Positions 1 through 64,000 of a DNA stretch of 64,000 nucleotides are shown in pieces (the stretch's first letter is position 1; each line of letters starts with the position of its first letter). The notes under the pieces were generated by a model. That model ran no database searches. It had not been told where the DNA came from and worked only from the letters and a program-made list of their open reading frames with translations. The position numbers and the translations under genes were made by a program. The DNA lies in contig NZ_LMJT01000001.1 in NCBI RefSeq assembly GCF_001429395.1, positions 65,335 to 129,334 of the forward strand. The letters are read 5' to 3'. Origin of the DNA: Allobosea sp. Root381 (GTDB lineage: Bacteria; Pseudomonadota; Alphaproteobacteria; Rhizobiales; Beijerinckiaceae).

Positions 1-621
1 CTCGACCACACCGGGGATCGAGGCCAGCGCAGCCGACAGCGCCTCGGGCTCGGCGATGGCGCAGAGATGCGCATCGAGGATGTAGTGGCCGCCATCGGTC
101 AGCAGCACGCTGCCGTCCGGCTTGCGGCGCAAAACGAGATCGCCCGAAGCGCCGGCCGCTGCGATCGCGGCGAGGACGGCGCGGCGCGTCACCTCGAGCC
201 CAAAGGGAACGACCTCGATCGGCAGCGGAAAGCGCCCGAGCTGCGGCACCAGCTTGCTGTCATCGGCGATCACCACCATCCGGGCCGAGGCCGAGGCGAC
301 GATCTTCTCGCGCAGCAACGCCGCGCCGCCGCCCTTGATCAGGCGAAGGCTGCTGTCGACCTCGTCGGCGCCATCGATGGTGAGGTCGAGCTCCGGCGTC
401 TCCTCGAGCGTCGACATCGGGATCCCGAGCCCGCGTGCCTGCGCCTCTGTCACCTCCGAGGTCGAGACGCAGATGACGTCGAGCCCCTTCGCAACGCGCT
501 CACCCAGCAGATCGACGAAGTGCTTCGCCGTCGAGCCGGTGCCGAGGCCCAGCCGCATGCCCGGGCGCACCAGTTCGAGCGCACGGGCGGCCGCCAGCTT
601 CTTCAGATCGTCCGGACTCAT
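1..621 (-). CDS. rpiA: Ribose-5-phosphate isomerase A, 3' end cut by window
   Basis: Interconverts ribose 5-phosphate and ribulose 5-phosphate in the pentose phosphate pathway, in the cytoplasm. About 207 codons are visible; the C-terminus lies beyond base 1. The family signatures are in order: [10 protein letters not shown] near residues 28-37, TIDGADEVD near 81-89 with the acidic catalytic residues, and [12 protein letters not shown] near 95-106. The ATG at 621-619 overlaps the TGA of the upstream aldehyde dehydrogenase gene (ATGA, 618-621), so the two are probably cotranscribed and translationally coupled. Confidence 0.95.
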
Positions 622-2069
622 GCGCCGAGCCCGCCCATGAGCATGTACTTGATCTCGACGAACTCCTCGATGCCGTGGAGCGAGCCCTCGCGGCCGAGGC
701 CGGATTCCTTGACACCGCCGAAGGGCGCGACCTCGGTGCCGAGCATGGCCGAGTTGATGCCGACCATGCCGTATTCGAGTTCTTCGGCTACGCGGAAGGC
801 GCGGCCGAGATCCTTCGAATAGAAATAGGCGGCGAGCCCGAAGGGCGTGTCGTTGGCCATCGCGACGACCTCGTCCTCGGTCTTGAAGCGGTAGACCGGG
901 GCTACGGGACCGAAGGTCTCCTCGTTCGTTACCAGCATCTTGGTGGTGACGCCCGCAAGCACGGTCGGCTCGTAGAAGGTGCGGCCCAGCGCATGGCGCT
1001 TGCCGCCAACCATCACTTTGGCGCCATGGCTGAGCGCATCGGCGACATGGCGCTCGACCTTCTCGACCGCGCGCTCGTTGATCAGCGGGCCCTGGACGAC
1101 GCCGACCTCGGTGCCGTTGCCGACCTTCATCTTGGCGACCTCGCCCGAGAACTTGGCGACGAACTCGTCATGGACGCCGTCCTGCACAAAGAGGCGGTTG
1201 GTGCAGACGCAGGTCTGGCCCATGTTGCGGAACTTGGCGGCGATCGCGCCCTGCACGGCAGCGTCGACATCGGCGTCGTCGAAGACGATGAAGGGCGCGT
1301 TGCCGCCGAGCTCGAGCCCGACCTTCTTCACGGTCGAGGCCGCCTGCTGCATCAAAAGCTTGCCGACCGGCGTCGAGCCGGTGAAGCCCATGAAGCGCAC
1401 CGCAGGGTGCGAGGTCATGACCTTGCCGATCGCGACCGCATCCCCCGTGACCATGTTGAGCACGCCTTCGGGGAAGCCGGCGCGGATGGCGAGTTCCATC
1501 AGCGCCAGCGCCGTCAGCGGCGTGTCCGGCGCGGGCTTGACCACGAAGGTGCAGCCGGCGGCGAGGCCGGGCGAGCATTTGCGGGTGATCATCGCGGCCG
1601 GGAAGTTCCAGGGCGTGATCGCGGCGCAGACGCCGACGGGCTGCTTCTGGATGATGATGCGCGAGTTCGGGAAAGGCGAGGGAATCGTCTCGCCATAGAT
1701 GCGCTTGGCTTCTTCCGCGTAGAACTCGACGAAGGAGGCGGCATAGGCGACCTCGCCGCGCGACTCGGTCAGCGGCTTGCCCTGCTCGGCCGTCATGATC
1801 TGCGCGAGATCCTCCTGGTTCGCCATGATCAGCTCGAACCATTTGCGCAGGATGCCGGAGCGCTCCTTGGCGGACTTCTTGGCCCAGGGCTTGAACGCGC
1901 GCGAGGCGGCTTCGACAGCAGCCGTGGTCTCGGCCTCGCCGAAGCGCGGCACCTTGGCGAGCACGTCGCCGGTCGCGGGGTTGTCGACCACGTCGACGCC
2001 CTCGCCGATCCAGGCGCCGCCGACATGGCACTGAGATTTCAGGAGGGTCGGATCGTTCAGCTTCAGCAT
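618..2069 (-). CDS. gabD: NAD(P)-dependent succinate-semialdehyde dehydrogenase
   Basis: Oxidises succinate semialdehyde to succinate, the last step of the GABA shunt. At 483 aa it has the usual length. ALDH motifs are present: [10 protein letters not shown] near 151-160 for cofactor binding, FTGSTPVGK near 229-237, the general base in GLELGGN (Glu253) and the nucleophile in GQTCVCTNR (Cys287, with a second Cys two residues on as in GabD). Nothing is truncated. It is the first gene of a pair with rpiA, which it overlaps by 4 bp. Other semialdehydes such as glutarate semialdehyde are possible substrates; the class is certain, the exact substrate less so. Confidence 0.9.
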
Positions 2070-2195
2070 GGCAGCCTCGGTGACGCGAAGGGGTGAATTC
2101 GCGCCTGCTCTAGCACGCCGGCCCCGCCGCTGACGACCGGCCAGAGGCGCATGGCGACAATCGTTCCTGCGCTTTTCGCCACCGCGAGCGGTGGA

Positions 2196-2567
2196 TTATT
2201 TCGCCTGTGGCGTGCACACGGTCTTGTCGTCGAAGACGTAGCAGACGCTCATCTCGCCGGTGCGGATATTGACGCGGAAGATGCCGCCCTCGCGCTCATG
2301 CCGCGACGGCATCAGCGAGTAGTCGCTCGGCGGCTGGGGACCGGCCCCTTCTCCAGCCGGGAAGCAGACGGTGAGGCCTACGCCGCCTTCCTTGAGCTGG
2401 AACTGGCAGGCGGCGACCTCGCCAGTCGCCTTGTCGATGCGGTAGACGCGGTTGAGATCGCTCTGCGGCGCCGGCGCGAATTCGAAGGGCGCAGCCAAAA
2501 CCGCGCCACCCAGTGCCAGCAGGCCGCCGAGAGCCAGGCCCGTCAATCGTCCCAGGGTTTTCGACAC
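2196..2567 (-). CDS. Small secreted protein of unknown function
   Basis: Unrecognised 123-aa protein. I start it at the GTG at 2567 because a GAGGA ribosome binding site sits 8 nt upstream (2576-2580) and the N-terminus is then a classic Sec signal peptide: SKTLGR, a Gly/Leu/Ala-rich core, and a probable cut after AVLA. A longer frame back to 2633 would bury that signal. The mature part has two short repeats of similar design (a polar stretch around NRVYRIDKATGE then a Cys, and FRVNIRTGEMSVC), suggesting a small beta-rich periplasmic domain with four cysteines. Monocistronic between gabD and gph. Confidence 0.7.
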   Translation of the reverse strand: MSKTLGRLTGLALGGLLALGGAVLAAPFEFAPAPQSDLNRVYRIDKATGEVAACQFQLKEGGVGLTVCFPAGEGAGPQPPSDYSLMPSRHEREGGIFRVNIRTGEMSVCYVFDDKTVCTPQAK

Positions 2568-2765
2568 CGCAACATTCCTCCACGAATCGAGCGAAGAATA
2601 CACCATTGTCCGGCCGAAGGATGGCCGCCGCACGGCGCTTTGCGAGACCGGCCTCGCGCGTGGTCGGAGTTCGTCGCGCCAGGCTCACCGTGCAGCCGCA
2701 GCGCTTGCAAAGCCCCGCCCGAACGCCTTTAAGCAGGCAGCCCGGCCGCCAGGAGAAGCCAGCAG

Positions 2766-3479
2766 ATGAGCCTGCCCCCGATCGTCGTCTTCGATCTCGA
2801 CGGAACGCTGGCCGAAACGGCCCCCAACATCATGCAGACGCTGAACGTCATCCTGGAGCGCGAGGGCCTGCCGGCGCTGCCGCTGGAGCGGGCACGCGAA
2901 CTGGTCGGCGCCGGAGCGCGCGCGCTGATCGAGCGCGGCTTCCGCGTCTCCGGCCGGCCGCTCGACGGCGAGACGCTGGAGCGCCTCTTCGCGGATTTCC
3001 TGCTGATCTATGCCGAGGACGTCGCTTCCACCAGCCATCTCTTCGACGGCGTGCTGCCGGCCCTGGATGCGCTCGAGGCCGATGGCTACGCGCTCGCGGT
3101 CTGCACGAACAAGCCGATCCTGCACACGCGGCTGATCCTCGACCATTTCGGCATCGCGGAGCGTTTCTCGGCTGTCGCCGGCCGCGACAGCTTCCCCTAC
3201 CACAAACCCGATCCGCGGCACCTGACGCTGACCATCGAGGCCGCCAAGGCGGACCCGGCGCGGGCGGTGATGATCGGCGATTCGCGCACCGACATCGCGA
3301 CCGCGCGCGCAGCCGGCATTCCAACCATCTGCGTCCCCTTCGGCTACACCGACGTGCCGATCGAAACGCTGGAGCCGGATCTGGTCATCCAGCATTTCGA
3401 CGCCCTGCCTGGCGCCGTGCGGCAAATCCTCGGCCGGGTGCCGCAGAAGGTCGGCGACGAGGTCGCAGCGCATCCTTGA
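2766..3479 (+). CDS. gph: Phosphoglycolate phosphatase, HAD superfamily
   Basis: Hydrolyses 2-phosphoglycolate to glycolate, salvaging the product of DNA 3'-end repair and of oxygenation reactions. 237 aa. HAD motif I is VFDLDGTLAET (residues 8-18, nucleophile Asp10), motif II is VCTNKP near 116-121, motif III is the Lys in YHKPDP near 144-149, and motif IV is GDSRTD near 171-176. An AGGAGA ribosome binding site lies just upstream. Narrow separation from other HAD phosphatases is not possible by eye, but the GPH-type cap and length fit well. Confidence 0.85.
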   Translation: MSLPPIVVFDLDGTLAETAPNIMQTLNVILEREGLPALPLERARELVGAGARALIERGFRVSGRPLDGETLERLFADFLLIYAEDVASTSHLFDGVLPALDALEADGYALAVCTNKPILHTRLILDHFGIAERFSAVAGRDSFPYHKPDPRHLTLTIEAAKADPARAVMIGDSRTDIATARAAGIPTICVPFGYTDVPIETLEPDLVIQHFDALPGAVRQILGRVPQKVGDEVAAHP

Positions 3480-3480
3480 C

Positions 3481-3498
3481 GTCGCCGCGCGCGGCGAC
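3481..3498. repeat. Perfect 18-bp palindrome after gph
   Basis: GTCGCCGCG followed by its exact reverse complement, starting 1 bp after the gph stop codon and ending 18 bp before tRNA-Val. There is no T-run on either side, so it is not an ordinary intrinsic terminator. It could protect the 3' end of the gph transcript or separate it from the tRNA. Confidence 0.5.
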
Positions 3499-3516
3499 TA
3501 GGAGAGGCGCCGGTCC

Positions 3517-3591
3517 GGGCGACTAGCTCAGCGGTAGAGCACTCCCTTCACACGGGAGTGGTCACAGGTTCGATCCCTGTGTCGCCCACCA
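3517..3591 (+). tRNA. tRNA-Val(CAC)
   Basis: A complete 75-nt cloverleaf with encoded CCA. The acceptor stem GGGCGAC pairs with GTCGCCC, the D arm is GCTC-AGCGGTA-GAGC, the anticodon stem CTCCC/GGGAG encloses loop TTCACAC with anticodon CAC (reads GUG, Val), and the T arm ACAGG-TTCGATC-CCTGT is intact. No integrase gene or 3' duplicate of the tRNA end was noticed nearby, so the locus does not look like an occupied integration site. Confidence 0.97.
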
Positions 3592-3858
3592 TTTTCCTCA
3601 GTAATGACAGACCTCGCCGCGCATCAGCGCGCAGGCCGCTGGATGGAACGCGCGCCGAGCGCTGGAGGCATCCGGGGGGCCTGTTCCCGTCGCGGTCTTC
3701 GAATTGCCTCCCGCGCCTGATCGACCAGCATCCAGCTTGCTTCGGCCTGACGGCGGCACAGGCCATGGACGCCGCCGCGTGGGCATCGCAGAGAAAATTA
3801 ACATTAAACTGTGACCTACCCTAAAAGACTGGTTTACAAATCGTTAAAATCTTAGCTA

Positions 3859-4050
3859 ATGCCACCCCAGTCAGTGTTGGTTGGCGTCATGGCTCAGGCC
3901 CTTTTCATTGCGGCACTTATGGTCGGCACCGCCGGCTTGGCCTGGCTGGTCGCCGATTCGTCTCATCGCGCGCTCGACCTTCGCGACTTCCTTGCCAAGC
4001 CTTTTGCGCCGACCGTCCCCAAAGTCCTGGCGCCGGCCGACCAGGCCTGA
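3859..4050 (+). CDS. Possible small membrane protein
   Basis: An ORF of 63 aa with one clear transmembrane segment (MAQALFIAALMVGTAGLAWLV) and a short polar tail. Translation might start at the second ATG (3889) just before that segment. No strong ribosome binding site is visible. The upstream 70 bp are AT-rich for this genome and include TTTA-N7-TTAA (3833-3847), one mismatch from a CtrA-type site. Unrecognised; real expression is uncertain. Confidence 0.4.
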   Translation: MPPQSVLVGVMAQALFIAALMVGTAGLAWLVADSSHRALDLRDFLAKPFAPTVPKVLAPADQA

Positions 4051-4182
4051 CGTTCGCTGATCCGGCAGGGTCTGCGCCCCCTGCTCGACAGCGGCCGCGC
4101 GTCATCGTTTCGCTCATGCCGGCATCAGAGCTTTTCCAGCTCGATTGCTGCTGCGCCGCCTCGACCGCGGGAGACGGTCGTC

Positions 4183-5523
4183 TCAGCCGCGCTCCTCGTC
4201 CGCCTGGCGCATTTCCCATTGGCGGTTCAGCCTGAGCGCCAGCAAAGTCACGACGGCGCCGGAGAGCAGATAGGCGCCGGCCGAGATCAGGCCGAAGCGG
4301 GTCGAAAGCACCAGCGCGGCCAGCGGCGCGAAGCCTGCCCCGAAGAGCCAGGCGAGGTCCGAGGTCAGGGCCGAGCCGGTGTAGCGATAGGTCGGCGAAA
4401 AGGCGGCTGCGACCGAGCCGGAGGACTGCCCGAAAGACAGGCCGAGCAGGATGAAGCCTCCGATCATGAAGACGATCTCGCCGGCGAAGCCGCCATCCAG
4501 CAGTTGCGGGGCGAAGCCGCTGAAGACCGCGATGGCGATCGCGCAGCCGCCGAGCAGCGCCCGCCGGCCGATCCGGTCCGCGATCACGCCCGAGGCGACG
4601 ATCGCCAGAGCACCGAAGACGGCGCCGACGGCCTCGATCACCAGGAAGCGCGCGGGACCCTCCTGCGTGAAGAGATAGACCCAGGAGAGCGGGAACACCG
4701 TGACCATGTGGAACATGGCGAAGCTCGCGAGCGGCGCGAAGGCCCCGATCAGGACATGGCGCCCCTCGGCCCGCAGCGTGTCGCGGACGCGCGCGGGCTG
4801 CAGCTCGCGGGTCTCGAACAGCTTCTGGTAGTCAGGCGTCACCACCATGCGCAGCCGGGCAAACAGCGCCACGACATTGATCGCGAAAGCGACGAAGAAG
4901 GGATAGCGCCAGCCCCAGCCGTAGAAATCCTCGGCCGAGAGATTGCCGACGAAGAAGGCGAAGAGCCCGCTCGCCACGATGAGGCCGAAGGGCGCGCCCA
5001 GCTGCGGGATCATCGCATACCAGCCGCGATGGCGCTGCGGCGCGTTGAGCGCGAGCAGCGAGGCCAGGCCGTCCCAGGTGCCGCCCAGCGCGATGCCCTG
5101 TCCGATCCGCGCCAGCGCCAGCAGCCAGATCGAGGCGACGCCGATGCTCTCATAGCTCGGCAGGAAACCGATGGAGCAGGTCGAGGTGCCGAGCAGGAAG
5201 AGCGCGATGGTCAACTTGGCGCTCTTGCCAACCTTGCGGTCGATCGCCGTGAAGATGACCGTGCCGAGCGGGCGCGCGATGAAGGCCAGCGCGAAGATGG
5301 CGAAGGAATAGAGCGTGCCCGTCAGCGGATCGGTGAAGGAGAAGACCAGCCTCGGGAAGACGATGACCGAGGCGATGGCGTAGACGAAGAAATCGAAGAA
5401 CTCGGAGGTGCGGCCGATGATGACGCCGATCGCCATCTCACCGGGATTGACTGCTCCGTGCGTCTCGCTGAGATGGCTGGAATCGCGTTCCGCCGTGGCT
5501 GGCATGTGAGCCATGTTCTGCAC
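4183..5523 (-). CDS. MFS transporter, metabolite:H+ symporter (MHS) family
   Basis: A 446-aa inner-membrane permease with about 12 predicted helices. The MHS character is seen in GVIIGRTSEFFDFFVYAIA near 33-51, in the loop DRKVGKSAKLT after helix 2, and in RIGQGIALGGTWDGLASLL around 138-156. The family imports carboxylates such as citrate, alpha-ketoglutarate, proline/betaine or shikimate; substrate cannot be told. A second in-frame ATG 9 bp on is an alternative start. It is transcribed divergently from cyoA across a 146-bp gap that holds a 29-bp dyad (5602-5630). Confidence 0.85.
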   Translation of the reverse strand: MQNMAHMPATAERDSSHLSETHGAVNPGEMAIGVIIGRTSEFFDFFVYAIASVIVFPRLVFSFTDPLTGTLYSFAIFALAFIARPLGTVIFTAIDRKVGKSAKLTIALFLLGTSTCSIGFLPSYESIGVASIWLLALARIGQGIALGGTWDGLASLLALNAPQRHRGWYAMIPQLGAPFGLIVASGLFAFFVGNLSAEDFYGWGWRYPFFVAFAINVVALFARLRMVVTPDYQKLFETRELQPARVRDTLRAEGRHVLIGAFAPLASFAMFHMVTVFPLSWVYLFTQEGPARFLVIEAVGAVFGALAIVASGVIADRIGRRALLGGCAIAIAVFSGFAPQLLDGGFAGEIVFMIGGFILLGLSFGQSSGSVAAAFSPTYRYTGSALTSDLAWLFGAGFAPLAALVLSTRFGLISAGAYLLSGAVVTLLALRLNRQWEMRQADEERG

Positions 5524-5601
5524 CGTCGCGCGTGGTTCCGAGGAATGAGCGCCGCAGCGCTTTGCCGCGGAGCGTGTCGTAGTGCAGTATCAACCAGGAA
5601 C

Positions 5602-5630
5602 GCGACATAGGGCAAATTGTCCAATGTCGC
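5602..5630. promoter_or_regulatory. 29-bp near-perfect dyad, probable operator for cyo and/or the MHS gene
   Basis: GCGACAT at 5602-5608 is matched by ATGTCGC at 5624-5630, and the interior continues the symmetry (GG-x-CAA-x-TTG-x-CC). Only the centre base and two symmetric pairs fail to match. It lies in the divergent gap, 40-58 bp before the candidate cyoA starts. A smaller perfect dyad, GCTGCA-T-TGCAGC, follows at 5635-5647. The regulator is unknown. Confidence 0.65.
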
Positions 5631-5669
5631 CTTTGCTGCATTGCAGCTAACGGTCTCGCCTTCATAGCC

Positions 5670-6860
5670 GTGCGAAAGGTGGATGCCTTGAACCGTCTGC
5701 GTCTGGCCGCCCTGATCCCGCTCCTAGTCGTGCTCGGCGGCTGCAACTTCGTCGTCATGGCTCCGGCCGGGGACATCGCCGCCCAGCAGCGCGACCTCAT
5801 CGTGATCTCGACGGTGCTGATGCTGCTGATCATCGTCCCGGTGATGGCGCTGACCGTCTTCTTCGCCTGGCGCTACCGCGCCGCAAACAAGGAGGCGACC
5901 TACAAGCCGGACTGGGACCACTCTACCGGGCTCGAGCTCGTCATCTGGGCGGCGCCGCTGCTGATCATCATCTGCCTGGGCGCGATCACCTGGATGGGCA
6001 CGCATCTGCTCGACCCGTATCGCAAGCTGGACCGCATCGCCGCCGGCAAGCCGGTTCCAGAAACCGTCAAGCCGCTCGAGGTCGAGGTCGTGGCGCTCGA
6101 CTGGAAATGGCTGTTCATCTACCCCGAGCAGGGCATCGCGACCGTCAACGAGCTCGCGGCGCCGGTCGACCGGCCGATCCATTTCCGCATCACCGCCTCC
6201 TCGGTGATGAACTCGTTCTACATCCCGGCGCTGGCCGGAATGATCTATGCTATGCCTGCGATGCAGACGCGGCTCCACGCCGTGATCAACCATCCCGGCC
6301 GCTACACCGGCTTCTCGGCGAATTACAGCGGCGCCGGCTTCTCCGGCATGCGCTTCTCGTTCCTCGGCCTGTCGGACGGCGATTTCGAGGGCTGGGTCGC
6401 GAAAGCGAAGGAAGCCGGCGGCACGCTCGACCGCGCCGCCTATCTCGAACTCGAACGCCCGAGCGAGAACGTGCCGGTCAGGTTCTTCGCCTCGGCCGAG
6501 GCGAAGCTGTTCGACGCGATCCGCAATCTCTGCGTTCAGCCCGGCAAGATGTGCATGAGCGAGATGATGGCCCATGACGCCAAGGGCGGCCTCGGCCTCG
6601 CCGGAATCCACAACACGCTGCCGCTGACCTACGACAAGACCACCCGCCGCGGCGCCGTCTTCGGGGACGAGCCACGCTACATCGCCTCGATCTGCACGAC
6701 CGAAGAGGCGGAAGCGATGATGGCCCAGGCGCCCGCCGACACCACGCCGCGCAACCTCACGCCGATGCGCGGGCTCGGCCTGCCGCTGCCGCTGTTCTCA
6801 CCGCGCGGCACGCCATCGCTGTCGCAGCTCGCCGTGCCGAGCCGGCCGTCCAATTCCTGA
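5670..6860 (+). CDS. cyoA: Cytochrome bo3 ubiquinol oxidase subunit II
   Basis: Subunit II of the heme-copper quinol oxidase; up to 396 aa. It has a lipoprotein-type signal ending in LGGC, two transmembrane helices and a periplasmic cupredoxin domain. The CuA-binding Cys pair is absent (the region reads [16 protein letters not shown]), which marks it as a quinol rather than cytochrome c oxidase. The GTG at 5670 lacks a good ribosome binding site. The TTG at 5688 is preceded 5 nt upstream by AAGGTGG and gives a normal signal peptide, so it may be the true start. First gene of cyoABCD-SURF1. Confidence 0.93.
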
Positions 6861-6873
6861 AGCGAGTGTCCCG

Positions 6874-8880
6874 GTGTCTGAAGCGTCCACCCAAACCTCG
6901 ATGATCCTCGGCAAGCTCACGCTGCAGTCGTTCCCGCTGCATGAGCCGATCGTGGTCGCGACCTTCGTGGTCGTGGCGCTCGGCGGCATCGCCGTCGTCG
7001 GCGCGCTGACCTATTTCCGGCTCTGGGGCTATCTCTGGCGCGAGTGGTTCACCTCGGTCGACCACAAGAAGATCGGCATCATGTACATGGTGCTAGGCCT
7101 GATCATGCTGCTGCGCGGCTTCGCCGACGCGGTCATGATGCGGATACAGCAGGCCTGGGCCTTCAACGGCTCCGAGGGCTACCTCAACGCCCACCACTAC
7201 GACCAGATCTTCACCGCGCACGGCACGATCATGATCTTCTTCGTCGCCATGCCGCTGGTGACGGGGCTGATGAACTATGTCGTGCCGCTGCAGATCGGCG
7301 CGCGCGACGTCTCCTTCCCCTTCCTCAACAATTTCAGCTTCTGGATGACCACGGCCGGCGCCGTGCTGGTGATGATGTCGCTGTTCATCGGCGAGTTCGC
7401 GCGCACCGGCTGGCTCGCCTACCCGCCGCTCTCGGGCATCGCCTACAGTCCGGATGTCGGGGTCGACTATTACATATGGGCGCTGCAGGTCGCCGGCGTC
7501 GGCACGACCTTATCGGGCATCAACCTGATCTGCACGATCGTGAAGATGCGGGCGCCCGGCATGTCGCTGATGAAGATGCCGATCTTCACCTGGACCGCGC
7601 TCTGCTCCAACGTACTGATCGTCGCTAGCTTCCCGGTGCTGACGGCGACGCTGGCCCTGCTGACGCTCGACCGCTATGTCGGCACCAACTTCTTCACGAA
7701 CGACTTCGGCGGCAACCCGATGATGTACGTGAACCTGATCTGGATCTGGGGCCATCCGGAGGTCTACATCCTGATCCTGCCGGCCTTCGGCATCTTCTCG
7801 GAGGTGACCTCGACCTTCTCGGGCAAGCGGCTCTTCGGCTATACCTCGATGGTCTATGCGACGGTGGTCATCACCATCCTGTCCTACCTGGTCTGGCTGC
7901 ACCACTTCTTCACGATGGGCTCGGGCGCGAGCGTGAACTCGTTCTTCGGGATCACGACGATGATCATCTCGATCCCGACCGGCGCGAAAATCTTCAACTG
8001 GCTGTTCACCATGTATCGCGGCCGCATCCGCTACGAAGAGCCGATGATGTGGACGGTCGCCTTCATGCTGACCTTCGTCATCGGCGGCATGACCGGCGTT
8101 CTGCTCGCCGTGCCGCCGGCCGATTTCGTGCTGCATAACAGCCTGTTCCTGGTGGCGCATTTCCACAACGTCATCATCGGCGGCGTGCTCTACGGGTTGC
8201 TCGCGGGCATCGTCTACTGGTGGCCGAAGGCCTTCGGCTTCCGCCTGCACCCGACGATGGGGAAGATCTCGTTCTGGTTCTGGGTCATCGGCTTCTGGGT
8301 CGCGTTCACGCCGCTCTATGTGCTCGGCCTGATGGGCGTGACGCGGCGGATGCGGGTCTTCGACGATCCGTCGCTGCAGATCTGGTTCGTCATCGCCGGC
8401 TTCGGCGCCGCGCTGATCTTCCTCGGCATCGTCTTCTTCCTGCTGCAGATCGCCTACAGCATCTGGAAGCGCCATGAGCTGCGCGACGAGACCGGCGATC
8501 CCTGGGACGGGCGCACGCTGGAGTGGGCGACCTCCTCGCCGCCGCCGGCCTACAACTTCGCCTTCACTCCCGTGATCCACGACAACGATGCCTGGACCGA
8601 CATGAAGCGCCGCGGCTATGTGCGGCCGCTCAGCGGCTTCAAGCCGATCCACATGCCGCGCAACACCGGCACGGGTATCATCCTGGCCGGCATCTCGCTG
8701 GCGCTCGGCTTCGCCCTGATCTGGCATATCTGGTGGCTGGCGGCGCTGTGCTTCGCGGCGATCATCGTCACGGCGATCGCGCACAGCTTCAACTATGACC
8801 GCGACTTCCACATCCCCGCCGCGGACGTCGTGCAAGCCGAGGACGAGCGCACGCGCCGCCTCGCCGGATCGAGGGCCTGA
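6874..8880 (+). CDS. cyoB: Cytochrome bo3 ubiquinol oxidase subunit I
   Basis: Catalytic subunit carrying low-spin heme b, high-spin heme o and CuB; couples quinol oxidation and O2 reduction to proton pumping. 668 aa with 14-15 predicted helices. Ligands are visible: His in AHGTIMIFF (His116) for heme b, [12 protein letters not shown] (CuB His, Glu and the cross-linked Tyr), the His pair in WLHHFFTMG for CuB, and LVAHFHNV for both hemes. Starts at GTG 6874, 13 bp after cyoA. Confidence 0.97.
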
Positions 8881-8885
8881 TCGTC

Positions 8886-9518
8886 ATGGCAAGCACGATC
8901 ACCGCTTCGCAGACCGGCGAAGCGCCCGTCTTCTACCTGAAGGACGAGCATCCGCATCCGGAGGGCCACAGCACGCCGCTGGGCTTCTGGATCTACCTGA
9001 TGAGCGACTGCCTCATCTTCGCGGTGCTGTTCGCGATCTACGGCGTTCTCGGCACGAACTATGCCGCCGGCCCCGGGCCGAAAGACCTGTTCGACCTGAA
9101 CCTCGTCGCGCTCAACACTGCGATGCTGCTGTTCTCCTCGATCACCTATGGCTTCGCCATGCTGACCATGGTGCAGGGTCGGGTCGCGGCAACCCAGGGC
9201 TGGCTTGCGGTGACGGCGCTGTTCGGCCTCGCCTTCCTCGGCATCGAGCTCTACGAGTTCCATCACCTGATCAGCATCGGCGCGACGCCGCAGCGCAGCG
9301 CCTTCCTGTCGTCCTTCTTCGTGCTGGTCGGCACGCATTGGCTGCACGTCACCTTCGGCACGATCTGGCTTTTCACGCTGATGGTGCAGGTGGCGCGGCA
9401 CGGGCTGATCACCGCGAACCGCCGCCGGCTGATGTGCCTCTCGATGTTCTGGCATTTCCTCGACGTCATCTGGATCGGCGTCTTCACCTTCGTCTATCTG
9501 TTGGGGATGCTGCGATGA
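8886..9518 (+). CDS. cyoC: Cytochrome bo3 ubiquinol oxidase subunit III
   Basis: 210 aa with five predicted transmembrane helices, the usual CyoC size. The helix containing GIELYEFHHLI carries the conserved Glu of subunit III, and FVLVGTHWLHVTFG is typical. It begins 5 bp after cyoB and overlaps cyoD by 4 bp (ATGA), consistent with one polycistronic message for the oxidase. Confidence 0.95.
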   Translation: MASTITASQTGEAPVFYLKDEHPHPEGHSTPLGFWIYLMSDCLIFAVLFAIYGVLGTNYAAGPGPKDLFDLNLVALNTAMLLFSSITYGFAMLTMVQGRVAATQGWLAVTALFGLAFLGIELYEFHHLISIGATPQRSAFLSSFFVLVGTHWLHVTFGTIWLFTLMVQVARHGLITANRRRLMCLSMFWHFLDVIWIGVFTFVYLLGMLR

Positions 9519-9898
9519 GCTCCGAAACCAACGCCCAGCACCAGCACGACGCCGATCACGGCTCGGAAGAGCAGGCGCACGGCTCCTTCCGCGGCTACAT
9601 GACCGGCTTCGTGCTCTCGGTGTTCCTCACCGCGATCCCGTTCTGGCTGGTGATGAACAACGTGCTGGACAACAACCAGCTCACCGGCTTCGTGATCATG
9701 GGCTTCGCGGTGGTCCAGATCATCGTCCACATGGTCTACTTCCTGCACATGAACGGGCGCGCGGAAGGCGGCTGGAGCCTGCTGGCGCTGGTCTTCACGC
9801 TGATCCTGGTGGTGATCGCCCTCGCCGGCTCGCTATGGGTGATGTACCACCTCAACACCAACATGATGCCCGTCCACGACATGAAGCAGATGCCGTGA
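9515..9898 (+). CDS. cyoD: Cytochrome bo3 ubiquinol oxidase subunit IV
   Basis: 127 aa: a His/Asp-rich N-terminus (QHQHDADHGSEEQAHG) followed by three predicted helices, including QIIVHMVYFLHM. Subunit IV is needed for stable assembly of heme o and CuB. The ATG at 9515 overlaps the cyoC stop, and its own TGA overlaps the GTG start of the SURF1 gene. An in-frame extension upstream inside cyoC is not used. Confidence 0.93.
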   Translation: MSSETNAQHQHDADHGSEEQAHGSFRGYMTGFVLSVFLTAIPFWLVMNNVLDNNQLTGFVIMGFAVVQIIVHMVYFLHMNGRAEGGWSLLALVFTLILVVIALAGSLWVMYHLNTNMMPVHDMKQMP

Positions 9899-10650
9899 CC
9901 GCGCATGCCGCGGCGAGAGCGCCGCGGTCGCTGCCCGTCGTTGTCGTCACCACCCTGCTCGCGCTGATCGGCATCGTGGGCTTGGCCGGGCTCGGTGTCT
10001 GGCAGGTGCAGCGCCTCGCGTGGAAACGGGCGCTGATCGAGCGTGTGGAGGCGCGAATCCATGCCGCGCCGGTCGCCGCTCCCGGGCCGGACCGCTGGGC
10101 GCGGGCCGAAGAGGACGAATATCTCCGGGTCGCCCTGCGGGGGCGTTTCCAGCACGAGCGCGAGACGCTGACGCAGGCCGTGACCGCGCGCGGCGGCGGC
10201 TTCTGGGTGCTGACACCGATGCTGACCGATGCCGGCTTCGCCGTGCTGGTCAATCGCGGCTTCGTACCGTCCGAGCGGCGCGAGCGGACAAGCCGAAGCG
10301 AGGGGTTGCCGGAAGGCGACGTCACCGTCACCGGACTCTTGCGCCTATCCGAGCCCGGCGGCGGCTTCCTGCGCGCGAACGCTCCGGCAAAGGACCGCTG
10401 GCATTCGCGAGACGTCCCCGCGATTGCCGAAACGCGCAAGTTGGCGGGGGCCGCGCCCTATTTCGTCGACGCCGACGCCACGCCGAATGCGGGCGGGTTC
10501 CCGATCGGCGGCCTCACCGTGCTGCGCTTTCCGAACAGCCATCTGGTCTATGCCGTGACCTGGTTCACGCTGGCGCTGATGCTCGCGGGCGGCGCTCTCT
10601 TGGTGCTGCGGAGCGAATATCGGCTGCGGCGCGGCGCTGGTTCGCGCTGA
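9895..10650 (+). CDS. SURF1 family oxidase assembly protein
   Basis: 251 aa with two terminal transmembrane helices enclosing a periplasmic domain. The N-terminal signature GVWQVQRLAWK and the C-terminal helix HLVYAVTWFTLALML are diagnostic. SURF1 proteins help insert heme into heme-copper oxidases. The GTG start at 9895 overlaps the cyoD stop (GTGA), which makes it the last gene of the cyo operon. Its place is often taken by cyoE (heme o synthase); no cyoE lies in this window. Confidence 0.9.
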   Translation: MTAHAAARAPRSLPVVVVTTLLALIGIVGLAGLGVWQVQRLAWKRALIERVEARIHAAPVAAPGPDRWARAEEDEYLRVALRGRFQHERETLTQAVTARGGGFWVLTPMLTDAGFAVLVNRGFVPSERRERTSRSEGLPEGDVTVTGLLRLSEPGGGFLRANAPAKDRWHSRDVPAIAETRKLAGAAPYFVDADATPNAGGFPIGGLTVLRFPNSHLVYAVTWFTLALMLAGGALLVLRSEYRLRRGAGSR

Positions 10651-10789
10651 CGGCGGCAAATCTTCGCGCGCGAACGGCCCGGAATTGAAATTGTTCCGCC
10701 CCGTGGCACCGACGACACTGTCGAGGCGCCGCAGACGGGTTACATTCTTTCCGGCTGGGGGAGCCACCGCATATCGCTCAAGAGGGGTG

Positions 10790-11041
10790 ATGGACGCTTT
10801 CACCATGATCATCCTCGCCTGCGTGACGGGCGAGCCCAGTTGCACGACCGCACGCGTTGCGGACGCGCAGTTCACCAGTGTCGAGGCCTGCGAGGCGCGT
10901 GTCGACGCGATCACCGCATCGATGACGAAGGAATTGGGGCAACGGCTGGAGCTGAAGGGTCGCGAAGTGACCTATGACGTCAGCTGCATGAGCCGCCAGC
11001 AATTGCAGGACAATTTCGGCATCGCCGATCGCAGCGCCTGA
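10790..11041 (+). CDS. Small cysteine-containing hypothetical protein
   Basis: 83 aa from the ATG at 10790, which follows a purine-rich AAGAGGGG. A longer frame to 10685 is less likely because it is Arg-rich and has no ribosome binding site. The N-terminus MDAFTMIILACVTGEPSC may be a short signal or anchor. Four cysteines are spaced as in small disulfide-bonded periplasmic proteins. Family not recognised; lies 139 bp after the SURF1 gene. Confidence 0.6.
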   Translation: MDAFTMIILACVTGEPSCTTARVADAQFTSVEACEARVDAITASMTKELGQRLELKGREVTYDVSCMSRQQLQDNFGIADRSA

Positions 11042-11346
11042 TTCCAGGCCTGAAGCCTTGCATCGTCACCTGGCGGTAAGCAGCGCCAGCGCCGCAGCCA
11101 TGGCGATGCCATAGCTGCGGCAGGCGCGTCGGGCCCGGGCGCTCGTAATCGCGGCAGCTTCCACGCGTTCCAAACGGCCATGTTGCACCCGCGCAACGGG
11201 CGCGGCGAAAGCCCGCATGGTCGCATCGTTGTGAAGACGGCTCGATTGCACGGCTTACGGCTCTCTGACAGGACATTGAGGAGATGTTGACTTTTTCTGG
11301 TCAGCTTCGTGTCCGCGCCCCCTTCGCCCGCCTGCCCGAGGTCCCG
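11042..11346. other. Intergenic region before the L,D-transpeptidase
   Basis: 305 bp without a convincing gene; open frames on both strands here are Arg/Ala-rich shadows. The last 120 bp are less GC-rich and probably hold the promoter of the downstream gene, but no clear -35/-10 pair could be assigned. Confidence 0.5.
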
Positions 11347-11925
11347 ATGAACCGCTCCTTCCGTATGGCCATCTACACTGGCCTTGGCATGCTCGCGCTC
11401 GCGACATCCGCCCGCGCCGAGATCGACCCTCTGACCCGCCAGCCGCTCTTCCAGTACGAGGATCCGGCGAAGGCACAGGCGACCGCAATCCCGCGCGAGA
11501 TCGTCTCCTATGACGGCAAGCACCGCCCCGGCACGATCGTGATCAACACGAGCGAGCGCCGCCTTTACCTGGTGATGCCCGATGGCAAGGCCATGCGTTA
11601 CGGCGTCGGCGTCGGCCGCCCGGGCTTCGACTGGGCCGGCGCCCAGACGATCACCCGCAAGCAGGAATGGCCGACCTGGACCCCGCCGGCGCAGATGCTC
11701 AAGCGCCGCCCCGACCTGCCGCGCTTCATGCCCGGCGGCCCGGAAAACCCGATGGGCGCGCGCGCGCTCTATCTCGGTTCGACGCTCTACCGCATCCACG
11801 GTTCGAACGAGCCGGAGACGATCGGCCAGGCAGTCTCCTCAGGCTGCATCCGCATGCTGAACGAGGACGTCATCGACCTCTACGAGCGCGTGAGAGTCGG
11901 CACCCGCGTCGTCGTCGCACGCTGA
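11347..11925 (+). CDS. L,D-transpeptidase (YkuD / ErfK-YbiS-YcfS-YnhG)
   Basis: Periplasmic enzyme forming 3-3 peptidoglycan cross-links or attaching proteins to peptidoglycan. 192 aa from ATG 11347, chosen because GAGGT lies 5 nt upstream and the Sec signal (cut after ATSARA) then starts correctly. The YkuD active site is present: His151 in YRIHGSNEP and, 16 residues on, SSGCIRM with nucleophile Cys167 and Arg169. Hyphomicrobiales carry many such paralogues. An intrinsic terminator follows within 25 bp. Confidence 0.88.
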   Translation: MNRSFRMAIYTGLGMLALATSARAEIDPLTRQPLFQYEDPAKAQATAIPREIVSYDGKHRPGTIVINTSERRLYLVMPDGKAMRYGVGVGRPGFDWAGAQTITRKQEWPTWTPPAQMLKRRPDLPRFMPGGPENPMGARALYLGSTLYRIHGSNEPETIGQAVSSGCIRMLNEDVIDLYERVRVGTRVVVAR

Positions 11926-11945
11926 AGATATCTCCGAGCAGCACG

Positions 11946-11977
11946 AAAGCCGGCGGCGACGCCGGCTTTTCTCGTTT
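11946..11977 (+). terminator. Rho-independent terminator after the L,D-transpeptidase
   Basis: A perfect 9-bp stem AAAGCCGGC/GCCGGCTTT (11946-11954 and 11961-11969) with a 6-nt loop, running into TTTTCTCGTTT. It is 20 bp past the stop codon and in the right orientation. Confidence 0.85.
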
Positions 11978-12047
11978 CGGACGGCTGCATTGCCTGTGCC
12001 GGACCGCGCCGGTATCCCTCGCTGCAGCATGTCACTGTCTTGCGAGA

Positions 12048-13226
12048 ATGAACGTGGATGATGTCGTCAATGCCTTCGTGCCCGGGCCGCGGGTCAGAAT
12101 CCCAGGTCGAGCAGGCGGACCGCTGGCGGGACTGAGCTTCGCAGCCAAGGACCTCTTCGACGTCGCGGGGCTGCCGACAGGCGGCGGAAACCATGACTGG
12201 GTGAAGTTCAATCCCGTGCCGGAGAGCCATGGCTGGTCCGTCCAGACCTTGCTCGATGCCGGCGCGGATTTCGTCGGCAAGACCATCACCGACGAGGTCT
12301 CGCTCGGCATCCTCGGCGAGAACCCCTTCGACGGCACGCCGACCAATCCCGCAGCGCCCGACCGCGTGCCCGGCGGCTCCTCCTCGGGCTCGGCCGCCGC
12401 AGTCGCGGCCGGGCTCTGCGACACGGCGCTAGGCACCGATACGGGCGGCTCCGTGCGCGTGCCCTCGAGCTTCTGCGGCCTCTACGGCATCCGCCCGACC
12501 CATGGCCGCATCGACGTCACCGGGATGATGCCGCAGGCGCCGAGTTCCGACACCACCGGCTGGTTCGCGCGCGACGCCGAGACCTTTGTCCGGGTTTCCT
12601 CCGTCATGCTCGGCGAGGAGCCCGGCCCGCTACCGACGCGACTGCTGATCGCCGTCGATGCCTTCGGCTTCGCCGACCCGGAGGTCGCGGAAGCGCTGCA
12701 GCCTATGGTCGCGCGGCTGGCCGGGATCGTCGGCGAGGTGCGCGAGGAAATCATGGCGCCGCAGGGGCTTTCGGTCTGGTCGAAGGCCCAGCGCACGCTG
12801 CAGCCGGTCGAGGCGTGGGCGACCTTCCAGCCCTGGGTCGAGAGCGCCAATCCGCGCATGGCGTTCAGCGTCGTCGCCGGGCTGCTCAACGGCGCGCAGA
12901 TGCCGGCCGCCGACAGAAGCTGGGCCTCGCTGATGCGGCAGGAAGCTCGCGCGAGGCTGCGCCACCTGCTGCCGCCGGGCACGATTCTTTGCTTGCCGAC
13001 CACGCCCTTCCCGGCGCCGAAGCGCGGCCTGCCCCTCCCCGCCCTGCAACCCCTGCGCGACCGGATCAACTGCCTTTGCGCACAGGGGGGCCTGACCGGC
13101 TCGCCGCAGGTCAGCCTGCCCGGCGCGACCGTCGATGGCGCGCCGGTCGGCCTCTCGATCATCGGCGGGCGCGGCACGGATGCCGCGCTCGTCGCCGTTG
13201 CCCAAGCCATGGAGAACGCCGCGTGA
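12048..13226 (+). CDS. Amidase signature family hydrolase
   Basis: 392 aa. The Ser-cisSer-Lys triad is visible: Lys in GLSFAAKDLFDVAG (near residue 33), the cis-Ser in PGGSSSGSAAAVAAG, and the nucleophile Ser in the downstream GTDTGGSVRVPS loop. Start at ATG 12048; upstream codons in frame run through the preceding gene and are not coding. The next gene overlaps by 4 bp and encodes an HpxZ/AtzH-like protein. Amidase plus this partner is known from oxalurate and ring-cleavage (biuret or allophanate type) catabolism, so a small ureido or amide substrate is a fair inference. Confidence 0.85.
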   Translation: MNVDDVVNAFVPGPRVRIPGRAGGPLAGLSFAAKDLFDVAGLPTGGGNHDWVKFNPVPESHGWSVQTLLDAGADFVGKTITDEVSLGILGENPFDGTPTNPAAPDRVPGGSSSGSAAAVAAGLCDTALGTDTGGSVRVPSSFCGLYGIRPTHGRIDVTGMMPQAPSSDTTGWFARDAETFVRVSSVMLGEEPGPLPTRLLIAVDAFGFADPEVAEALQPMVARLAGIVGEVREEIMAPQGLSVWSKAQRTLQPVEAWATFQPWVESANPRMAFSVVAGLLNGAQMPAADRSWASLMRQEARARLRHLLPPGTILCLPTTPFPAPKRGLPLPALQPLRDRINCLCAQGGLTGSPQVSLPGATVDGAPVGLSIIGGRGTDAALVAVAQAMENAA

Positions 13227-13627
13227 CCGACCTGACGCCGAACCTGCCCGAGATCGTCGCCGAGGTGGCGGCGCTGTTCGAGGCTTACGAGCAAGCCCTG
13301 GTCGACAAGAACGTCGAGGTGCTCGACGCGACCTTCTGGAACAGCCCCTACACGATCCGCTACGCCCTGCACGAGAACGGCTACGGCTTCGACGAGATCC
13401 ACGGCCATCGCGTCAGGCGCCCGCCAGGGCCGGGCATCAAGGAGAAGCGGATCAGGCTCGAAATCCTGACGCTCGGGCGCGACATCGCCACGGTAAACCT
13501 GGAATTCAAGGTGCGAGGGCGCGATCTGATCGGCCGGCAGAGCCAGAACTGGGTGCGATTCCCCGATCTCGGCTGGAAGGTGATCGCGGCCCATGTCTCG
13601 ACCATGAACGACGAAGCGCTCTATTGA
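13223..13627 (+). CDS. HpxZ/AtzH-like NTF2-fold protein (DUF3225)
   Basis: 134 aa with the cone-like NTF2 fold signature: an N-terminal helix (IVAEVAALFEAYEQALVDKNVEVLDATFW), then strands ending in VNLEFKVRG, WVRFPDLGWKVIAAHVS. This DUF3225 family accompanies amidases in purine (oxalurate, HpxZ) and s-triazine (AtzH) degradation; AtzH has been linked to amide hydrolysis of an intermediate. The GTG start at 13223 overlaps the amidase stop, so the pair is coupled. No other ring-degradation genes are adjacent. Confidence 0.8.
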   Translation: MTDLTPNLPEIVAEVAALFEAYEQALVDKNVEVLDATFWNSPYTIRYALHENGYGFDEIHGHRVRRPPGPGIKEKRIRLEILTLGRDIATVNLEFKVRGRDLIGRQSQNWVRFPDLGWKVIAAHVSTMNDEALY

Positions 13628-13652
13628 GGCCGTGGAGAGCGGCCAAAGCCGC

Positions 13653-14021
13653 TCACCTTCGGCGCAGCGGCTCCCGCGAGAGGCCCTGCGCCGCCAGCGC
13701 GTCGAGATAGGCCTGCATCTTCGCCTCGCCCGTCTCGCCGAGCTCGCGCAGATAGTCCCAGCCGAAGATACCGGTGTCGTGCATGTCGTCGAAGGTGAGC
13801 TTCACGGCATAGTGACCCACCGGCTCGACCGAAAGGATCTCGACCTCGGCCTTGCCCGGCTCGGTCTTCTTCTGCGTCGGCCCGTGGCCCTGGACTTCGG
13901 CGGACGGACTCTCGACACGCAGCAGTTCCGCGGAGAGCGCGTGGCTCGCGCCGTCATCGAAGCTGACGTGAAGGGTCCGGCGGTCCTTCGAGAGGCGGAT
14001 TTCGGTCGGCCAGGATGACAT
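13653..14021 (-). CDS. DUF971 protein (gamma-butyrobetaine hydroxylase-like N-terminal domain)
   Basis: 122 aa. The pattern WPTEIRLSKDRRTLHVSFDDG, the ELLRVESPSAEVQGHG segment and DMHDTGIFGWDYLRELG match the small DUF971 domain, also found at the N-terminus of gamma-butyrobetaine hydroxylases. Stand-alone members are linked with Fe-S protein or molybdenum cofactor genes; here it is divergent from moaA. Function not established. Confidence 0.85.
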   Translation of the reverse strand: MSSWPTEIRLSKDRRTLHVSFDDGASHALSAELLRVESPSAEVQGHGPTQKKTEPGKAEVEILSVEPVGHYAVKLTFDDMHDTGIFGWDYLRELGETGEAKMQAYLDALAAQGLSREPLRRR

Positions 14022-14163
14022 GGGCTTGGCTCGCTAGGGTGAGGCCGCGACAAGGCTGCGCTTGACCTTGGGCGCAGCAATGCCAATGTCCTGCCTTGAT
14101 GGCAATGGCGCCGGCCCGTTTTAAGGGCGCGGCGTTCAGCGTGACCGGGACGGAATTCAGGCC

Positions 14164-15219
14164 GTGCTTTTCGACAGCACCACACCAGAGACGACGCGGC
14201 ACGAGATCAAGCCGCTGACGCGGCCCGTGCTGACGGACCCGTTCGGCCGCGATATCTCCTATCTGCGCATCTCCGTGACGGATCGCTGCGATTTCCGCTG
14301 CGTCTACTGCATGTCCGAGGACATGACCTTCCTGCCGAAGCGCGACCTGCTGACTCTGGAGGAGATCGACCGCGTCGCTTCCGCCTTCGTCGCGCGCGGC
14401 ACCCGCAAGCTGCGCCTCACCGGCGGCGAGCCGCTGGTCCGGCGCGACGTGATGAGCCTGTTCCGCTCGCTTTCGCGGCATCTGGTGTCCGGCGCGCTGG
14501 ACGAGCTCACCGTGACGACCAACGGCTCGCTGCTCGACCGCTATGCGCAGGAGCTGGCAGATTACGGGGTGCGCCGCATCAACGTCTCGCTCGATACGCT
14601 CGATGCCGCGAAGTTCCGCAAGATCACGCGCTGGGGCGACCTCGGCAAGGTGCTCGGCGGCATCGAGGCCGCGCGCAAGGCGGGGCTTCGGGTCAAGATC
14701 AACGCCGTCGCTCTCAAGGGCGTCAACGAGGACGAGATCGAGGGGCTGATGACCTGGGCCCATGGCCTTGGCATGGACCTGACGCTGATCGAGGTGATGC
14801 CGCTCGGCGAGATCGAGCCCGGGCGGATCGACCAGTTTCTGCCGCTCTCGATCGTCCGGGCGCGGCTGATGGACAAGTACAACCTCGTCGAGGACCCCTA
14901 TCGCACGGGCGGGCCGGCGCGCTATGTCCGCGTCAAGGAGACGGGCGGCCTCGTCGGCTTCATCACACCGATGACCCATAATTTCTGCGAGAGCTGCAAC
15001 CGCGTGCGCCTGACCTGCACCGGCACGCTCTACATGTGCCTCGGCCAGGAGGACGCCGCCGATCTGCGCGCGCCGATCCGCGCCTCCGCCGACGACGCCC
15101 TGCTCCACCGTGCCATGGAAGAGGCGATCGCGCGCAAGCCCAAGGGCCACGACTTCATCATCGACCGGCGCGGCAACAAGCCGGCCGTCGGGCGGCATAT
15201 GAGCGTCACCGGCGGCTGA
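14164..15219 (+). CDS. moaA: GTP 3',8-cyclase, molybdenum cofactor biosynthesis
   Basis: Radical SAM enzyme that starts molybdopterin synthesis from GTP together with MoaC. 351 aa. The SAM cluster is CDFRCVYC (Cys42, Cys46, Cys49), followed by [12 protein letters not shown]. The second cluster lies near 277-295 in [12 protein letters not shown] plus a later Cys. The family's C-terminal double glycine is present (VTGG). Start GTG at 14164. The formate-type molybdoenzyme at 55.5 kb would need this pathway. Confidence 0.95.
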
Positions 15220-15334
15220 GCGCTCCTGCCCCTCGGTTCGACATGGGGACGATGGCTCGGTGTCGAAGCACGTGTCTTGACGCGCTTCCGCAAAGCCTTA
15301 ACGGTTCCTTTATGGCAAGCGTTGCGGGCGTTCG

Positions 15335-15922
15335 ATGATCAGAGGCGTGCTTATTCGGCTCAGGTCGATCGCCGATGGCGTCTGGCGCTTCCTGCGGGAG
15401 ACGCACATCGTCAGGCTGGCGATCATGGCCGTGAAGCTCTGGCGGTCGCTGCGGCTCCTCTCCATCGCCCTTGCGGTGCTCGTCCTGGGCTGCACCAGCC
15501 TCGCCGGCCTGTCGGCCCGCCTCGTGTTCGTCACCCTAGCCCCCGCTTCGCCGAGCGGCATTGGCGCCGGGATCGCGGCCGGTCTCGTCGGACTTGTCCT
15601 GCTCGAACTCTGTGCGGTGGTGGCTCTCGCGGGGATCGAGGCCGTGTTGCAGCTCGCCCATGATACCGGCCGGCATCGCTCCGGGGCATTGCTGACGCTC
15701 GCGACGATCCTCGCGGCAGCCGGCGCGGCTGGCTCGCTGGCCGATGGCGCCGCGCTGTCCGTGACGGCCTGGTTTTCAACCGGCATCGCCGCGATGCTGA
15801 TCGCGATCACCGGCTGGTTCCAGCGGGCCTATCGCCGGCCGGCATGGCGCGGCTTCCGGGATTTCCATGCCGATGTCGTCGAAGCGCGGCACTTCCTGGC
15901 GAGAGCCGCCCATGACGTCTGA
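15335..15922 (+). CDS. Membrane protein of unknown function, first gene of a three-gene module
   Basis: 195 aa with about four hydrophobic segments: LLSIALAVLVLGCTSLAGLSA, GIAAGLVGLVLLELCAVVALAG, LTLATILAAAGAAGSLADG and AWFSTGIAAMLIAITGWF. A basic amphipathic N-terminus precedes them. No family recognised. The next gene starts inside its 3' end (11-bp overlap), and a third gene follows 39 bp later, so they look like one operon. TTAA-N7-TTTA (15298-15312), one mismatch from a CtrA-type site, lies 22 bp before the start. Confidence 0.65.
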   Translation: MIRGVLIRLRSIADGVWRFLRETHIVRLAIMAVKLWRSLRLLSIALAVLVLGCTSLAGLSARLVFVTLAPASPSGIGAGIAAGLVGLVLLELCAVVALAGIEAVLQLAHDTGRHRSGALLTLATILAAAGAAGSLADGAALSVTAWFSTGIAAMLIAITGWFQRAYRRPAWRGFRDFHADVVEARHFLARAAHDV

Positions 15923-17372
15923 ACCACGCCACGGCAGCGGCGCGCTGCCGCCGATCACCGCCCATCACTTGGCCGAACTCGTCCAGGCCGGGGATCGCGG
16001 CGCCAGCGACGCGCTGGAGAACAATCCGCCGCCGCATTCGGCCCTGCTCTCACAGACCGAACTGACGCTGCTGGCGCGCGTCATCGAGATCTTCGGCGCG
16101 ATCCGGCAGGAGGCGGCGGTCGCGCTCAACGCGCTGCATGCCGAGATCGCCGGGCGGCGCGAGCTGTTCACCCAGGAGCGCTACGAGGGGCGGGTCCGCT
16201 CGATCGAGGCCTCGATGCGGGCGCTGCTCAACCGCCATGGCGGCGAACTGGAACAGCGGGTGTATGACGCGCTCAAGGCCAAGCGCGAATACGAGTACTT
16301 CAATTACGCGCATCGCCGCACGGCCGACCCCAAGGTCGACAAATGGCAGTTCATCATGCTGTTTCTGGTCGTTCCGCTCGCGCTGGAGAGCCTGCTGAAC
16401 GGCAACTTCTTCGCCGAGGCGAGCGAATTCGGGCTTGTCGGCGGCGCGGCGACGGCCGTCATCATCTCGGCCCTCAATATCTCGCTGGGCTTCCTCGTCG
16501 GCATGTGGCCGGCGCGCTATTGCCAGCATGTGCGCGCCTCGCACCTGTTCTGGGCGCTGCCGATCTATGCCGGCATGATCGCGCTGATCATCTGGTTCAA
16601 TCTCGCGGTCGGGCATTACCGCGAGATGCTGATCGCCTCGCCCGATTCGCGCTCGCTCCAGGTGCTGCCGCGCGTGCTGGAGAGCCCGTTCGCCATCACC
16701 GAGCTGAAATCGGCGGCATTGGTGCTCATCGGCTGCATCGTCGCCTTCGCCGCCGCAGTGAAGGGCTATTCCGCCTTCGGCAGCTATCCCGGCCATGGCG
16801 CCGCCTACAAGCGGTGGCGGCAACGCTGGAGCGCTGTCGAGGAGGAGCGCCGCCGGCTCGATGTCACGCTGCTGCCCGAGTTGGAGGCGATCCGCTCCGG
16901 GATCGGCGGCTTCACCGAGGATTGCGCACGCGAACTCGCCCGGCTGCAGAGCTCGAAGGCCGCGGCGGAACAGGCGCGGGCTCTCTACGCCGCGCGGCTG
17001 GCGCAGCTGCGCAGCGCCAAGGATGCGGCGCTGATGCAGTATCGCGAGGCCAATCTGCGCGTGCGCACGGACATGCCGCCCGCCTATTTCTCGCAGTCGC
17101 TGAACGTCGCCGAGATCGACCAGCCGACGGAGCTGCCCGAATATGGAGCGGTCAGGGCCCTGATCGACGATTACGAGCGGCAGCTCGCCAATATGCCGCC
17201 CCTCGTCGAGATGAAGCTCCGGGAGCGTCTCGCACTGGTGCGCGGGCTCGATCTCGCCGGCGAGGTCGAGCGGCTGAAGACGCGCGCCGCCGAGGCCGGC
17301 CGCGACGCCTTCGAGCAGGACGAGGCGGCGCGCAAGCAAGCTAATGCGGAATTCGCCGCAATGCAGCGCTAA
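15912..17372 (+). CDS. Membrane-anchored coiled-coil protein of unknown function
   Basis: 486 aa. An N-terminal helical region (residues 40-150) is followed by several hydrophobic helices: about 155-175 (FIMLFLVVPLALESLL), 180-205, 212-235 (LFWALPIYAGMIALIIWF) and 268-290 (SAALVLIGCIVAFAAAVKG). A long Ala/Glu/Arg-rich coiled coil fills 310-486. The design resembles mechanical or scaffold membrane proteins, but no family was recognised. The ATG at 15912 is chosen because the frame upstream overlaps gene 1 and carries no ribosome binding site. Confidence 0.65.
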   Translation: MTSEPRHGSGALPPITAHHLAELVQAGDRGASDALENNPPPHSALLSQTELTLLARVIEIFGAIRQEAAVALNALHAEIAGRRELFTQERYEGRVRSIEASMRALLNRHGGELEQRVYDALKAKREYEYFNYAHRRTADPKVDKWQFIMLFLVVPLALESLLNGNFFAEASEFGLVGGAATAVIISALNISLGFLVGMWPARYCQHVRASHLFWALPIYAGMIALIIWFNLAVGHYREMLIASPDSRSLQVLPRVLESPFAITELKSAALVLIGCIVAFAAAVKGYSAFGSYPGHGAAYKRWRQRWSAVEEERRRLDVTLLPELEAIRSGIGGFTEDCARELARLQSSKAAAEQARALYAARLAQLRSAKDAALMQYREANLRVRTDMPPAYFSQSLNVAEIDQPTELPEYGAVRALIDDYERQLANMPPLVEMKLRERLALVRGLDLAGEVERLKTRAAEAGRDAFEQDEAARKQANAEFAAMQR

Positions 17373-17411
17373 CCGGCGCAGGCGGCCCATCGGCAGGATG
17401 AAGAGCAAGAG

Positions 17412-18176
17412 ATGAAGAGCGAGAGCTGGGCGATCGTCGCCTCCGTGCTGGCGGGCGTCGCACTGGTCGGTTTCTTTGCAGCGCCGTCGCTGTTGCGAGG
17501 GCCGCCGCGGGATGACGAGTCGCTCTGCCTCAAGACCGGTGCCGTCGGGCATACGCTGGTTCTGGTCGACAAGAGCGACCCCTGGAGCGAGGTCCAGGCC
17601 GGGCGGCTGAAGCGGCTCGTCAAGAAGATCGGCGACGAACTGCCGGCCGAGCGGATGCTGTCGATCTACGTCTTCAACGACGCATTCGAGCCCGGCTTCC
17701 CGCCGCTGCTCTCGCTGTGCAATCCCGGACGCACGGCGAGCGAGCTGATCGGCAATCCACGCCGCGAATATGTCCGCTGGACCGAGAAATTCGGCCGCCC
17801 GCTCGACGAGGCGCTGGCGGTGCTGTCGCAGCCCGCCAAGGGCAACCTGTCGCCGATCGCGGAAGCCGTGGGCGATGTCGTCTCGCGGCCCGAAACCCGC
17901 GTGCGCGACGGCGACAAGGCCCTCGTCCTGGTTTCCGACATGCTGCAGAACTCGAGCCAGTTCACGGTGTTCGGCTCGAACCAGGCCGCGCGCGACCCGG
18001 AGCGGCTGAAGCGACTCGTCGGCAAGATCTGGCAGGATTCCGGCGCCAAGGGCTGGCAACTGCAGGTCCACCAGGTCCAGGGCGTCTATGATCCGCAGCG
18101 CCTCGAACAGGCCGGATCGCTCTGGCAGCAGACGTTGCGCGGCCTCAACGTACCCTTCGTCTGGGAGCGGCTGTAG
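17412..18176 (+). CDS. Membrane-anchored VWA-like protein of unknown function
   Basis: 254 aa with one N-terminal anchor (WAIVASVLAGVALVGFFAAPSLL) and a soluble alpha/beta domain. HTLVLVDKSDPWSE near 50-63 resembles the first strand and metal site of von Willebrand A domains, with Asp-x-Ser-x-Pro instead of Asp-x-Ser-x-Ser. DKALVLVSDMLQNS near 168-181 is like the VWA strand with a conserved Asp. I infer a VWA fold with an altered metal site. Third gene of the module; its stop is 9 bp from the convergent MCP gene. Confidence 0.65.
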   Translation: MKSESWAIVASVLAGVALVGFFAAPSLLRGPPRDDESLCLKTGAVGHTLVLVDKSDPWSEVQAGRLKRLVKKIGDELPAERMLSIYVFNDAFEPGFPPLLSLCNPGRTASELIGNPRREYVRWTEKFGRPLDEALAVLSQPAKGNLSPIAEAVGDVVSRPETRVRDGDKALVLVSDMLQNSSQFTVFGSNQAARDPERLKRLVGKIWQDSGAKGWQLQVHQVQGVYDPQRLEQAGSLWQQTLRGLNVPFVWERL

Positions 18177-18185
18177 GGCCGGCCC

Positions 18186-19952
18186 TCACATCCGGTAGGC
18201 CATGCGCACGCCGCCCCAGTGGCGACCGGCGACCCGCAACGGCGCATCGACCTCGCGCACCATCTCGGTCACGCCCCCGCCCATATCGCGCAGATAGGAC
18301 TGGACGAGGAAAGGCCGCACCGAGCGTGCCGCAGCAATGCCGGCGCGGTCGTCGAAGATGCGCCGATTGCGGGCATGAGAGGCGTTCCAGACTGGATCGC
18401 CGCTGCGCTGCGGCAGGGCCTGGGCGGCGTTGTGGACCGGGATATAGCCGTTGCGGTCGATCGGCACCGTGAAGAGCAGGCGCGGGTCGCTTGCGAGCAT
18501 GCCCGCCATCACCCGCGGCAGGATCTGCTCGAGCAGCAACAAGGCGCGGTTGCCGTATTGCTGAGGGTCGGTATCGGGCAAGGCGACGTAGTCGACGTCG
18601 AACAGATCGGCCTGGCTGACGAGGCCGCGGGCCAGTGCGTCGGCCATCAGCGCGGAGAGCTCGGCGGCGAAGGCCTGCGCCCGCTCGATCAGCGGCCGGT
18701 AGGAACCCTCGACGGTCTCGAGCAGGCCGTCGAGCAGCCGCAGTTCGTCGAGCGCCGCCCGATCGAAAGCCATGTGCAGGCCAAGGTCGCTTGTCGCTGT
18801 CATGCGGCAGGGCAGCGGCGGCAGATCGGCGATCTCGATCGTGCCGGAAAGCCCTGGCTCCAGCTTGCGGTCCTGGGGATTGGCCAAGAGGGCACCGCCG
18901 CGGCTGAGGTCGATCGTCCGGCTGACGATATCGACGCCGCCGAGTTGCACTCGCACACGATGCTCGACCGGGAAGCGATCATGCGTGCGCCGGTCGGCGA
19001 AGGACGAATGCCGCATCGTCGGGATGAAGCGGCGCAGCATGCCGCCGGCCTGGCTGGCGCCCTTGGAGGCCGCCCGGCGGGCATTGGCGCTTTCGGTGGC
19101 TGCGGACAGCGCCGCTCGATCGATCTCGTCGACATGCTGCACGACGGTATCGACAAAACGCGCCGTCGCACCGGCGTTGCGCGAGAGTTCGGCCGTCGCC
19201 GCGGCCTGCTCCTGCGCGGCGTCGCCGATTGCGGCAATCACCGGATTGACCTCGCGGACCATCTGCAAGGCGTCGGTGACGATGAGGGCGGAGCCATGGG
19301 CTGCCTGCGTCAGCCGGTCGACCCGGCGGCGGACATGCTCCACCGCTTCGCGCACCTCGACGGAGAGCAGCTTGACCTCCTGGGCAACGACGCCGAAGCC
19401 GCGCCCCGCCTCGCCCGCCCGGGCCGCTTCGATGGAGGCATTCAGAGCCAGCAGGTTGGTCTGGCGCGCGATCTCGGCGATCGAGTCGACGATGCTGCGG
19501 ATCTCAGTCGTCGCGACCGCGAGCCCGCCCATCATCTCGGTCGCTTCGCCGGCGCGGGTGGCGGCGGCGTCGAGCCGCTCCTGTGCATGGCTCATCGACG
19601 AGCCGATCTGGTCGGCGGCGTCTGCGAGCTGCTGCGAGGCAGAGACGAGGGAAACCGAATTGGCGCTGGCGGTCGCGGTCGCGGCCCTGATCGCGGGAAC
19701 GCTCGCATGGATGGCGCAGGCGCGCGCCTCGGATTCGGCAGAGAATTGCTCGGCACTGGCGAGATCGGTCGCGAGACGGCGCATCGCCGCCACCACGTCC
19801 TGCTCCAGCACGCCTACAGCCTCGCGGCCGGCGGCGGCTACCGCATCGGCGACCTCGGCAGCGGCAGCCGGGACCGGTTCCGCCACCACGGCGGGCTCGA
19901 CCGCAGCCGCGCGGCTTCGACTGCTCAGCCAGCGTCGAACGCCACGGTGCAT
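18186..19952 (-). CDS. Soluble methyl-accepting chemotaxis protein with internal PilZ domain
   Basis: 588 aa with no convincing transmembrane helix. The MCP signalling hairpin covers roughly 90-300 with its tip [21 protein letters not shown] near 160-180. A PilZ domain follows at about 320-400, with both c-di-GMP motifs intact: RRTHDR (321-326) and DLSRGG (348-353). Residues 420-588 form the C-terminal sensor module often found in alphaproteobacterial MCPs ([45 protein letters not shown]). It would couple c-di-GMP and an internal signal to CheA. No che genes are nearby. Confidence 0.88.
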
Positions 19953-20160
19953 CAGCCCACCCTATTACGTTTGGTCGCCTCTTTATGGTTCGACATCGTT
20001 AAGAAAAGCTGACCACTGCGCCGCAAGCAGGAGGACCGGGCGCCGGCAGGCATGGACCCACGCAGGGAGCGCCTGTAAGGCTCCGGAACGAGGGCGCGCG
20101 ATACCCGCCGCGAGCCTTTGGCCCAATCCTCCCAGCCGTGACCCGCCCAGCGAGGCTGCC

Positions 20161-21300
20161 ATGACGAGCAACATTTACGACGTCATCGTCGCCGGTGTCG
20201 GCGCCATGGGGTCGGCTGCGTGCTGGCAACTGGCGAAGCGCGGGCTGAAGGTTCTCGGACTGGAGCGTTTCGACCTCGGCCATGCGATGGGCTCCTCGCA
20301 CGGGCTGACCCGGATCATCCGGCTCGCCTATTTCGAGGGCTCGCAATATGTGCCGATCGTCCGGCGCGCGCATGAGCTCTGGCAGGAAACCGGGGCCGAG
20401 GCCGGGATGCAGCTCCTGCATGTGACCGGCTCGCTCGATCTGGCACCGAAAAACAGCGGGCCTGTCGAGTCCTCCCTGCAATCCTGCCTCGACCACGGCC
20501 TGACGCATGAAGTGCTCGACGGCCGTGAGATCGCGCGGCGCTTCCCCACTTTCCAGCTGCCGGAAGGCCATATCGGCCTGTGGCAGCCGGATGGCGGCTT
20601 CGTCGCCTCGGAGAAGGCGATCTATGCCCATGTCGGGCTGGCGCAGGCGCGCGGGGCCGAGATCCGCACCAACGAGCCGATGCTCGACTGGGCGCCGACG
20701 GCCGATGGCGGCGTCACGGTGCGCACGGAACGCGGTACATACTCGGCCGGACGGCTGGTGATCACCTCGGGCGGCTGGATCGCCGATGCGGTTCCGGCGC
20801 TGGCGAAGACGGTCACTACCGTGCGGCAGGCGATCGGCTGGTTCACGGCACGCCGGCCGGAGCTGTTCCGTCCGGATGTGTTCCCGGTCTTCATCCTCAG
20901 CGTCGAGGAAGGCAATTTCTACGGCTTCCCGCTCTATGAGCATCCCGGTTTCAAGCTGGGCGGGCCGCATTTCGGGCGCGAACCGATGGATCCGCGCGAG
21001 GACGACCGAACGCCGAGCCCCAAGCAGGTCGCGCTGATCCGCGAATGCCTGGCGCGCTACATCCCGGACGCCGCGGGCGAGCCGCTGACGCTGAAGGGCT
21101 GCGTCTACAGCGTGACCCCGGACGACGATTTCATCATCGACAGCGTCCCCGGCGTGCCGCAGGCGGTCTTCGCCTCATGCTGCTCCGGCCACGGCTTCAA
21201 GTTCGCCAGCGCCATCGGCGAGATCCTGGCGGACCTTTCGACCTCGGGCCACTCCGGCTTCGACCTGCGACCCTTCTCGCTCAGCCGCTTCGCCGCCTGA
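20161..21300 (+). CDS. N-methyl-L-tryptophan oxidase / monomeric sarcosine oxidase family
   Basis: FAD-dependent oxidase of N-methylated amino acids, 379 aa, the usual length. The dinucleotide fold is VIVAGVGAMGSAACWQLAKRG (residues 8-28), followed by an Arg-rich loop after GSSHGLTRI. The Cys for covalent flavin attachment is in GCVYSVTPD (Cys314, equal to Cys315 of MSOX), and SGHGFKFA follows. The ATG at 20161 begins the conserved N-terminus; the long in-frame stretch upstream is antisense to the MCP gene. The DMT and Bcr transporter genes follow closely. Confidence 0.88.
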   Translation: MTSNIYDVIVAGVGAMGSAACWQLAKRGLKVLGLERFDLGHAMGSSHGLTRIIRLAYFEGSQYVPIVRRAHELWQETGAEAGMQLLHVTGSLDLAPKNSGPVESSLQSCLDHGLTHEVLDGREIARRFPTFQLPEGHIGLWQPDGGFVASEKAIYAHVGLAQARGAEIRTNEPMLDWAPTADGGVTVRTERGTYSAGRLVITSGGWIADAVPALAKTVTTVRQAIGWFTARRPELFRPDVFPVFILSVEEGNFYGFPLYEHPGFKLGGPHFGREPMDPREDDRTPSPKQVALIRECLARYIPDAAGEPLTLKGCVYSVTPDDDFIIDSVPGVPQAVFASCCSGHGFKFASAIGEILADLSTSGHSGFDLRPFSLSRFAA

Positions 21301-21320
21301 AGCCCTGACCGGAAGACGCC

Positions 21321-22223
21321 GTGGCCAGCTTCGAACAAAACCGCCGCGGCATCCTCGCCATGCTGGCCGCTATGACGTTCTTCGTCTGCAACGACGCGCT
21401 GATGAAGCTCGCGCGCGAGGTCTATCCGGCCGGCCAGGCGATTGCGCTGCGCACCGCCTTCGCGCTCCTGGCCTCGCTCGGTCTCGTGATCGCCTTCAAG
21501 GAGACGCGCAAGCTCCCGCTCGCGCTGCGGCCGATCGTTCTGGCGCGCGGGCTGATCGACGCCGCCGTAACGCTGACGTTCATCTGGTCGCTGAAGATGC
21601 TGCCGCTGGCCGATGTGACGGCGATCCTGCTGGCCGCGCCGATCATCATCGTGGTCCTTGCGGTCGTGCTTCGAATCGAGAGCGTGGGCTGGCGGCGCAC
21701 GGTCGCGATCTTCGTCGGCTTCTGCGGCGTCCTCGTGGTGCTGCGGCCGGGAACCGAGTCCTTCGACGTCGCGGCCCTGGCCGCGCTCGCCAGCGCCACG
21801 CTCGCCGCCTGTCGCGACCTGCTGACGCGCCGCATCGGCAATGAAATCCCGTCGACCGTGATCGCGCTGATGACGACGGCGATCGTCGGCTTCGTTGCGC
21901 TGTGCTTCGGCGTCTTCGAGGTCTGGCAGCCGGTCTGGCGGCACGAGACGCTCTATCTCGCCGCCGCCGCGACATTGCTCGCTGGCGGAAGCCTCTGCAT
22001 TATCAGCGCCTACCGCAACACCGATGTCGGCGTCGTCTCGGGCTATCGCTACTCGGTCGTCATTCTCGCCGTCATCGTCGGCTATCTGGTCTGGGGCCAT
22101 GTGCCCGACCCGATCGCCGGGCTCGGCATCGCGTTGATCGTCGGAAGCGGGCTCTACACCATGCACCGGCAGCGCATGCTGGCCGATTCCAGGCTCAAGC
22201 CCCTGGACCGCTCGCCCTCATGA
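21321..22223 (+). CDS. DMT superfamily (EamA) transporter
   Basis: 300 aa with ten predicted helices in two EamA repeats (about 12-140 and 155-285). The N-terminal repeat begins GILAMLAAMTFFVCNDALMK. It starts at a GTG 20 bp after the oxidase gene and overlaps the next transporter by 4 bp (ATGA). Small-metabolite exporters of this group include amino acid exporters; the substrate is unknown. Confidence 0.85.
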   Translation: MASFEQNRRGILAMLAAMTFFVCNDALMKLAREVYPAGQAIALRTAFALLASLGLVIAFKETRKLPLALRPIVLARGLIDAAVTLTFIWSLKMLPLADVTAILLAAPIIIVVLAVVLRIESVGWRRTVAIFVGFCGVLVVLRPGTESFDVAALAALASATLAACRDLLTRRIGNEIPSTVIALMTTAIVGFVALCFGVFEVWQPVWRHETLYLAAAATLLAGGSLCIISAYRNTDVGVVSGYRYSVVILAVIVGYLVWGHVPDPIAGLGIALIVGSGLYTMHRQRMLADSRLKPLDRSPS

Positions 22224-23407
22224 CCCACATCGCCTCCAAGCCCACCCTGACGGTGCTGGTCGCGATGTCGGTGCTGCAGCCGATCGCGCTGAACCTGCTC
22301 GCCCCGGCCACTCCAGCGCTCTCGCGCCATTTCGGCTCGAGCTATGCGGCGATCCAGCTCACGCTGACGCTGTTCCTGGTGGCGGTGGCGCTGACGCAGC
22401 TGGTCAGCGGGCCGCTCTCCGACCGCTATGGCCGGCGGCCCTGCGTCATCGCCGGCATCGTGCTGTTCGTCGCAGGCTCGACGCTGGGCGCGCTGGCGCC
22501 CTCGATCGAGATGCTGCTGCTGGCGCGCATCCTCGAAGGCGCCGGCTCCGGCTCGGTCTTCGCGCTCTCTCGCGCGATCATCCGCGACACGGCGAGCCGC
22601 GACGAGGCCGCAGGCCAGATCGCCACCGTGACCATGGTGATGGTGGTGGCGCCGATGGTCGCGCCCTGGCTCGGCGGCCAGATCGAAACCCTGTTCGGCT
22701 GGCGCATGATCCTCTGGTTCATGACCGTCGTCGGCACGCTCGTGCTGGTGATGACGATGGCAGGGCTGCCGGAGACCGCCCCCAATCTCGGGCAGAAGAC
22801 GCCGCTGCTCGGCGTCTTCCGCGCCTTCCCGCAGCTCATCGCCCACCGTGGCTTCCTGCTCAACGTCACCGCGGTCACCACCAGCGCGTCCGCCTTCTTC
22901 GCCTTCATTGCGGCGGCGCCCTTCATCGTCGTCGAGACGATGGGGCGCGGGAGCGACGTCTATGGCAGCTATTTCATCCTGAACGCGCTCGGCTACATGG
23001 CCGGAAACTTCGCCATGGCACGGCTGGTGAGGCGCCTCGGCGCGCCGCGCATGGTCCATCTCGGGCTGGTGATCTCCTTCATCGCAATGACGATCGCGGT
23101 GCCGCTGGCGCTACGGGCGGACTGGTCGCCGCTGATGCTGTTCCTGCCACTCGCGCTCAACGCCTTCGGCAACGGCATGACCATTCCCGGCTCGACGGCC
23201 GAAGCCCTGTCGGCCCGGCCGGAGCTCGCCGGCTCGGCTTCCGGCCTGATGGGCGCGATCCAGCTCGGCTTCAGCGCCCTGATGACGGTCGCGATCAGCT
23301 GGCTGGTGACGATATGGCCGATGTCGCTCGTCGTGATGATGTGGGTTCTGACCACGATCGGACTGATCGCGGTCGAACTCGGCCGGCGCGCGCGGGTCGG
23401 CCGCTGA
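22220..23407 (+). CDS. Bcr/CflA-type MFS drug exporter
   Basis: 395 aa with about 12 helices. The MFS motif A GPLSDRYGRRPCVIAG lies near 68-83, and motif C-like residues follow in LEGAGSGSVFALSRAIIRD near 106-124. Closest in pattern to Bcr/CflA multidrug or bicyclomycin efflux proteins. The ATG at 22220 is coupled to the stop of the DMT gene, so the two exporters and the oxidase form one unit. Confidence 0.85.
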   Translation: MTHIASKPTLTVLVAMSVLQPIALNLLAPATPALSRHFGSSYAAIQLTLTLFLVAVALTQLVSGPLSDRYGRRPCVIAGIVLFVAGSTLGALAPSIEMLLLARILEGAGSGSVFALSRAIIRDTASRDEAAGQIATVTMVMVVAPMVAPWLGGQIETLFGWRMILWFMTVVGTLVLVMTMAGLPETAPNLGQKTPLLGVFRAFPQLIAHRGFLLNVTAVTTSASAFFAFIAAAPFIVVETMGRGSDVYGSYFILNALGYMAGNFAMARLVRRLGAPRMVHLGLVISFIAMTIAVPLALRADWSPLMLFLPLALNAFGNGMTIPGSTAEALSARPELAGSASGLMGAIQLGFSALMTVAISWLVTIWPMSLVVMMWVLTTIGLIAVELGRRARVGR

Positions 23408-23437
23408 CGCGAACCGACCGCGCCTTGCGGCAGGCCT

Positions 23438-24304
23438 TCAGTCCTCGAGGCGAACGAGCAGGCTCGACGTGTCCCAGCGCTTGCCACCGAGCTTCTGGAC
23501 CTCGGCATAGAACTGGTCGACCAGCGCGGTGACGGGCAGTTGCGCGCCGTTGCTGCGAGCCTCGTCCAGCACGATGGCGAGGTCCTTGCGCATCCAGTCG
23601 ACGGCGAAGCCATAGTCGAACTTCCCGACATTCATGGTCTTGCCGCGGTTCTCCATCTGCCAGGAACCGGCCGCGCCCTTCGAGATCACCTCCAGCATCG
23701 CCTCGACATCGAGCCCGGAACGCTTGGCGAAATGGATGCCCTCGGAGAGCGCCTGGACGAGGCCAGCGATGCAGATCTGGTTGACCATCTTGGTGAGCTG
23801 GCCGGAGCCGGCCGGGCCCATCAGCTTGCACATGCGGGCGTAAGCCGCGATCACCGGCTCGGCTCGGGCGTAGTCCGCCTGCCCGCCGCCGCACATCACG
23901 GTCAGCACGCCGTTCTCGGCGCCGGCCTGCCCGCCCGAGACGGGCGCATCGACGAAGCCGAAGCCGGCGGCCTTCGCGGCTGCATCCAGCTCGCGGGCGA
24001 CATTGGCGGAAGCCGTGGTGTGATCGACGAAGAGCGCGCCCTTGGCCATGCCGGCGAAAGCGCCCTGCTCGCCCAGCGTCACCGAGCGCAGATCGTCGTC
24101 ATTGCCGACGCAGGCGAAGACGATCTCCTGGCCCTGCGCCGCATCGGCCGGGGTCGGCGCCGAGATGCCGGCATGCTGGGAGACCCAGGCCTGCGCCTTC
24201 GTCGGGTTGCGGTTGTAGACCGTGACCTCGTGGCCCTTGGCCTTGAGATGCCCCGCCATGGGATAGCCCATGACACCCAGACCAATGAAGGCGACCTTTG
24301 CCAT
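23438..24304 (-). CDS. 3-hydroxyisobutyrate dehydrogenase family NAD(P)-dependent reductase
   Basis: 288 aa beta-hydroxyacid dehydrogenase. The Rossmann motif is VAFIGLGVMGYPMAGHLKAKG (4-24), substrate-binding DAPVSGGQAGAENG lies near 120-133, and the catalytic Lys is in SGQLTKMVNQ near 168-177. Candidates are 3-hydroxyisobutyrate dehydrogenase, tartronate semialdehyde reductase or a succinic-semialdehyde reductase. The upstream in-frame extension is dropped because the domain begins at the ATG at 24304. Confidence 0.87.
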   Translation of the reverse strand: MAKVAFIGLGVMGYPMAGHLKAKGHEVTVYNRNPTKAQAWVSQHAGISAPTPADAAQGQEIVFACVGNDDDLRSVTLGEQGAFAGMAKGALFVDHTTASANVARELDAAAKAAGFGFVDAPVSGGQAGAENGVLTVMCGGGQADYARAEPVIAAYARMCKLMGPAGSGQLTKMVNQICIAGLVQALSEGIHFAKRSGLDVEAMLEVISKGAAGSWQMENRGKTMNVGKFDYGFAVDWMRKDLAIVLDEARSNGAQLPVTALVDQFYAEVQKLGGKRWDTSSLLVRLED

Positions 24305-24430
24305 GCGATGCTCTCCCGCTTGCGCTGCCTGGCCGATGTAGCCTGCCATCGCCCGGGTGGAAAGCCACGCCGCCTCTCTGCGTCGCCGCAACGATTGCCG
24401 GCCGGGGCCCAAGAGACTACGTCCTGTACC

Positions 24431-25180
24431 ATGACGATATCGAACGAAGACGAACTGGCGGGCTTGCGCGAGACGGGGCGCATCGTCGCCAACGCGCTCG
24501 CGGCGATGGCCAAGGCGCTGGAGCCCGGCATCACCACGGCGGAACTCGACGACATCGGCCGCGCGCTGCTCGAACGCGAGGGCGCGCAGCCAGCGCCCGA
24601 GCTGGCCTATGGCTTTCCCGGCGCGACCTGCATCAGCGTGAACGAGGAGATCGCCCACGGCATTCCCGGCCCGCGCCGGATCGAGGCCGGCGACCTCGTC
24701 AATATCGACGTCTCCGCCGAGAAGAACGGCTTCTTCGCCGATACCGGCGCGTCCTTCGGCGTTCCTCCGGTCTCGGCCAGGACGGCGCGGCTATGCCGCG
24801 ACGGCCGCCGCGCGCTCTTCGCCGGGCTCGGCCAGGTGGGAGCCGACAGGCCGATGGCCGGTATCGGGCAGGCGATCGGCCGCTTCGCGGCCAAGAACGG
24901 CTATACGCTCGTGCGCAATCTCGCGAGCCACGGCGTCGGCCGCTCGCTCCATGAGGAGCCGACCGAGCTCGCGACATGGCCGGACCGCGGCGAGCGTCGC
25001 CGGATGGAGAAGGGACTGGTGTTCACCGTGGAGCCGTTCCTCTCGCTCGGCGCGGCCTGGGCAGAGGACGGCGACGACCCGTGGACGCTCTACAGCGAGC
25101 CGCGTGCGCCCACCGTGCAATACGAGCACACCGTGGTCGCAACCGCGCAGGGGCCGCTGATCCTGACCCTGCCGGGCTGA
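24431..25180 (+). CDS. map: Type I methionine aminopeptidase
   Basis: Removes the initiator methionine from nascent proteins; 249 aa. The five metal ligands are visible: two Asp spaced as in NIDVSAEKNGFFADTG, His in ASHGVGRSLHEEP, Glu in FTVEPFL and Glu in QYEHTVVA. HGIPGPR carries the substrate-side His. It is monocistronic and far from ribosomal genes, so it may be an accessory copy beside a housekeeping one elsewhere. Confidence 0.92.
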   Translation: MTISNEDELAGLRETGRIVANALAAMAKALEPGITTAELDDIGRALLEREGAQPAPELAYGFPGATCISVNEEIAHGIPGPRRIEAGDLVNIDVSAEKNGFFADTGASFGVPPVSARTARLCRDGRRALFAGLGQVGADRPMAGIGQAIGRFAAKNGYTLVRNLASHGVGRSLHEEPTELATWPDRGERRRMEKGLVFTVEPFLSLGAAWAEDGDDPWTLYSEPRAPTVQYEHTVVATAQGPLILTLPG

Positions 25181-25188
25181 AGCCAGGC

Positions 25189-25905
25189 TCAGCGCAGCGC
25201 CATGTGCCGCGTCAGGCGCAGTTCCAGCCGGTCCCAGACGCGCCGCACCACCTCGACCACGGCAAGGTAGATCAGCGCGGCGTAGAGATAGATCGAGATG
25301 TCGAAGGAGCGGGCGAAGGCGAGCCGCGTCGCGCCCATCAGGTCGAACAGCGTCACCAGCGAGGCAATGGCGCTCGACTTGATCATCACGATCAGCTCGT
25401 TGCCGAGCGGACGCAGCGCCAGGATCATCGCCTGAGGCATGATGACGAGGCGCAGGCTCGCCCAGCGGTGCAGGCCGAGCGACAGCGCACCCTCGAACTG
25501 CCCGCGCGGGATCGACTGGATGGCACCGCGCAGGATCTCGGCCTGATAGGCCGCCGTGTTGATGGTGAAGGTCAGCAGCGCACAGTAGAACGGCTCGCGG
25601 AAGAACCACCACAGCCCGGCATCCTGCCAGAACAGCCGGAACTGGCCGAGCCCGTAATAGACCAGGAAGAGCTGGCAGAGCAGCGGCGTGCCGCGGAAGA
25701 AGGTGGTGTAGCCGTTGATCGCGACCTGCGCCCAGCGCGGCCCATAAAGCCGCGCAACCGCCAGGCCGACGGCCAGCGCGAAGCCGATCGTCACCGAGAT
25801 CGCGACGAGCTGGAAGGTGATCCACAGGCCGCTGAACATGCGGCAGCCGTAGTTCTGGAAAACCTCGCTGCCGACGATGTAGCCCGGATACTCGCACCAG
25901 TTCAT
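25189..25905 (-). CDS. Polar amino acid ABC transporter permease (HisM/GlnP type)
   Basis: 238 aa with five or six helices. The N-terminal ITFQLVAISVTIGFALAVGL and the ATPase-contact EAA loop, FEGALSLGLHRWASLRLVIMP, are typical of the His/Glu/Gln/Arg/opine family. ATG at 25905 overlaps the stop of the other permease (ATGA at 25902-25905). It is the last gene of a binding protein-permease-permease operon; no ATPase gene follows. Confidence 0.9.
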   Translation of the reverse strand: MNWCEYPGYIVGSEVFQNYGCRMFSGLWITFQLVAISVTIGFALAVGLAVARLYGPRWAQVAINGYTTFFRGTPLLCQLFLVYYGLGQFRLFWQDAGLWWFFREPFYCALLTFTINTAAYQAEILRGAIQSIPRGQFEGALSLGLHRWASLRLVIMPQAMILALRPLGNELIVMIKSSAIASLVTLFDLMGATRLAFARSFDISIYLYAALIYLAVVEVVRRVWDRLELRLTRHMALR

Positions 25906-26630
25906 CGCGTCGCGCCCCCGAAGGCGGCATAGCCGCGATTGGCGCGGGCTTCGAGCCGGCCGATGCTCCAGGCCGAGATCAGCGAGAAGAACAGGTAGAT
26001 CGCCATCGCCGCGCCGAAGAACAGGAAGGGCTCCTTGGTCACGACATTGGCGCGGGTGGTAATGAACATGATGTCGGGCAGCGTGATCACCGAGACCAGC
26101 GAGGTCTCCTTGAGCAGCACCATCCAGTTGTTGCCGAGCCCCGGCAGCGCCACGCGCATCAGTTGCGGGAAGACGACGAGCCGGAAGGCCTGCGCCTTGC
26201 TCAGGCCCAGCGCCGCTGCAGCCTCGCGCTGGCCGGGCTGGATCGAATTGAGCGCGCCCATCCAGACCTCGCTGGAAAAGGCGGAGAGCACCATCCCGAG
26301 CGCGATCATCCCGGCGACGAATGGCGGCATGCTGAAGGAGCCCGCCAGGCCGAGCTTCACCCAAAGTTGCTGCAGCAGGATCTGGACGCCGAAATAGACG
26401 ATGTAGAGTGTCAGCAGCTCCGGCACGCCACGGAACACCGTGGTGTAGATCGTCGCCAGCCGGCGCAGCCAGGCCTTCTCCGAACGCTTGGCGAGAGCGA
26501 TCGCCAGACCGAGCGCCAGCCCGAAGGGCAGCGTCGCGAGTGCGATCGAGATCGTGATGGAGGCGCCCTGCAGCAGGGCCCAGCCCCAGCCACCGGGCCC
26601 GAAGCCGAGCAGGGCGAATTTTTCGAGCAT
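25902..26630 (-). CDS. Polar amino acid ABC transporter permease (HisQ type)
   Basis: 242 aa with about five helices. LQGASITISIALATLPFGLALG begins the permease fold and the EAA loop is REAAAALGLSKAQAFRLVVFPQ. It pairs with the overlapping downstream permease to form the membrane channel. A stable hairpin (26661-26680) separates it from the binding-protein gene, which probably lowers its expression relative to that protein. Confidence 0.9.
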   Translation of the reverse strand: MLEKFALLGFGPGGWGWALLQGASITISIALATLPFGLALGLAIALAKRSEKAWLRRLATIYTTVFRGVPELLTLYIVYFGVQILLQQLWVKLGLAGSFSMPPFVAGMIALGMVLSAFSSEVWMGALNSIQPGQREAAAALGLSKAQAFRLVVFPQLMRVALPGLGNNWMVLLKETSLVSVITLPDIMFITTRANVVTKEPFLFFGAAMAIYLFFSLISAWSIGRLEARANRGYAAFGGATR

Positions 26631-26660
26631 GGCGCCGCCGATGCGGGAGGGGCGAACGCA

Positions 26661-26680
26661 GCCGGCCCGGACGGGCCGGC
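26661..26680. repeat. Intercistronic hairpin in the ABC operon
   Basis: GCCGGCCC-GGAC-GGGCCGGC: a perfect 8-bp GC stem with a 4-nt loop, between the binding-protein stop and the permease start. No T-run follows on the minus strand, so it is more likely an mRNA-stability or attenuating hairpin than a full terminator. Confidence 0.65.
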
Positions 26681-26719
26681 CGACGGGTTCAGGACGAGCG
26701 GATCACGAGACGGCTCGGA

Positions 26720-27493
26720 TCAGTCGTATTTGAACCACTTGTCCTCGAGCTTCTTGTGCGAGCCGTCGGCGATGGCCTCGGCGATCGCCTTGTTGATCAG
26801 CTCCTTCAGCGCCGTATCCGACTTGCGCACTGCGCCCGCCACGCCGGCACCATGGATGGCATCATCGCGCTTGACCTCGGCGATCCTGCGGCAGCAATCC
26901 TTGCCCTGGCCCCTGAGGAAATCGGCGAGCGCCAGGGCATCGGCGACGTTGTAGTCGAGCCGGCCGTTGATCAGGTCGAGATTGGCCTCCTCCTGCGTCG
27001 GGTACAGGCGGATGTCGGAATCCTTGTAGAACTTCTCGAGATAGTTGGCGTGGATGGTCGAGCTCTGGGTGCCGATCGTCTTGCCCTTGAGCGCAGCCGG
27101 CGAGATGTCGTCCGATTTGGTGTTCTTCGGGCCGACCGCCCAGATCGGGGTCTTGCTGTAGACGGCGGTGAAATCGACCTGCTTCCTGCGCTCGTCGGTG
27201 GCGTTCATGCCGGCGAAGATGACGTCGTACTTATTGGCCTGCAGGGCCGGGATGATGCCGTCCCAATCCTGCACCACCCAGGTGCATTTCACCTTCATCT
27301 TCTCGCAGAGCAGGTTGCCGAGATCGATCTCGAAGCCCTCCAGCTCCTTCTTGGCATTGAGGTTGTTGTACGGCGGATAGGCGCCTTCGGTGCCGATCCG
27401 GATCTCCTTCCACTCCTTGGCCTGCGCCAGGGCACCGGAGGCGCCGACTGCCGTCAACAACGCAGTGGCGATGAATCGCGCGAAACCGTTCAT
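26720..27493 (-). CDS. Periplasmic polar amino acid-binding protein
   Basis: 257 aa. It has a Sec signal (MNGFARFIATALLTAVGASGALAQ, cut near residue 24) and then the SBP family 3 fold: GTEGAYPPYNN, FEIDLGNLLCEKMKVKC, WDGIIPALQANKYDVI, FTAVYSKTPI. The ATG at 27493 has a near-perfect GGAGGT site 4 nt upstream. First gene of the operon with the two permeases; the amino acid bound is not evident, though the Asp and Arg pattern suits basic amino acids or opines. Confidence 0.92.
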   Translation of the reverse strand: MNGFARFIATALLTAVGASGALAQAKEWKEIRIGTEGAYPPYNNLNAKKELEGFEIDLGNLLCEKMKVKCTWVVQDWDGIIPALQANKYDVIFAGMNATDERRKQVDFTAVYSKTPIWAVGPKNTKSDDISPAALKGKTIGTQSSTIHANYLEKFYKDSDIRLYPTQEEANLDLINGRLDYNVADALALADFLRGQGKDCCRRIAEVKRDDAIHGAGVAGAVRKSDTALKELINKAIAEAIADGSHKKLEDKWFKYD

Positions 27494-27656
27494 AGGACCT
27501 CCACTAGGTTCGGCCGGCGGGCATTCCCTCTTCTCCCGTCCGACTCTGCCCGCAGATTGTGCGATGCCGCGCACTGGCCGCAAGCGGAGATTAGGCGCAT
27601 ATGGCTGCCGCCATGGCGAATTCTTCGGCAGCAGCGACAGAGCTGCGCCGGGGCTG

Positions 27657-28886
27657 TCAGCGGGAGCCGGCGCGGGCCAAGCGGTCGTCGAGCACCGCGA
27701 CGACCCAGATCGCGAAGCCGCCCAGCGCCAGCGCGCTACCGACCCAGCCGGTCGACGACCAACCATAGCCCGCCGCGATCGCCATGCCGCCGAGCCAGGG
27801 GCCAAGCGCATTGGCGGCGTTGAAGGCGCTGTGGTTGAGCGCCGCTGCGAGCGTCTGCGCCTCCTCTGCCACGTCCATCAACCTTGTCTGCAGCATCGGG
27901 CCGAGGCCGCCGCTGGTGCCGATCAGGAAGATTACGGCACCGACCGCCCAGATATTGCCGGTGGCGAAGGGAAAGATGGCGAGTGCGCAGGCGGTCCAGA
28001 GCAGCATCCCGCCGATCGCCGGCATCAGCGCGCGGTCGGCCAGCCAGGCTCCGACCAGCGTGCCGGCGGTCAGCCCCAGGCCGAAGACGCAAAGGATGAC
28101 CGGGACTACCGCCGGCGAGACCAGCGTGACCTCCATCAGCGTCGAGGCGACATAGGTGTAAACGGCGAACATGCCGCCGAAGCCGATGGCGCCGATGCCC
28201 AGCGTCAGCCAGACCTGGCGGCGGCCGAGCGCGCCGAGCTCGCGCAGGGGGCTCGCGCCCGGCTGGACCTTGTCGCGAGGCGCATAGGCGAAGACCAGCA
28301 GCACCGTGACCAGCGCGAGCAGCGCGACGATGCCGAAACCCCAGCGCCAGCCCAGCGCCTGCCCCATCCAGTTGGCGAAGGGGACGCCGATGATGGTCGC
28401 GACTGTGAGCCCGAGCATCACCCGCGCCACCGCCTGCGCACGCCGATTCGGCGGCGAGAGCGAGGCCGCGACCAGCGCCGCCACGCCGAAATACGCGCCG
28501 TGCGGCAGGCCGCTGAAGAAGCGGAAGACCAGCATCCAGCCATAACTCGGGGCGAGCGCGCTGAGCAGGTTGGCGACGGCGAAGACCGCCATCAGCCCGA
28601 TCAGCAGGGTATGGCGGGCAACCCTCGCCGCCAGCACGGCGATGATCGGCGCGCCCACGACGACGCCCAGCGCATAGGCGCTGATGACATGGCCCGCCGT
28701 CGGCTCGTCGATGCCGAGCCCGACCGAGAAATAGGGGACGAGGCTCATCACCGCGAATTCGGCGGTGCCGATGGCGAAGCCGCCCATCGCCAGAGCGAAC
28801 AGGACGAGCCCGACATGGGCGCCCGGCCGCTCGGCCGCCGCCTCGGCATGCGCTCCACAAGTCCCGGCGTCGGTCGCAATGGTCAT
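27657..28886 (-). CDS. MFS efflux transporter, AraJ/PbuE-like (DHA1)
   Basis: 409 aa with 12 helices. FALAMGGFAIGTAEFAVMSLVP near 30-51, the antiporter motif AYALGVVVGAPIIAVLAAR, and RFFSGLPHGAYFGVAALVAA near 105-124 match the arabinose/purine efflux branch. Upstream are a perfect 8-bp inverted repeat and an 11-bp direct repeat (28901-28947), suggesting tight repression by an unlinked regulator. Substrate unknown. Confidence 0.88.
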   Translation of the reverse strand: MTIATDAGTCGAHAEAAAERPGAHVGLVLFALAMGGFAIGTAEFAVMSLVPYFSVGLGIDEPTAGHVISAYALGVVVGAPIIAVLAARVARHTLLIGLMAVFAVANLLSALAPSYGWMLVFRFFSGLPHGAYFGVAALVAASLSPPNRRAQAVARVMLGLTVATIIGVPFANWMGQALGWRWGFGIVALLALVTVLLVFAYAPRDKVQPGASPLRELGALGRRQVWLTLGIGAIGFGGMFAVYTYVASTLMEVTLVSPAVVPVILCVFGLGLTAGTLVGAWLADRALMPAIGGMLLWTACALAIFPFATGNIWAVGAVIFLIGTSGGLGPMLQTRLMDVAEEAQTLAAALNHSAFNAANALGPWLGGMAIAAGYGWSSTGWVGSALALGGFAIWVVAVLDDRLARAGSR

Positions 28887-28900
28887 GGCTCTTCGATCTT

Positions 28901-28947
28901 CTATGGCACCGCAGCAAAAAACACTGCACCGCAGCATAATGCCATAG
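28901..28947. promoter_or_regulatory. Nested inverted and direct repeats before the MFS gene, candidate operator
   Basis: CTATGGCA (28901-28908) and TGCCATAG (28940-28947) form a perfect inverted repeat. Between them GCACCGCAGCA occurs twice (28906-28916 and 28926-28936), with starts 20 bp apart, about two helical turns. The block lies 15 bp upstream of the start codon, where a repressor would block transcription. Confidence 0.6.
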
Positions 28948-29170
28948 CCATGCATTCTCCGTCGGATCAACACGGCGTGAGGAGCGTCGACATGATTTGT
29001 ATGCATGGATGGCGCGCAACGCTTATAAAGCATCGGCTCGAAAAGCGGCATGCGGCTCCCGGGAAAAGTCGATGCGAGATCAAAGGCCTGGATCATCAGA
29101 GCGAATGCCGTGTTCGGCCCGATCAGCTAGAAGCCGCGCACGCCCTCGCAGATCCTGCTAAAGACCGCCG

Positions 29171-29851
29171 ATGATCCCCTGGATTCACCTCGACACCGCA
29201 ACCCTGCCCGGCCGCGGCCCCGACCGCGAATTGCGGCTGAAGCGCCGCGGCGCCGAATTCTCGATCAGGCTCGGGTCGATCGAATTGATGAACAGCCGCC
29301 TCAGCGGCTCGGAGGAGGCGCTGGCGACACTGGTCGCCGCGCGGCTCGCGGGGCGGACGGATCCGCGGATACTGATCGGCGGGCTCGGCATGGGCTTCAC
29401 GCTGCGGGCGGCGCTGGCGAGCTTCGGCCCCGGCGCACGGATCACGGTGGCCGAACTCGTTCCCGCCGTCGTCGCCTGGGCTCGCGGGCCGATGGCCGAG
29501 CTCTTCGCCGGCAGCCTGGACGACCCTCGCGTCACCGTGACGGAGCGGGACGTCGCGCAGGTCATCGCGGAGAATGCCGGCGGCTACGATGCGATCCTTC
29601 TCGATGTCGACAACGGCCCGGAAGCGCTGACCGTCGCCGCCAACGACCGGCTCTATGACCAGGGCGGCCTCGGACTGGCAAAGGCGGGGCTGCGGCCGGG
29701 CGGCGTGCTGGCGGTCTGGTCGCAGGGGCCGGACCGCAGCTTCACGCAGCGCCTGAAGCGGTCGGGCTTCGCGGTCGAGGAGGTGATGGTGCGCGCGCAT
29801 CGTGGCCGCAGCGGCGCGCGGCACGTGATCTGGCTGGCGCGCCGGTCCTGA
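29171..29851 (+). CDS. Spermidine synthase-like methyltransferase-fold protein
   Basis: 226 aa with a Rossmann-like fold: ILIGGLGMGFTLRAALA near 68-84, ITVAELVPAVVAWAR near 91-105 and YDAILLDVDNGPEAL near 139-153. Similar to the polyamine synthase-like proteins that many bacteria encode without polyamine neighbours. It lacks the full spermidine synthase length (about 290 aa), so a true aminopropyltransferase role is doubtful. Confidence 0.75.
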   Translation: MIPWIHLDTATLPGRGPDRELRLKRRGAEFSIRLGSIELMNSRLSGSEEALATLVAARLAGRTDPRILIGGLGMGFTLRAALASFGPGARITVAELVPAVVAWARGPMAELFAGSLDDPRVTVTERDVAQVIAENAGGYDAILLDVDNGPEALTVAANDRLYDQGGLGLAKAGLRPGGVLAVWSQGPDRSFTQRLKRSGFAVEEVMVRAHRGRSGARHVIWLARRS

Positions 29852-29929
29852 TCCGCTCTGGCATCGCGAAGGCGGCCCGGGTGAGCCGCTCGGCACTTCG
29901 CAGCACAACGCAACTTCACGCGACACTAG

Positions 29930-31174
<1,245 letters not shown>

Positions 31175-31218
31175 CACAGGCTGGCCGGCGCGCTTGCCGC
31201 GCCGGGACGGCACCGATC

Positions 31219-31244
31219 AAGCCCGGCTTCGGCCGGGCTTTTTC
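31219..31244 (+). terminator. Rho-independent terminator after the TRAP binding protein
   Basis: A 9-bp perfect stem AAGCCCGGC/GCCGGGCTT with a stable TTCG tetraloop (31228-31231), followed by TTTCG. It begins 45 bp after the stop codon. Confidence 0.9.
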
Positions 31245-31381
31245 GTGCCGGCGCCCTCCCCGATGCCAATTGCGCGAGGCCGGGTTTCCTGCCGCCGGCG
31301 CGGCGCCTATGTTCTGCGTGTCGCCACGATCCCGCCCTTCCGGGGCGCTATCCGGCGATCATCTGATTCCGGATCCTCGCC

Positions 31382-31768
31382 ATGCTCCGTCTCGCCGGCC
31401 TCTCGCTCTCCGTCCTTCTCGCCGCCGCGGGGGCGCAGGCGCAGTCGATCGGCCAACCACTGCCGGGGCGCGCCCAGGTCCAGGAGCGGTTCAAGCCTGC
31501 CCATGCCGAGCGCAATGCGGCACGGCCCTGCCCCGAATACGGGCCGGGCTTCTTACGCGTCGAGGGTTCGTCCTTCTGCGTGCGGGCCGGCGGTTCGGTC
31601 CGGGTTGAATTCGGCAAGAGCTCGCGGAGCGGCTATGGCTCGAACGTCGGCGGCCTCGTCCAGTTCGAAGGCCGCGGCCAGTCCGGCATCGGCGAGGTGA
31701 GGACGGTGGTGCGGATGCGCGGCCAGATCGACCGCAACCTGGAATCGGGCAGCTACCAGTACCGCTGA
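31382..31768 (+). CDS. Short secreted protein resembling the N-terminus of a rhizobial porin
   Basis: 128 aa. A Sec signal (LRLAGLSLSVLLAAAGAQAQ) is followed by CPEYGPGFLRVEGSSFCVRAGGSVRVEFG near 51-79, the opening strand signature of the Hyphomicrobiales porin family. Such porins are normally 400-500 aa with 16 strands; here the ORF stops after about 105 mature residues with no coding remnant downstream (a uracil-DNA glycosylase gene runs towards it). It is either a dedicated mini-protein with this motif or a trimmed porin. Confidence 0.75.
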   Translation: MLRLAGLSLSVLLAAAGAQAQSIGQPLPGRAQVQERFKPAHAERNAARPCPEYGPGFLRVEGSSFCVRAGGSVRVEFGKSSRSGYGSNVGGLVQFEGRGQSGIGEVRTVVRMRGQIDRNLESGSYQYR

Positions 31769-31791
31769 CCGCCGGCTTCGGCGCTCGACCG

Positions 31792-32418
31792 TCATCCGAC
31801 GAGCCGCGCCACTTCCTCTCGCAGCACGGGCACGAGTTCGTCCTCGAACCAGGGATTGCGCTTCAGCCAGGCGTTGTTGCGCCAGGACGGATGCGGCATG
31901 GGCAGGACCCGCGGTCGGCCCGGCCGTTCCAGAATCGCACGCCAGTCCCCGACGGTCGCCGAGAGCTTCGCCCCCGCCTGCGGGCCGAGATGCCAGGCCT
32001 GAGCATAGCGGCCGATCGCAAGGACGAGTTCGACGGAAGGCATCGCGGCAAAGACACGGGCGCGCCAGGTCGGCGCGCATTCGCGCCGCGGTGGCAGGTC
32101 GCCGCCCTTCGCATCGAGCCCCGGGAAGCAATGGCCCATCGGCACGACCGCGACCTTGGCCGCGTCGTAGAAGACGGCCTCGTCGATGCCGAGCCAGCGG
32201 CGCAGGCGCACGCCGGACGGATCGGTGAAGGGCCGCCCGCTGGCATGGACGCGGGTGCCGGGAGCCTGGCCGGCAATGCACAGCCGCGCTGTAGCCGAAG
32301 CCTGGATCACCGGCCGGGGCTGGTGCGGCAGCGGCGGCAGATAGAGCGGCGCATCGCGGCAGATGCGACAGGCGCGCAGGGCGTGCAGCACCGCGTCGAG
32401 GCTTTCCCCTTCCGTCAT
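31792..32418 (-). CDS. Uracil-DNA glycosylase family protein
   Basis: 208 aa. Motif A is GQAPGTRVHASGRPFTDPSG near 50-69, where GQAPG replaces the GEAPG/GQDPY of other families. Motif B is MPHPSWRNN near 174-182. A paired-Cys N-terminus (CRICRDAP) recalls Fe-S families 4/5, but no complete four-Cys set is seen. Probably excises uracil or deaminated bases. Last gene of a chain coupled by overlaps (ATGA with the secreted paralogue upstream). Confidence 0.82.
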   Translation of the reverse strand: MTEGESLDAVLHALRACRICRDAPLYLPPLPHQPRPVIQASATARLCIAGQAPGTRVHASGRPFTDPSGVRLRRWLGIDEAVFYDAAKVAVVPMGHCFPGLDAKGGDLPPRRECAPTWRARVFAAMPSVELVLAIGRYAQAWHLGPQAGAKLSATVGDWRAILERPGRPRVLPMPHPSWRNNAWLKRNPWFEDELVPVLREEVARLVG

Positions 32419-32873
32419 CGCCTGGCCAGAAGCGCCCCGCCAGGAACGCGCGAAATCAGCCCGTCGCAGCTCCAGGTCGCCGGCCCCGCGTTGGCGCCCT
32501 CGGGATCGCCCGGCTCGACCGTCGCCATGCCGTTGATGCGCCCGCTCAGGCGGCTGCGCAGGATGTAAAGGCGTCCGCTGCGCTCGACGGTGAAGCAGTA
32601 CGTCCGGCGGGTCTCATGCGGCCCGTAGTAGTAGCAGACCGCATCGCTCGTCGTCGTCCAGCAGGCGTCGCGGTTCGGCACGCCGCGGTTATGGCCGGTG
32701 GCGCGGCCATCGCGGTGGTGATGCTCGCTGAAGGGCTGGTTGCTGCCGGAATAGCGCCCCGCGACCGTGTTGCCCTCGAAGGCGCGACGGATCGCCTCGC
32801 CGTCCAGCCGCTCGGCCGCCGCGGCGTCGGCGACAGACAGGAGCATGGCCAATGCAACGGCAAGGCCCCGCAT
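32415..32873 (-). CDS. Secreted paralogue B, unknown function
   Basis: 152 aa with a Sec signal (MRGLAVALAMLLSVADAAAA) and a mature part beginning ERLDGEAIRRAFEGNTVAGRY. Shared with the next gene: the start block, a central GHNxxxPNRDACWTT, the VCYYYGP block, and CFTVE. The conserved Cys pairs suggest disulfides in the periplasm. The family is common in Hyphomicrobiales as hypothetical proteins; function unknown. ATG 32873 overlaps the paralogue's TGA by one base. Confidence 0.72.
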   Translation of the reverse strand: MRGLAVALAMLLSVADAAAAERLDGEAIRRAFEGNTVAGRYSGSNQPFSEHHHRDGRATGHNRGVPNRDACWTTTSDAVCYYYGPHETRRTYCFTVERSGRLYILRSRLSGRINGMATVEPGDPEGANAGPATWSCDGLISRVPGGALLARR

Positions 32874-33343
32874 CAGCGCGCTGCGAAGCGCCGGCGCGAC
32901 ATCGGCGGCTCCGGTGCCTTCGAGATCAGGCCGTCGCAATACCAGGCCTCGCCATTGTCGCCGTGCTTGCGCGGATTGCCGAGTTCGACGGTTGCCAGGG
33001 CATTGATCTGGCCATTGCCGGCATTGCGCAGCACGTAGAGGTCGCGGTTCTGCTCGACCGTGAAGCAATGCACCGTTCGGTCGCTCTGCGGGCCGTAATA
33101 ATAGCAGACCTGGTCGGCCCTGGTGGTCCAGCAGGCATCGCGGTTGGGCTGCCAGCCATTATGGCCGAGCGCACGCCCGTCGGGCTCGTGATATTCGGTG
33201 AAGAAGCCGCCATTGGTGTAACGGCCGCTGACCGTATTGCCCTCGAAGGCACGCCGGATCGCCTCGCCGCCGAGACGCTCGGCGGCCGACGCTGGGGCGA
33301 AGGGTAGCGCCAGCGCCACCAGCATGAGCAGGCGTATCAGCAT
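32873..33343 (-). CDS. Secreted paralogue A, unknown function
   Basis: 156 aa with a Sec signal (MLIRLLMLVALALPFAPASA) and a mature part ERLGGEAIRRAFEGNTVSGRY that aligns along its whole length with the gene immediately downstream. The conserved stretches GHNGWQPNRDACWTT and QVCYYYGPQSD are near-identical, so this is a tandem duplication. ATG 33343 shares one base with the stop of the glutathione S-transferase gene, so the pair is translated as part of that operon. Confidence 0.72.
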   Translation of the reverse strand: MLIRLLMLVALALPFAPASAAERLGGEAIRRAFEGNTVSGRYTNGGFFTEYHEPDGRALGHNGWQPNRDACWTTRADQVCYYYGPQSDRTVHCFTVEQNRDLYVLRNAGNGQINALATVELGNPRKHGDNGEAWYCDGLISKAPEPPMSRRRFAAR

Positions 33344-33954
33344 CAGGCCTTCCAGCTCGGCCGCGCCGAGAGCTCGCCATGCCAGCGCCGGACATGAGCG
33401 AAATCCTCCGGCAGGGGGATGCGCGAGGGCTTCATGAAGTCGATGGCGATGCCGGCGGTGATATCCGCGACCGTCAGTTCCTCGCCACAGAGATAGGGGT
33501 TGGCGGCAAGCTGCAGGTCGAGAAGCAGGAGATGGTCGTCGATCTGCTCGCGATTGGCCTCCGCCCATTCCGGCACCTGGTCCTCGAGCTCGGCCATCGC
33601 CGGGTGGGAGTGCCGGAACACCGCCGAGACAGCCGTGAACAGGCCAAGCTCGACGCGCCTGTTCCACATCTCGATCAGGGCCTGTTCCCTGGCATCCCTG
33701 CCGAAGAGCGGCGGCTGCGGGTGCAGGCTCTCGACATAGCGGCAGATCGCGATCGTCTCGGCGAGAGCGGTGCCGTCGTCGAGCACCATAACCGGCAGGC
33801 GCTGGGACGGGTTCAGCCGGGTGAAGGCCTCGCTCCTGTGCTCCTTCTTGGCGATGTCGACCGGAACGAGTTCCGGAAGCGGCACGCCCTTCTCGGCGAA
33901 GAATATCCGCACCCGTCGCGGATTGGGCGCGCGACCGCCATCATAGAGCTTCAT
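33343..33954 (-). CDS. Glutathione S-transferase family protein
   Basis: 203 aa. The N-terminal thioredoxin-like domain (MKLYDGGRAPNPRRVRIFFAEKG) contains the LNPSQRLPVMVLDDGTALAE block that binds glutathione, near 42-61. An all-helical C-terminal domain ends with the LTVADITAGIAIDFM motif near 155-169. The ATG at 33954 opens the conserved fold; the upstream frame is not used. First gene of the GST-paralogue-paralogue-UDG chain. Confidence 0.88.
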   Translation of the reverse strand: MKLYDGGRAPNPRRVRIFFAEKGVPLPELVPVDIAKKEHRSEAFTRLNPSQRLPVMVLDDGTALAETIAICRYVESLHPQPPLFGRDAREQALIEMWNRRVELGLFTAVSAVFRHSHPAMAELEDQVPEWAEANREQIDDHLLLLDLQLAANPYLCGEELTVADITAGIAIDFMKPSRIPLPEDFAHVRRWHGELSARPSWKA

Positions 33955-34110
33955 CGTGGTTCTCTCCGCGAATGCCGCGCGACCCGACCATGCCCGAGCC
34001 CGGAGCGTCAATCCTTTCAGGGGCTTTCGTGATGGTTCTGTGGCAGCAACCCGCTGATCTCAAGCATCGGCTTCTTCCGAAAACCGGCCTCGACTTTTCG
34101 GGCCGATGTA

Positions 34111-34662
34111 TCAACGCCCCTGCGCCCGCCGCCAACTCTCCGGGGGCTCGAAACGGTAGGCCCAGATGCCGCGCCCGGCCGCCTTCGCCTGCGCTTCCTC
34201 GGCGCGATAGCCGCCATAGGCCACGGCGTGCCCCTCGCGCACCAGCGTCGCATTGATATCGGTCTCACCCTGGCGGCACTGCGCGAGGCCGCGGCCATAG
34301 CGGTCGACCTTGCCGATCTCGCAGGTAACGATGCCGCGCGCCAGAAGCCGCTCGAGCGCCCGGCGGGCCATGCGGCCGCAATCGACCGTCCGGCCGGAGC
34401 CGTCGGTGCCACTCTGCCGCAGTTCCGGCGCGTCGAGGCCCTGCAGGCGCAATTCCTCGCCGGCGAGCCGGAGCGAATCGCCATCGATGACACGCGCCGC
34501 GCCGACGAGCGTTCGCGCCGGGCCCAGCCGGTACTGCAGCACGCCCCCGGCAATCGCCAGCAGGCCGACGAGGCCGAGCGCCACGACGATGTCCACCGGA
34601 CGGCTGACGCGCCGCCAGCCGAGCGGACCGAATTTCGAATGGTTGATTCCGAAGCGCGTCAT
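34111..34662 (-). CDS. Thermonuclease (staphylococcal nuclease-like) family protein
   Basis: 183 aa. One N-terminal transmembrane anchor (VDIVVALGLVGLLAIAGGVL) precedes an SNase domain from about residue 50. Catalytic positions fit: Asp in VIDGDSL, Arg and Glu in RLQGLDAPE, and Arg in DRYGRGLAQC. Two cysteines in CEIG and QCRQG may form a disulfide. Cell-surface nuclease acting on DNA or RNA outside the membrane. A very long frame upstream is antisense to the kinase gene and is not coding. Confidence 0.85.
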   Translation of the reverse strand: MTRFGINHSKFGPLGWRRVSRPVDIVVALGLVGLLAIAGGVLQYRLGPARTLVGAARVIDGDSLRLAGEELRLQGLDAPELRQSGTDGSGRTVDCGRMARRALERLLARGIVTCEIGKVDRYGRGLAQCRQGETDINATLVREGHAVAYGGYRAEEAQAKAAGRGIWAYRFEPPESWRRAQGR

Positions 34663-34749
34663 CAGGAAGAGCTTAACGATTTGCCGACCATGATAGCGAG
34701 CCCGTAGCGCATCCTGCGCACGGGAAGAGGAAGAGTTGCGTCTTTCGTC

Positions 34750-36267
34750 ATGCCTGAAGTGACGGCCGAACAGGTGCAGCGTGGGCGGGGTCCGGACCCG
34801 CGCGCCCTTGCGCGCCGCAAGCATGTCAGCCGCGAGGTCAAATCGATCCGCGAGCGCCTGACCTCGTCGACCGGCCTCGAACGCGCCTTCGACTACGAAT
34901 TGCTGCGCGTCTTCGCCGAATACCGGATCAGCGGCTCGGTCGGCACGCTGGTGCTGGCCGTCGGCATCGCTGCGGCGTCGTGCTTCTGGGTACCGGTCTA
35001 CCAGGCGGTTCCCTGGATCGGCGCCGTGCTGCTCGCAACCACCGTGATGCTGCTGATGTGCCGCCGCTTCCTGGCGCAACCCGCCGGCGACCTCGCGATC
35101 CGCCGCTGGCGCCGGATGTTTGCGCTCGGCGAATGCCTGCATGGCAGCTCCTGGGCGCTGATCCTCGTCGTGTTCGCGCAGGTCGATGCGCCGGGCGCCA
35201 ACATCTTCGTCACCACCACGCTGCTGATCGTCAGCGCGCTGACGGTGATGGTGGCCGCATCCATCCCCGTCGCGGTCTATGCCGGCCTCGCACCGATCAC
35301 ATTCGGGACGGCGGCCTTCTTCTGGGGGCGCACCGAGATCGACAGCCTGACCACCGCGGTCATGGCGGGCTCGGCACAGCTCTTCTTCGTCTTCCTCGCG
35401 CACCGGCTCCATGTCAGCTCCGTCTCGACCATCGCCTTCCGGGCGGAAAAGGACGCACTGATCGCCGAACTCGAGACCGCCAACGCCAATTCCGACGAGG
35501 CCAGGCGCAAGGCCGAGGAAGCCAATCTCGCCAAGTCGCGCTTCCTCGCGACGATGAGCCATGAACTGCGGACCCCGCTCAACGCGATCCTCGGCTTCTC
35601 CGAGGTCATGAAGAACGAGGTTTTCGGCGGGCATGCCAATGCGGCCTACAAGGAATATTCGGCCGACATCCACGGCTCGGGCCAGCACCTGCTCGAACTG
35701 ATCAACGAGATCCTCGACCTGTCGCGCATCGAGGCCGGCAAATACGAACTGAACGAGGAGGCGATCTCGCTCGCCGGAATCGTCGATGATTGCCGGCACA
35801 TGCTCAAGCTGCGTGCCAAGACCAAGGGCCAGAGCATTCGGGAGGCCGTCGAGCCGGACCTGCCGCGCGTCTGGGCCGACGAGCGCGCGATCCGGCAGGT
35901 CGTCCTCAACCTGCTCTCCAACGCGATCAAGTTCACCCCCCCCGGCGGCGAGATCACCGTCAAGGTCGGCTGGACCGTCAACGGCGGGCAATATGTCTCT
36001 GTCACGGACACCGGCCCCGGCATCCCCGAGGAAGAGATCCCGATCGTGCTGCAGAGCTTCGGGCGTGGCTCGCTGGCGATCAAGACCGCCGAGCAGGGCT
36101 CGGGCCTCGGCCTGCCGATCGTGAAGGGGCTGATCGACCTGCATGGCGGCGGCTTCAACCTGAAGTCGAAGCCACGCGCCGGAACGGAGGTGACAGTCAC
36201 GCTGCCGCCGGTGCGCGTGATGGACACGCTCGCGGCGCTGCCGCAGCCGGCGACGCGGGCGGCGTGA
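34750..36267 (+). CDS. Membrane sensor histidine kinase (PleC/DivJ-like catalytic core)
   Basis: 505 aa. Six hydrophobic helices between residues 65 and 215 form a membrane sensor without a clear extracellular loop. A short coiled coil is followed by HisKA MSHELRTPLNAILG (phospho-acceptor His271). The ATPase domain has the N box (NLLSNAIKFTPP), G1 (VTDTGPGIPEE), and G2 (GSGLGLPIVKGLIDLHGG). No response regulator gene is next to it, so it is an orphan kinase. It is divergent from the thermonuclease gene. Confidence 0.9.
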   Translation: MPEVTAEQVQRGRGPDPRALARRKHVSREVKSIRERLTSSTGLERAFDYELLRVFAEYRISGSVGTLVLAVGIAAASCFWVPVYQAVPWIGAVLLATTVMLLMCRRFLAQPAGDLAIRRWRRMFALGECLHGSSWALILVVFAQVDAPGANIFVTTTLLIVSALTVMVAASIPVAVYAGLAPITFGTAAFFWGRTEIDSLTTAVMAGSAQLFFVFLAHRLHVSSVSTIAFRAEKDALIAELETANANSDEARRKAEEANLAKSRFLATMSHELRTPLNAILGFSEVMKNEVFGGHANAAYKEYSADIHGSGQHLLELINEILDLSRIEAGKYELNEEAISLAGIVDDCRHMLKLRAKTKGQSIREAVEPDLPRVWADERAIRQVVLNLLSNAIKFTPPGGEITVKVGWTVNGGQYVSVTDTGPGIPEEEIPIVLQSFGRGSLAIKTAEQGSGLGLPIVKGLIDLHGGGFNLKSKPRAGTEVTVTLPPVRVMDTLAALPQPATRAA

Positions 36268-36280
36268 GCCGGCAGCCTCG

Positions 36281-36949
36281 TCAGTTACTGGCGAAGCAGT
36301 AGAACAGGCCGCCGCCCCCAGTTCCGCGCAGGGCCTCCTGGCTGCAGCCGCCACGCGACAGATGGGAAGTGTTCCAGGATTTCGAAGGCGGCGTATCGTC
36401 CAGCCCCGTGCGGTCGTGGTGGCCCATCATCACCGCGCCCTCCGTGCCGCTCAGGGTGTAGTTGCCGCAGGTGCGATCCTCGCCCGGCCCGAAGGCGGTG
36501 CCGTCCGCCTGCGAACCCGTCAGCATGTCGTGCTGGTTCGGGGTGTCGCCGCGGCCGTTGACCGGCTCGCCCTTCTCGTTGAGCGCGGTCTGCTTGGTGA
36601 GATTGGCGGCGCCGCCATGCAGATCGGCGAGGCTCGCGGCGACGACCGCGCCCTTGGCGTTCTGCCACGGTCCGGCCCCGATGCGGTCCCGGGCGTTGAC
36701 CGCCGGTACGCCGCCCGCGGCCTGGGTCGAGAGATAGGCCCGCCAGGTCTTGCCGCCGGCGCCCGCCGCCTGGGCGAGCCGCTGGCAGATGGCGTCCGCT
36801 CCGGCGAGCCCGCCGAGATCGGCCCCCTTACCGGAGCCGGCGCTGGTGACGAAGAAGGTCATGCCGGCCGTCTGGGCGTCTGCCGGACCGGCGACGAGTC
36901 CCAAAAGCCCGGCTGCCGCAACCAGGCCGAAACAGCTTGCGCGCGTCAT
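36281..36949 (-). CDS. Secreted lectin-like protein (C-type lectin/endostatin-like fold)
   Basis: 222 aa with a Sec signal (cut after AGPADA) and then TFFVTSAGSGKGADLGGLAGADAICQ near 31-56, KTWRAYLSTQ near 68-77 and a C-terminal SGGLFYCF-like end. This pattern is shared by bacterial proteins annotated as lectins. It has four cysteines likely paired. The ATG at 36949 gives the signal peptide directly; an upstream extension to 37048 lacks it. Ligand and role unknown. Confidence 0.72.
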   Translation of the reverse strand: MTRASCFGLVAAAGLLGLVAGPADAQTAGMTFFVTSAGSGKGADLGGLAGADAICQRLAQAAGAGGKTWRAYLSTQAAGGVPAVNARDRIGAGPWQNAKGAVVAASLADLHGGAANLTKQTALNEKGEPVNGRGDTPNQHDMLTGSQADGTAFGPGEDRTCGNYTLSGTEGAVMMGHHDRTGLDDTPPSKSWNTSHLSRGGCSQEALRGTGGGGLFYCFASN

Positions 36950-37087
36950 GTGTCTCTCCCGTGGCTTCGCGTCCCCGGGAGCGGTCTCGCGGATGCGGCC
37001 GCTCGGGACGACCGCAGTCAGCGTGTCAGCATATCCCGGGATCGGCAAGGCGACGGCCGGACTACCCCTCGCCGCGCGGTGCCGTGG

Positions 37088-38107
37088 CTACTCCTTGCCC
37101 GCGACGCCGGCCTGCGCGAAGGTCGCCATGCCGCCATGGATCGCTGCCGCAGCCTTGACGAGGCTGGCCGCCAGCGCGGCGCCCGTCCCCTCGCCCAGCC
37201 GCATGTCGAGCGCCAGCAACGGTTGCTTGCCGAGATGGGCCAGGACATCGCGATGCGCGCCTTCGGCCGAGAGGTGGCCGGCGAGGCAGTGGTCGATCGC
37301 GGACGGGTCGAGCGCGTGCAGGATCGCGGCAGCGGCCGTCACGACATAGCCGTCGAGGATCACCGGGATGCGCTGCGAGCGGGCGGCGATGATGGCGCCG
37401 CAGATCGCCGCGATCTCGCGTCCGCCGAGGCGGCGCAGCACCTCCAGCGGGTCCTTGAGATGGGCGCCGTGCAACGCGAGCCCGGCCTCCACGGCCGCGA
37501 CCTTGCGCTTCAGGCCGGCGTCGTCGAGGCCGGTGCCGCGCCCGCACCACAAGGTCGCATCGCCGCCATAGAGCGCGGCATAGATCGCCGCCGCCGAGGT
37601 GGTGTTGCCGATGCCCATCTCGCCGAGGCAGAGCAGGTCCGTGCCGCCGACCAGCGCTTCCATGCCGAAAGCCATGGTGGCGACGCAGGCGCGCTCGTCG
37701 AGGGCGTCGCCTTGCGTGAAATCGCCGGTCGGCAGATCGAGCGCGAGGTCGAAGACCTTGAAGCCGAGGTCGAAGGCGGCGCAGATCTGGTTGATGGCCG
37801 CGCCGCCGGCAGCGAAATTCTCCAGCATCTGGCGGGTCACGGCCTGTGGAAAGGCCGAGACGCCCTGCGCGACGACACCGTGGTTCCCGGCGAAGACGCA
37901 GACCAGCGGCCGGTCGACGCTCGGCTTCGCCTTGCCCTGCCAGGCGGCGAGCCATTCGGCTATCTCCTCCATGCGGCCGAGGCTTCCGGCCGGCTTGGTC
38001 AGGTCCTTGTCGCGGGCGCGGACGGCATTGGCGGCGGCCATGTCCGGGCCCGGCATCGCGGCAATGAGTTCGCGAATGTCGTCGAAGGGAAGTCCTGAAG
38101 CGGCCAT
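37088..38107 (-). CDS. cobT: Nicotinate-nucleotide-dimethylbenzimidazole phosphoribosyltransferase
   Basis: Activates dimethylbenzimidazole as alpha-ribazole phosphate for cobalamin's lower ligand. 339 aa. Family stretches visible: [16 protein letters not shown] near 92-107, [15 protein letters not shown] near 181-195, and the catalytic-side [16 protein letters not shown] near 300-315. It is divergent from cobS across 96 bp, too short for a cobalamin riboswitch, and none is visible. Confidence 0.95.
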
Positions 38108-38203
38108 GGCAGTGATCCAGATGGAAAGGGCGGCCGGGCGTGGCGGCGGGGCCGTGGCTGCTGCTATAGGCTGCGGCTCGCGAAGACAATCGAGGACGGC
38201 GCC

Positions 38204-39070
38204 ATGGCCGATGCGCAGGACGAGATCGCAGGCGCAACGCCGGAGGATACGCCGAGCCCCCCGTCATGGCCGGGCTGGCCGGTCGCGACCGCGATCTGCA
38301 TCCGCTTCTATTCCCGCTTGCAGGTGCCACGCCTGCACGGGGAAAACGATCTCCACGGCCTGCCGGATTTCCGCATCGTGCCGCGCGCGCTGCCCTTCGC
38401 GGCAGTCGTGATCGCGCTGCCGGCGGCGCTGGTTCTGCTGGGCGCCGCGCTTGCCGGCGTCAGCGCGGCGCTCGCCGCCGGGCTTGCGGTAACGGTGTTT
38501 GCGCTGACGACGGGCGCCCTTCACGAGGACGGCCTCGCCGACAGCGCCGACGGGCTGTTCGGCGGCCATACGCCGGAGCGCCGGCTCGAGATCATGAAGG
38601 ACAGCCGCGTCGGCTCCTATGGTGCGATCGCGCTCGTGCTCTCGCTGCTGCTGCGGGTAGCGGCGCTCGCGTCGATCCTGGAGGCGGCCGGTGCCTGGGC
38701 GGCGGCGGTGGCGGTCATCGCCGCCGCGCCCTGGTCCCGAGCCGAGGGCTTGCGCCTGCTGGCGACCGAGCCGCCTGCCCGCAGCGTCGGCACGGCCGCG
38801 GCTGTGGGCCAACCGACGCGGAGCACCGCATTCTTCGCGCTGACGCTTTCGGCAGCCCTCGCCAGCGCCGTCACGCTTGCATCCGCTCTGCCGATCGCAG
38901 GCCTTGTCGGCGGCCTCCTGCTCGCCAGCCTGGCCGCCAGGGTCATCGCAGGATCGAGCAGGCGGCTGATCGGCGGCCAGACCGGCGATATCCTCGGCGC
39001 GGCCCAGCAACTCGCCGAGATCGCGATCTATCTCGGCTTCGCGTTGGCGCTGGGACTTGCCGGGAAATGA
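38204..39070 (+). CDS. cobS: Adenosylcobinamide-GDP ribazoletransferase (cobalamin synthase)
   Basis: Joins alpha-ribazole to adenosylcobinamide-GDP at the inner membrane, completing cobalamin. 288 aa with several helices; the Asp-rich site [16 protein letters not shown] near 106-121 is the family signature, and [14 protein letters not shown] follows. The long polar N-terminus ([13 protein letters not shown]) precedes the ATPase-free membrane fold. Overlaps the small DUF1289 gene by 4 bp. Confidence 0.93.
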
Positions 39071-39255
39071 GCGGCGTTTCCACGCCCTGCATCAGGATCT
39101 GCGTGATCGATCAGGCCCGCAGGCTGTGTGAAGGCTGCGGGCGAACGTTAGCCGAGATTGCAGGCTGGCCGCGGATGAGCGAGGCGGAGCGGCTCGAGAT
39201 CATGCGGGAACTGCCGGGTCGCTTGGCGACGAGTGAACCGGAACGTTTCCGCTGA
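39067..39255 (+). CDS. DUF1289 protein, small Cys-rich
   Basis: 62 aa. The four-Cys layout [20 protein letters not shown], with [16 protein letters not shown] after it, defines DUF1289; the cysteines could bind zinc or an Fe-S cluster. The ATG at 39067 is inside the cobS stop (ATGA), so it is translated with cobS. This pairing with cobS is found in many alphaproteobacteria; the function is unknown. Confidence 0.85.
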
Positions 39256-39293
39256 CGCCATAGCGCCAATGGAACGTCGCCGCTCCCCTTCGC

Positions 39294-40127
39294 TCAGGCC
39301 AGGAGCGACCAGATGAAGCGACTGGCCACCACCAGCAGGAACAGCCCGAAGACAACCTCCAGCTTGCGCTTGGAAAGCCGGTGCGCGAGGCGTGCGCCCA
39401 TGGGAGCGGTCCAGATCGAGGTCGGGATGAAGAGCAGGAAGCCGATCAGCGAGACATAGCCGAGCGAGAGCGGCGGCAGCACGTCCATCTTCGGCCAGCC
39501 GGCATAGATGTAGCCGAGCGCGCCCGGGATCGAGATCAGCACGCCGAGGCCGGACGACGTCGCGACTGCCTGATGAATCGGGCGGCCATAGAAGGTCATG
39601 AACAGGCTCGATAGCTGGCCCCCGCCGATGCCCATCAGGGCGGAGAGCACGCCGATGACCGAGCCATAGACGGACATCAGCACCTTGCCCGGCATCTCCG
39701 TGCCGAGCTTCCAGCGGTCGGAGGCGAAGAGAAGACGCAGCGCGCTGGCAACGGCGACGACCACGAAGACGATCTTGAACAGGTCGGCCGGCGCGAAGCG
39801 GGCGATGTAGCTGCCGGCCATGACGCCGAGCACAACGGGCAGCGCCCAGATCTTCAGGATCGAGATATCGACCAGGCCCTTGGCCCGGTGGGCGTTGAAG
39901 GAGCGGATCGAGGTCGGGATGATGATCGCCAACGAGGTGCCGACGCAGAGAGGCATGCGGATATCCTCGGGCACGCCGATGACGCGAAAGACCTCGTAGA
40001 GGATCGGCACGATGACCGCCCCGCCGCCGACGCCGAAGAGACCCGCCAGAACGCCAGTGGCGGCACCGGCGGCAACAAGAGAGGCAGCGAGGAAAACGAG
40101 TTCCTCGACCGATATTCCAGCAAACAT
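39294..40127 (-). CDS. TSUP family permease (TauE/SafE, sulfite or organosulfonate exporter type)
   Basis: 277 aa with about eight helices. The paired repeats carry GVLAGLFGVGGGAVIVPIL near 24-42 and GVLSALMGIGGGQLSSLF near 155-172, the hallmark glycine motifs. The ATG at 40127 starts the first helix; an upstream extension lacks hydrophobicity. Exports sulfite, sulfoacetate or similar anions; neighbours do not reveal which. Confidence 0.88.
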   Translation of the reverse strand: MFAGISVEELVFLAASLVAAGAATGVLAGLFGVGGGAVIVPILYEVFRVIGVPEDIRMPLCVGTSLAIIIPTSIRSFNAHRAKGLVDISILKIWALPVVLGVMAGSYIARFAPADLFKIVFVVVAVASALRLLFASDRWKLGTEMPGKVLMSVYGSVIGVLSALMGIGGGQLSSLFMTFYGRPIHQAVATSSGLGVLISIPGALGYIYAGWPKMDVLPPLSLGYVSLIGFLLFIPTSIWTAPMGARLAHRLSKRKLEVVFGLFLLVVASRFIWSLLA

Positions 40128-40433
40128 GTAACCCGATCCGAAATAATTCGCCGCTGCTGTGGGCGATTTCCCGGCCCGGGGCAAGCACGCCTGAGCTTGA
40201 GCGGTATGCAGCGACGCAGTCCTTCGAGGGAAGCAAGAACGGTGCCCGAGACCGGAGACGCCAATGCTCCGCATGCGGACCCTACGTCACCTGGCGGCGG
40301 GACAGACAGGGCGATGATCTATAGGCTGCTGGCCGTGCCGGTAGGTCGGGCGCGCGTGAAAGGAGAAGGGCAGGAGCAACAGCGACCCGGGACGACGCCG
40401 GCTCGGACAACCACAAATCACGGGAGGTAAAGT
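40128..40433. other. Divergent intergenic region
   Basis: 306 bp between the TSUP permease and the lactonase gene. No convincing ORF. It holds both promoters in principle; the only clear element is the GGGAGGT ribosome binding site 6 nt before the lactonase start. Confidence 0.5.
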
Positions 40434-41675
40434 ATGACAGGCCAATCTGCTCACGACTGCGACCTCATGCCGCCGCAAGCTGCGGTGCTTTCCCGACGGA
40501 CGCTGATCCATGCGGCCGGGCTCGGAGCGCTCGCCGCGACCGCCGGCTCCGCCCTCGCCCAGCCCGCCGCGGCGCCGGCCGCCCCTCCGACCACGATCAC
40601 CACCCCGCCACGCGACTTCAGCCGGCGCGGCGCGCCGACGACCTATTTCTGGGATCCCGACGTCATCGCCGTCGATCCGGTCTTCAACGGGCTGGCCCAG
40701 CCCAACGCTCCTATCCAGCGGATCTGGACCGGCGGGCTCTGGTGCGAAGGACCGGCCTGGAACGCCCAGGGCAAATACCTTGTCTGGAGCGACATCCCGC
40801 GCAACCGGCAGATGCGCTGGATCGAGGATGACGGCCACGTCACCGTCTTCCGGTCGCCGTCCGGCAACAGCAACGGCAACAGCTTCGACTTCCAGGGCCG
40901 GCAGCTCTCCTGCGAACACCTCAACCGACGCGTCGTGCGCTATGAGCTCGACGGCTCGGCGACCGTTATTGCCGAGCGCTTCGACGGCAAGCGGCTGAAT
41001 TCGCCCAACGACATCGTCGCCCACCCCGACGGAAGCTACTGGTTCACCGATCCGCCCTATGGCGGCCAGCTCTATGAGGGAGCCCCCGATGCGGCCGGCG
41101 GCCCGAGCAACGCCAACGGCAAGATCAATCCCCGCCTCGGCCAGTTGCCCGGTATCGGCGAGTTCAAGCGGGAGCTGCCGACCAACACCTATCGGCTCGA
41201 TCCGAGCGGGCGCGTCGATCTCGTCGTGCCGGAATCGCAGGTGCCCGACCCCAACGGCCTGTGCTTCTCGCCAGACTTCAAGAAGCTCTACATCGCCTCG
41301 ACCGGCAAGGGCCCGGGCGACTCCGGCCCCGGCGGCAAGGGCGACATCCATGTCTTCGACGTCGGCACCGACAACAAGCTCAGCAACGGCCGGGTCTTCT
41401 CGGATTGCATGTTCGACGGCATCAATTGCGGGCCCGACGGCTTGCGCTGCGATGTCGAAGGCAACCTCTGGGCCTCGTCCAATGCCGGGCGCAATGTCGG
41501 CTATAACGGCGTCAACGTCTTCAATCCCGCCGGCAAGCTGATCGGCCGCATCCGCCTGCCGGAGGTCTGCGGCAATGTCTGCTTCGGCGGGCCGAAGCGG
41601 AACCGGCTGTTCATGGCCGCGAGCCAGTCGATCTACGCGCTTTATCTCGCGACCCAGGGCGCGGCGCCGGCCTGA
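40434..41675 (+). CDS. Exported SMP-30/gluconolactonase family protein
   Basis: 413 aa with a Tat signal (LSRRTLIHAAGLGALAATAGSALAQ, cut near residue 43). The beta-propeller has ligands typical of the family: Glu in WCEGPAWNAQGKYLVWSD near 103-120, the Asn of LNSPNDIVAHPDGSYWFTDP near 188-207, the Asn of DPNGLCFSPDFKKLYIA near 266-282, and Asp in GPDGLRCDVEGNLW. Binds a divalent metal and hydrolyses a sugar lactone or similar ester in the periplasm. Confidence 0.88.
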   Translation: MTGQSAHDCDLMPPQAAVLSRRTLIHAAGLGALAATAGSALAQPAAAPAAPPTTITTPPRDFSRRGAPTTYFWDPDVIAVDPVFNGLAQPNAPIQRIWTGGLWCEGPAWNAQGKYLVWSDIPRNRQMRWIEDDGHVTVFRSPSGNSNGNSFDFQGRQLSCEHLNRRVVRYELDGSATVIAERFDGKRLNSPNDIVAHPDGSYWFTDPPYGGQLYEGAPDAAGGPSNANGKINPRLGQLPGIGEFKRELPTNTYRLDPSGRVDLVVPESQVPDPNGLCFSPDFKKLYIASTGKGPGDSGPGGKGDIHVFDVGTDNKLSNGRVFSDCMFDGINCGPDGLRCDVEGNLWASSNAGRNVGYNGVNVFNPAGKLIGRIRLPEVCGNVCFGGPKRNRLFMAASQSIYALYLATQGAAPA

Positions 41676-41711
41676 GGCGCGAGATAGCCGTCATTCGAGG
41701 AGAGTTTGCGA

Positions 41712-41777
41712 CGAAGCAATTCAGGGGCGGCAGCGCTCTACGTCCCCCTGGATTGCTTCGCTTCGCTCGCAATGACG
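41712..41777. repeat. REP-like imperfect inverted repeat
   Basis: CGAAGCAATTCAGGGG (41712-41727) pairs with CCCCTGGATTGCTTCG (41745-41760), 15 of 16 positions, across a 17-nt loop. It is followed by CTTCGCTCGCAATGACG. Sequences ending in this GCTTCGCTCGCAATGAC-type tail are widespread extragenic repeats in Hyphomicrobiales genomes. It sits between the convergent lactonase and DUF1428 genes and could act as a bidirectional terminator. Confidence 0.75.
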
Positions 41778-41792
41778 GCGTGTGCTTTCGGT

Positions 41793-42503
41793 TCAAGCGT
41801 CGAGGATCGGCGCGAAACCGCCATGGATCATGCGCTTGCCATCGAAGGGCATGGTCTTGGACGCCATGCGCGGGTCCTGCATCAGCTTGCCCCAGCCCTC
41901 GTCGCGCGCCTGCTTCGAGGGCCATTCGATCCACGAAAAGGCGACGGTCTCGCCGGGCTCGGCCTTCACCGCCCCCTTGAAATCCGTGACCTTGCCGTCG
42001 GGGACGTCGTCGCCCCACGCATCGACGACGCGCGTCGCGCCGTGCTCCTTGAACAAGGCTGCGCATTCCGCCGAAAAGGCCTGATAATCGCCCTTCCGCT
42101 CGTTGGGCACGGCGGCGAGCATGCCATCGACATAGCCCATGGTGCCGCCCCGGCCTTCCTCGACGAGATTCGCGAAGCCGCCATAGATCATGCGCTTCCC
42201 GTCGAACGGCATCTCGCCCATCTGCTTCATGCGCGGGTCGGCCATCATCTTCTCGCCGACGCTGTCGCGGGTGGCGCGGTCGGGATACTCGATCCAGGAG
42301 AACACCACGACCTCGTCGGGATTGGCCTTCACAGCCCCCTTGAAGTCCGTGAGCTTGCCGTCCGGGACATCGTCGCCCCAGGCCTCGACCATGCGGGTCG
42401 CTCCGAATTCCTTAAACAGGTCCCAGGCCTTCGTTGCGTGCTCGCGGTAGACATCCTTGTTCGCGGCCGGGACGGCCACGACGAAACCATCGACATAAGA
42501 CAT
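41793..42503 (-). CDS. Tandem DUF1428 protein
   Basis: 236 aa made of two DUF1428 (YbaA-like ferredoxin-fold) domains, about 1-115 and 120-236. Each has YVDG, VEAWGDDVPDGK / VDAWGDDVPDGK, FKGAVKA, and DGKRMIYGGF / DGKRMIHGGF. Normal family members are a single domain of about 115-120 aa that dimerises; the fusion makes the dimer in one chain. Function unknown; often beside SRPBCC and ArsR genes, as here (last gene of the 41.8-44.3 kb group). Confidence 0.88.
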   Translation of the reverse strand: MSYVDGFVVAVPAANKDVYREHATKAWDLFKEFGATRMVEAWGDDVPDGKLTDFKGAVKANPDEVVVFSWIEYPDRATRDSVGEKMMADPRMKQMGEMPFDGKRMIYGGFANLVEEGRGGTMGYVDGMLAAVPNERKGDYQAFSAECAALFKEHGATRVVDAWGDDVPDGKVTDFKGAVKAEPGETVAFSWIEWPSKQARDEGWGKLMQDPRMASKTMPFDGKRMIHGGFAPILDA

Positions 42504-42603
42504 TGCATCGATCTCCCTTGCTGGCGGCCAGCCGGACGCCGGCCGCATCTCTCGGTGGATGAAGGCAAGTCGCCGGATAACGCGCTTTGCCGCGATAGGT
42601 TCG

Positions 42604-43356
42604 TCAGCCGCAGCAGGACGCGACCGACCCCACAGGCATGATCCTGGCGCGCGACGCCGGCTTGTCCTCGTAGCGATCGTGATGGCGCATCCAGTCCATG
42701 ATTTCCTGCTCGTTGCGGCCCTTCGGCGTCATGTCGAGGACGTTGTAGGCTCCGATCAGGAGGTCGCCGCCGCGACCATAGGTCGAGTAGGTGTGGAAGA
42801 TATCGCCCTTGTCGTCGCGATAGAAGACGCTGAAGCCCGGCATCTCGCCGCCCTCGCCGTCATGCATCTCGTAGTTGTACTCGTAGCGCCCGGCGGCCTT
42901 CTCCTCCGGGCTGGGCGAGACGTGGAAATCGGCGTTGAAGTCGCTGCCGGCCGAGGACACCCAGTCGAATTCCCAGCCCATGCGTTTCCGGAACGGCTGG
43001 AACTCGGCATAGGGCGCATGCGAGACCGCGACGAGGCTGACATCGTGATGTCTCAGATGCTGGTTGGGGCCGTCGAAATGGTCGGCCAGGAACGAACAGC
43101 CCGGGCAGCCCTCCTTCCATCCCGGCCCGAACATGAAATGGTAGATCACAAGCTGGCTGTTGGCGCCGAAGAGCTCGGCGAGCGTCCGGCGCCCGTTCGC
43201 GCCCTCGAAGACATAGTTCTTGTCGATCCTGACCCAGGGCAAGGCGCGGCGCTCGGCGCTGAGCGCGTCACGCTGGCGGGTGAACTCCTTTTCGTGGGCA
43301 AGATGCGCCTTTCGCGCGGCGATCCATGCCTCTCGGGATACGACCTGATGCTGCAT
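42604..43356 (-). CDS. DUF899 thioredoxin-like family protein
   Basis: 250 aa. KNYVFEGANGRRTLAELF then YHFMFGPGWKEGCPGCSFLADHFDG near 70-94 carries the Cys-x-x-Cys of this thioredoxin-fold family, and TYSTYGRGGDLL near 193-204 is conserved. The C-terminus ends with vicinal cysteines (VASCCG). A GAGGAG ribosome binding site precedes the ATG at 43356. It lies in an apparent operon with an ArsR regulator and an SRPBCC protein. Function not established. Confidence 0.88.
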   Translation of the reverse strand: MQHQVVSREAWIAARKAHLAHEKEFTRQRDALSAERRALPWVRIDKNYVFEGANGRRTLAELFGANSQLVIYHFMFGPGWKEGCPGCSFLADHFDGPNQHLRHHDVSLVAVSHAPYAEFQPFRKRMGWEFDWVSSAGSDFNADFHVSPSPEEKAAGRYEYNYEMHDGEGGEMPGFSVFYRDDKGDIFHTYSTYGRGGDLLIGAYNVLDMTPKGRNEQEIMDWMRHHDRYEDKPASRARIMPVGSVASCCG

Positions 43357-43475
43357 CGTTGCGTCTCCTCGTGATGCGGGCCTTTCGCCCGGCGGTTTCC
43401 CCCTTTGGCATCGTTGCGGCACGAGCCGACGAACGGGAGTGCTCGTCCCGCGTCGCCCAGCCGCTATCGCATTGC

Positions 43476-43916
43476 TCAGGCGAACAGCGCCTCCAGCTTG
43501 ACCAGCGAGCCGGTCCAGCCATGGGTGTGGCCGATGACCGCCTGCTCGTCGAAGAGCTTCTCATGCAGAAGCGTCAGAATCGTGCCGTCGCCCTCGCCCT
43601 TGAACGTGACGGTTACGCGCGAGACACGCTCCGGCGTCGTCACCCAGGACCAGCTGAGGACCAGGCGCTGATCCGGGACGAATTCGAGATAGGTCCCCGA
43701 CACCTCATGTCGCTCGCCCGTGTTCTCCAGCATGACCACCCGGTAGGAACCGCCGAGGCGCGGGTCGACCTGCACCTCCATCGTCTCGACATTCTCGGGC
43801 CCGAACCAGCGCATCAGCAGCTCCGGATCCGTCCAGGCCTGAAAGACTTCGGAAGGCGTCGCGTTCAGGCGCCGCTTCAGGGTCAGGCTCGGCGTAGTCT
43901 CGAGCTTCTTGTCCAT
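43476..43916 (-). CDS. SRPBCC (AHSA1/START-like) domain protein
   Basis: 146 aa with the hydrophobic-cavity fold: LNATPSEVFQAWTDPELLMRWFGP near 17-40, GGSYRVVMLENTGERHEVSGTYLEF and a C-terminal helix HTHGWTGSLVKLEALF. These proteins bind small hydrophobic ligands and are commonly co-encoded with ArsR regulators, as here (27 bp downstream of the regulator). Confidence 0.9.
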   Translation of the reverse strand: MDKKLETTPSLTLKRRLNATPSEVFQAWTDPELLMRWFGPENVETMEVQVDPRLGGSYRVVMLENTGERHEVSGTYLEFVPDQRLVLSWSWVTTPERVSRVTVTFKGEGDGTILTLLHEKLFDEQAVIGHTHGWTGSLVKLEALFA

Positions 43917-43943
43917 TGGGCTTGCCTTCCCCAGTGTTCGCGG

Positions 43944-44315
43944 TCAGGCGCCGCCGCTCCCGCCCTCCCCGGGAGCGGGATCGCGGCGACGTTCGTTCAA
44001 TAGGGCTTCCAGCGCATCAAGGCGCTGCGTCCAAAAGCGCTGGTAGCGTGCGAGCCAGCTCATCGCCTCCTCCATCGGATCGGCATTGAGACGGCAGGAG
44101 ACGGTGCGTCCCGTCTTCGTCCGCGTGATGAGCCCGGCATGGGACAGGACGTCGAGATGCTTCATCACGGCCGGCAGCGACATCGCGAAGGGCTGCGCCA
44201 ACTCGCTGACCGACAAGGCCTCCTCGCCCTCCAGCCGCGCGAGCAGCGCCCGCCGCGTCGGGTCCGACAGGGCGGAGAAGGTGCGGTCGAGCTGCGCCTG
44301 CTGAAACTTAACCAT
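43944..44315 (-). CDS. ArsR/SmtB family transcriptional regulator
   Basis: 123 aa winged helix-turn-helix. LDRTFSALSDPTRRALLARLEGEEALSVSELAQPFAMSLPAVMKHLDVLSHAGLI covers residues 8-62, including the recognition helix. No metal-binding Cys pair is present (the usual ELCVC site is absent), so it senses something other than arsenite-type metals. First gene of the operon; its start codon is inside a perfect 8-bp inverted repeat, suggesting autorepression. Confidence 0.92.
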   Translation of the reverse strand: MVKFQQAQLDRTFSALSDPTRRALLARLEGEEALSVSELAQPFAMSLPAVMKHLDVLSHAGLITRTKTGRTVSCRLNADPMEEAMSWLARYQRFWTQRLDALEALLNERRRDPAPGEGGSGGA

Positions 44316-44326
44316 AAAGTTAAGTT
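44305..44326. promoter_or_regulatory. ArsR operator over the start codon
   Basis: AACTTAAC (44305-44312) and GTTAAGTT (44319-44326) are perfect inverted repeats with a 6-bp spacer that contains the ATG of the ArsR gene. The AT-rich arms are typical of ArsR-family operators (consensus built around TTAA/CAA-type arms). Binding here would block transcription or translation start. Confidence 0.7.
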
Positions 44327-44651
44327 ATCGCAGACACTCAGGGGACGTCAAGCCCGAAATCGATTCAGTCGGAAACGCTGTAGGGAAAGGCGAAGTTTGC
44401 CGCAGTGTAAGAAAGCGACCGCAATCCTGCTGGAGCGCACCGGGACCTGTCCAGAATGGAAGACTGCTGGTCCGCAATCGGAGCGAAGATTTTCCGGTCG
44501 TTGGCTCATTTGTAGGCGCTCCGGAAATTTGGTCAGATTTACCTGCCTAAAGCGCGTCCCAATGTGAGCGGAGATCTGCCTCACCACTAATGTGAGTGGA
44601 ACCATAATTTGCCTTAGTGACGCATCGGCGCACCGCAAATGACGCATCAGT

Positions 44652-44679
44652 CTGCCGCACCCTCGCGGCAGGATTTTTT
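44652..44679 (+). terminator. Orphan intrinsic terminator
   Basis: A 7-bp perfect stem CTGCCGC/GCGGCAG (44652-44658, 44665-44671), a 6-nt loop, and then GATTTTTT. It is oriented to end plus-strand transcription although no plus-strand gene is recognised within the 330 bp upstream. A second small hairpin, CCACT/AGTGG, lies at about 44584-44599. Confidence 0.6.
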
Positions 44680-45032
44680 CCGGTCAGTTTTCGAGCAGCC
44701 GTTGAAGCCCGCGCCTGGGGGCGGATGGAGAATGGCTGCGGCGACGCAGGCGCTCCCGGGACGGGAGAAGATCGCGATGTCAGAAGAGCATCAGGTTCGC
44801 CTGCGCGATCGCGCCTGCTCTTGGCGTCCGTCAGTTCTCGATCGAGGACGGCCTCCGAGCGCATCACGTTGACGATGCGGATGTGAAGGTGACCAACCGG
44901 TACAATCTTGGTCAGACGGCCGATCGGTAAGCGCAATGACCAGTGCGGTCGCCGCAAACTGTAACGTGCCACCCCCATCCAGACTTCTTAGGTTTCCAGG
45001 CGGCTTCAGTCGGGCCTTCGGTTTTTTGGATC

Positions 45033-45057
45033 GGAACCCCTGCACACGGCAATCGTT
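45033..45057 (+). promoter_or_regulatory. EcfG-type general stress promoter of opgG
   Basis: GGAAC (45033-45037), 16 nt, CGTT (45054-45057): an exact match to the alphaproteobacterial EcfG consensus, 55 bp upstream of the opgG start codon. Such promoters serve the PhyR-NepR-EcfG stress response. Confidence 0.65.
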
Positions 45058-45111
45058 CTAAATTGGCTTGGCCAGCCGCTGGCCTCGCCATTTCGGAACA
45101 GGAGCAAGCTA

Positions 45112-46719
45112 TTGCCGCAACCTTCCCGTCGCCTGATCCTGGCTCTCTTGTCGAGCGCGTGCGCGCTGGCTTCGCCCTCTGTACGGGCTCAGCCGAAGCC
45201 GGGAGCCAGTGCGGGGTTCAGCTACGACGACGTTATCCAGCAGGCGACGGCATTGGCCAAGCAGCCCTTCGATGAGGAAAGCGCAAAGATTCCGGCCGAG
45301 TTATCCAAGCTGACATATGACAGCTATCGCGAGATCCGGTTCCGACGCGACAAGGCTCTCTGGCGCGATGGAGAGTCGGATTTCCGGCTGCTGCCATTCC
45401 ATCTGGGCTTCCTTCACAACCGGCCGGTCCAGATCCACAACATCAATCACGGCAACGCGATCCCGATCCCGTTCACGACCAGCCTGTTCGAATACGGGAA
45501 GGTCCCCGTGCCCAAGGGCCTCTCGCCGTCGCTTGGTTTCGCGGGCTTTGCAGTCACGACAACCCTCAATGACCCGAAGGTGCAGGACGAGGTCATCTCG
45601 TTTCTGGGGGCGAGCTATTTCCGGATCATTGGAAGAGGACATCGCTACGGCCTGTCGGCACGCTCGCTGGCATTGGACGTCGGAGGCGAGCAGCCGGAGG
45701 AGTTTCCGTTCATGCGGGCGCTCTGGGTAGAGGAACCATCTCGGGACACCTCTCAGCTCATCATCTATGCGCTGCTCGATTCCCCGTCCGTCGCGGGGGC
45801 CTATCGGTTCGTCGTCAACCCGGGACAGGAAACCTATGTGGATGTCACGGCAACGATCATCCCGCGCAAGGAGATCCCTCGTCTCGGCATCGCACCGCTG
45901 ACCTCGATGTTCCAGGCCGGTGAAGGTGACCTCAGCCAGCGAACCGATTTCCGGCCTGAAATTCACGACTCCGATGGGCTGATGATGCAGTCCGGCAATG
46001 GCGAATGGATCTGGCGTCCCATTCGCAACCCGAAGGCCCTGCGCATCTCGAGCTTCGGCGACAAGAACCCGCGCGGCTTCGGCCTGATGCAGCGAGACCG
46101 CGACTTCGGGAGCTACCAGGATCTCGAGGCCCGATACGACGCTCGCCCGGGCTATTGGGTAGAGCCTCAGGGCGAGTGGGGAGAAGGTCGGGTCGACCTC
46201 ATCGAAATTCCAACCGACAACGAAGCGTTCGACAACGTCGTGGCCTGCTGGACGCCCAACAAGCCTTTGGCCGCGGGTGAAGCTACGGAGATTGGGTATC
46301 GCATCTCGTCCATATCGACGACCTGGCATCTGCATCCCTATGCGCAAGTCCAGAACTCCTTCAACGGCTCCGACATCGAAGATGGGATCGTCGACGGGCA
46401 CGGCACGAAGCGTTTCATCGTGGACTTCGCGGGCGGCGATCTGGCCTATTACCAGAACGATCCGGAGCGCCTTGAGCTCGTAGTGACGACGACCGGCGGC
46501 TCTATCACGACCAGGATTCTGACGTTTAACGCGAAGACGAAGGGCGTCAGGGCGATCGTCGACGCGACGCTTCCCGATGGCCAATCGGCCGAACTCAGAA
46601 TGTTCATCAGGGCGCGGACGCGAACATTGAGCGAGACGTGGACCGCCACCTGGTCGGTTCCGCAGGGCCCATCGCCATCGACCCCTCCGAGGAACGAACC
46701 CTCCCCCAAGCGACCCTGA
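45112..46719 (+). CDS. opgG: Periplasmic glucan biosynthesis protein OpgG/MdoG
   Basis: Periplasmic protein needed for osmoregulated beta-glucan backbone synthesis and release; 535 aa. Start TTG at 45112, supported by GGAG 8-11 nt upstream. The signal (SRRLILALLSSACALASPSVRAQ) is followed by the MdoG core: FSYDDVIQQATALAKQPF, YDSYREIRFRRDKALW, FLGASYFRIIGRGHRYGLSARSLALD, and WVEPQGEWGEGRVDLIEIP. OpgG normally works with the glucosyltransferase OpgH, usually the next gene; here the next gene faces the other way and no opgH is in the window. Confidence 0.92.
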   Translation: MPQPSRRLILALLSSACALASPSVRAQPKPGASAGFSYDDVIQQATALAKQPFDEESAKIPAELSKLTYDSYREIRFRRDKALWRDGESDFRLLPFHLGFLHNRPVQIHNINHGNAIPIPFTTSLFEYGKVPVPKGLSPSLGFAGFAVTTTLNDPKVQDEVISFLGASYFRIIGRGHRYGLSARSLALDVGGEQPEEFPFMRALWVEEPSRDTSQLIIYALLDSPSVAGAYRFVVNPGQETYVDVTATIIPRKEIPRLGIAPLTSMFQAGEGDLSQRTDFRPEIHDSDGLMMQSGNGEWIWRPIRNPKALRISSFGDKNPRGFGLMQRDRDFGSYQDLEARYDARPGYWVEPQGEWGEGRVDLIEIPTDNEAFDNVVACWTPNKPLAAGEATEIGYRISSISTTWHLHPYAQVQNSFNGSDIEDGIVDGHGTKRFIVDFAGGDLAYYQNDPERLELVVTTTGGSITTRILTFNAKTKGVRAIVDATLPDGQSAELRMFIRARTRTLSETWTATWSVPQGPSPSTPPRNEPSPKRP

Positions 46720-46720
46720 T

Positions 46721-47077
46721 CTATCCGGGATCACGTATCATTGCGGTTGCCCGCGCTGCGCCGAGGGCTTCCGCTAACCCGCACGCCGCATCCTCCAGGG
46801 CGTGGTGACCTGCAACGGCCTGCACCATCGCCAGCGTGTTCTTCATGCGCTGCAGGATCGCCTTGTTAAGGACGTCCTGCTGCTCCGTGGCCTTGTCGCG
46901 CTCACGGAGCGCCCTACGCAGTTCCAACTGGCGCTCGACCTGACGGGCAAGGATGCGGAGCGTCTTGTCCTGGACGGCAGTCAGCGGCCGCGCCTTGAAG
47001 TCGAGTACGCAGACCGTGCCGATTGGATGGCCGTCCGCCGGGCCTGATATGCCATTGGACCGAATGGTGACGGCGGG
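46721..47077 (-). pseudogene. Remnant of a GAF-HWE/HisKA_2 sensor kinase
   Basis: About 118 codons immediately after, and in the same frame as, the LOV kinase stop codon. They begin inside a GAF domain (GISGPADGHPIGTVCVLDFKARPL), pass through a coiled coil, and end in a kinase dimerisation helix (NKAILQRMKNTLAMVQAVAG) that has lost its acceptor His (QRMKN instead of HRVKN), then stop. No start codon with ribosome binding site, N-terminus or ATPase domain remains. It looks like an internal piece of a deleted kinase gene. Confidence 0.75.
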
Positions 47078-48607
47078 TCAGTCGACGAATGAGCCGATGT
47101 TGCGCCGGAAGATTTCTTCATCGTCCGGCGTGCCGCTGATCTTGTCCTGATCGGGCAGCGGCGCGAGGATGGTGAACACGAGGCCGGACGGCAGGTACTG
47201 AATCCTTCCGCGACCGTTCAGTTCGGCCGCCAGGACCTTCTCGATCAGGCGCGTGCCAAATCCACTGCGCGACGGCCGGCCGGTCACGGCGGGGCCACCG
47301 ACCTCCTGCCAACGGAACTCGATCATCTGATCGGCGCCGTGCCTCGAGGCCAGCCAATCAATCGTCACATGTCCCGACGGCGTTGACAGGGCGCCGTACT
47401 TCACCGCGTTCGTGCAGAGTTCATGCAGGGCCAGCACCATGGCCATGGCTGCACGAGGCCCGAGACTGACCCGCGGGCCACCAACCTGGAAGCGCTTGGA
47501 ACCGGGCGCGTCGAACGATTCGAGGGCGATGGCCACGCTTTCCGCGATCGTCGCGCTCTGCCATTGCTCGCGCGTCAGCAGGTCGTGCGCTGAAGCAAGC
47601 GATTGCATCCGCGCGGTCAGCACCTCAGTCGCCTGCTTCAGCGACGTCGCGTTGCGCATCGTCTGCGTTGCGATGGACTGGATCGTCGCCATCGAGTTCT
47701 TGACGCGATGCTTCAGCTCCGCGGTCAGAAGCAAGCGCTGTTCCTCGTTTCGGCGGTTCTCAGTCATGTCGAGCGTGACGCCCGACATGCTGATCGGCCT
47801 GTCGTCGGCGCCGTAATGCGGACAACCTCGCGCCATGATCCAGCGGCTCTCGCCGGACGGCGTGACGATCCGGTATTCATGTTCGTAGTCGGTGTGGCCC
47901 TCGACCGCCTCTTTCACCGAAATCTGCACCCCTTCGCGCTCGGTCGGAACGATCGACGCGACGAGATCTTCATAGGTGAACGGCTCGCCCGGGCTCCTGC
48001 CGAAGTTTTGCTTGCAGATGTCCGAGCAAGCCAGGCGCATGTCGACGAGATCGAGCGTCCATGACCCGAGCCTCGCCGCTCGCATCGTGAAACGGAGCTG
48101 CTCCTCCGACTGGCGGAGCTCCCGGGTCCGGCGCTCGACCTCCTTCTCCAGCTTGTCGTGCTCCTTTTGAAGGCGGACCAATCGGTCGCGCTCGAGGGTG
48201 ACGTCGAACTGAGAGGCGAAGAAGTAGGAGAGGTGTCCGTTTTCATCGTAGACGGGCGAAATCAGCACGCGATTGTGGAACGGCGTGCCGTCCTTCCTGT
48301 GATTGATGAGTTCCATCTCGATCTGCGCTCGCCGGGCGATCGAGTCCCTAAGCCTATTCACGTCGGCCGGGTCCGTCTTGGGACCCTGGAGAAAGCGGCA
48401 GTTGTGTCCGACAACTTCCTCGCGTGAGTAGCCCGTCAGCCGCAGGAACGCGTCGTTCGCGAAGACGATCGGATTGTCGGGAAGGTTGGGGTCCGTAATC
48501 AGCATAGGCATCCGGGTTGCGCGAACCGCGGCTGCGAACGGATCGGTAGACTTCTGGACCTTGATGATCTCAGCGTCGATACGGTCGTGCTCGGTCTCGA
48601 CGCTCAT
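47078..48607 (-). CDS. LOV-PAS HWE-family histidine kinase (blue-light sensor candidate)
   Basis: 509 aa, no transmembrane helix. The N-terminal LOV domain (about 25-140) has the flavin-cysteinyl motif GHNCRFLQ with Cys70, and the strand with Gln133 (YFFASQFDVT). A coiled coil (145-172) and a PAS_3 domain (175-285; RIVTPSGESRWIMARG) follow. The kinase core has LTAELKHRVKNSMATIQSIA (acceptor His300), an N box ALHELCTNAVKYGAL, and a W-x-E motif (FRWQEVGG), which places it in the HWE group. Related LOV-HWE kinases include Brucella LOV-HK and tie light to the general stress response. AGGA lies just upstream of the ATG. Confidence 0.92.
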   Translation of the reverse strand: MSVETEHDRIDAEIIKVQKSTDPFAAAVRATRMPMLITDPNLPDNPIVFANDAFLRLTGYSREEVVGHNCRFLQGPKTDPADVNRLRDSIARRAQIEMELINHRKDGTPFHNRVLISPVYDENGHLSYFFASQFDVTLERDRLVRLQKEHDKLEKEVERRTRELRQSEEQLRFTMRAARLGSWTLDLVDMRLACSDICKQNFGRSPGEPFTYEDLVASIVPTEREGVQISVKEAVEGHTDYEHEYRIVTPSGESRWIMARGCPHYGADDRPISMSGVTLDMTENRRNEEQRLLLTAELKHRVKNSMATIQSIATQTMRNATSLKQATEVLTARMQSLASAHDLLTREQWQSATIAESVAIALESFDAPGSKRFQVGGPRVSLGPRAAMAMVLALHELCTNAVKYGALSTPSGHVTIDWLASRHGADQMIEFRWQEVGGPAVTGRPSRSGFGTRLIEKVLAAELNGRGRIQYLPSGLVFTILAPLPDQDKISGTPDDEEIFRRNIGSFVD

Positions 48608-48911
48608 GCAATCCTAAAATCCTAAAATGCTCCTCGGCCTAAAGTAATGGCGGGACATATCGTTTGGTTCCTTTATTCGCGTGAAGCGAGGTCGATGGCA
48701 GGCCATGATCTAAGGGAAGGAAATCTGCCGGCCGCTCGCGGTCGTTCATGACGGCAAGCTCTACCGCCTCTTGCAGCCGAACACCCCGTTCGACTCGGAC
48801 ATTCTCCTTCGCAGGTGAATCTGCCGGCCCTGAGCGAGTTCCCAAAATGCGGGAACGATGATGTCGCGAGCAGGTTAGCAATTCAGGATCGAACGACGCG
48901 AGGGCCACCCG
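48608..48911. other. Divergent control region between LOV kinase and stress protein
   Basis: 304 bp. Contains the stress-protein promoter (48852-48876) and, at 48838-48856, GTTCCC-N7-GGGAAC, two -35-like boxes facing away from each other. A weaker minus-strand candidate for the kinase is GGAAC (48671-48667), 17 nt, CATT (48649-48646). ATCCTAAA is repeated directly before the kinase start. A start-less open stretch at 48714-48818 (ends PNTPFDSDILLRR) may be a gene tail fragment. Confidence 0.5.
48852..48876 (+). promoter_or_regulatory. EcfG-type promoter of the glycine-rich stress protein
   Basis: GGAAC (48852-48856), 16 nt, GGTT (48873-48876): one base from the EcfG consensus (GGAAC-N16/17-CGTT), 35 bp before the start codon of the downstream gene. 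That gene encodes a protein class known from stress regulons, which supports the call. Confidence 0.6.
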
Positions 48912-49430
48912 ATGACCGATTCACCGCAGCTCACAACCATTACGCGCTCGTATGGATCTTTCGAAGACGCACGCAACGTCATGGCGCGCTTGGCCGAGGC
49001 TGGGATTTCGTCCGACAGGATTGGGCTGCTCGGGCAGCAAGCCGTCGGAGATGAAAATGCCGCTGTCGGCGCGGCGGCGGGCGCGGCAACCGGCGCAGCC
49101 ACTGGCCTCGTTCTCGGGATCGGCGCACTGTTGGTGCCAGGTATAGGCCCGATTTTCGCCGCTGGGTGGTTCCTCTCTGGCGCTGCTGCGGGTGCCTTGG
49201 CTGGCGGGGTACTCGGCGCTCTGATTGACGCGGATGTACCAAAGCAAGAGGCGGAGAGTTTTGCCGCCGACCACGAACTCGGCCGGTCCGTTCTTTCAGT
49301 TCGCGCGCAAGGTCCGGAGATCGATCGGGTGATCGCCATTATGGATGCAGGGATGCCAGTCCGAGCGCCCCTCACGACCGACGAACCGTCGCAGCCGGCT
49401 GCCGAGAACCTGTCGAAGGCCGTCTCTTGA
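48912..49430 (+). CDS. General stress protein 17M-like, glycine-zipper membrane protein
   Basis: 172 aa. An N-terminal ferredoxin-like YflT domain (SYGSFEDARNVMARLAEAGISSDRIGLLG, residues 13-41) precedes two glycine-zipper hydrophobic stretches (AAAGAATGAATGLVLGIGALLVPG and AAGWFLSGAAAGALAGGVLGALI, about 54-112). The C-terminus SVRAQGPEIDRVIAIMDAG completes the domain. Homologues are induced by general stress or low temperature and probably sit at the membrane. It has its own EcfG-like promoter. Confidence 0.8.
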   Translation: MTDSPQLTTITRSYGSFEDARNVMARLAEAGISSDRIGLLGQQAVGDENAAVGAAAGAATGAATGLVLGIGALLVPGIGPIFAAGWFLSGAAAGALAGGVLGALIDADVPKQEAESFAADHELGRSVLSVRAQGPEIDRVIAIMDAGMPVRAPLTTDEPSQPAAENLSKAVS

Positions 49431-49521
49431 GCCGCCGAGCCAGCATCACGGGGCGACAAGGCGCCGCGGGAAGAAACAACTGCCGCTCATCTCCGTTCAG
49501 GTACAAACGGAGGGCCTCGAA

Positions 49522-49668
49522 ATGGTAGTGGCGGCAACGGTTTTTGTAACGGGCCTGACGGGAGTGACCACGGGGTTCCTGCCCGCGACAGGGATGGTAG
49601 CGGAGATCGTCTGGCTTACGATCGCATCTTCGGGCGCGGTCACCGTCGCCGGGCTTGAGCGCGAGTAG
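49522..49668 (+). CDS. Small hydrophobic protein
   Basis: 48 aa, nearly all hydrophobic and glycine-rich: VVAATVFVTGLTGVTTGFLP, then AEIVWLTIASSGAVTVAGLE. It is preceded by a GGAGG ribosome binding site 8 nt upstream (49509-49513), which decides the ATG at 49522. Probably a one- or two-span membrane peptide cotranscribed with the stress protein 91 bp upstream. Not recognised. Confidence 0.45.
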   Translation: MVVAATVFVTGLTGVTTGFLPATGMVAEIVWLTIASSGAVTVAGLERE

Positions 49669-50034
49669 CGGGCTGTGGAGCAACTGCACGGCAGACCAGT
49701 CGCGCAGGGAGCATAAATCAACCCAATCTGAAACACTAATGGGCTGCCACATCGTTCGCGGGCGGAGCAGTTAGCTGGTCACCAAATCAAGAATTTAAAT
49801 TCCATTCCGCTCACTGAATAGCGCGCACCCCTTATTTAGGTCATATCTTGAGCGATCGGCCGGGAATACGTAGCTCCAAAAACACTAAGCGCAGACGGCC
49901 CGAACGAGATGACCGACATATCTGAATCTGGGACACAAAATTCTTAGGAAACCAGGAACAATCCTGATGATGCTGACGTTGTTCTGTGATGTCTCGAGAC
50001 AGCCATCGAATACGTTGGTAGAGCTGAGCGAGGG
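49669..50034. other. Intergenic region before ctaG
   Basis: 366 bp, AT-rich for this genome, with no credible gene on either strand. It contains the exact EcfG-type promoter motif at 49955-49980. No terminator was found after the small hydrophobic gene. Confidence 0.55.
49955..49980 (+). promoter_or_regulatory. EcfG-type promoter of the second oxidase cluster
   Basis: GGAAC (49955-49959), 17 nt, CGTT (49977-49980), an exact consensus match, 54-66 bp upstream of the two candidate ctaG starts. It would place the CtaG-CopD and possibly the cox genes under the general stress sigma factor. Confidence 0.65.
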
Positions 50035-50760
50035 TTGAGGCGACACATGGAGGCGGTTCCATATTGTGGGCGAGCGCCCGTCCCCTCCGAAATCTGGACG
50101 AGCTGGAACACGGATCCGCTGTTGATCGCAGCACTCGCCTGCGCTTGTGCGACGGCAGTGCTTATGCCGCGCTCCGTTCGCCGGACATATTGGATCGCCG
50201 GTTGTTCCGTCGTGGCGATCGTATTCGTTTCTCCGCTCTGCGCCCTCGGATCGGCGCTTTTCGCCGCTCGTTCTTTCCATCATCTGCTGCTGGCCGCCGT
50301 GGCTGCTCCGCTGCTAGCCGCGGCCTTTCCGGCAAGAGGCCGTGCCTACGGGCTTGCGGCTTTGCTGACTTCTTCGGGCGTGCTCTGGTTGTGGCACTGG
50401 CCGGCCCTCTACACGCTCGCGTACGAAAATCATGCTGCATACTGGGCTCTGCAGATCGGTCTCCTGGCAAGCTTCGTCTGGTTCTGGCGAGCGGTTCTGT
50501 CGGCTGTCGCCTCCCCGCTCTCCGCAATCATGCTCATTGGTGCGGGCGCGGGGCAAATGGGTCTCCTCGCCGCGCTGCTGACCTTCGCCCCACGCCCGCT
50601 CTATGAGGTTCACGGCCTTGCATCGCTGTCCTGGGGGCTGGATCCGCTCAGTGACCAGCAGTTGGGTGGGCTGCTGATGTGGGTGCCCGCCTTCTTCGTC
50701 TACGGCCTCTTCGCCATCCTCGCGGCGCGCCGGGGTTTCGCCAGAGCGTCCCTGACGTGA
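50035..50760 (+). CDS. Cytochrome c oxidase assembly protein, caa3-type CtaG
   Basis: Up to 241 aa with seven predicted helices. Conserved histidines appear in HHLLLAAVAAPLLAAAFP near 82-99 and in WLWHWPALYTLAYENHAAYW near 116-135, features of the caa3_CtaG (COX assembly) family thought to handle copper. The TTG at 50035 or the ATG at 50047 may be the start; neither has a strong ribosome binding site. It overlaps the CopD-like gene by 4 bp (GTGA) and heads the second oxidase cluster. Confidence 0.85.
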   Translation: MRRHMEAVPYCGRAPVPSEIWTSWNTDPLLIAALACACATAVLMPRSVRRTYWIAGCSVVAIVFVSPLCALGSALFAARSFHHLLLAAVAAPLLAAAFPARGRAYGLAALLTSSGVLWLWHWPALYTLAYENHAAYWALQIGLLASFVWFWRAVLSAVASPLSAIMLIGAGAGQMGLLAALLTFAPRPLYEVHGLASLSWGLDPLSDQQLGGLLMWVPAFFVYGLFAILAARRGFARASLT

Positions 50761-51251
50761 TCGTCGGCCTGAAATTCATTCATATCGCCGGCCTGGCGAC
50801 GTGGTGCGCGGGCTTGCTGATCCTGCCGCTCCTGCTCGCGCGCGCCGACAACCCGGTGCGCGCCGGCGAGGCGTCGCGGATGCGCATCTTCGCGCATTAC
50901 GCCTATAATTTCGGTGTCAGCCCGGCTGCCGTCGTGACGACCGTCGCGGGCGGCGCCCTGCTCTTCGCTCGATGGGTGTTCGAGCCCTGGATGTTCGCCA
51001 AGCTCGGCCTGATCGGCATGATGGTGGTGCTGCATACCTATATCGGCCACTGCGTCGCCCGCCTCGGAGAGGAGGGCTATGTCCGCCCGCTGGTGCCGCC
51101 CGCCGTGCTGGTCGCAGCCGGCCTGTCGACCATGGCCGCGATCCTGTTCGTCGTCCTCGCCAAACCCGCGCTCGGGCCCGAGATCATGCCCGACTGGCTC
51201 CGCGTGCCGGTCGGCGGTCAGCTCGCGCTACCGCCCGTGCCCAGCCGATAA
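50757..51251 (+). CDS. CopD/HemJ-like four-helix membrane protein
   Basis: 164 aa, four helices. LKFIHIAGLATWCAGLLILPLLLA near 5-28 resembles HemJ (protoporphyrinogen oxidase) and CopD, with a His in helix 1; another His pair occurs in VLHTYIGHCVARL near 90-102. It might bind heme or copper and help supply the oxidase. GTG start at 50757 overlaps the ctaG stop. Its last 34 bp overlap the 3' end of the convergent DUF2231 gene. Confidence 0.75.
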   Translation: MIVGLKFIHIAGLATWCAGLLILPLLLARADNPVRAGEASRMRIFAHYAYNFGVSPAAVVTTVAGGALLFARWVFEPWMFAKLGLIGMMVVLHTYIGHCVARLGEEGYVRPLVPPAVLVAAGLSTMAAILFVVLAKPALGPEIMPDWLRVPVGGQLALPPVPSR

Positions 51252-51736
51252 TCGAAGACGAGCTTCCCGCCATGCCAGCCCGTCAGCGCCGTGAAACCGA
51301 CACAGAGGCCCGAAAGCAGAATGCCGAACGGCAGGACAGCGTCCTCGTAGCCCGACAGGCGCAGCCCGAAATTGGCGCCGAGCATGCTCAGCAGCGCGAC
51401 CGCGATCACGAAATGCGTCCAGCTCGCGGGGCGCGAGCGGATTCCGGGAACCAGCAGCAGTTCCACCGTGCCTGTCAGCCCGGCGAGCAGGCCCATCAGG
51501 AAGCCGGTGCCGATCGCCCACAGGCCGACGCGCGCCCAGAAGCCATCGCCCGTCCACCAATAGAGCAGGTCGGCGCCGAGCGTGCAGACCGTCAGCGCGA
51601 TCGGGAACGCGACCAGCATGGCGTGAAGCGGATGGCCGGCGATCGCGATCCGCGTGTCGGTGTCGTCGAAGACCTTCGGCGCATGGAGCGGATCGAGGTT
51701 CGGGCCGGCGTCTTCGCCGGAGTCGGCACGGCTCAT
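51218..51736 (-). CDS. DUF2231 membrane protein
   Basis: 172 aa with four helices. IAGHPLHAMLVAFPIALTVCTLGADLLYWW near 34-63 is the DUF2231 signature, with paired His in the first helix; WTHFVIAVALLSMLG and LTGWHGGKLVFDYRLG follow. Members occur beside cox clusters and may bind heme. It is the only minus-strand gene in the cluster. Its 5' end overlaps the predicted coxB start by 54 bp, which suggests one of the two starts is mis-set. Confidence 0.82.
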   Translation of the reverse strand: MSRADSGEDAGPNLDPLHAPKVFDDTDTRIAIAGHPLHAMLVAFPIALTVCTLGADLLYWWTGDGFWARVGLWAIGTGFLMGLLAGLTGTVELLLVPGIRSRPASWTHFVIAVALLSMLGANFGLRLSGYEDAVLPFGILLSGLCVGFTALTGWHGGKLVFDYRLGTGGSAS

Positions 51737-52399
51737 CGGCTGCTGCCCATCGGGTTCTTCGCGGTGCTTGGCGGTTGCAGCGGTCCGCTTTCGGCCCTGG
51801 CTCCGGCAGGACCTGCTGCGGACAGCATCGTCACGCTGTTCCTCGTGCTGCTCGGGCTGTCGGCGCTGTCTTTCATCGTCATCTTCGGCATCTTCATCCT
51901 GGCCTGGCGCCGCGACCGGAGCCGCAAGGTCCGGCTGCGGCTGTTCCTGATCGGCGGCGGCCTCGTCTTCCCGCTCGTCCTGCTCACGATCGCCACCGTC
52001 TACGGGGTGGCGCTCGGGGAGCGCATCACCGGCGCCCGCACCTCCCCTTCCCTCACCGTCGAGGCGCGGGCGGAGCGCTGGCACTGGCAGTTTACCCGCC
52101 AGACGGGGCGAGGTTCCGTGACGCGGCCGAATGTCCTGCACATTCCCGCCGGCCGGACCGTCGAGGTGATCGTCACCAGCAGCGACGTGATCCACAGCTT
52201 CTGGGTGCCGCGCCTGGCCGGCAAGATCGATGCGATTCCCGGCATGCGCAACCGCATCCTGCTCCGGGCCGACATCCCGGGACGATACAACGGCGTCTGC
52301 GCCGAGTTCTGCGGCACCGGCCATACCGCCATGAACTTCTCCGTCGTCGCGCATGATGCCGATGGCTGGGCCGCCCACGACAAAGATGTTCTGCCATGA
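51683..52399 (+). CDS. coxB: Cytochrome c oxidase subunit II
   Basis: 238 aa. A lipoprotein-like signal ends LGGC (Cys32), then two helices (47-75 and 87-112) and a cupredoxin domain. The CuA site is complete: His171 (DVIHSFWVP), Cys206, Glu208 and Cys210 (CAEFC), His214 and Met217. Unlike CyoA it can therefore accept electrons from cytochrome c. The ATG at 51683 is the only ATG that leaves a full signal peptide but has a weak ribosome binding site. Overlaps the next gene by 4 bp. Confidence 0.88.
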   Translation: MERIEVRAGVFAGVGTAHRLLPIGFFAVLGGCSGPLSALAPAGPAADSIVTLFLVLLGLSALSFIVIFGIFILAWRRDRSRKVRLRLFLIGGGLVFPLVLLTIATVYGVALGERITGARTSPSLTVEARAERWHWQFTRQTGRGSVTRPNVLHIPAGRTVEVIVTSSDVIHSFWVPRLAGKIDAIPGMRNRILLRADIPGRYNGVCAEFCGTGHTAMNFSVVAHDADGWAAHDKDVLP

Positions 52400-54897
52400 A
52401 GGCGCTGAGACTGCATGCCGAGCTCGACGCGGTCTGGCGCACGCCCCGGACCTGGAAAGGCATCCTGACCAACGTCAACCACAGCGATCTCGGCCTGCGC
52501 TTCATGATCGCGGCAACTGTGTACTTCGCCATCGGCGGCGTGCTCGCCATGCTGATCCGGGCGCAGCTGGCGACGCCGCGCTCGGCCTTCGTCGGGCCCG
52601 AGATCTTCAATCAGCTGTTCACCATGCATGGCAGCCTGATGATGTTCATGTTCGCGATCCCCTTCTTCGAGGGGCTCGCCATGTACATGCTGCCGAAGCT
52701 GCTCGGCTCGCGCGACCTGGCCTTTCCGCGTCTCTCGGCCTTCGGCTGGTGGTGCTATCTCTTCGGCGGCTTCATCCTGATCGTCGCGATGGTGCTCGGG
52801 CTCGCGCCCGATGGCGGCTGGTTCATGTATACGCCGCTGGCATCGAAGACCTATACGCCCGGCATCAACGCCGATGTCTGGCTGCTGGGGATCACCTTCG
52901 TCGAGATCTCGGCGGTCTGCGCCTCGATCGAGCTGACCGTCAGCATCCTGAAGCTGCGCGCGCCGGGGATGTCGCTCGGGCGCATGCCGATCTTCGCCTG
53001 GTACATCCTCGTCACGGCGCTGATGATGGTGATCGGCTTTCCGCCGCTGATCCTCGCCTCGACCCTGCTCGAGGTCGAGCGCGCCTTCGGTTGGCCGTTC
53101 TTCGACCCGACACGCGGCGGGCACCCGCTGCTCTGGCAGCACCTGTTCTGGCTGTTCGGCCACCCCGAGGTCTACATCATCTTCCTGCCCGCGGCCGGGG
53201 TGGTCTCGACCGTGCTGCCCGTCATGGTCCGGCACCCGCTGATCGGCTATGGCTGGGTCGTCGGCTCGATCCTGGCGCTCGGCTTCTTCAGCTTCGGCCT
53301 GTGGGTCCACCACATGTTCGCGACGGGCATCCCTCACCTGGCGCTCGCCTTCTTCTCGGCCGCCTCGGCGCTGGTCGCGGTGCCGACCGTGGTGCAGATC
53401 TTCGCCTGGCTCGCGACGATGTGGGCTGGGCGGCCGCAGATGCGCCTGCCGATGCTCTACATCTCGGGCTTCTTCTTCATCTTCCTGCTCGGCGGGCTGA
53501 CCGGCGTGATGCTCGCCATGGTGCCATTCAACTGGCAGGTCCACGACACCGCCTTCGTGACCGCCCATCTCCACTATGTCCTGATCGGTGGCTTCATCTT
53601 CCCGATGATGGCAGGCCTCTATTACTGGCTGCCGCGGCTGACGGGGCGGATGTCGCATCCCCTGCTCGGACGCCTCGGCTTCTGGCTGACCTTCGTCGGC
53701 TTCAACCTGACCTTCCTGGTGATGCATCTCACCGGCCTGCTCGGCATGCCGCGCCGCGTCTACACCTACGATGCCGGCATGGGCTGGGACTGGCCGAACC
53801 TGATCTCGTCGCTCGGCTCCTTCGTCCTGACCATCGGCTTCGCCGCGGCCCTGATCGACATCGTGCTGGCCGTGGCCTTCGGGCGTCGCTCGCCGCGCAA
53901 TCCCTGGCGTGCGTCCACCCTCGAATGGGCGCTGCCGACCCCGGTGCCGAGCTACAATCTCGCGAGCCTGCCGCAGGTCGAGACGTCCGACCCGCTCGAC
54001 CGGCGCCACGATCTTGCCGCGGCGCTCGCGGTCGGCGACGGCTATCTCGGGCGCGTCCGGTCCGGCCTGCGCGAGACGACCGGCGTCGCGATTGCGTCGG
54101 GGCGGTTGAGCGAGATCGTCGTGCTGCCGGGCAATTCCTGGCTGCCGATCGTCACCGCCGCCGTGACCGGCTGCTTCTTCCTGGCGATGCTGTTCGGGTT
54201 CTACTGGCTCGCTCCGGTCGCGCTGATCGCTGTGATCGTCCTGGCCTGGCACTGGGCCGGCTCGCTCGGCAGCCGCGCCGATCTGGGCCCCATCGATGCC
54301 GGGCGCGGCGAGCGGGCTCCCGCCCATCACGAGATGAAGGAAGCGCCCGGCTGGTGGGGCAGCGTCTTCGCGCTGACGGCGGATGCGACCTTCTTCATGT
54401 CGCTGCTGTTCGGCTACGCCTTCCTGGCGACGGTCGCGCCGGGCTGGCCACCACCTTCCCTCGTCGAGCCCTCGCTGCTGGCAGGCGGAACGCTCGTCGC
54501 CGCCACCCTCCTCGCATGGTGGGCGGAGCGCGCCGGCTTCGCCGCCATGCAGGCCGGGATGGCGCGACGCGCAAGGCTCGGCCTCGGGATAGCGCTGGCC
54601 GCAGTCACGGTAGCGCTGGCGGCCTTGATCGCATTCGGCTGGCTTGGACTGCCCTCCCCCCGGATCCATGCCTATGGCGCCGTCGTCTGGGTGCTCGTTG
54701 CCTATGGCGGCGTCCACCTCGTCATCGCTTTGGTGATGCTCGCCTTCGTGTGGCGTCGCCTGCTTCAGGGCTATGTGTCGCCGGCGCGCCTGCTGGAGCC
54801 GCGCATCGCGAACCTCTGGCTGCGCTACGCAGTCGTCGCCAATCTGATCATGCTGGTCGTCGTCAGCCTGCCCGGGATCGCGTCATGGCGCTGGTGA
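52396..54897 (+). CDS. Fused cytochrome c oxidase subunits I and III
   Basis: 833 aa, against about 530-560 for subunit I alone. Residues 1-560 are CoxI: heme a His78 (FTMHGSLMM), WLFGHPEVY (His256, Glu258, Tyr260), CuB His305-His306 (WVHHMFATG) and the heme pair His391/His393 (TAHLHYV). After a linker, about 575-833 has a subunit III fold (helices around 600-640 and GSVFALTADATFFMSLLFGYAFLA near 655-678). CoxI-III fusions are known for some bacterial caa3/aa3 oxidases. It overlaps coxB and the small downstream gene. Confidence 0.92.
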   Translation: MKALRLHAELDAVWRTPRTWKGILTNVNHSDLGLRFMIAATVYFAIGGVLAMLIRAQLATPRSAFVGPEIFNQLFTMHGSLMMFMFAIPFFEGLAMYMLPKLLGSRDLAFPRLSAFGWWCYLFGGFILIVAMVLGLAPDGGWFMYTPLASKTYTPGINADVWLLGITFVEISAVCASIELTVSILKLRAPGMSLGRMPIFAWYILVTALMMVIGFPPLILASTLLEVERAFGWPFFDPTRGGHPLLWQHLFWLFGHPEVYIIFLPAAGVVSTVLPVMVRHPLIGYGWVVGSILALGFFSFGLWVHHMFATGIPHLALAFFSAASALVAVPTVVQIFAWLATMWAGRPQMRLPMLYISGFFFIFLLGGLTGVMLAMVPFNWQVHDTAFVTAHLHYVLIGGFIFPMMAGLYYWLPRLTGRMSHPLLGRLGFWLTFVGFNLTFLVMHLTGLLGMPRRVYTYDAGMGWDWPNLISSLGSFVLTIGFAAALIDIVLAVAFGRRSPRNPWRASTLEWALPTPVPSYNLASLPQVETSDPLDRRHDLAAALAVGDGYLGRVRSGLRETTGVAIASGRLSEIVVLPGNSWLPIVTAAVTGCFFLAMLFGFYWLAPVALIAVIVLAWHWAGSLGSRADLGPIDAGRGERAPAHHEMKEAPGWWGSVFALTADATFFMSLLFGYAFLATVAPGWPPPSLVEPSLLAGGTLVAATLLAWWAERAGFAAMQAGMARRARLGLGIALAAVTVALAALIAFGWLGLPSPRIHAYGAVVWVLVAYGGVHLVIALVMLAFVWRRLLQGYVSPARLLEPRIANLWLRYAVVANLIMLVVVSLPGIASWRW

Positions 54898-55211
54898 TGC
54901 GCACCCTCGGCGGCCTACTGCTCTGGGCAGCGGGCTTCTCGCTGCTCTATGCGCTCCACGGGCTCGGCTGCGGGCTGGGCTGGGGCAGCGGGGAGCCGCC
55001 GGGATATTTCACCGCGCTCAATCTTGGTCTCCTATTCATCTGGTTGCTCCTGCTCGGGAGTGCGGGATGGATCGTCCGCATGGCGACGCGAGCCTATTCC
55101 CGCGACGGCGACACCGTGCTGAGCCGGACGCAGCTGGTCTCGGCCTGGGCGGGTCTCGCCGGCCTGTTCTTCACCGGAGCGCCGGTCCTGCTGTCGGCCC
55201 ATTGCGTCTAG
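54885..55211 (+). CDS. Small membrane protein of the cox cluster
   Basis: 108 aa with about three helices: LGGLLLWAAGFSLLYALHGLGCGLGW, ALNLGLLFIWLLLLGSAGWIV and SAWAGLAGLFFTGAPVLLSA. Its ATG lies 13 bp inside the 3' end of the fused oxidase gene, so it is translated with it. Probably a fourth subunit or assembly factor; the family is not recognised beyond its location. Confidence 0.7.
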   Translation: MALVMRTLGGLLLWAAGFSLLYALHGLGCGLGWGSGEPPGYFTALNLGLLFIWLLLLGSAGWIVRMATRAYSRDGDTVLSRTQLVSAWAGLAGLFFTGAPVLLSAHCV

Positions 55212-55491
55212 CGGCGCCAGCCGGCGCAATAGACGCTGGCATCGCGGGGCACAGCGATCTGCTCGTCAGCGCGTCGAAGAGCGATCGGTACCGCGAATAT
55301 TACCAAGATTAGAAGCCGCGCAGATTTCAATTAATTTCTATGTGCGCTCGCGCTGATCCAACGGCGCATCGTCAATTCGCGCTCTCATCATCAACTATGC
55401 ATCGCGACACTTTCGCCACACCAGGAACTTTATAGGTCCAGGCGGCTTGTTTCGGAGAGAGAACGCTCACGCAGAACGAGGGAGAAACGCC

Positions 55492-57774
55492 ATGGCCCGC
55501 CGATCGCGGCACGAAGAGTACGACCAGCCGACCGGGGGCTGGGGCTCCGTCGCATCGCTGGTCAAGCATTCCACCGAGCAGCATGCCGTCGGCAGCGTCA
55601 CCGGGCTGCTGCGCCATCACAACAAGGTCGGCGGCTACATGTGCACCAGCTGTGCCTGGGCCAAGCCGGGCGAGCCGCATGCGGCGGAGTTTTGCGAGAA
55701 CGGCGCCAAGGCGACCTTCTGGGACCTCACCTCCAAGCGCACCGGCCCGGACTTCTTCGCCCAGCACACCGTGTCCGAACTGATGAACTGGTCGGATTTC
55801 GAACTCGAGAACCAGGGCCGCCTGACGCACCCGATGCGATACGACGCCTCCAGCGACAAATATGTCGAGGTGGCCTGGGAGGAAGCGTTCGCGGATATCG
55901 GAACGAAGCTCAAGGGCTACGAACCGAAACGCACCGTATTCTACGCTTCGGGCCGCGCCTCGCTCGAAACCTCCTATATGTACGCGCTTTTCGCCCGTCT
56001 CTACGGGCACAACAACCTGCCCGACAGCTCGAATATGTGCCACGAGACGACGTCCGTGGCCTTGCCGCAGAGCATCGGCACGCCGGTCGGCACGGTGCTG
56101 CTCGAGGACTTCGACAAGACGGATTGCATATTCGCGTTCGGGCAGAACGTCGGGACGAACTCGCCGCGGCTGCTGCACAGCCTGCAGGAAGCGCGAGAGC
56201 GCGACGTGCCGATCGTCGTGTTCAACCCGTTGCGCGAGCGCGGCTGGGAAGAATTCGTCAATCCCCAGCGGGTCGGCGAGATGCTGACCAACAACCCGAC
56301 GCAGATCGCGACACAGTATTATCAGGTGCGCGCCGGCGGCGACATCGCGGCGATGATCGGGATCGGCAAGGCGCTGCTCGCCCTTGACGACGCCGCCCGC
56401 AGCGAAGGCGGCGAGCGCGTGCTCGATGCGGCCTTCATCGCCGAGCATACCGAGGGCTTCGCGGCGCTGGAGACGAAGCTGCGTGGAACGAGCTGGGCAG
56501 AGATCACCGATGAGTCCGGCCTGACTCGCGCGGCGATCGAGGCTGCCGCCCAAACCTTCGCCAACGCGACCTCGATCATCGCCGTCTACGGAATGGGCCT
56601 GACCCAGCATCGCCGCGGCGTCGACAACGTCCAGATGCTGGTCAACCTGCTGCTGATGCGCGGGCAGATCGGCAATCCGGGCGCTGGCATCTGCCCCGTG
56701 CGAGGGCACTCCAACGTCCAGGGTCAGCGCACGGTCGGAATCGCCGAGAAGGTCGAGCTCGTACCGCTCGACAAACTGGCCGAGCAGTTCGGCTTCGAGC
56801 CGCCACAGGAGGACGGCATGGCGACCGTCGAAGCCTGCGAGGCGATCGTCGCCGGCAAGGTCCAGGCGTTCCTGGGGCTCGGCGGCAACTTCATCCGCGC
56901 GATCCCGGAACGCGAGCTGATGGAGGAGAAGTGGCGGGGGCTCGACCTCTCCGTCCAGATCGCGACCAAACTCAACAGGTCGCATCTGATCACGGGCGCG
57001 ACCACCTATCTCCTCCCCACACTGGTCCGGTCCGAGATCGACGAACAGGCCGGCGGCGAGCAGATCGTGACCATGGAGGATTCCACCACCTGCATCCATG
57101 CCTCGCGCGGCAAATGGGCTCCGGCGAGCAAAACCTTGCTTTCCGAACCGAGGATCGTCGCCGAACTGGCCAAGGCCGCACTCACGCCGAACCCGAAGGT
57201 GCCATGGGACGAATGGGTCGCGGATTACGCCATGGTGCGGGATGCGATCGAGCAGACCTACCCGGACCAGTTCCGCGACTTCAACCAGCGCCTCGACACG
57301 CCGGGCGGTTTCCCGCGCCCTGTCGCCGCGCGGGAGCGCAAATGGGAGACCGACACAGGAAAGGCCAACTTCAAGGTGCCGAAGGCGTTGTCCGCGAGCT
57401 TCGATGACGGCCGCGACGCCAACGTGCTGCGGCTGATCACGCTGCGCTCCAACGACCAGTTCAACACCACGGTATACGGCTATGCGGACCGGTTGCGCGG
57501 AATCCACGGCTCGCGCCTGATCGTGATGATGAACCGCGACGACCGGATCCGCTTCGGCATCCCCGACAAGGGCAAGGCACGCCTTACCACCGCGGTGAAC
57601 GACGGCATCGTGCGGAGCATCGGCGGGCTCGAGGTCATCGACTACGACATCCCGCCAGGAACCTGCGCAGCCTATTTCCCGGAGTGCAACGTCCTGATTC
57701 CGCTCTGGCAGTTCGCCGAGGAGAGCAAGACTCCCGCAGCGAAGTCGGTGCCGGTCACCGTCACCGCCGAATGA
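55492..57774 (+). CDS. FdhF/YdeP-family molybdopterin oxidoreductase
   Basis: 760 aa, starting at ATG 55492. The N-terminus has Cys51-x2-Cys54 ... Cys68 (YMCTSCAWAKPGEP, FCENG), three of the four Cys expected for a formate dehydrogenase cluster; no fourth is obvious. The probable Mo ligand is Cys183 in SSNMCHETTSVAL. GAGICPVRGHSNVQGQRTVG near 398-417 is a strong YdeP/FdhF signature. The C-terminal cap contains NDQFNTTVYG. Likely substrate formate, since an FNT channel and FdhD follow, though YdeP homologues act in acid resistance with unknown substrate. Confidence 0.87.
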   Translation: MARRSRHEEYDQPTGGWGSVASLVKHSTEQHAVGSVTGLLRHHNKVGGYMCTSCAWAKPGEPHAAEFCENGAKATFWDLTSKRTGPDFFAQHTVSELMNWSDFELENQGRLTHPMRYDASSDKYVEVAWEEAFADIGTKLKGYEPKRTVFYASGRASLETSYMYALFARLYGHNNLPDSSNMCHETTSVALPQSIGTPVGTVLLEDFDKTDCIFAFGQNVGTNSPRLLHSLQEARERDVPIVVFNPLRERGWEEFVNPQRVGEMLTNNPTQIATQYYQVRAGGDIAAMIGIGKALLALDDAARSEGGERVLDAAFIAEHTEGFAALETKLRGTSWAEITDESGLTRAAIEAAAQTFANATSIIAVYGMGLTQHRRGVDNVQMLVNLLLMRGQIGNPGAGICPVRGHSNVQGQRTVGIAEKVELVPLDKLAEQFGFEPPQEDGMATVEACEAIVAGKVQAFLGLGGNFIRAIPERELMEEKWRGLDLSVQIATKLNRSHLITGATTYLLPTLVRSEIDEQAGGEQIVTMEDSTTCIHASRGKWAPASKTLLSEPRIVAELAKAALTPNPKVPWDEWVADYAMVRDAIEQTYPDQFRDFNQRLDTPGGFPRPVAARERKWETDTGKANFKVPKALSASFDDGRDANVLRLITLRSNDQFNTTVYGYADRLRGIHGSRLIVMMNRDDRIRFGIPDKGKARLTTAVNDGIVRSIGGLEVIDYDIPPGTCAAYFPECNVLIPLWQFAEESKTPAAKSVPVTVTAE

Positions 57775-57789
57775 CCGCGGAGTTATGTA

Positions 57790-58605
57790 ATGTCTGACCG
57801 GGCAACGATGCCGGAAGCGGCCGAGCTGCAAAAGACGGTCTTCCTCGCGCTGCGGGAAAAGGCGACTCTGCCGACGTCTTCCATGTTCCTGTTAGGCATG
57901 CTCGCCGGCATCTACATCGGTATCGGCGGATTGTTCGCGACCGTGGCGCTGACCGGAGCCGATGCGCTACCATATGGTGTTGGCCAAGTGCTGGCGGGGC
58001 TGGTTTTCGCGACCGGCCTCGGCCTGGTGATCATTGCCGGGGCGGAGCTTTTCACCGGAAACACGATGATGACCGGGGCAGTCCTGGCGCGAAAAATCAC
58101 CGCGTTCCAGGCGGTGAAAGCGTTGGCGGTCGTCTATGCCGCCAATTTCGTCGGTTCCCTGCTTCTTGCAGGGCTTGTGCTAGGTGCCGGCGTGCATGGC
58201 GCGAACGACGGTGCGTTCGGCCGCGCGGCTCTAGAACTCGGCCTCACCAAGACTGAGGGCAGCTTTATGAACATACTGGCCAGCGGCATCCTGGCCAATA
58301 TGCTGGTCTGCCTTGCCGTCTGGTCGGCCTATGCAGGCCAAACCACCAGCCAGAAGCTCGCTGGACTGACGCTGCCGGTCGCGGCCTTCGTGGCGGCAGG
58401 GCTCGAGCACTCGGTCGCGAACATGTATCTTTTGCCATATGCCCTCATGGTGCAGGGCGTAACCGAAGGCGCGGCCGGCCAACTGACCTTTGCTGGCATC
58501 CTCGGAAACCTGGTTCCGGCGACGATCGGCAACATCATGGGCGGCGCATTCGTCGCCGTTGCCTATTGGACGGTGTACGGAGCCACCAAGCACAAGGGTG
58601 GTTGA
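57790..58605 (+). CDS. Formate/nitrite channel (FNT family)
   Basis: 271 aa, six helices. FNT motifs: GAELFTGNTMMTGAVLARKIT near 84-104, ILANMLVCLAVWSAY near 167-181, and GLEHSVANMYLLPYAL near 204-219 with the central His207. It moves formate, nitrite or similar monovalent anions across the inner membrane. It lies 15 bp after the YdeP-type gene with a GCGGAG ribosome binding site, so the pair is cotranscribed. Confidence 0.92.
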   Translation: MSDRATMPEAAELQKTVFLALREKATLPTSSMFLLGMLAGIYIGIGGLFATVALTGADALPYGVGQVLAGLVFATGLGLVIIAGAELFTGNTMMTGAVLARKITAFQAVKALAVVYAANFVGSLLLAGLVLGAGVHGANDGAFGRAALELGLTKTEGSFMNILASGILANMLVCLAVWSAYAGQTTSQKLAGLTLPVAAFVAAGLEHSVANMYLLPYALMVQGVTEGAAGQLTFAGILGNLVPATIGNIMGGAFVAVAYWTVYGATKHKGG

Positions 58606-58741
58606 TCCCAAGGCCCCGTGTAACACGCCACGCGTGCTGGAGCTGCTTGTCGCGATGGTCTCGTGACGACATTGCTACGCCCAAGTTCGGCAAGGGGCGA
58701 GAGCACAGCTAAGCGCGCCGCCCGGAGCAATGGATGCGAGA

Positions 58742-59584
58742 TCACTGCGCGAGACGGCCGGCGTGGACGACGCAACTCTCCGCACGGGCGGTAGTCACCA
58801 AAGTCAGCCCCAGCTTCTCGGCGCGCGAAATCGCGAGGGACGTCGGAGCTGACACCGCGGCGAGCGTATGCGCCCCCAAAACGGCTGCCTTCTCGACCAT
58901 CTCGAAGGATGCGCGGCTCGTAACCAGGATAAAGCCTCGGGAAATGTCAAGACCGGCATGCAGGGTGGCGCCGATCAGCTTGTCCAAGGCGTTGTGACGG
59001 CCAACATCTTCGCGGGCGATCTGGATCGCCCCGGAGATATCGCACCAGGCAGCGCCATGGACGCATCGCGTCCGGCCATGCAGAGGTTGGAACCGCCGCA
59101 AATCGGCCAATCCGGCCGCGATCGCGCGGGGTTCGATCGGCCTGCCTGGCTCCGCAACCGACGGCCGGGCAATCTCAAGATGCTTGGAGTCCTCTATTCC
59201 GCAGACACCGCAAGAGGAACGACCCGACAGGCTGCGCTTGCGGGCGAGCTTCCGGCGCAGGACGTCAGGTATCAAGCCGATATCGATCGTCGCTTCTGTC
59301 GCATCCATGCTGACTTCGAGATGGCGAATATCGGCAGGCGTTTCGATGATCCCCTCGCTGAGGCTGAAGCCTACGGCAAAATCCTCAAGATCCGCCGGCG
59401 TTCCCATCATCACCGCATGCGGCAACGAGCAGTAACGAATGCTGATCGGGATCTCGATCGCGACTTCCGAGGCAAAAGCCATTGCACTTTCATCGGCGAA
59501 CGAAAATGCCAGAGCGCCGACGGAACGCGAAGTCGCTCCGGAGAGGGGTCTAGGACCCATAATATTCGGGCTCAACGAGACCAA
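58742..59584 (-). CDS. fdhD: Formate dehydrogenase sulfuration factor FdhD
   Basis: 280 aa sulfurtransferase that delivers sulfur from IscS to the Mo cofactor of formate dehydrogenases. The active Cys motif is SSCGVCG (Cys125, Cys128). GGFEL-like IEIPISIRYCSLPHAVMMGTP near 43-63 and REDVGRHNALDKLIGA near 191-206 are highly conserved. It is convergent with the FNT gene, so it serves the same enzyme but has its own promoter. Confidence 0.93.
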   Translation of the reverse strand: MVSLSPNIMGPRPLSGATSRSVGALAFSFADESAMAFASEVAIEIPISIRYCSLPHAVMMGTPADLEDFAVGFSLSEGIIETPADIRHLEVSMDATEATIDIGLIPDVLRRKLARKRSLSGRSSCGVCGIEDSKHLEIARPSVAEPGRPIEPRAIAAGLADLRRFQPLHGRTRCVHGAAWCDISGAIQIAREDVGRHNALDKLIGATLHAGLDISRGFILVTSRASFEMVEKAAVLGAHTLAAVSAPTSLAISRAEKLGLTLVTTARAESCVVHAGRLAQ

Positions 59585-59796
59585 TGCGCAAGTCGGGAGC
59601 CACCGTTGTCATAGCGATTTGCTTTCCATGCCTCTAAGCTGCAGAAACGCTTGGAAGCTCGGAAGGTTCGGTCCTCTTCGCAGTTGCCGCGGCCAAACGC
59701 CTATGCCGGAGCAATCGTCAGACCGCGTACTCGGCTCTCGCCGTCCCGGCCAGCAATGGCCATCAGCGTCGCCTTTATCATCGCGTAGAGCTTCGA

Positions 59797-60801
59797 TTAG
59801 GCGGCCGCGCGGGCGCCATCATGGCGCGCGACATGCGCGACCGCGGCGCGCAGATCGGCGATCCCGGCTCCGGCCGCGACGCAATGCTCGGCCAGATGAC
59901 GGCGGAACTGGCGCGCGCCCGGCCGCCCCGGGAAGAGCCCGACGAGATGGCGCGTGAAGGCATGCAGCCGCCCGCCGGCTTCGAGATGCTTCGCCAGATG
60001 CGGCTCGAGCGCCTCCAGCATGGCGAAGGCGTTGGCGACCGGCGCTTCCTCTCCGAACAGCAGCGGATCGACCCGGAGCAGGATCTCGGGGTTCTGATAG
60101 GCCTCACGGCCGATCATGACGCCATCGAGCCGGGCGAGATGGGCATCCCATTCCTCAGGCGCACGGATGCCGCCATTGATCGCGACGACCAGCTCCGGAT
60201 TGGCGGCCTTGAGGCGATAGGCGCGCTCATAGTCGAGCGGCGGGATTTCGCGGTTTTCCTTGGGCGAGAGGCCCTGCAGCCAGGCCTTGCGGGCGTGGAC
60301 GATCAGCGCATCGACGCCGGCCTGCCGCACCGCAGCTGTCAGGGCATCGAGCGCGGCCTCGGGGTCCTGGTCGTCGACCCCGATGCGGCATTTCACCGTG
60401 ACCGGGATCGAGACGGCCGCCTTCATCGCCGCAACGCAATCACCGACCAGCGCCGGCTCGCGCATCAGGCAGGCGCCGAAGGCCCCGCCCTGGACGCGGT
60501 CGGACGGGCAGCCGCAATTGAGGTTGATCTCGTCATAGCCGAAATCGGCGCCGATCCGTGCGGCCTCGGCCAGGAGTTGCGGATCGTTGCCGCCGAGCTG
60601 AAGCGCGATCGGGTGTTCCATCGCGTCGAAGCCGATCAGCCGCTGCCGATCGCCGCGGATCACGGCCTGCGCCGTCACCATCTCCGTATAGAGCCGGGCA
60701 CGGCGCGACATCAGGCGGTGGACGACGCGACAGGCGCTATCGGTCCAGTCCATCATCGGCGCGACGGAAAAGCGCATCAGTTCGGGCGAAAGGGCAGACA
60801 T
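59797..60801 (-). CDS. dusA: tRNA-dihydrouridine(20/20a) synthase
   Basis: Flavoenzyme that reduces uridine 20/20a in the tRNA D-loop; 334 aa. FSVAPMMDWTDSACRVVHR near 11-29 opens the FMN barrel, GYDEINLNCGCPSDRVQGGAFGACLM near 88-113 has the catalytic Cys and the C-x-C signature, ALIVHARKAWLQGLSPKENR follows, and INGGI binds FMN. The DusA subtype is shown by the WLxGLSPKENR motif. Monocistronic. Confidence 0.95.
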   Translation of the reverse strand: MSALSPELMRFSVAPMMDWTDSACRVVHRLMSRRARLYTEMVTAQAVIRGDRQRLIGFDAMEHPIALQLGGNDPQLLAEAARIGADFGYDEINLNCGCPSDRVQGGAFGACLMREPALVGDCVAAMKAAVSIPVTVKCRIGVDDQDPEAALDALTAAVRQAGVDALIVHARKAWLQGLSPKENREIPPLDYERAYRLKAANPELVVAINGGIRAPEEWDAHLARLDGVMIGREAYQNPEILLRVDPLLFGEEAPVANAFAMLEALEPHLAKHLEAGGRLHAFTRHLVGLFPGRPGARQFRRHLAEHCVAAGAGIADLRAAVAHVARHDGARAAA

Positions 60802-60937
60802 CGCTGCTGACTAGCTCAAAAAGCCGCTTCGCGCATCCCTGCCCCGAGCCTGCCCGGGTTGCGCCGGCCCGAGGTGAGGGCCAGTTTCGAAGCGCGCGGC
60901 CTGGTGGCCGAGCCGACGAGCAGGGACGCAGCACACC

Positions 60938-62257
60938 ATGGCCGAGACCCAGCACTCCCGCGAAGCGCCGCATCTGGTCGTTGTCGGCGCGGGCTTCGGC
61001 GGCCTGCAGCTGGTGCACGACCTCAAGGGTGCGACTCTGCGGATCACGCTGATCGACCAGCGCAACCACCATCTCTTCCAGCCGCTGCTCTACCAGGTGG
61101 CGACCACGATCCTCGCTGCCTCCGAGATCGCCTGGCCGATCCGGCGGCTGTTCCGCGAACGGGCAGACGTCACGACGCTGCTTGGAGAGGTCACCGGCGT
61201 CGACAAGGCCGGCCGGCGCGTGCTGCTCGAAGACGGCTCGAGCGTCGGCTACGACACCCTGGTGCTCGCGACCGGGGCGCGGCATTCCTATTTCGGCCAT
61301 GACGAGTGGGAGCCGCATGCGCCCGGCCTCAAGACGCTCGAGGACGCGACGACGATCCGCCGCAGAATGCTGCTCGCCTTCGAACGGGCCGAACGCGAGA
61401 CCGACCCCGAGGCGCGGCGCGCATTGCTGACCTTCGCGGTCATCGGCGCCGGGCCGACCGGCGTCGAGCTCGCCGGCATCATCGCCGAGCTCGCCAAGCA
61501 GATCCTGTGGCAGGAATTCCGCCGGATCGATACGCGTGGGGCCCGGATCCTGCTGATCGAGGCCGGGGCACGCGTGCTTCCCGCCTTTCCCGAGCCGCTT
61601 TCGGCCTATGCGAAGCAGGCGCTCGCCAAGCTTGGGGTCGAGGTGTTGCTCGGCAAGCCGGTCTCGGAGATCGCCGAGGAGGGGGTGACGATCGGCGAGG
61701 AATTCGTCGCCTGCCGAACGATCATCTGGGCTGCGGGCGTCGCCGCATCTCCAGCCGCGGAATGGCTGGATATCGGAGCCGACAAGGCCGGGCGCGCGCT
61801 GGTCGATGGGCAGCTGAATGCACCGGGCCATCCCGAGATCTTCATTGTCGGCGACACCGCCGCGGTGACGACACCCAACGGCAAGCCGGTGCCCGGCATC
61901 GCGCCGGCGGCCAAGCAGCAAGGCGCCCATGTCGCGCAGGTCATCCGGGCGAGGCTTGCCGGCAAGCCAGCGCCTTCCCCATTCCGCTACCGCCACCAGG
62001 GCAATCTGGCGACGATCGGCAAGAGCGCGGCGGTGGTGGATTTCGGCTGGCTACAGTTGCGCGGCTGGATCGCCTGGTGGTTCTGGGGCATCGCCCACAT
62101 CTTCTTCCTGATCGGCGCGCGCAGCCGCGTCGCGGTGGCCTGGAGCTGGTTCTGGACCTTCGCCTCCGGACAGCACAGCGCAAGGCTGATCACGCAGGGG
62201 CGGAAATGGACCGACGCGTCGGCGCGGCCGCCGGACCCTGACCGGCCTCCGGCCTGA
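60938..62257 (+). CDS. ndh: Type II NADH:quinone oxidoreductase (NDH-2)
   Basis: 439 aa FAD enzyme that feeds electrons from NADH to quinone without proton pumping. Two Rossmann motifs are seen: VVVGAGFGGLQLVHD (14-28) for FAD and AVIGAGPTGVELAG near 167-180 for NADH. IFIVGDTAAV near 303-312 binds FAD and AAKQQGAHVAQ is conserved. A hydrophobic/aromatic C-terminal segment (WIAWWFWGIAHIFFLIG) could anchor it to the membrane. It would supply quinol to the cyo oxidase. Confidence 0.88.
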   Translation: MAETQHSREAPHLVVVGAGFGGLQLVHDLKGATLRITLIDQRNHHLFQPLLYQVATTILAASEIAWPIRRLFRERADVTTLLGEVTGVDKAGRRVLLEDGSSVGYDTLVLATGARHSYFGHDEWEPHAPGLKTLEDATTIRRRMLLAFERAERETDPEARRALLTFAVIGAGPTGVELAGIIAELAKQILWQEFRRIDTRGARILLIEAGARVLPAFPEPLSAYAKQALAKLGVEVLLGKPVSEIAEEGVTIGEEFVACRTIIWAAGVAASPAAEWLDIGADKAGRALVDGQLNAPGHPEIFIVGDTAAVTTPNGKPVPGIAPAAKQQGAHVAQVIRARLAGKPAPSPFRYRHQGNLATIGKSAAVVDFGWLQLRGWIAWWFWGIAHIFFLIGARSRVAVAWSWFWTFASGQHSARLITQGRKWTDASARPPDPDRPPA

Positions 62258-62273
62258 GCCGGGGCGAGTCGCC

Positions 62274-63308
62274 TTAGGCCGCGAGGAGGCCGAGAGTGCG
62301 CTCGATGCGCGAGCAGGCACCCCGGCTTCTGGCCTTGTCGTAGCAGCGCTTGAGGCGGCCGCTGGCATAAGCGTTCAGCACGATCTGGTGGACATAGCTC
62401 TTGCGCACGACGGCCGGAGTGTTGACCAGCCGTTCCGAGATGGCGCGCATGATGTCGGCGAGCTGGCGCTTCTTGCCGGTTTCGGTGACGACGACCTCGC
62501 CCGCGAGCAGCAATTCGGCCGCGGCGGCATTGGCGGCGAGCATGCGCAGATCCTTGCTGCTGATCGGAAGTCCGCTGACGCGCTTGAGATAATCGTTTAT
62601 GTCGCCCGCCCTCACCTCTCCGACCGAACCGTCCTCGCGACGGTAATGCAGCAGCCGCCGGCCGGGCAGCGTCATGATCCGGGTGAGCGCGCGCGCGAGC
62701 GCCGGATCCTCCGCGGCGCAGCTGATCTGCTTGCCGCTCTTGCCTTTGAAGGCCAGACAGACCCGGGAACCGGTGATGGAGACATGGCGCTTGAGCAGCG
62801 TCGAGGCGCCGTAGCTGCCGTTCTCACGCGCATAGCTCTCGTTGCCGACTCGGATATGGCAGCGATCGATAATCGCCCCGGCGCAGGCCAGAGCCTTGTC
62901 GCGGCTCAGGCGCCGATCCTTCAGGTCCCGCGCGATGGCTGCCCGCAGTTTCGGCAAGGCGTCGAGCAGGCGCTTCAGGCGAGAGAGCTTGCGGCGCTCG
63001 CGGACCTTCTCCCAGTCGGGATGGTAGCGATGCTGGATGCGGCCAGCCTCGTCATGCCCGACAGCCTGGAGATGGGCGCGCGGATCGGCCGCGATTCTGA
63101 CATCGACATAGGCCGGCGGGATGGCGAGAGAGCGGATGCGCTTCAGCGTTGCCGCCTCGGTGATCCGGTGGCCCTCGCCATCGAGATAGGTGAAGCCCTT
63201 TCCGGCCCGGCGGCGGGTTATGGTCAGCCTGGCTGCCGAGCTGTGCTTGAGGCGCCGCCCGCTCGGCGCCGGCCCCGGATCGGTTTCGTCGAAGATCACC
63301 CGCGCCAT
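62274..63308 (-). CDS. Type IB DNA topoisomerase
   Basis: 344 aa, poxvirus-like. The N-terminal domain ends near residue 90; the catalytic domain has RVGNESYARENGSYGASTL near 151-169, the Lys/Arg of KGKSGKQ, and the catalytic Tyr in VVRKSYVHQIVLNAY near 300-314. The usual C-terminal Pro of KSYVHP is replaced by Gln. Relaxes positive and negative supercoils via a 3'-phosphotyrosine. Common in alphaproteobacteria as an accessory topoisomerase. Confidence 0.9.
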   Translation of the reverse strand: MARVIFDETDPGPAPSGRRLKHSSAARLTITRRRAGKGFTYLDGEGHRITEAATLKRIRSLAIPPAYVDVRIAADPRAHLQAVGHDEAGRIQHRYHPDWEKVRERRKLSRLKRLLDALPKLRAAIARDLKDRRLSRDKALACAGAIIDRCHIRVGNESYARENGSYGASTLLKRHVSITGSRVCLAFKGKSGKQISCAAEDPALARALTRIMTLPGRRLLHYRREDGSVGEVRAGDINDYLKRVSGLPISSKDLRMLAANAAAAELLLAGEVVVTETGKKRQLADIMRAISERLVNTPAVVRKSYVHQIVLNAYASGRLKRCYDKARSRGACSRIERTLGLLAA

Positions 63309-63371
63309 GATGGCTGCTCCCGGTGCGCGGATCGGTCCAACCCGACCGGCGCTGCCGGATTCAATCGCGAA

Positions 63372-63399
63372 CGGCCCCGTCCTGTTCCGGACGGGGCCG
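63372..63399. repeat. Long GC hairpin between topoisomerase IB and the ABC operon
   Basis: An 11-bp perfect stem CGGCCCCGTCC/GGACGGGGCCG with a 6-nt loop, 32 bp beyond the stop of the ABC permease gene. The flanking T-rich tract (CGTTTCTTT) is on the plus-strand side, so as an intrinsic terminator it would suit plus-strand RNA, although the nearest genes are on the minus strand. It may still block minus-strand read-through. Confidence 0.55.
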
Positions 63400-63431
63400 C
63401 GTTTCTTTGCGACGCTTTACGGGCTGATGCT

Positions 63432-64000
63432 TCAGCGCTTGGCGCGCGCCACGATCTGCGTGGGGTTGACGAAGCGCAGGGCAATCAGGAGCCAGACCAG
63501 CGTCGTGACCATGTAGATCACCGCCATCGCGTCGATCGACTGCACCGCGCGCACGCCTGCCGCGAACACCGCATAGTAGAGCGCGACAACCAGCGTCTGG
63601 CTGGTCGGGCCGGCGGTGAGGAAGGTCAGCTCGAACATCGCGATGGTGCGGACCAGCACCAGCAGAAGCGCCGCCAGGATGCCCGGAGCGAGCAAGGGCA
63701 GCAGGATATAGATGAAGAGCTTGAAGGTGTTGGCGCCGAAGACGCGCGCGGCGGCCTCGATCTTGGTGTCGATCTGCTCGATGAAGGGGATCATCACCAG
63801 GATGACGAAGGGCACCGTCGGCACCAGATTGGCCAGCACCACGCCTGACATCTGCCCGGCGAGCCCTGCCCTGTAGAGCACCGTCGCCAGCGGGATGCCG
63901 AAGGTGATCGGCGGCACCAACAGCGGCAGCAGGAAGAGCAGCATGATCAGCTTCTTGCCGGGAAAGTCCCGCCGCGCCAGTGCATAGGCCGCCGGCACGC
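63432..64000 (-). CDS. ABC transporter permease, 5' end cut by window
   Basis: The last 189 residues of a binding-protein-dependent permease; the start lies beyond base 64000. The ATPase-contact EAA loop is IEAAARVFGANTFKLFIYILLPLLAPG, preceded by LANLVPTVPFVILVMIPF. Layout resembles permeases for polyamines, iron(III) or sugars (PotC/MalG-like inner half); the substrate is unclear. Last gene of an operon running into the window. Confidence 0.88.
   Translation of the reverse strand, partial: VPAAYALARRDFPGKKLIMLLFLLPLLVPPITFGIPLATVLYRAGLAGQMSGVVLANLVPTVPFVILVMIPFIEQIDTKIEAAARVFGANTFKLFIYILLPLLAPGILAALLLVLVRTIAMFELTFLTAGPTSQTLVVALYYAVFAAGVRAVQSIDAMAVIYMVTTLVWLLIALRFVNPTQIVARAKR

Follow-up and report, generated by a model that had tools for sequence, protein, structure and literature searches.

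Three sequences resembling promoters of the stress sigma factor EcfG lie within 5 kb in a Bosea genome, in front of opgG, a 17M-like gene and ctaG. Their presence raises the questions of whether EcfG reads them and whether their proximity marks a stress island. We analyzed them in the window, the whole 64,000-nucleotide stretch of DNA to which the coordinates refer, and against the rest of the genome and its relatives. The three sites are very probably ordinary EcfG promoters of a dispersed regulon, near one another by coincidence.

Motif sites and the EcfG cascade

The GGAAC-N16/17-CGTT motifs described in an earlier note are all present, two exactly and one with a single mismatch. Each stands shortly upstream of a same-strand gene and combines a -35 GGAAC with a spacer of 16, 16 or 17 bp and a -10 of CGTT (twice) or GGTT (once). 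The distances of 35-66 bp given in that note also hold: the -10 and the favoured start codon are separated by 54 bp for opgG (TTG 45112), 35 bp for the 17M-like gene (ATG 48912) and 66 bp for ctaG (ATG 50047). Two further exact matches, absent from the earlier note, occur on the minus strand (10673-10697 and 29957-29982); they are non-coding by our gene caller, but we rejected them as promoters because the next same-strand called starts are 5.2 kb and 1.1 kb away. Dinucleotide shuffles predict 0.50 exact matches in the window by chance, and none of 100 shuffles reached the observed four. A CATT match before the LOV kinase was likewise rejected, since only two sites of this form are promoter-placed on contig C1 (7 of 29 controls were equal or higher) and among seven relatives the motif class turned up in just one, at a different place.

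Table 1. Positions of the motif sites and genes in the window.
Feature	Position	Strand	Basis
EcfG-type promoter of opgG, GGAAC-N16-CGTT	45033..45057	+	exact match
opgG/mdoG, periplasmic glucan biosynthesis protein	45112..46719	+	Pfam MdoG 6e-180; TTG start likely
LOV/PAS-PAS-HWE histidine kinase, divergent from 17M-like gene	47078..48607	-	Pfam PAS, HWE_HK; NCBIfam blue-light histidine kinase model, below cut-off
GGAAC-N17-CATT before LOV kinase, not accepted as promoter	48646..48671	-	weak match
EcfG-type promoter of 17M-like gene, GGAAC-N16-GGTT	48852..48876	+	one mismatch, GGTT for CGTT
17M/DUF1269-like general stress protein	48912..49430	+	weak Pfam DUF1269, 20.6 bits, below 26.9 cut-off
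EcfG-type promoter of ctaG, GGAAC-N17-CGTT	49955..49980	+	exact match
ctaG, caa3-type oxidase assembly factor	50047..50760	+	Pfam Caa3_CtaG 1.7e-26; ATG chosen, alternative TTG 50035
HemJ/UPF0093-like membrane protein	50757..51251	+	Pfam UPF0093 1.6e-10 on 50700-51248; start from gene caller
DUF2231 membrane protein, opposite strand within cluster	51218..51691	-	Pfam DUF2231 8.8e-38
coxB, cytochrome oxidase subunit II	51632..52399	+	Pfam COX2 7.9e-17
coxA, subunit I with C-terminal extension	52396..54897	+	NCBIfam CtaD_CoxA, residues 24-528 of 833
Small protein, molybdopterin oxidoreductase, formate/nitrite transporter	54885..58605	+	Pfam for last two; no Pfam match for small protein

In the host, a Bosea, a canonical kinase/ecfG/nepR/phyR locus encodes EcfG, NepR and PhyR. 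The single-copy nepR adjoins ecfG (ECF sigma domains), a HisKA_2/HWE kinase gene and phyR, whose product has PhyR_sigma2, PhyR_sigma-like and receiver domains, and an exact motif (C9:11305-11329) lies about 100 bp before the favoured nepR start. For Methylobacterium extorquens the published EcfG consensus is GAAC-N16,17-C/GGTT (PMC4814048), and for Rhizobium etli it is GGAAC-N16-CGTT (PMC3892343). The arrangement resembles the EcfG (ECF15) regulons of these species, Sphingomonas melonis and Sphingopyxis granuli in its motif (GGAAC, 16-17 bp, C/GGTT), its dispersed regulon, its nepR-ecfG genes with an EcfG-type promoter and its divergent phyR. From the sequence we infer that, under stress, the sensor kinase would phosphorylate PhyR, which would then bind the anti-sigma factor NepR and free EcfG. 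Free EcfG would bind GGAAC and C/GGTT spaced 16-17 bp apart and start transcription before three targets: the periplasmic glucan gene opgG, the gene of the 17M-like stress protein and the terminal oxidase cluster ctaG-cox.

Exact matches number 113 across the genome, compared with 74 for the reversed pattern, and matches to the GGTT form 85, compared with 50; the significant signal lies in their position. Of the 16 exact matches on contig C1 (774,907 bp), 9 lie in non-coding DNA no more than 250 bp before a called gene (150 letter-permuted motifs: mean 0.96, maximum 4), and 7 of the 10 GGTT matches are placed likewise (control mean 0.76, maximum 3; placement of the GGTT form covers C1 only). 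The exact motif is thus enriched about tenfold at promoter positions on this contig. Enrichment of the GGTT form is about ninefold, which brings the "one-off" site of the 17M-like gene into line with the published C/GGTT consensus. Promoter-placed exact sites on C1 have spacings of 16 bp (eight) or 17 bp (two), with none at 13-15 or 18-20, and the TGTT form is not clearly enriched there (two sites for a control value of 0.48, a count that 2 of 29 controls also reached). These placements depend on a crude gene caller, which missed the 17M gene, made no nepR call and began opgG and ctaG too far downstream. Elsewhere, the genes preceded by exact sites include those for CsbD, two DUF892 proteins, Mn-catalase, DUF2171, DUF3309, DUF6894 and GlgB. 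The claim that the sites are EcfG-type promoters is therefore supported by the EcfG-NepR-PhyR locus, by positional enrichment, by the stress-type genes under the motif elsewhere and by the motif that relatives carry before opgG and ctaG.

Occurrence of the motif in relatives

Among four opgG copies in the genome, only the one at 45112 has the motif within 300 bp. All 21 of its nearest relatives carry the motif class within 250 bp upstream (CGTT 4, GGTT 5, TGTT 12; permuted controls average 0.52 for the five-variant -10 class), at -65 to -84, as in the window, in 14 and at -113 to -141 in the other 7. The majority form, TGTT, is the one not clearly enriched on C1; counting CGTT and GGTT only, 9 of 21 have the motif against a control of 0.28, and four are exact. 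In 27 more distant opgG loci, about 295 bp upstream yielded one with the motif class, which does not exceed the controls (L055, exact; control mean 0.21, maximum 2), and a subset of 13, covered for about 145 bp before the start, yielded none.

For ctaG, 13 of 25 relatives have the motif class upstream, seven of them exactly (control mean 0.31), and 12 are without it; with CGTT and GGTT only, the count is 10 of 25 against 0.24. The five-variant class was chosen once the regions upstream of opgG and of the first ctaG genes had been seen, and its sole out-of-sample test in relatives is a class-wide ctaG draw, in which 4 of 8 loci have the motif class, two with CGTT or GGTT and one exact (controls 0.03). 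Among the permuted -35 controls, CGGAA accounts for the maximum in each case (10 for opgG, 5 for ctaG), because it overlaps the true site with a one-base offset; the values that follow are 2 and 1.

Genes similar to this ctaG (E <= 1e-20) occur in only 4 of 67 genus genomes, host included. The DUF2231 gene is present in 18 of 20 ctaG neighbourhoods, behind the oxidase in one, and the gene order after the oxidase, as far as the formate/nitrite transporter, is kept in the Bosea relatives G020, G047 and G049. We read the C-terminal extension of coxA as subunit III-like. The ctaG-hemJ-like-coxB-coxA terminal oxidase cluster often has an EcfG-type promoter. We suggest tentatively, as a reading with a little less in its favour than against it, that this cluster belongs recurrently, and perhaps ancestrally, to the EcfG regulon across several families of the order as well as in certain genomes beyond the order.

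The 17M-like gene has matches (E <= 1e-10) in 46 of 67 genus genomes, host included. None of 29 relatives has the motif within 250 bp upstream, and with 320 bp searched we had taken the window site for chance, a view revised once motifs came to light some 400 bp upstream in most relatives. Within 1500 bp, 24 of 29 have the motif (control mean 1.31), all 24 with one at -365 to -430, and in 21 of these 24 a gene 70-90% identical to the host's own leader gene lies between it and the 17M gene. The window copy differs in having the motif directly in front, rather than some 400 bp upstream, ahead of a small leader gene. Because no relative keeps the site at the same place, its assignment draws on the enrichment of its class and on the family's upstream promoters.

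Grouping of the sites and rival readings

The earlier note had argued from equal base frequencies, under which about one exact chance match is expected in the window, that the grouping points to a stress island. That was the wrong test, given the genome's own motif density, the similar or denser groups elsewhere and a gene order that is not conserved. When the 20 non-coding GGAAC-N16/17-[CG]GTT sites of C1 are placed at random, three fall within 5 kb in 27% of placements (P = 0.27), and C1 itself has three places with such a stretch. Equal or denser places occur elsewhere on C1 and in the analysed stretches of C7, C9 and C24 (coding status applied on C1 only). A 5 kb interval contains as many as 4 matches on C7 and 5 on C24, the five representing four places since one sequence matches both strands.

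An island in which common EcfG control had gathered opgG, the oxidase and everything between them, and in which the LOV-HWE kinase would feed light signals to PhyR, is accordingly improbable. It would accommodate the span of 4,948 bp that takes in all three same-strand sites and the kinase between them, and a Brucella LOV kinase acts on PhyR (PMC4438053). The sites on C1 are also mildly clustered: four adjacent exact non-coding pairs lie within 5 kb (1.08 expected, P 0.0115), as do four triples of [CG]GTT sites (0.34 expected). Against an island, besides the placement test, stands the synteny result, which had already weakened it: none of 48 opgG loci has a 17M-like or ctaG gene alongside, and they share only distant kinase matches (33-35%) in four, while opgG and 17M were not found in 20 ctaG neighbourhoods (of the 25 relatives), two of which have distant kinase matches (24-31%). 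The kinase's own motif match, moreover, belongs to a class that is not clearly enriched.

It is more doubtful still that the sites are read not by EcfG but by a different ECF sigma factor whose -35 is similar: the genome does encode four further weak EcfG relatives (30-39% identity, one with an internal stop), but a single EcfG-type gene adjoins nepR and phyR, nepR is itself preceded by the motif, and the motif is the published EcfG consensus. Least probable is that GGAAC-N-CGTT is simply frequent in a genome of 67.6% G+C and the three sites accidental, as might be argued from the 26 of 84 placed exact matches outside C1 inside called coding sequence and from the two of four in the window not before a gene; the promoter-position enrichment opposes this, and the motif before opgG and ctaG in relatives, where flanking DNA hardly aligns by eye, contradicts it for these two genes and leaves it a low probability for the 17M site.

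Place among known EcfG regulons

The main texts of the M. extorquens, R. etli, S. melonis and S. granuli EcfG papers mention no cytochrome, and glucan solely as glucanotransferase in one of them; oxidase does not occur in the three of these texts, nor ctaG in the two, in which each was sought. Literature searches returned nothing for EcfG with opgG and, among the matches listed, only off-topic work for PhyR with ctaG. A parallel by description is the alternative terminal oxidase coxPONM of R. etli, an additional cytochrome oxidase that increases in stationary phase through a process dependent on rsh, for which the available text states no EcfG control (PMC3188799).

A textbook alphaproteobacterial stress promoter can thus be read from sequence in Bosea, a genus we found linked to EcfG in the full-text literature only in duckweed microbiome work. 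For such readings equal-base chance figures are a poor guide, and a genome-specific background makes the spacing of the three sites unremarkable. The analysis adds two well-supported candidate EcfG targets, the envelope gene opgG and the respiratory cluster ctaG-cox, and allows the idea that an alternative terminal oxidase is under stress control to be tested in several genera. If the proposal for the oxidase cluster is true, general stress would switch on a dedicated alternative oxidase, to which Bosea would add a molybdopterin oxidoreductase and a formate/nitrite transporter.

Promoter position and the EcfG-type motif

A pattern search of the window bore out the coordinates and start-codon distances that the earlier note had given for motifs before opgG, a 17M-like gene and ctaG (table). 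The names opgG and ctaG rest on unambiguous Pfam matches (MdoG and Caa3_CtaG), and the 17M-like protein matches DUF1269 below the family cut-off. The window has two further exact matches to GGAAC-N16/17-CGTT, both on its minus strand (10673 and 29957), neither of them before a gene.

EcfG-type sites and the oxidase cluster in the window
Feature	Position	Relation to gene
GGAAC-N16-CGTT, exact	45033-45057	54 bp before favoured opgG start codon
GGAAC-N16-GGTT	48852-48876	35 bp before favoured start codon of 17M-like gene
GGAAC-N17-CGTT, exact	49955-49980	66 bp before favoured ctaG start codon
ctaG-hemJ-like-coxB-coxA cluster through molybdopterin oxidoreductase and formate/nitrite transporter	50047-58605	

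Across the genome (5.68 Mb in 45 contigs, with the window in contig C1) the excess is modest: 113 exact matches vs 74 for the reversed pattern, and 85 vs 50 for the form ending in GGTT. We analyzed C1 entire (774,907 bp, 13.6% of the genome) with a home-made gene caller, which missed the 17M gene, misplaced the opgG and ctaG starts and left nepR uncalled. Nine of the 16 exact matches on C1 are non-coding and precede a called gene by at most 250 bp, against a mean of 0.96 and a maximum of 4 for 150 letter-permuted motifs; when the limit is raised to 400 bp, 10 of the 16 qualify (29 permutations: control mean 0.97, maximum 6). Promoter position, rather than genome-wide count, is decisive in separating the motif from chance. 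Among spacings of 13-20, promoter-placed exact sites on C1 occur at 16 and 17 only. When 12 single-change -10 variants were compared on C1 with 29 permuted controls each, GGTT (7 of 10 promoter-placed; control 0.76, maximum 3), AGTT (2 of 5; 0.14) and CGTA (3 of 6; 0.41) exceeded every control; TGTT (2 of 3; 0.48), CATT and the remaining variants did not exceed all 29. The GGTT site, described earlier as one-off, is a normal -10 variant. Two 25-base GGAAC-N16-GGTT sequences, at C27:24870 and C34:252422, are identical and therefore perhaps lie within a repeat.

Among the matches listed outside C1 (84 of 97 exact ones), raw counts without a permuted control give 37 in promoter position, 26 coding and 21 otherwise non-coding. 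Ten proteins downstream of such sites were scanned, yielding DUF892 (twice), CsbD, DUF2171, Mn-catalase, DUF6894, DUF3309, GlgB, a GlgE-domain protein and a weak PepSY_2 match below cut-off; families of this kind are typical content of the general stress regulon.

Occurrence of the motif class in relatives

Upstream regions in relatives were searched for GGAAC-N16/17 followed by CGTT, GGTT, AGTT, TGTT or CGTA. The nearest opgG relatives are 69-85% identical. All of the 21 nearest loci (L011-L031; 16 Bosea, five labelled at higher rank, two genomes counted twice) carry the class within 250 bp (control mean 0.52), with CGTT in 4, GGTT in 5 and TGTT in 12; restricted to CGTT or GGTT, the count is 9 of 21 (control 0.28). 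Fourteen have it at -65 to -84, aligned with the window's -79, and the other 7 at -113 to -141; by eye the DNA around it barely aligns. The class precedes just one of 27 distant opgG loci from Methylobacterium and others (L032-L058; L055, exact; control mean 0.21), and among the host's four opgG copies only the one in the window has the motif.

Relatives of ctaG number 25, three among 66 other genomes of the genus and 22 among 296 other genomes of the order. The class precedes 13 (7 exact, three of these from one genus, 3 GGTT and 3 CGTA; control mean 0.31), or 12 of 22 after near-identical upstream regions are dropped; CGTT or GGTT alone precedes 10 of 25 (control 0.24). The five-variant class was picked after inspecting these regions, and a further draw therefore matters. 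It covered 384 other genomes of the taxonomic class, of which seven, none from the order, supplied 8 ctaG loci (one with just 150 bp upstream); the motif class occurs in 4 of the 8, CGTT or GGTT in 2 and the exact motif in 1 (control means 0.03, maximum 1).

Of 20 ctaG neighbourhoods analyzed among the 25 (L224-L243), 18 share the order ctaG-hemJ-like-coxB-coxA and have a DUF2231 gene on the opposite strand (one contig ends within coxA). Eleven of these 18 clusters, under six family labels of the order, have the class before ctaG. Behind the oxidase, three Bosea genomes carry a molybdopterin oxidoreductase and a formate/nitrite transporter. One locus (L164, G277) has the motif before ctaG with no adjoining cox genes, which counts against a strict link between motif and oxidase cluster.

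The 17M-like gene has 124 matches in 46 genomes. Among 29 loci tested, one per other genome (L060-L088), the class is absent from the nearest 250 bp in every case; within 1500 bp it occurs in 24 (control mean 1.31, maximum 4) and the exact motif in 17 (control 0.34), and all 24 have a site at -365 to -430. In 21 of the 24 a PepSY-like leader gene intervenes, 70-90% identical to the host's leader at C3:12155-12451, which lies 47 bp after an exact motif and precedes a 17M paralogue. Three remain, all from the window copy's closest relatives; they have no match to this leader, and two of them have a different 77-residue reading frame; the window gene itself has no leader after its GGTT-type site. 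Taken together, the EcfG-type promoters of opgG, the 17M-like gene and ctaG are very likely genuine.

Site density along the genome

The earlier note read the three sites within 5 kb as a stress island, and this claim does not hold. When the 20 non-coding [CG]GTT sites of C1 were placed at random non-coding positions (3,000 trials), at least three fell within 5 kb in 27% of placements, and similar or denser places occur elsewhere in the genome. Three places on C1 hold three sites in 5 kb: the window's, 406,857-408,422 and 590,565-594,563. The second (L123), a tighter group than the reported one, consists of three small, mutually similar genes in tandem, by reading secreted, and an exact motif stands 35 bp before each of them. 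A better island candidate is C7:13141-24832 (L175), which includes CsbD, DUF2171 and a 17M-like operon and where eight GGAAC-N16/17-[CG]GTT matches fall in about 12 kb, counted regardless of coding status; counted likewise, a C24 stretch has five at four places in 5 kb. Both stretches were chosen for holding exact matches. Moreover, across 48 opgG loci (flanks up to 7 kb, some cut by contig ends) the one gene from beside the window's opgG that has any match is the kinase, distantly and in 4 loci.

One result counts against this rejection, a mild overall clustering of sites on C1: adjacent exact-site pairs within 5 kb number 4 vs 1.08 expected (P 0.0115), three of them at 406.8-412.2 kb, and [CG]GTT triples within 5 kb number 4 vs 0.34 expected.

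The stress cascade and its predicted targets

By domain matches, the cascade locus comprises a HisKA_2/HWE kinase, an ECF sigma factor, NepR (the single match in the genome) and a divergent PhyR. An exact motif, C9:11305-11329, precedes the favoured nepR start by about 100 bp. EcfG also has matches at four other places, at 30-39% identity. The window's LOV-PAS-HWE kinase (47078-48607, minus strand), a possible light input to PhyR, finds relatives in 7 of 66 other genomes of the genus at a threshold of E <= 1e-80; of 7 relatives one has the motif class, at another upstream place. A second LOV-HWE kinase copy at C26:1954-3479 (L101, L102) appears broken, being split in two, and an internal stop interrupts one of the parts.

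In the main-text passages of EcfG papers searched with terms differing by paper (PMC3892343, PMC6599016, PMC7083833, PMC4814048, PMC8092242, PMC6180224), no ctaG or cytochrome oxidase target is named; regulon tables are mostly in supplements outside that search, and we therefore do not claim novelty for the oxidase target. Passages of a Rhizobium etli study describe an alternative oxidase raised in stationary phase (PMC3188799), a possible counterpart of the ctaG-cox cluster.

Judging from known families, phosphorylated PhyR would sequester NepR, and EcfG, thus freed, would start transcription at the three promoters and dozens of others. OpgG would help the cell adapt its envelope and withstand osmotic change, the 17M-like product would be a stress protein, and ctaG would head a terminal oxidase cluster. 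The three EcfG-type promoters add to a known promoter type rather than define a new one.
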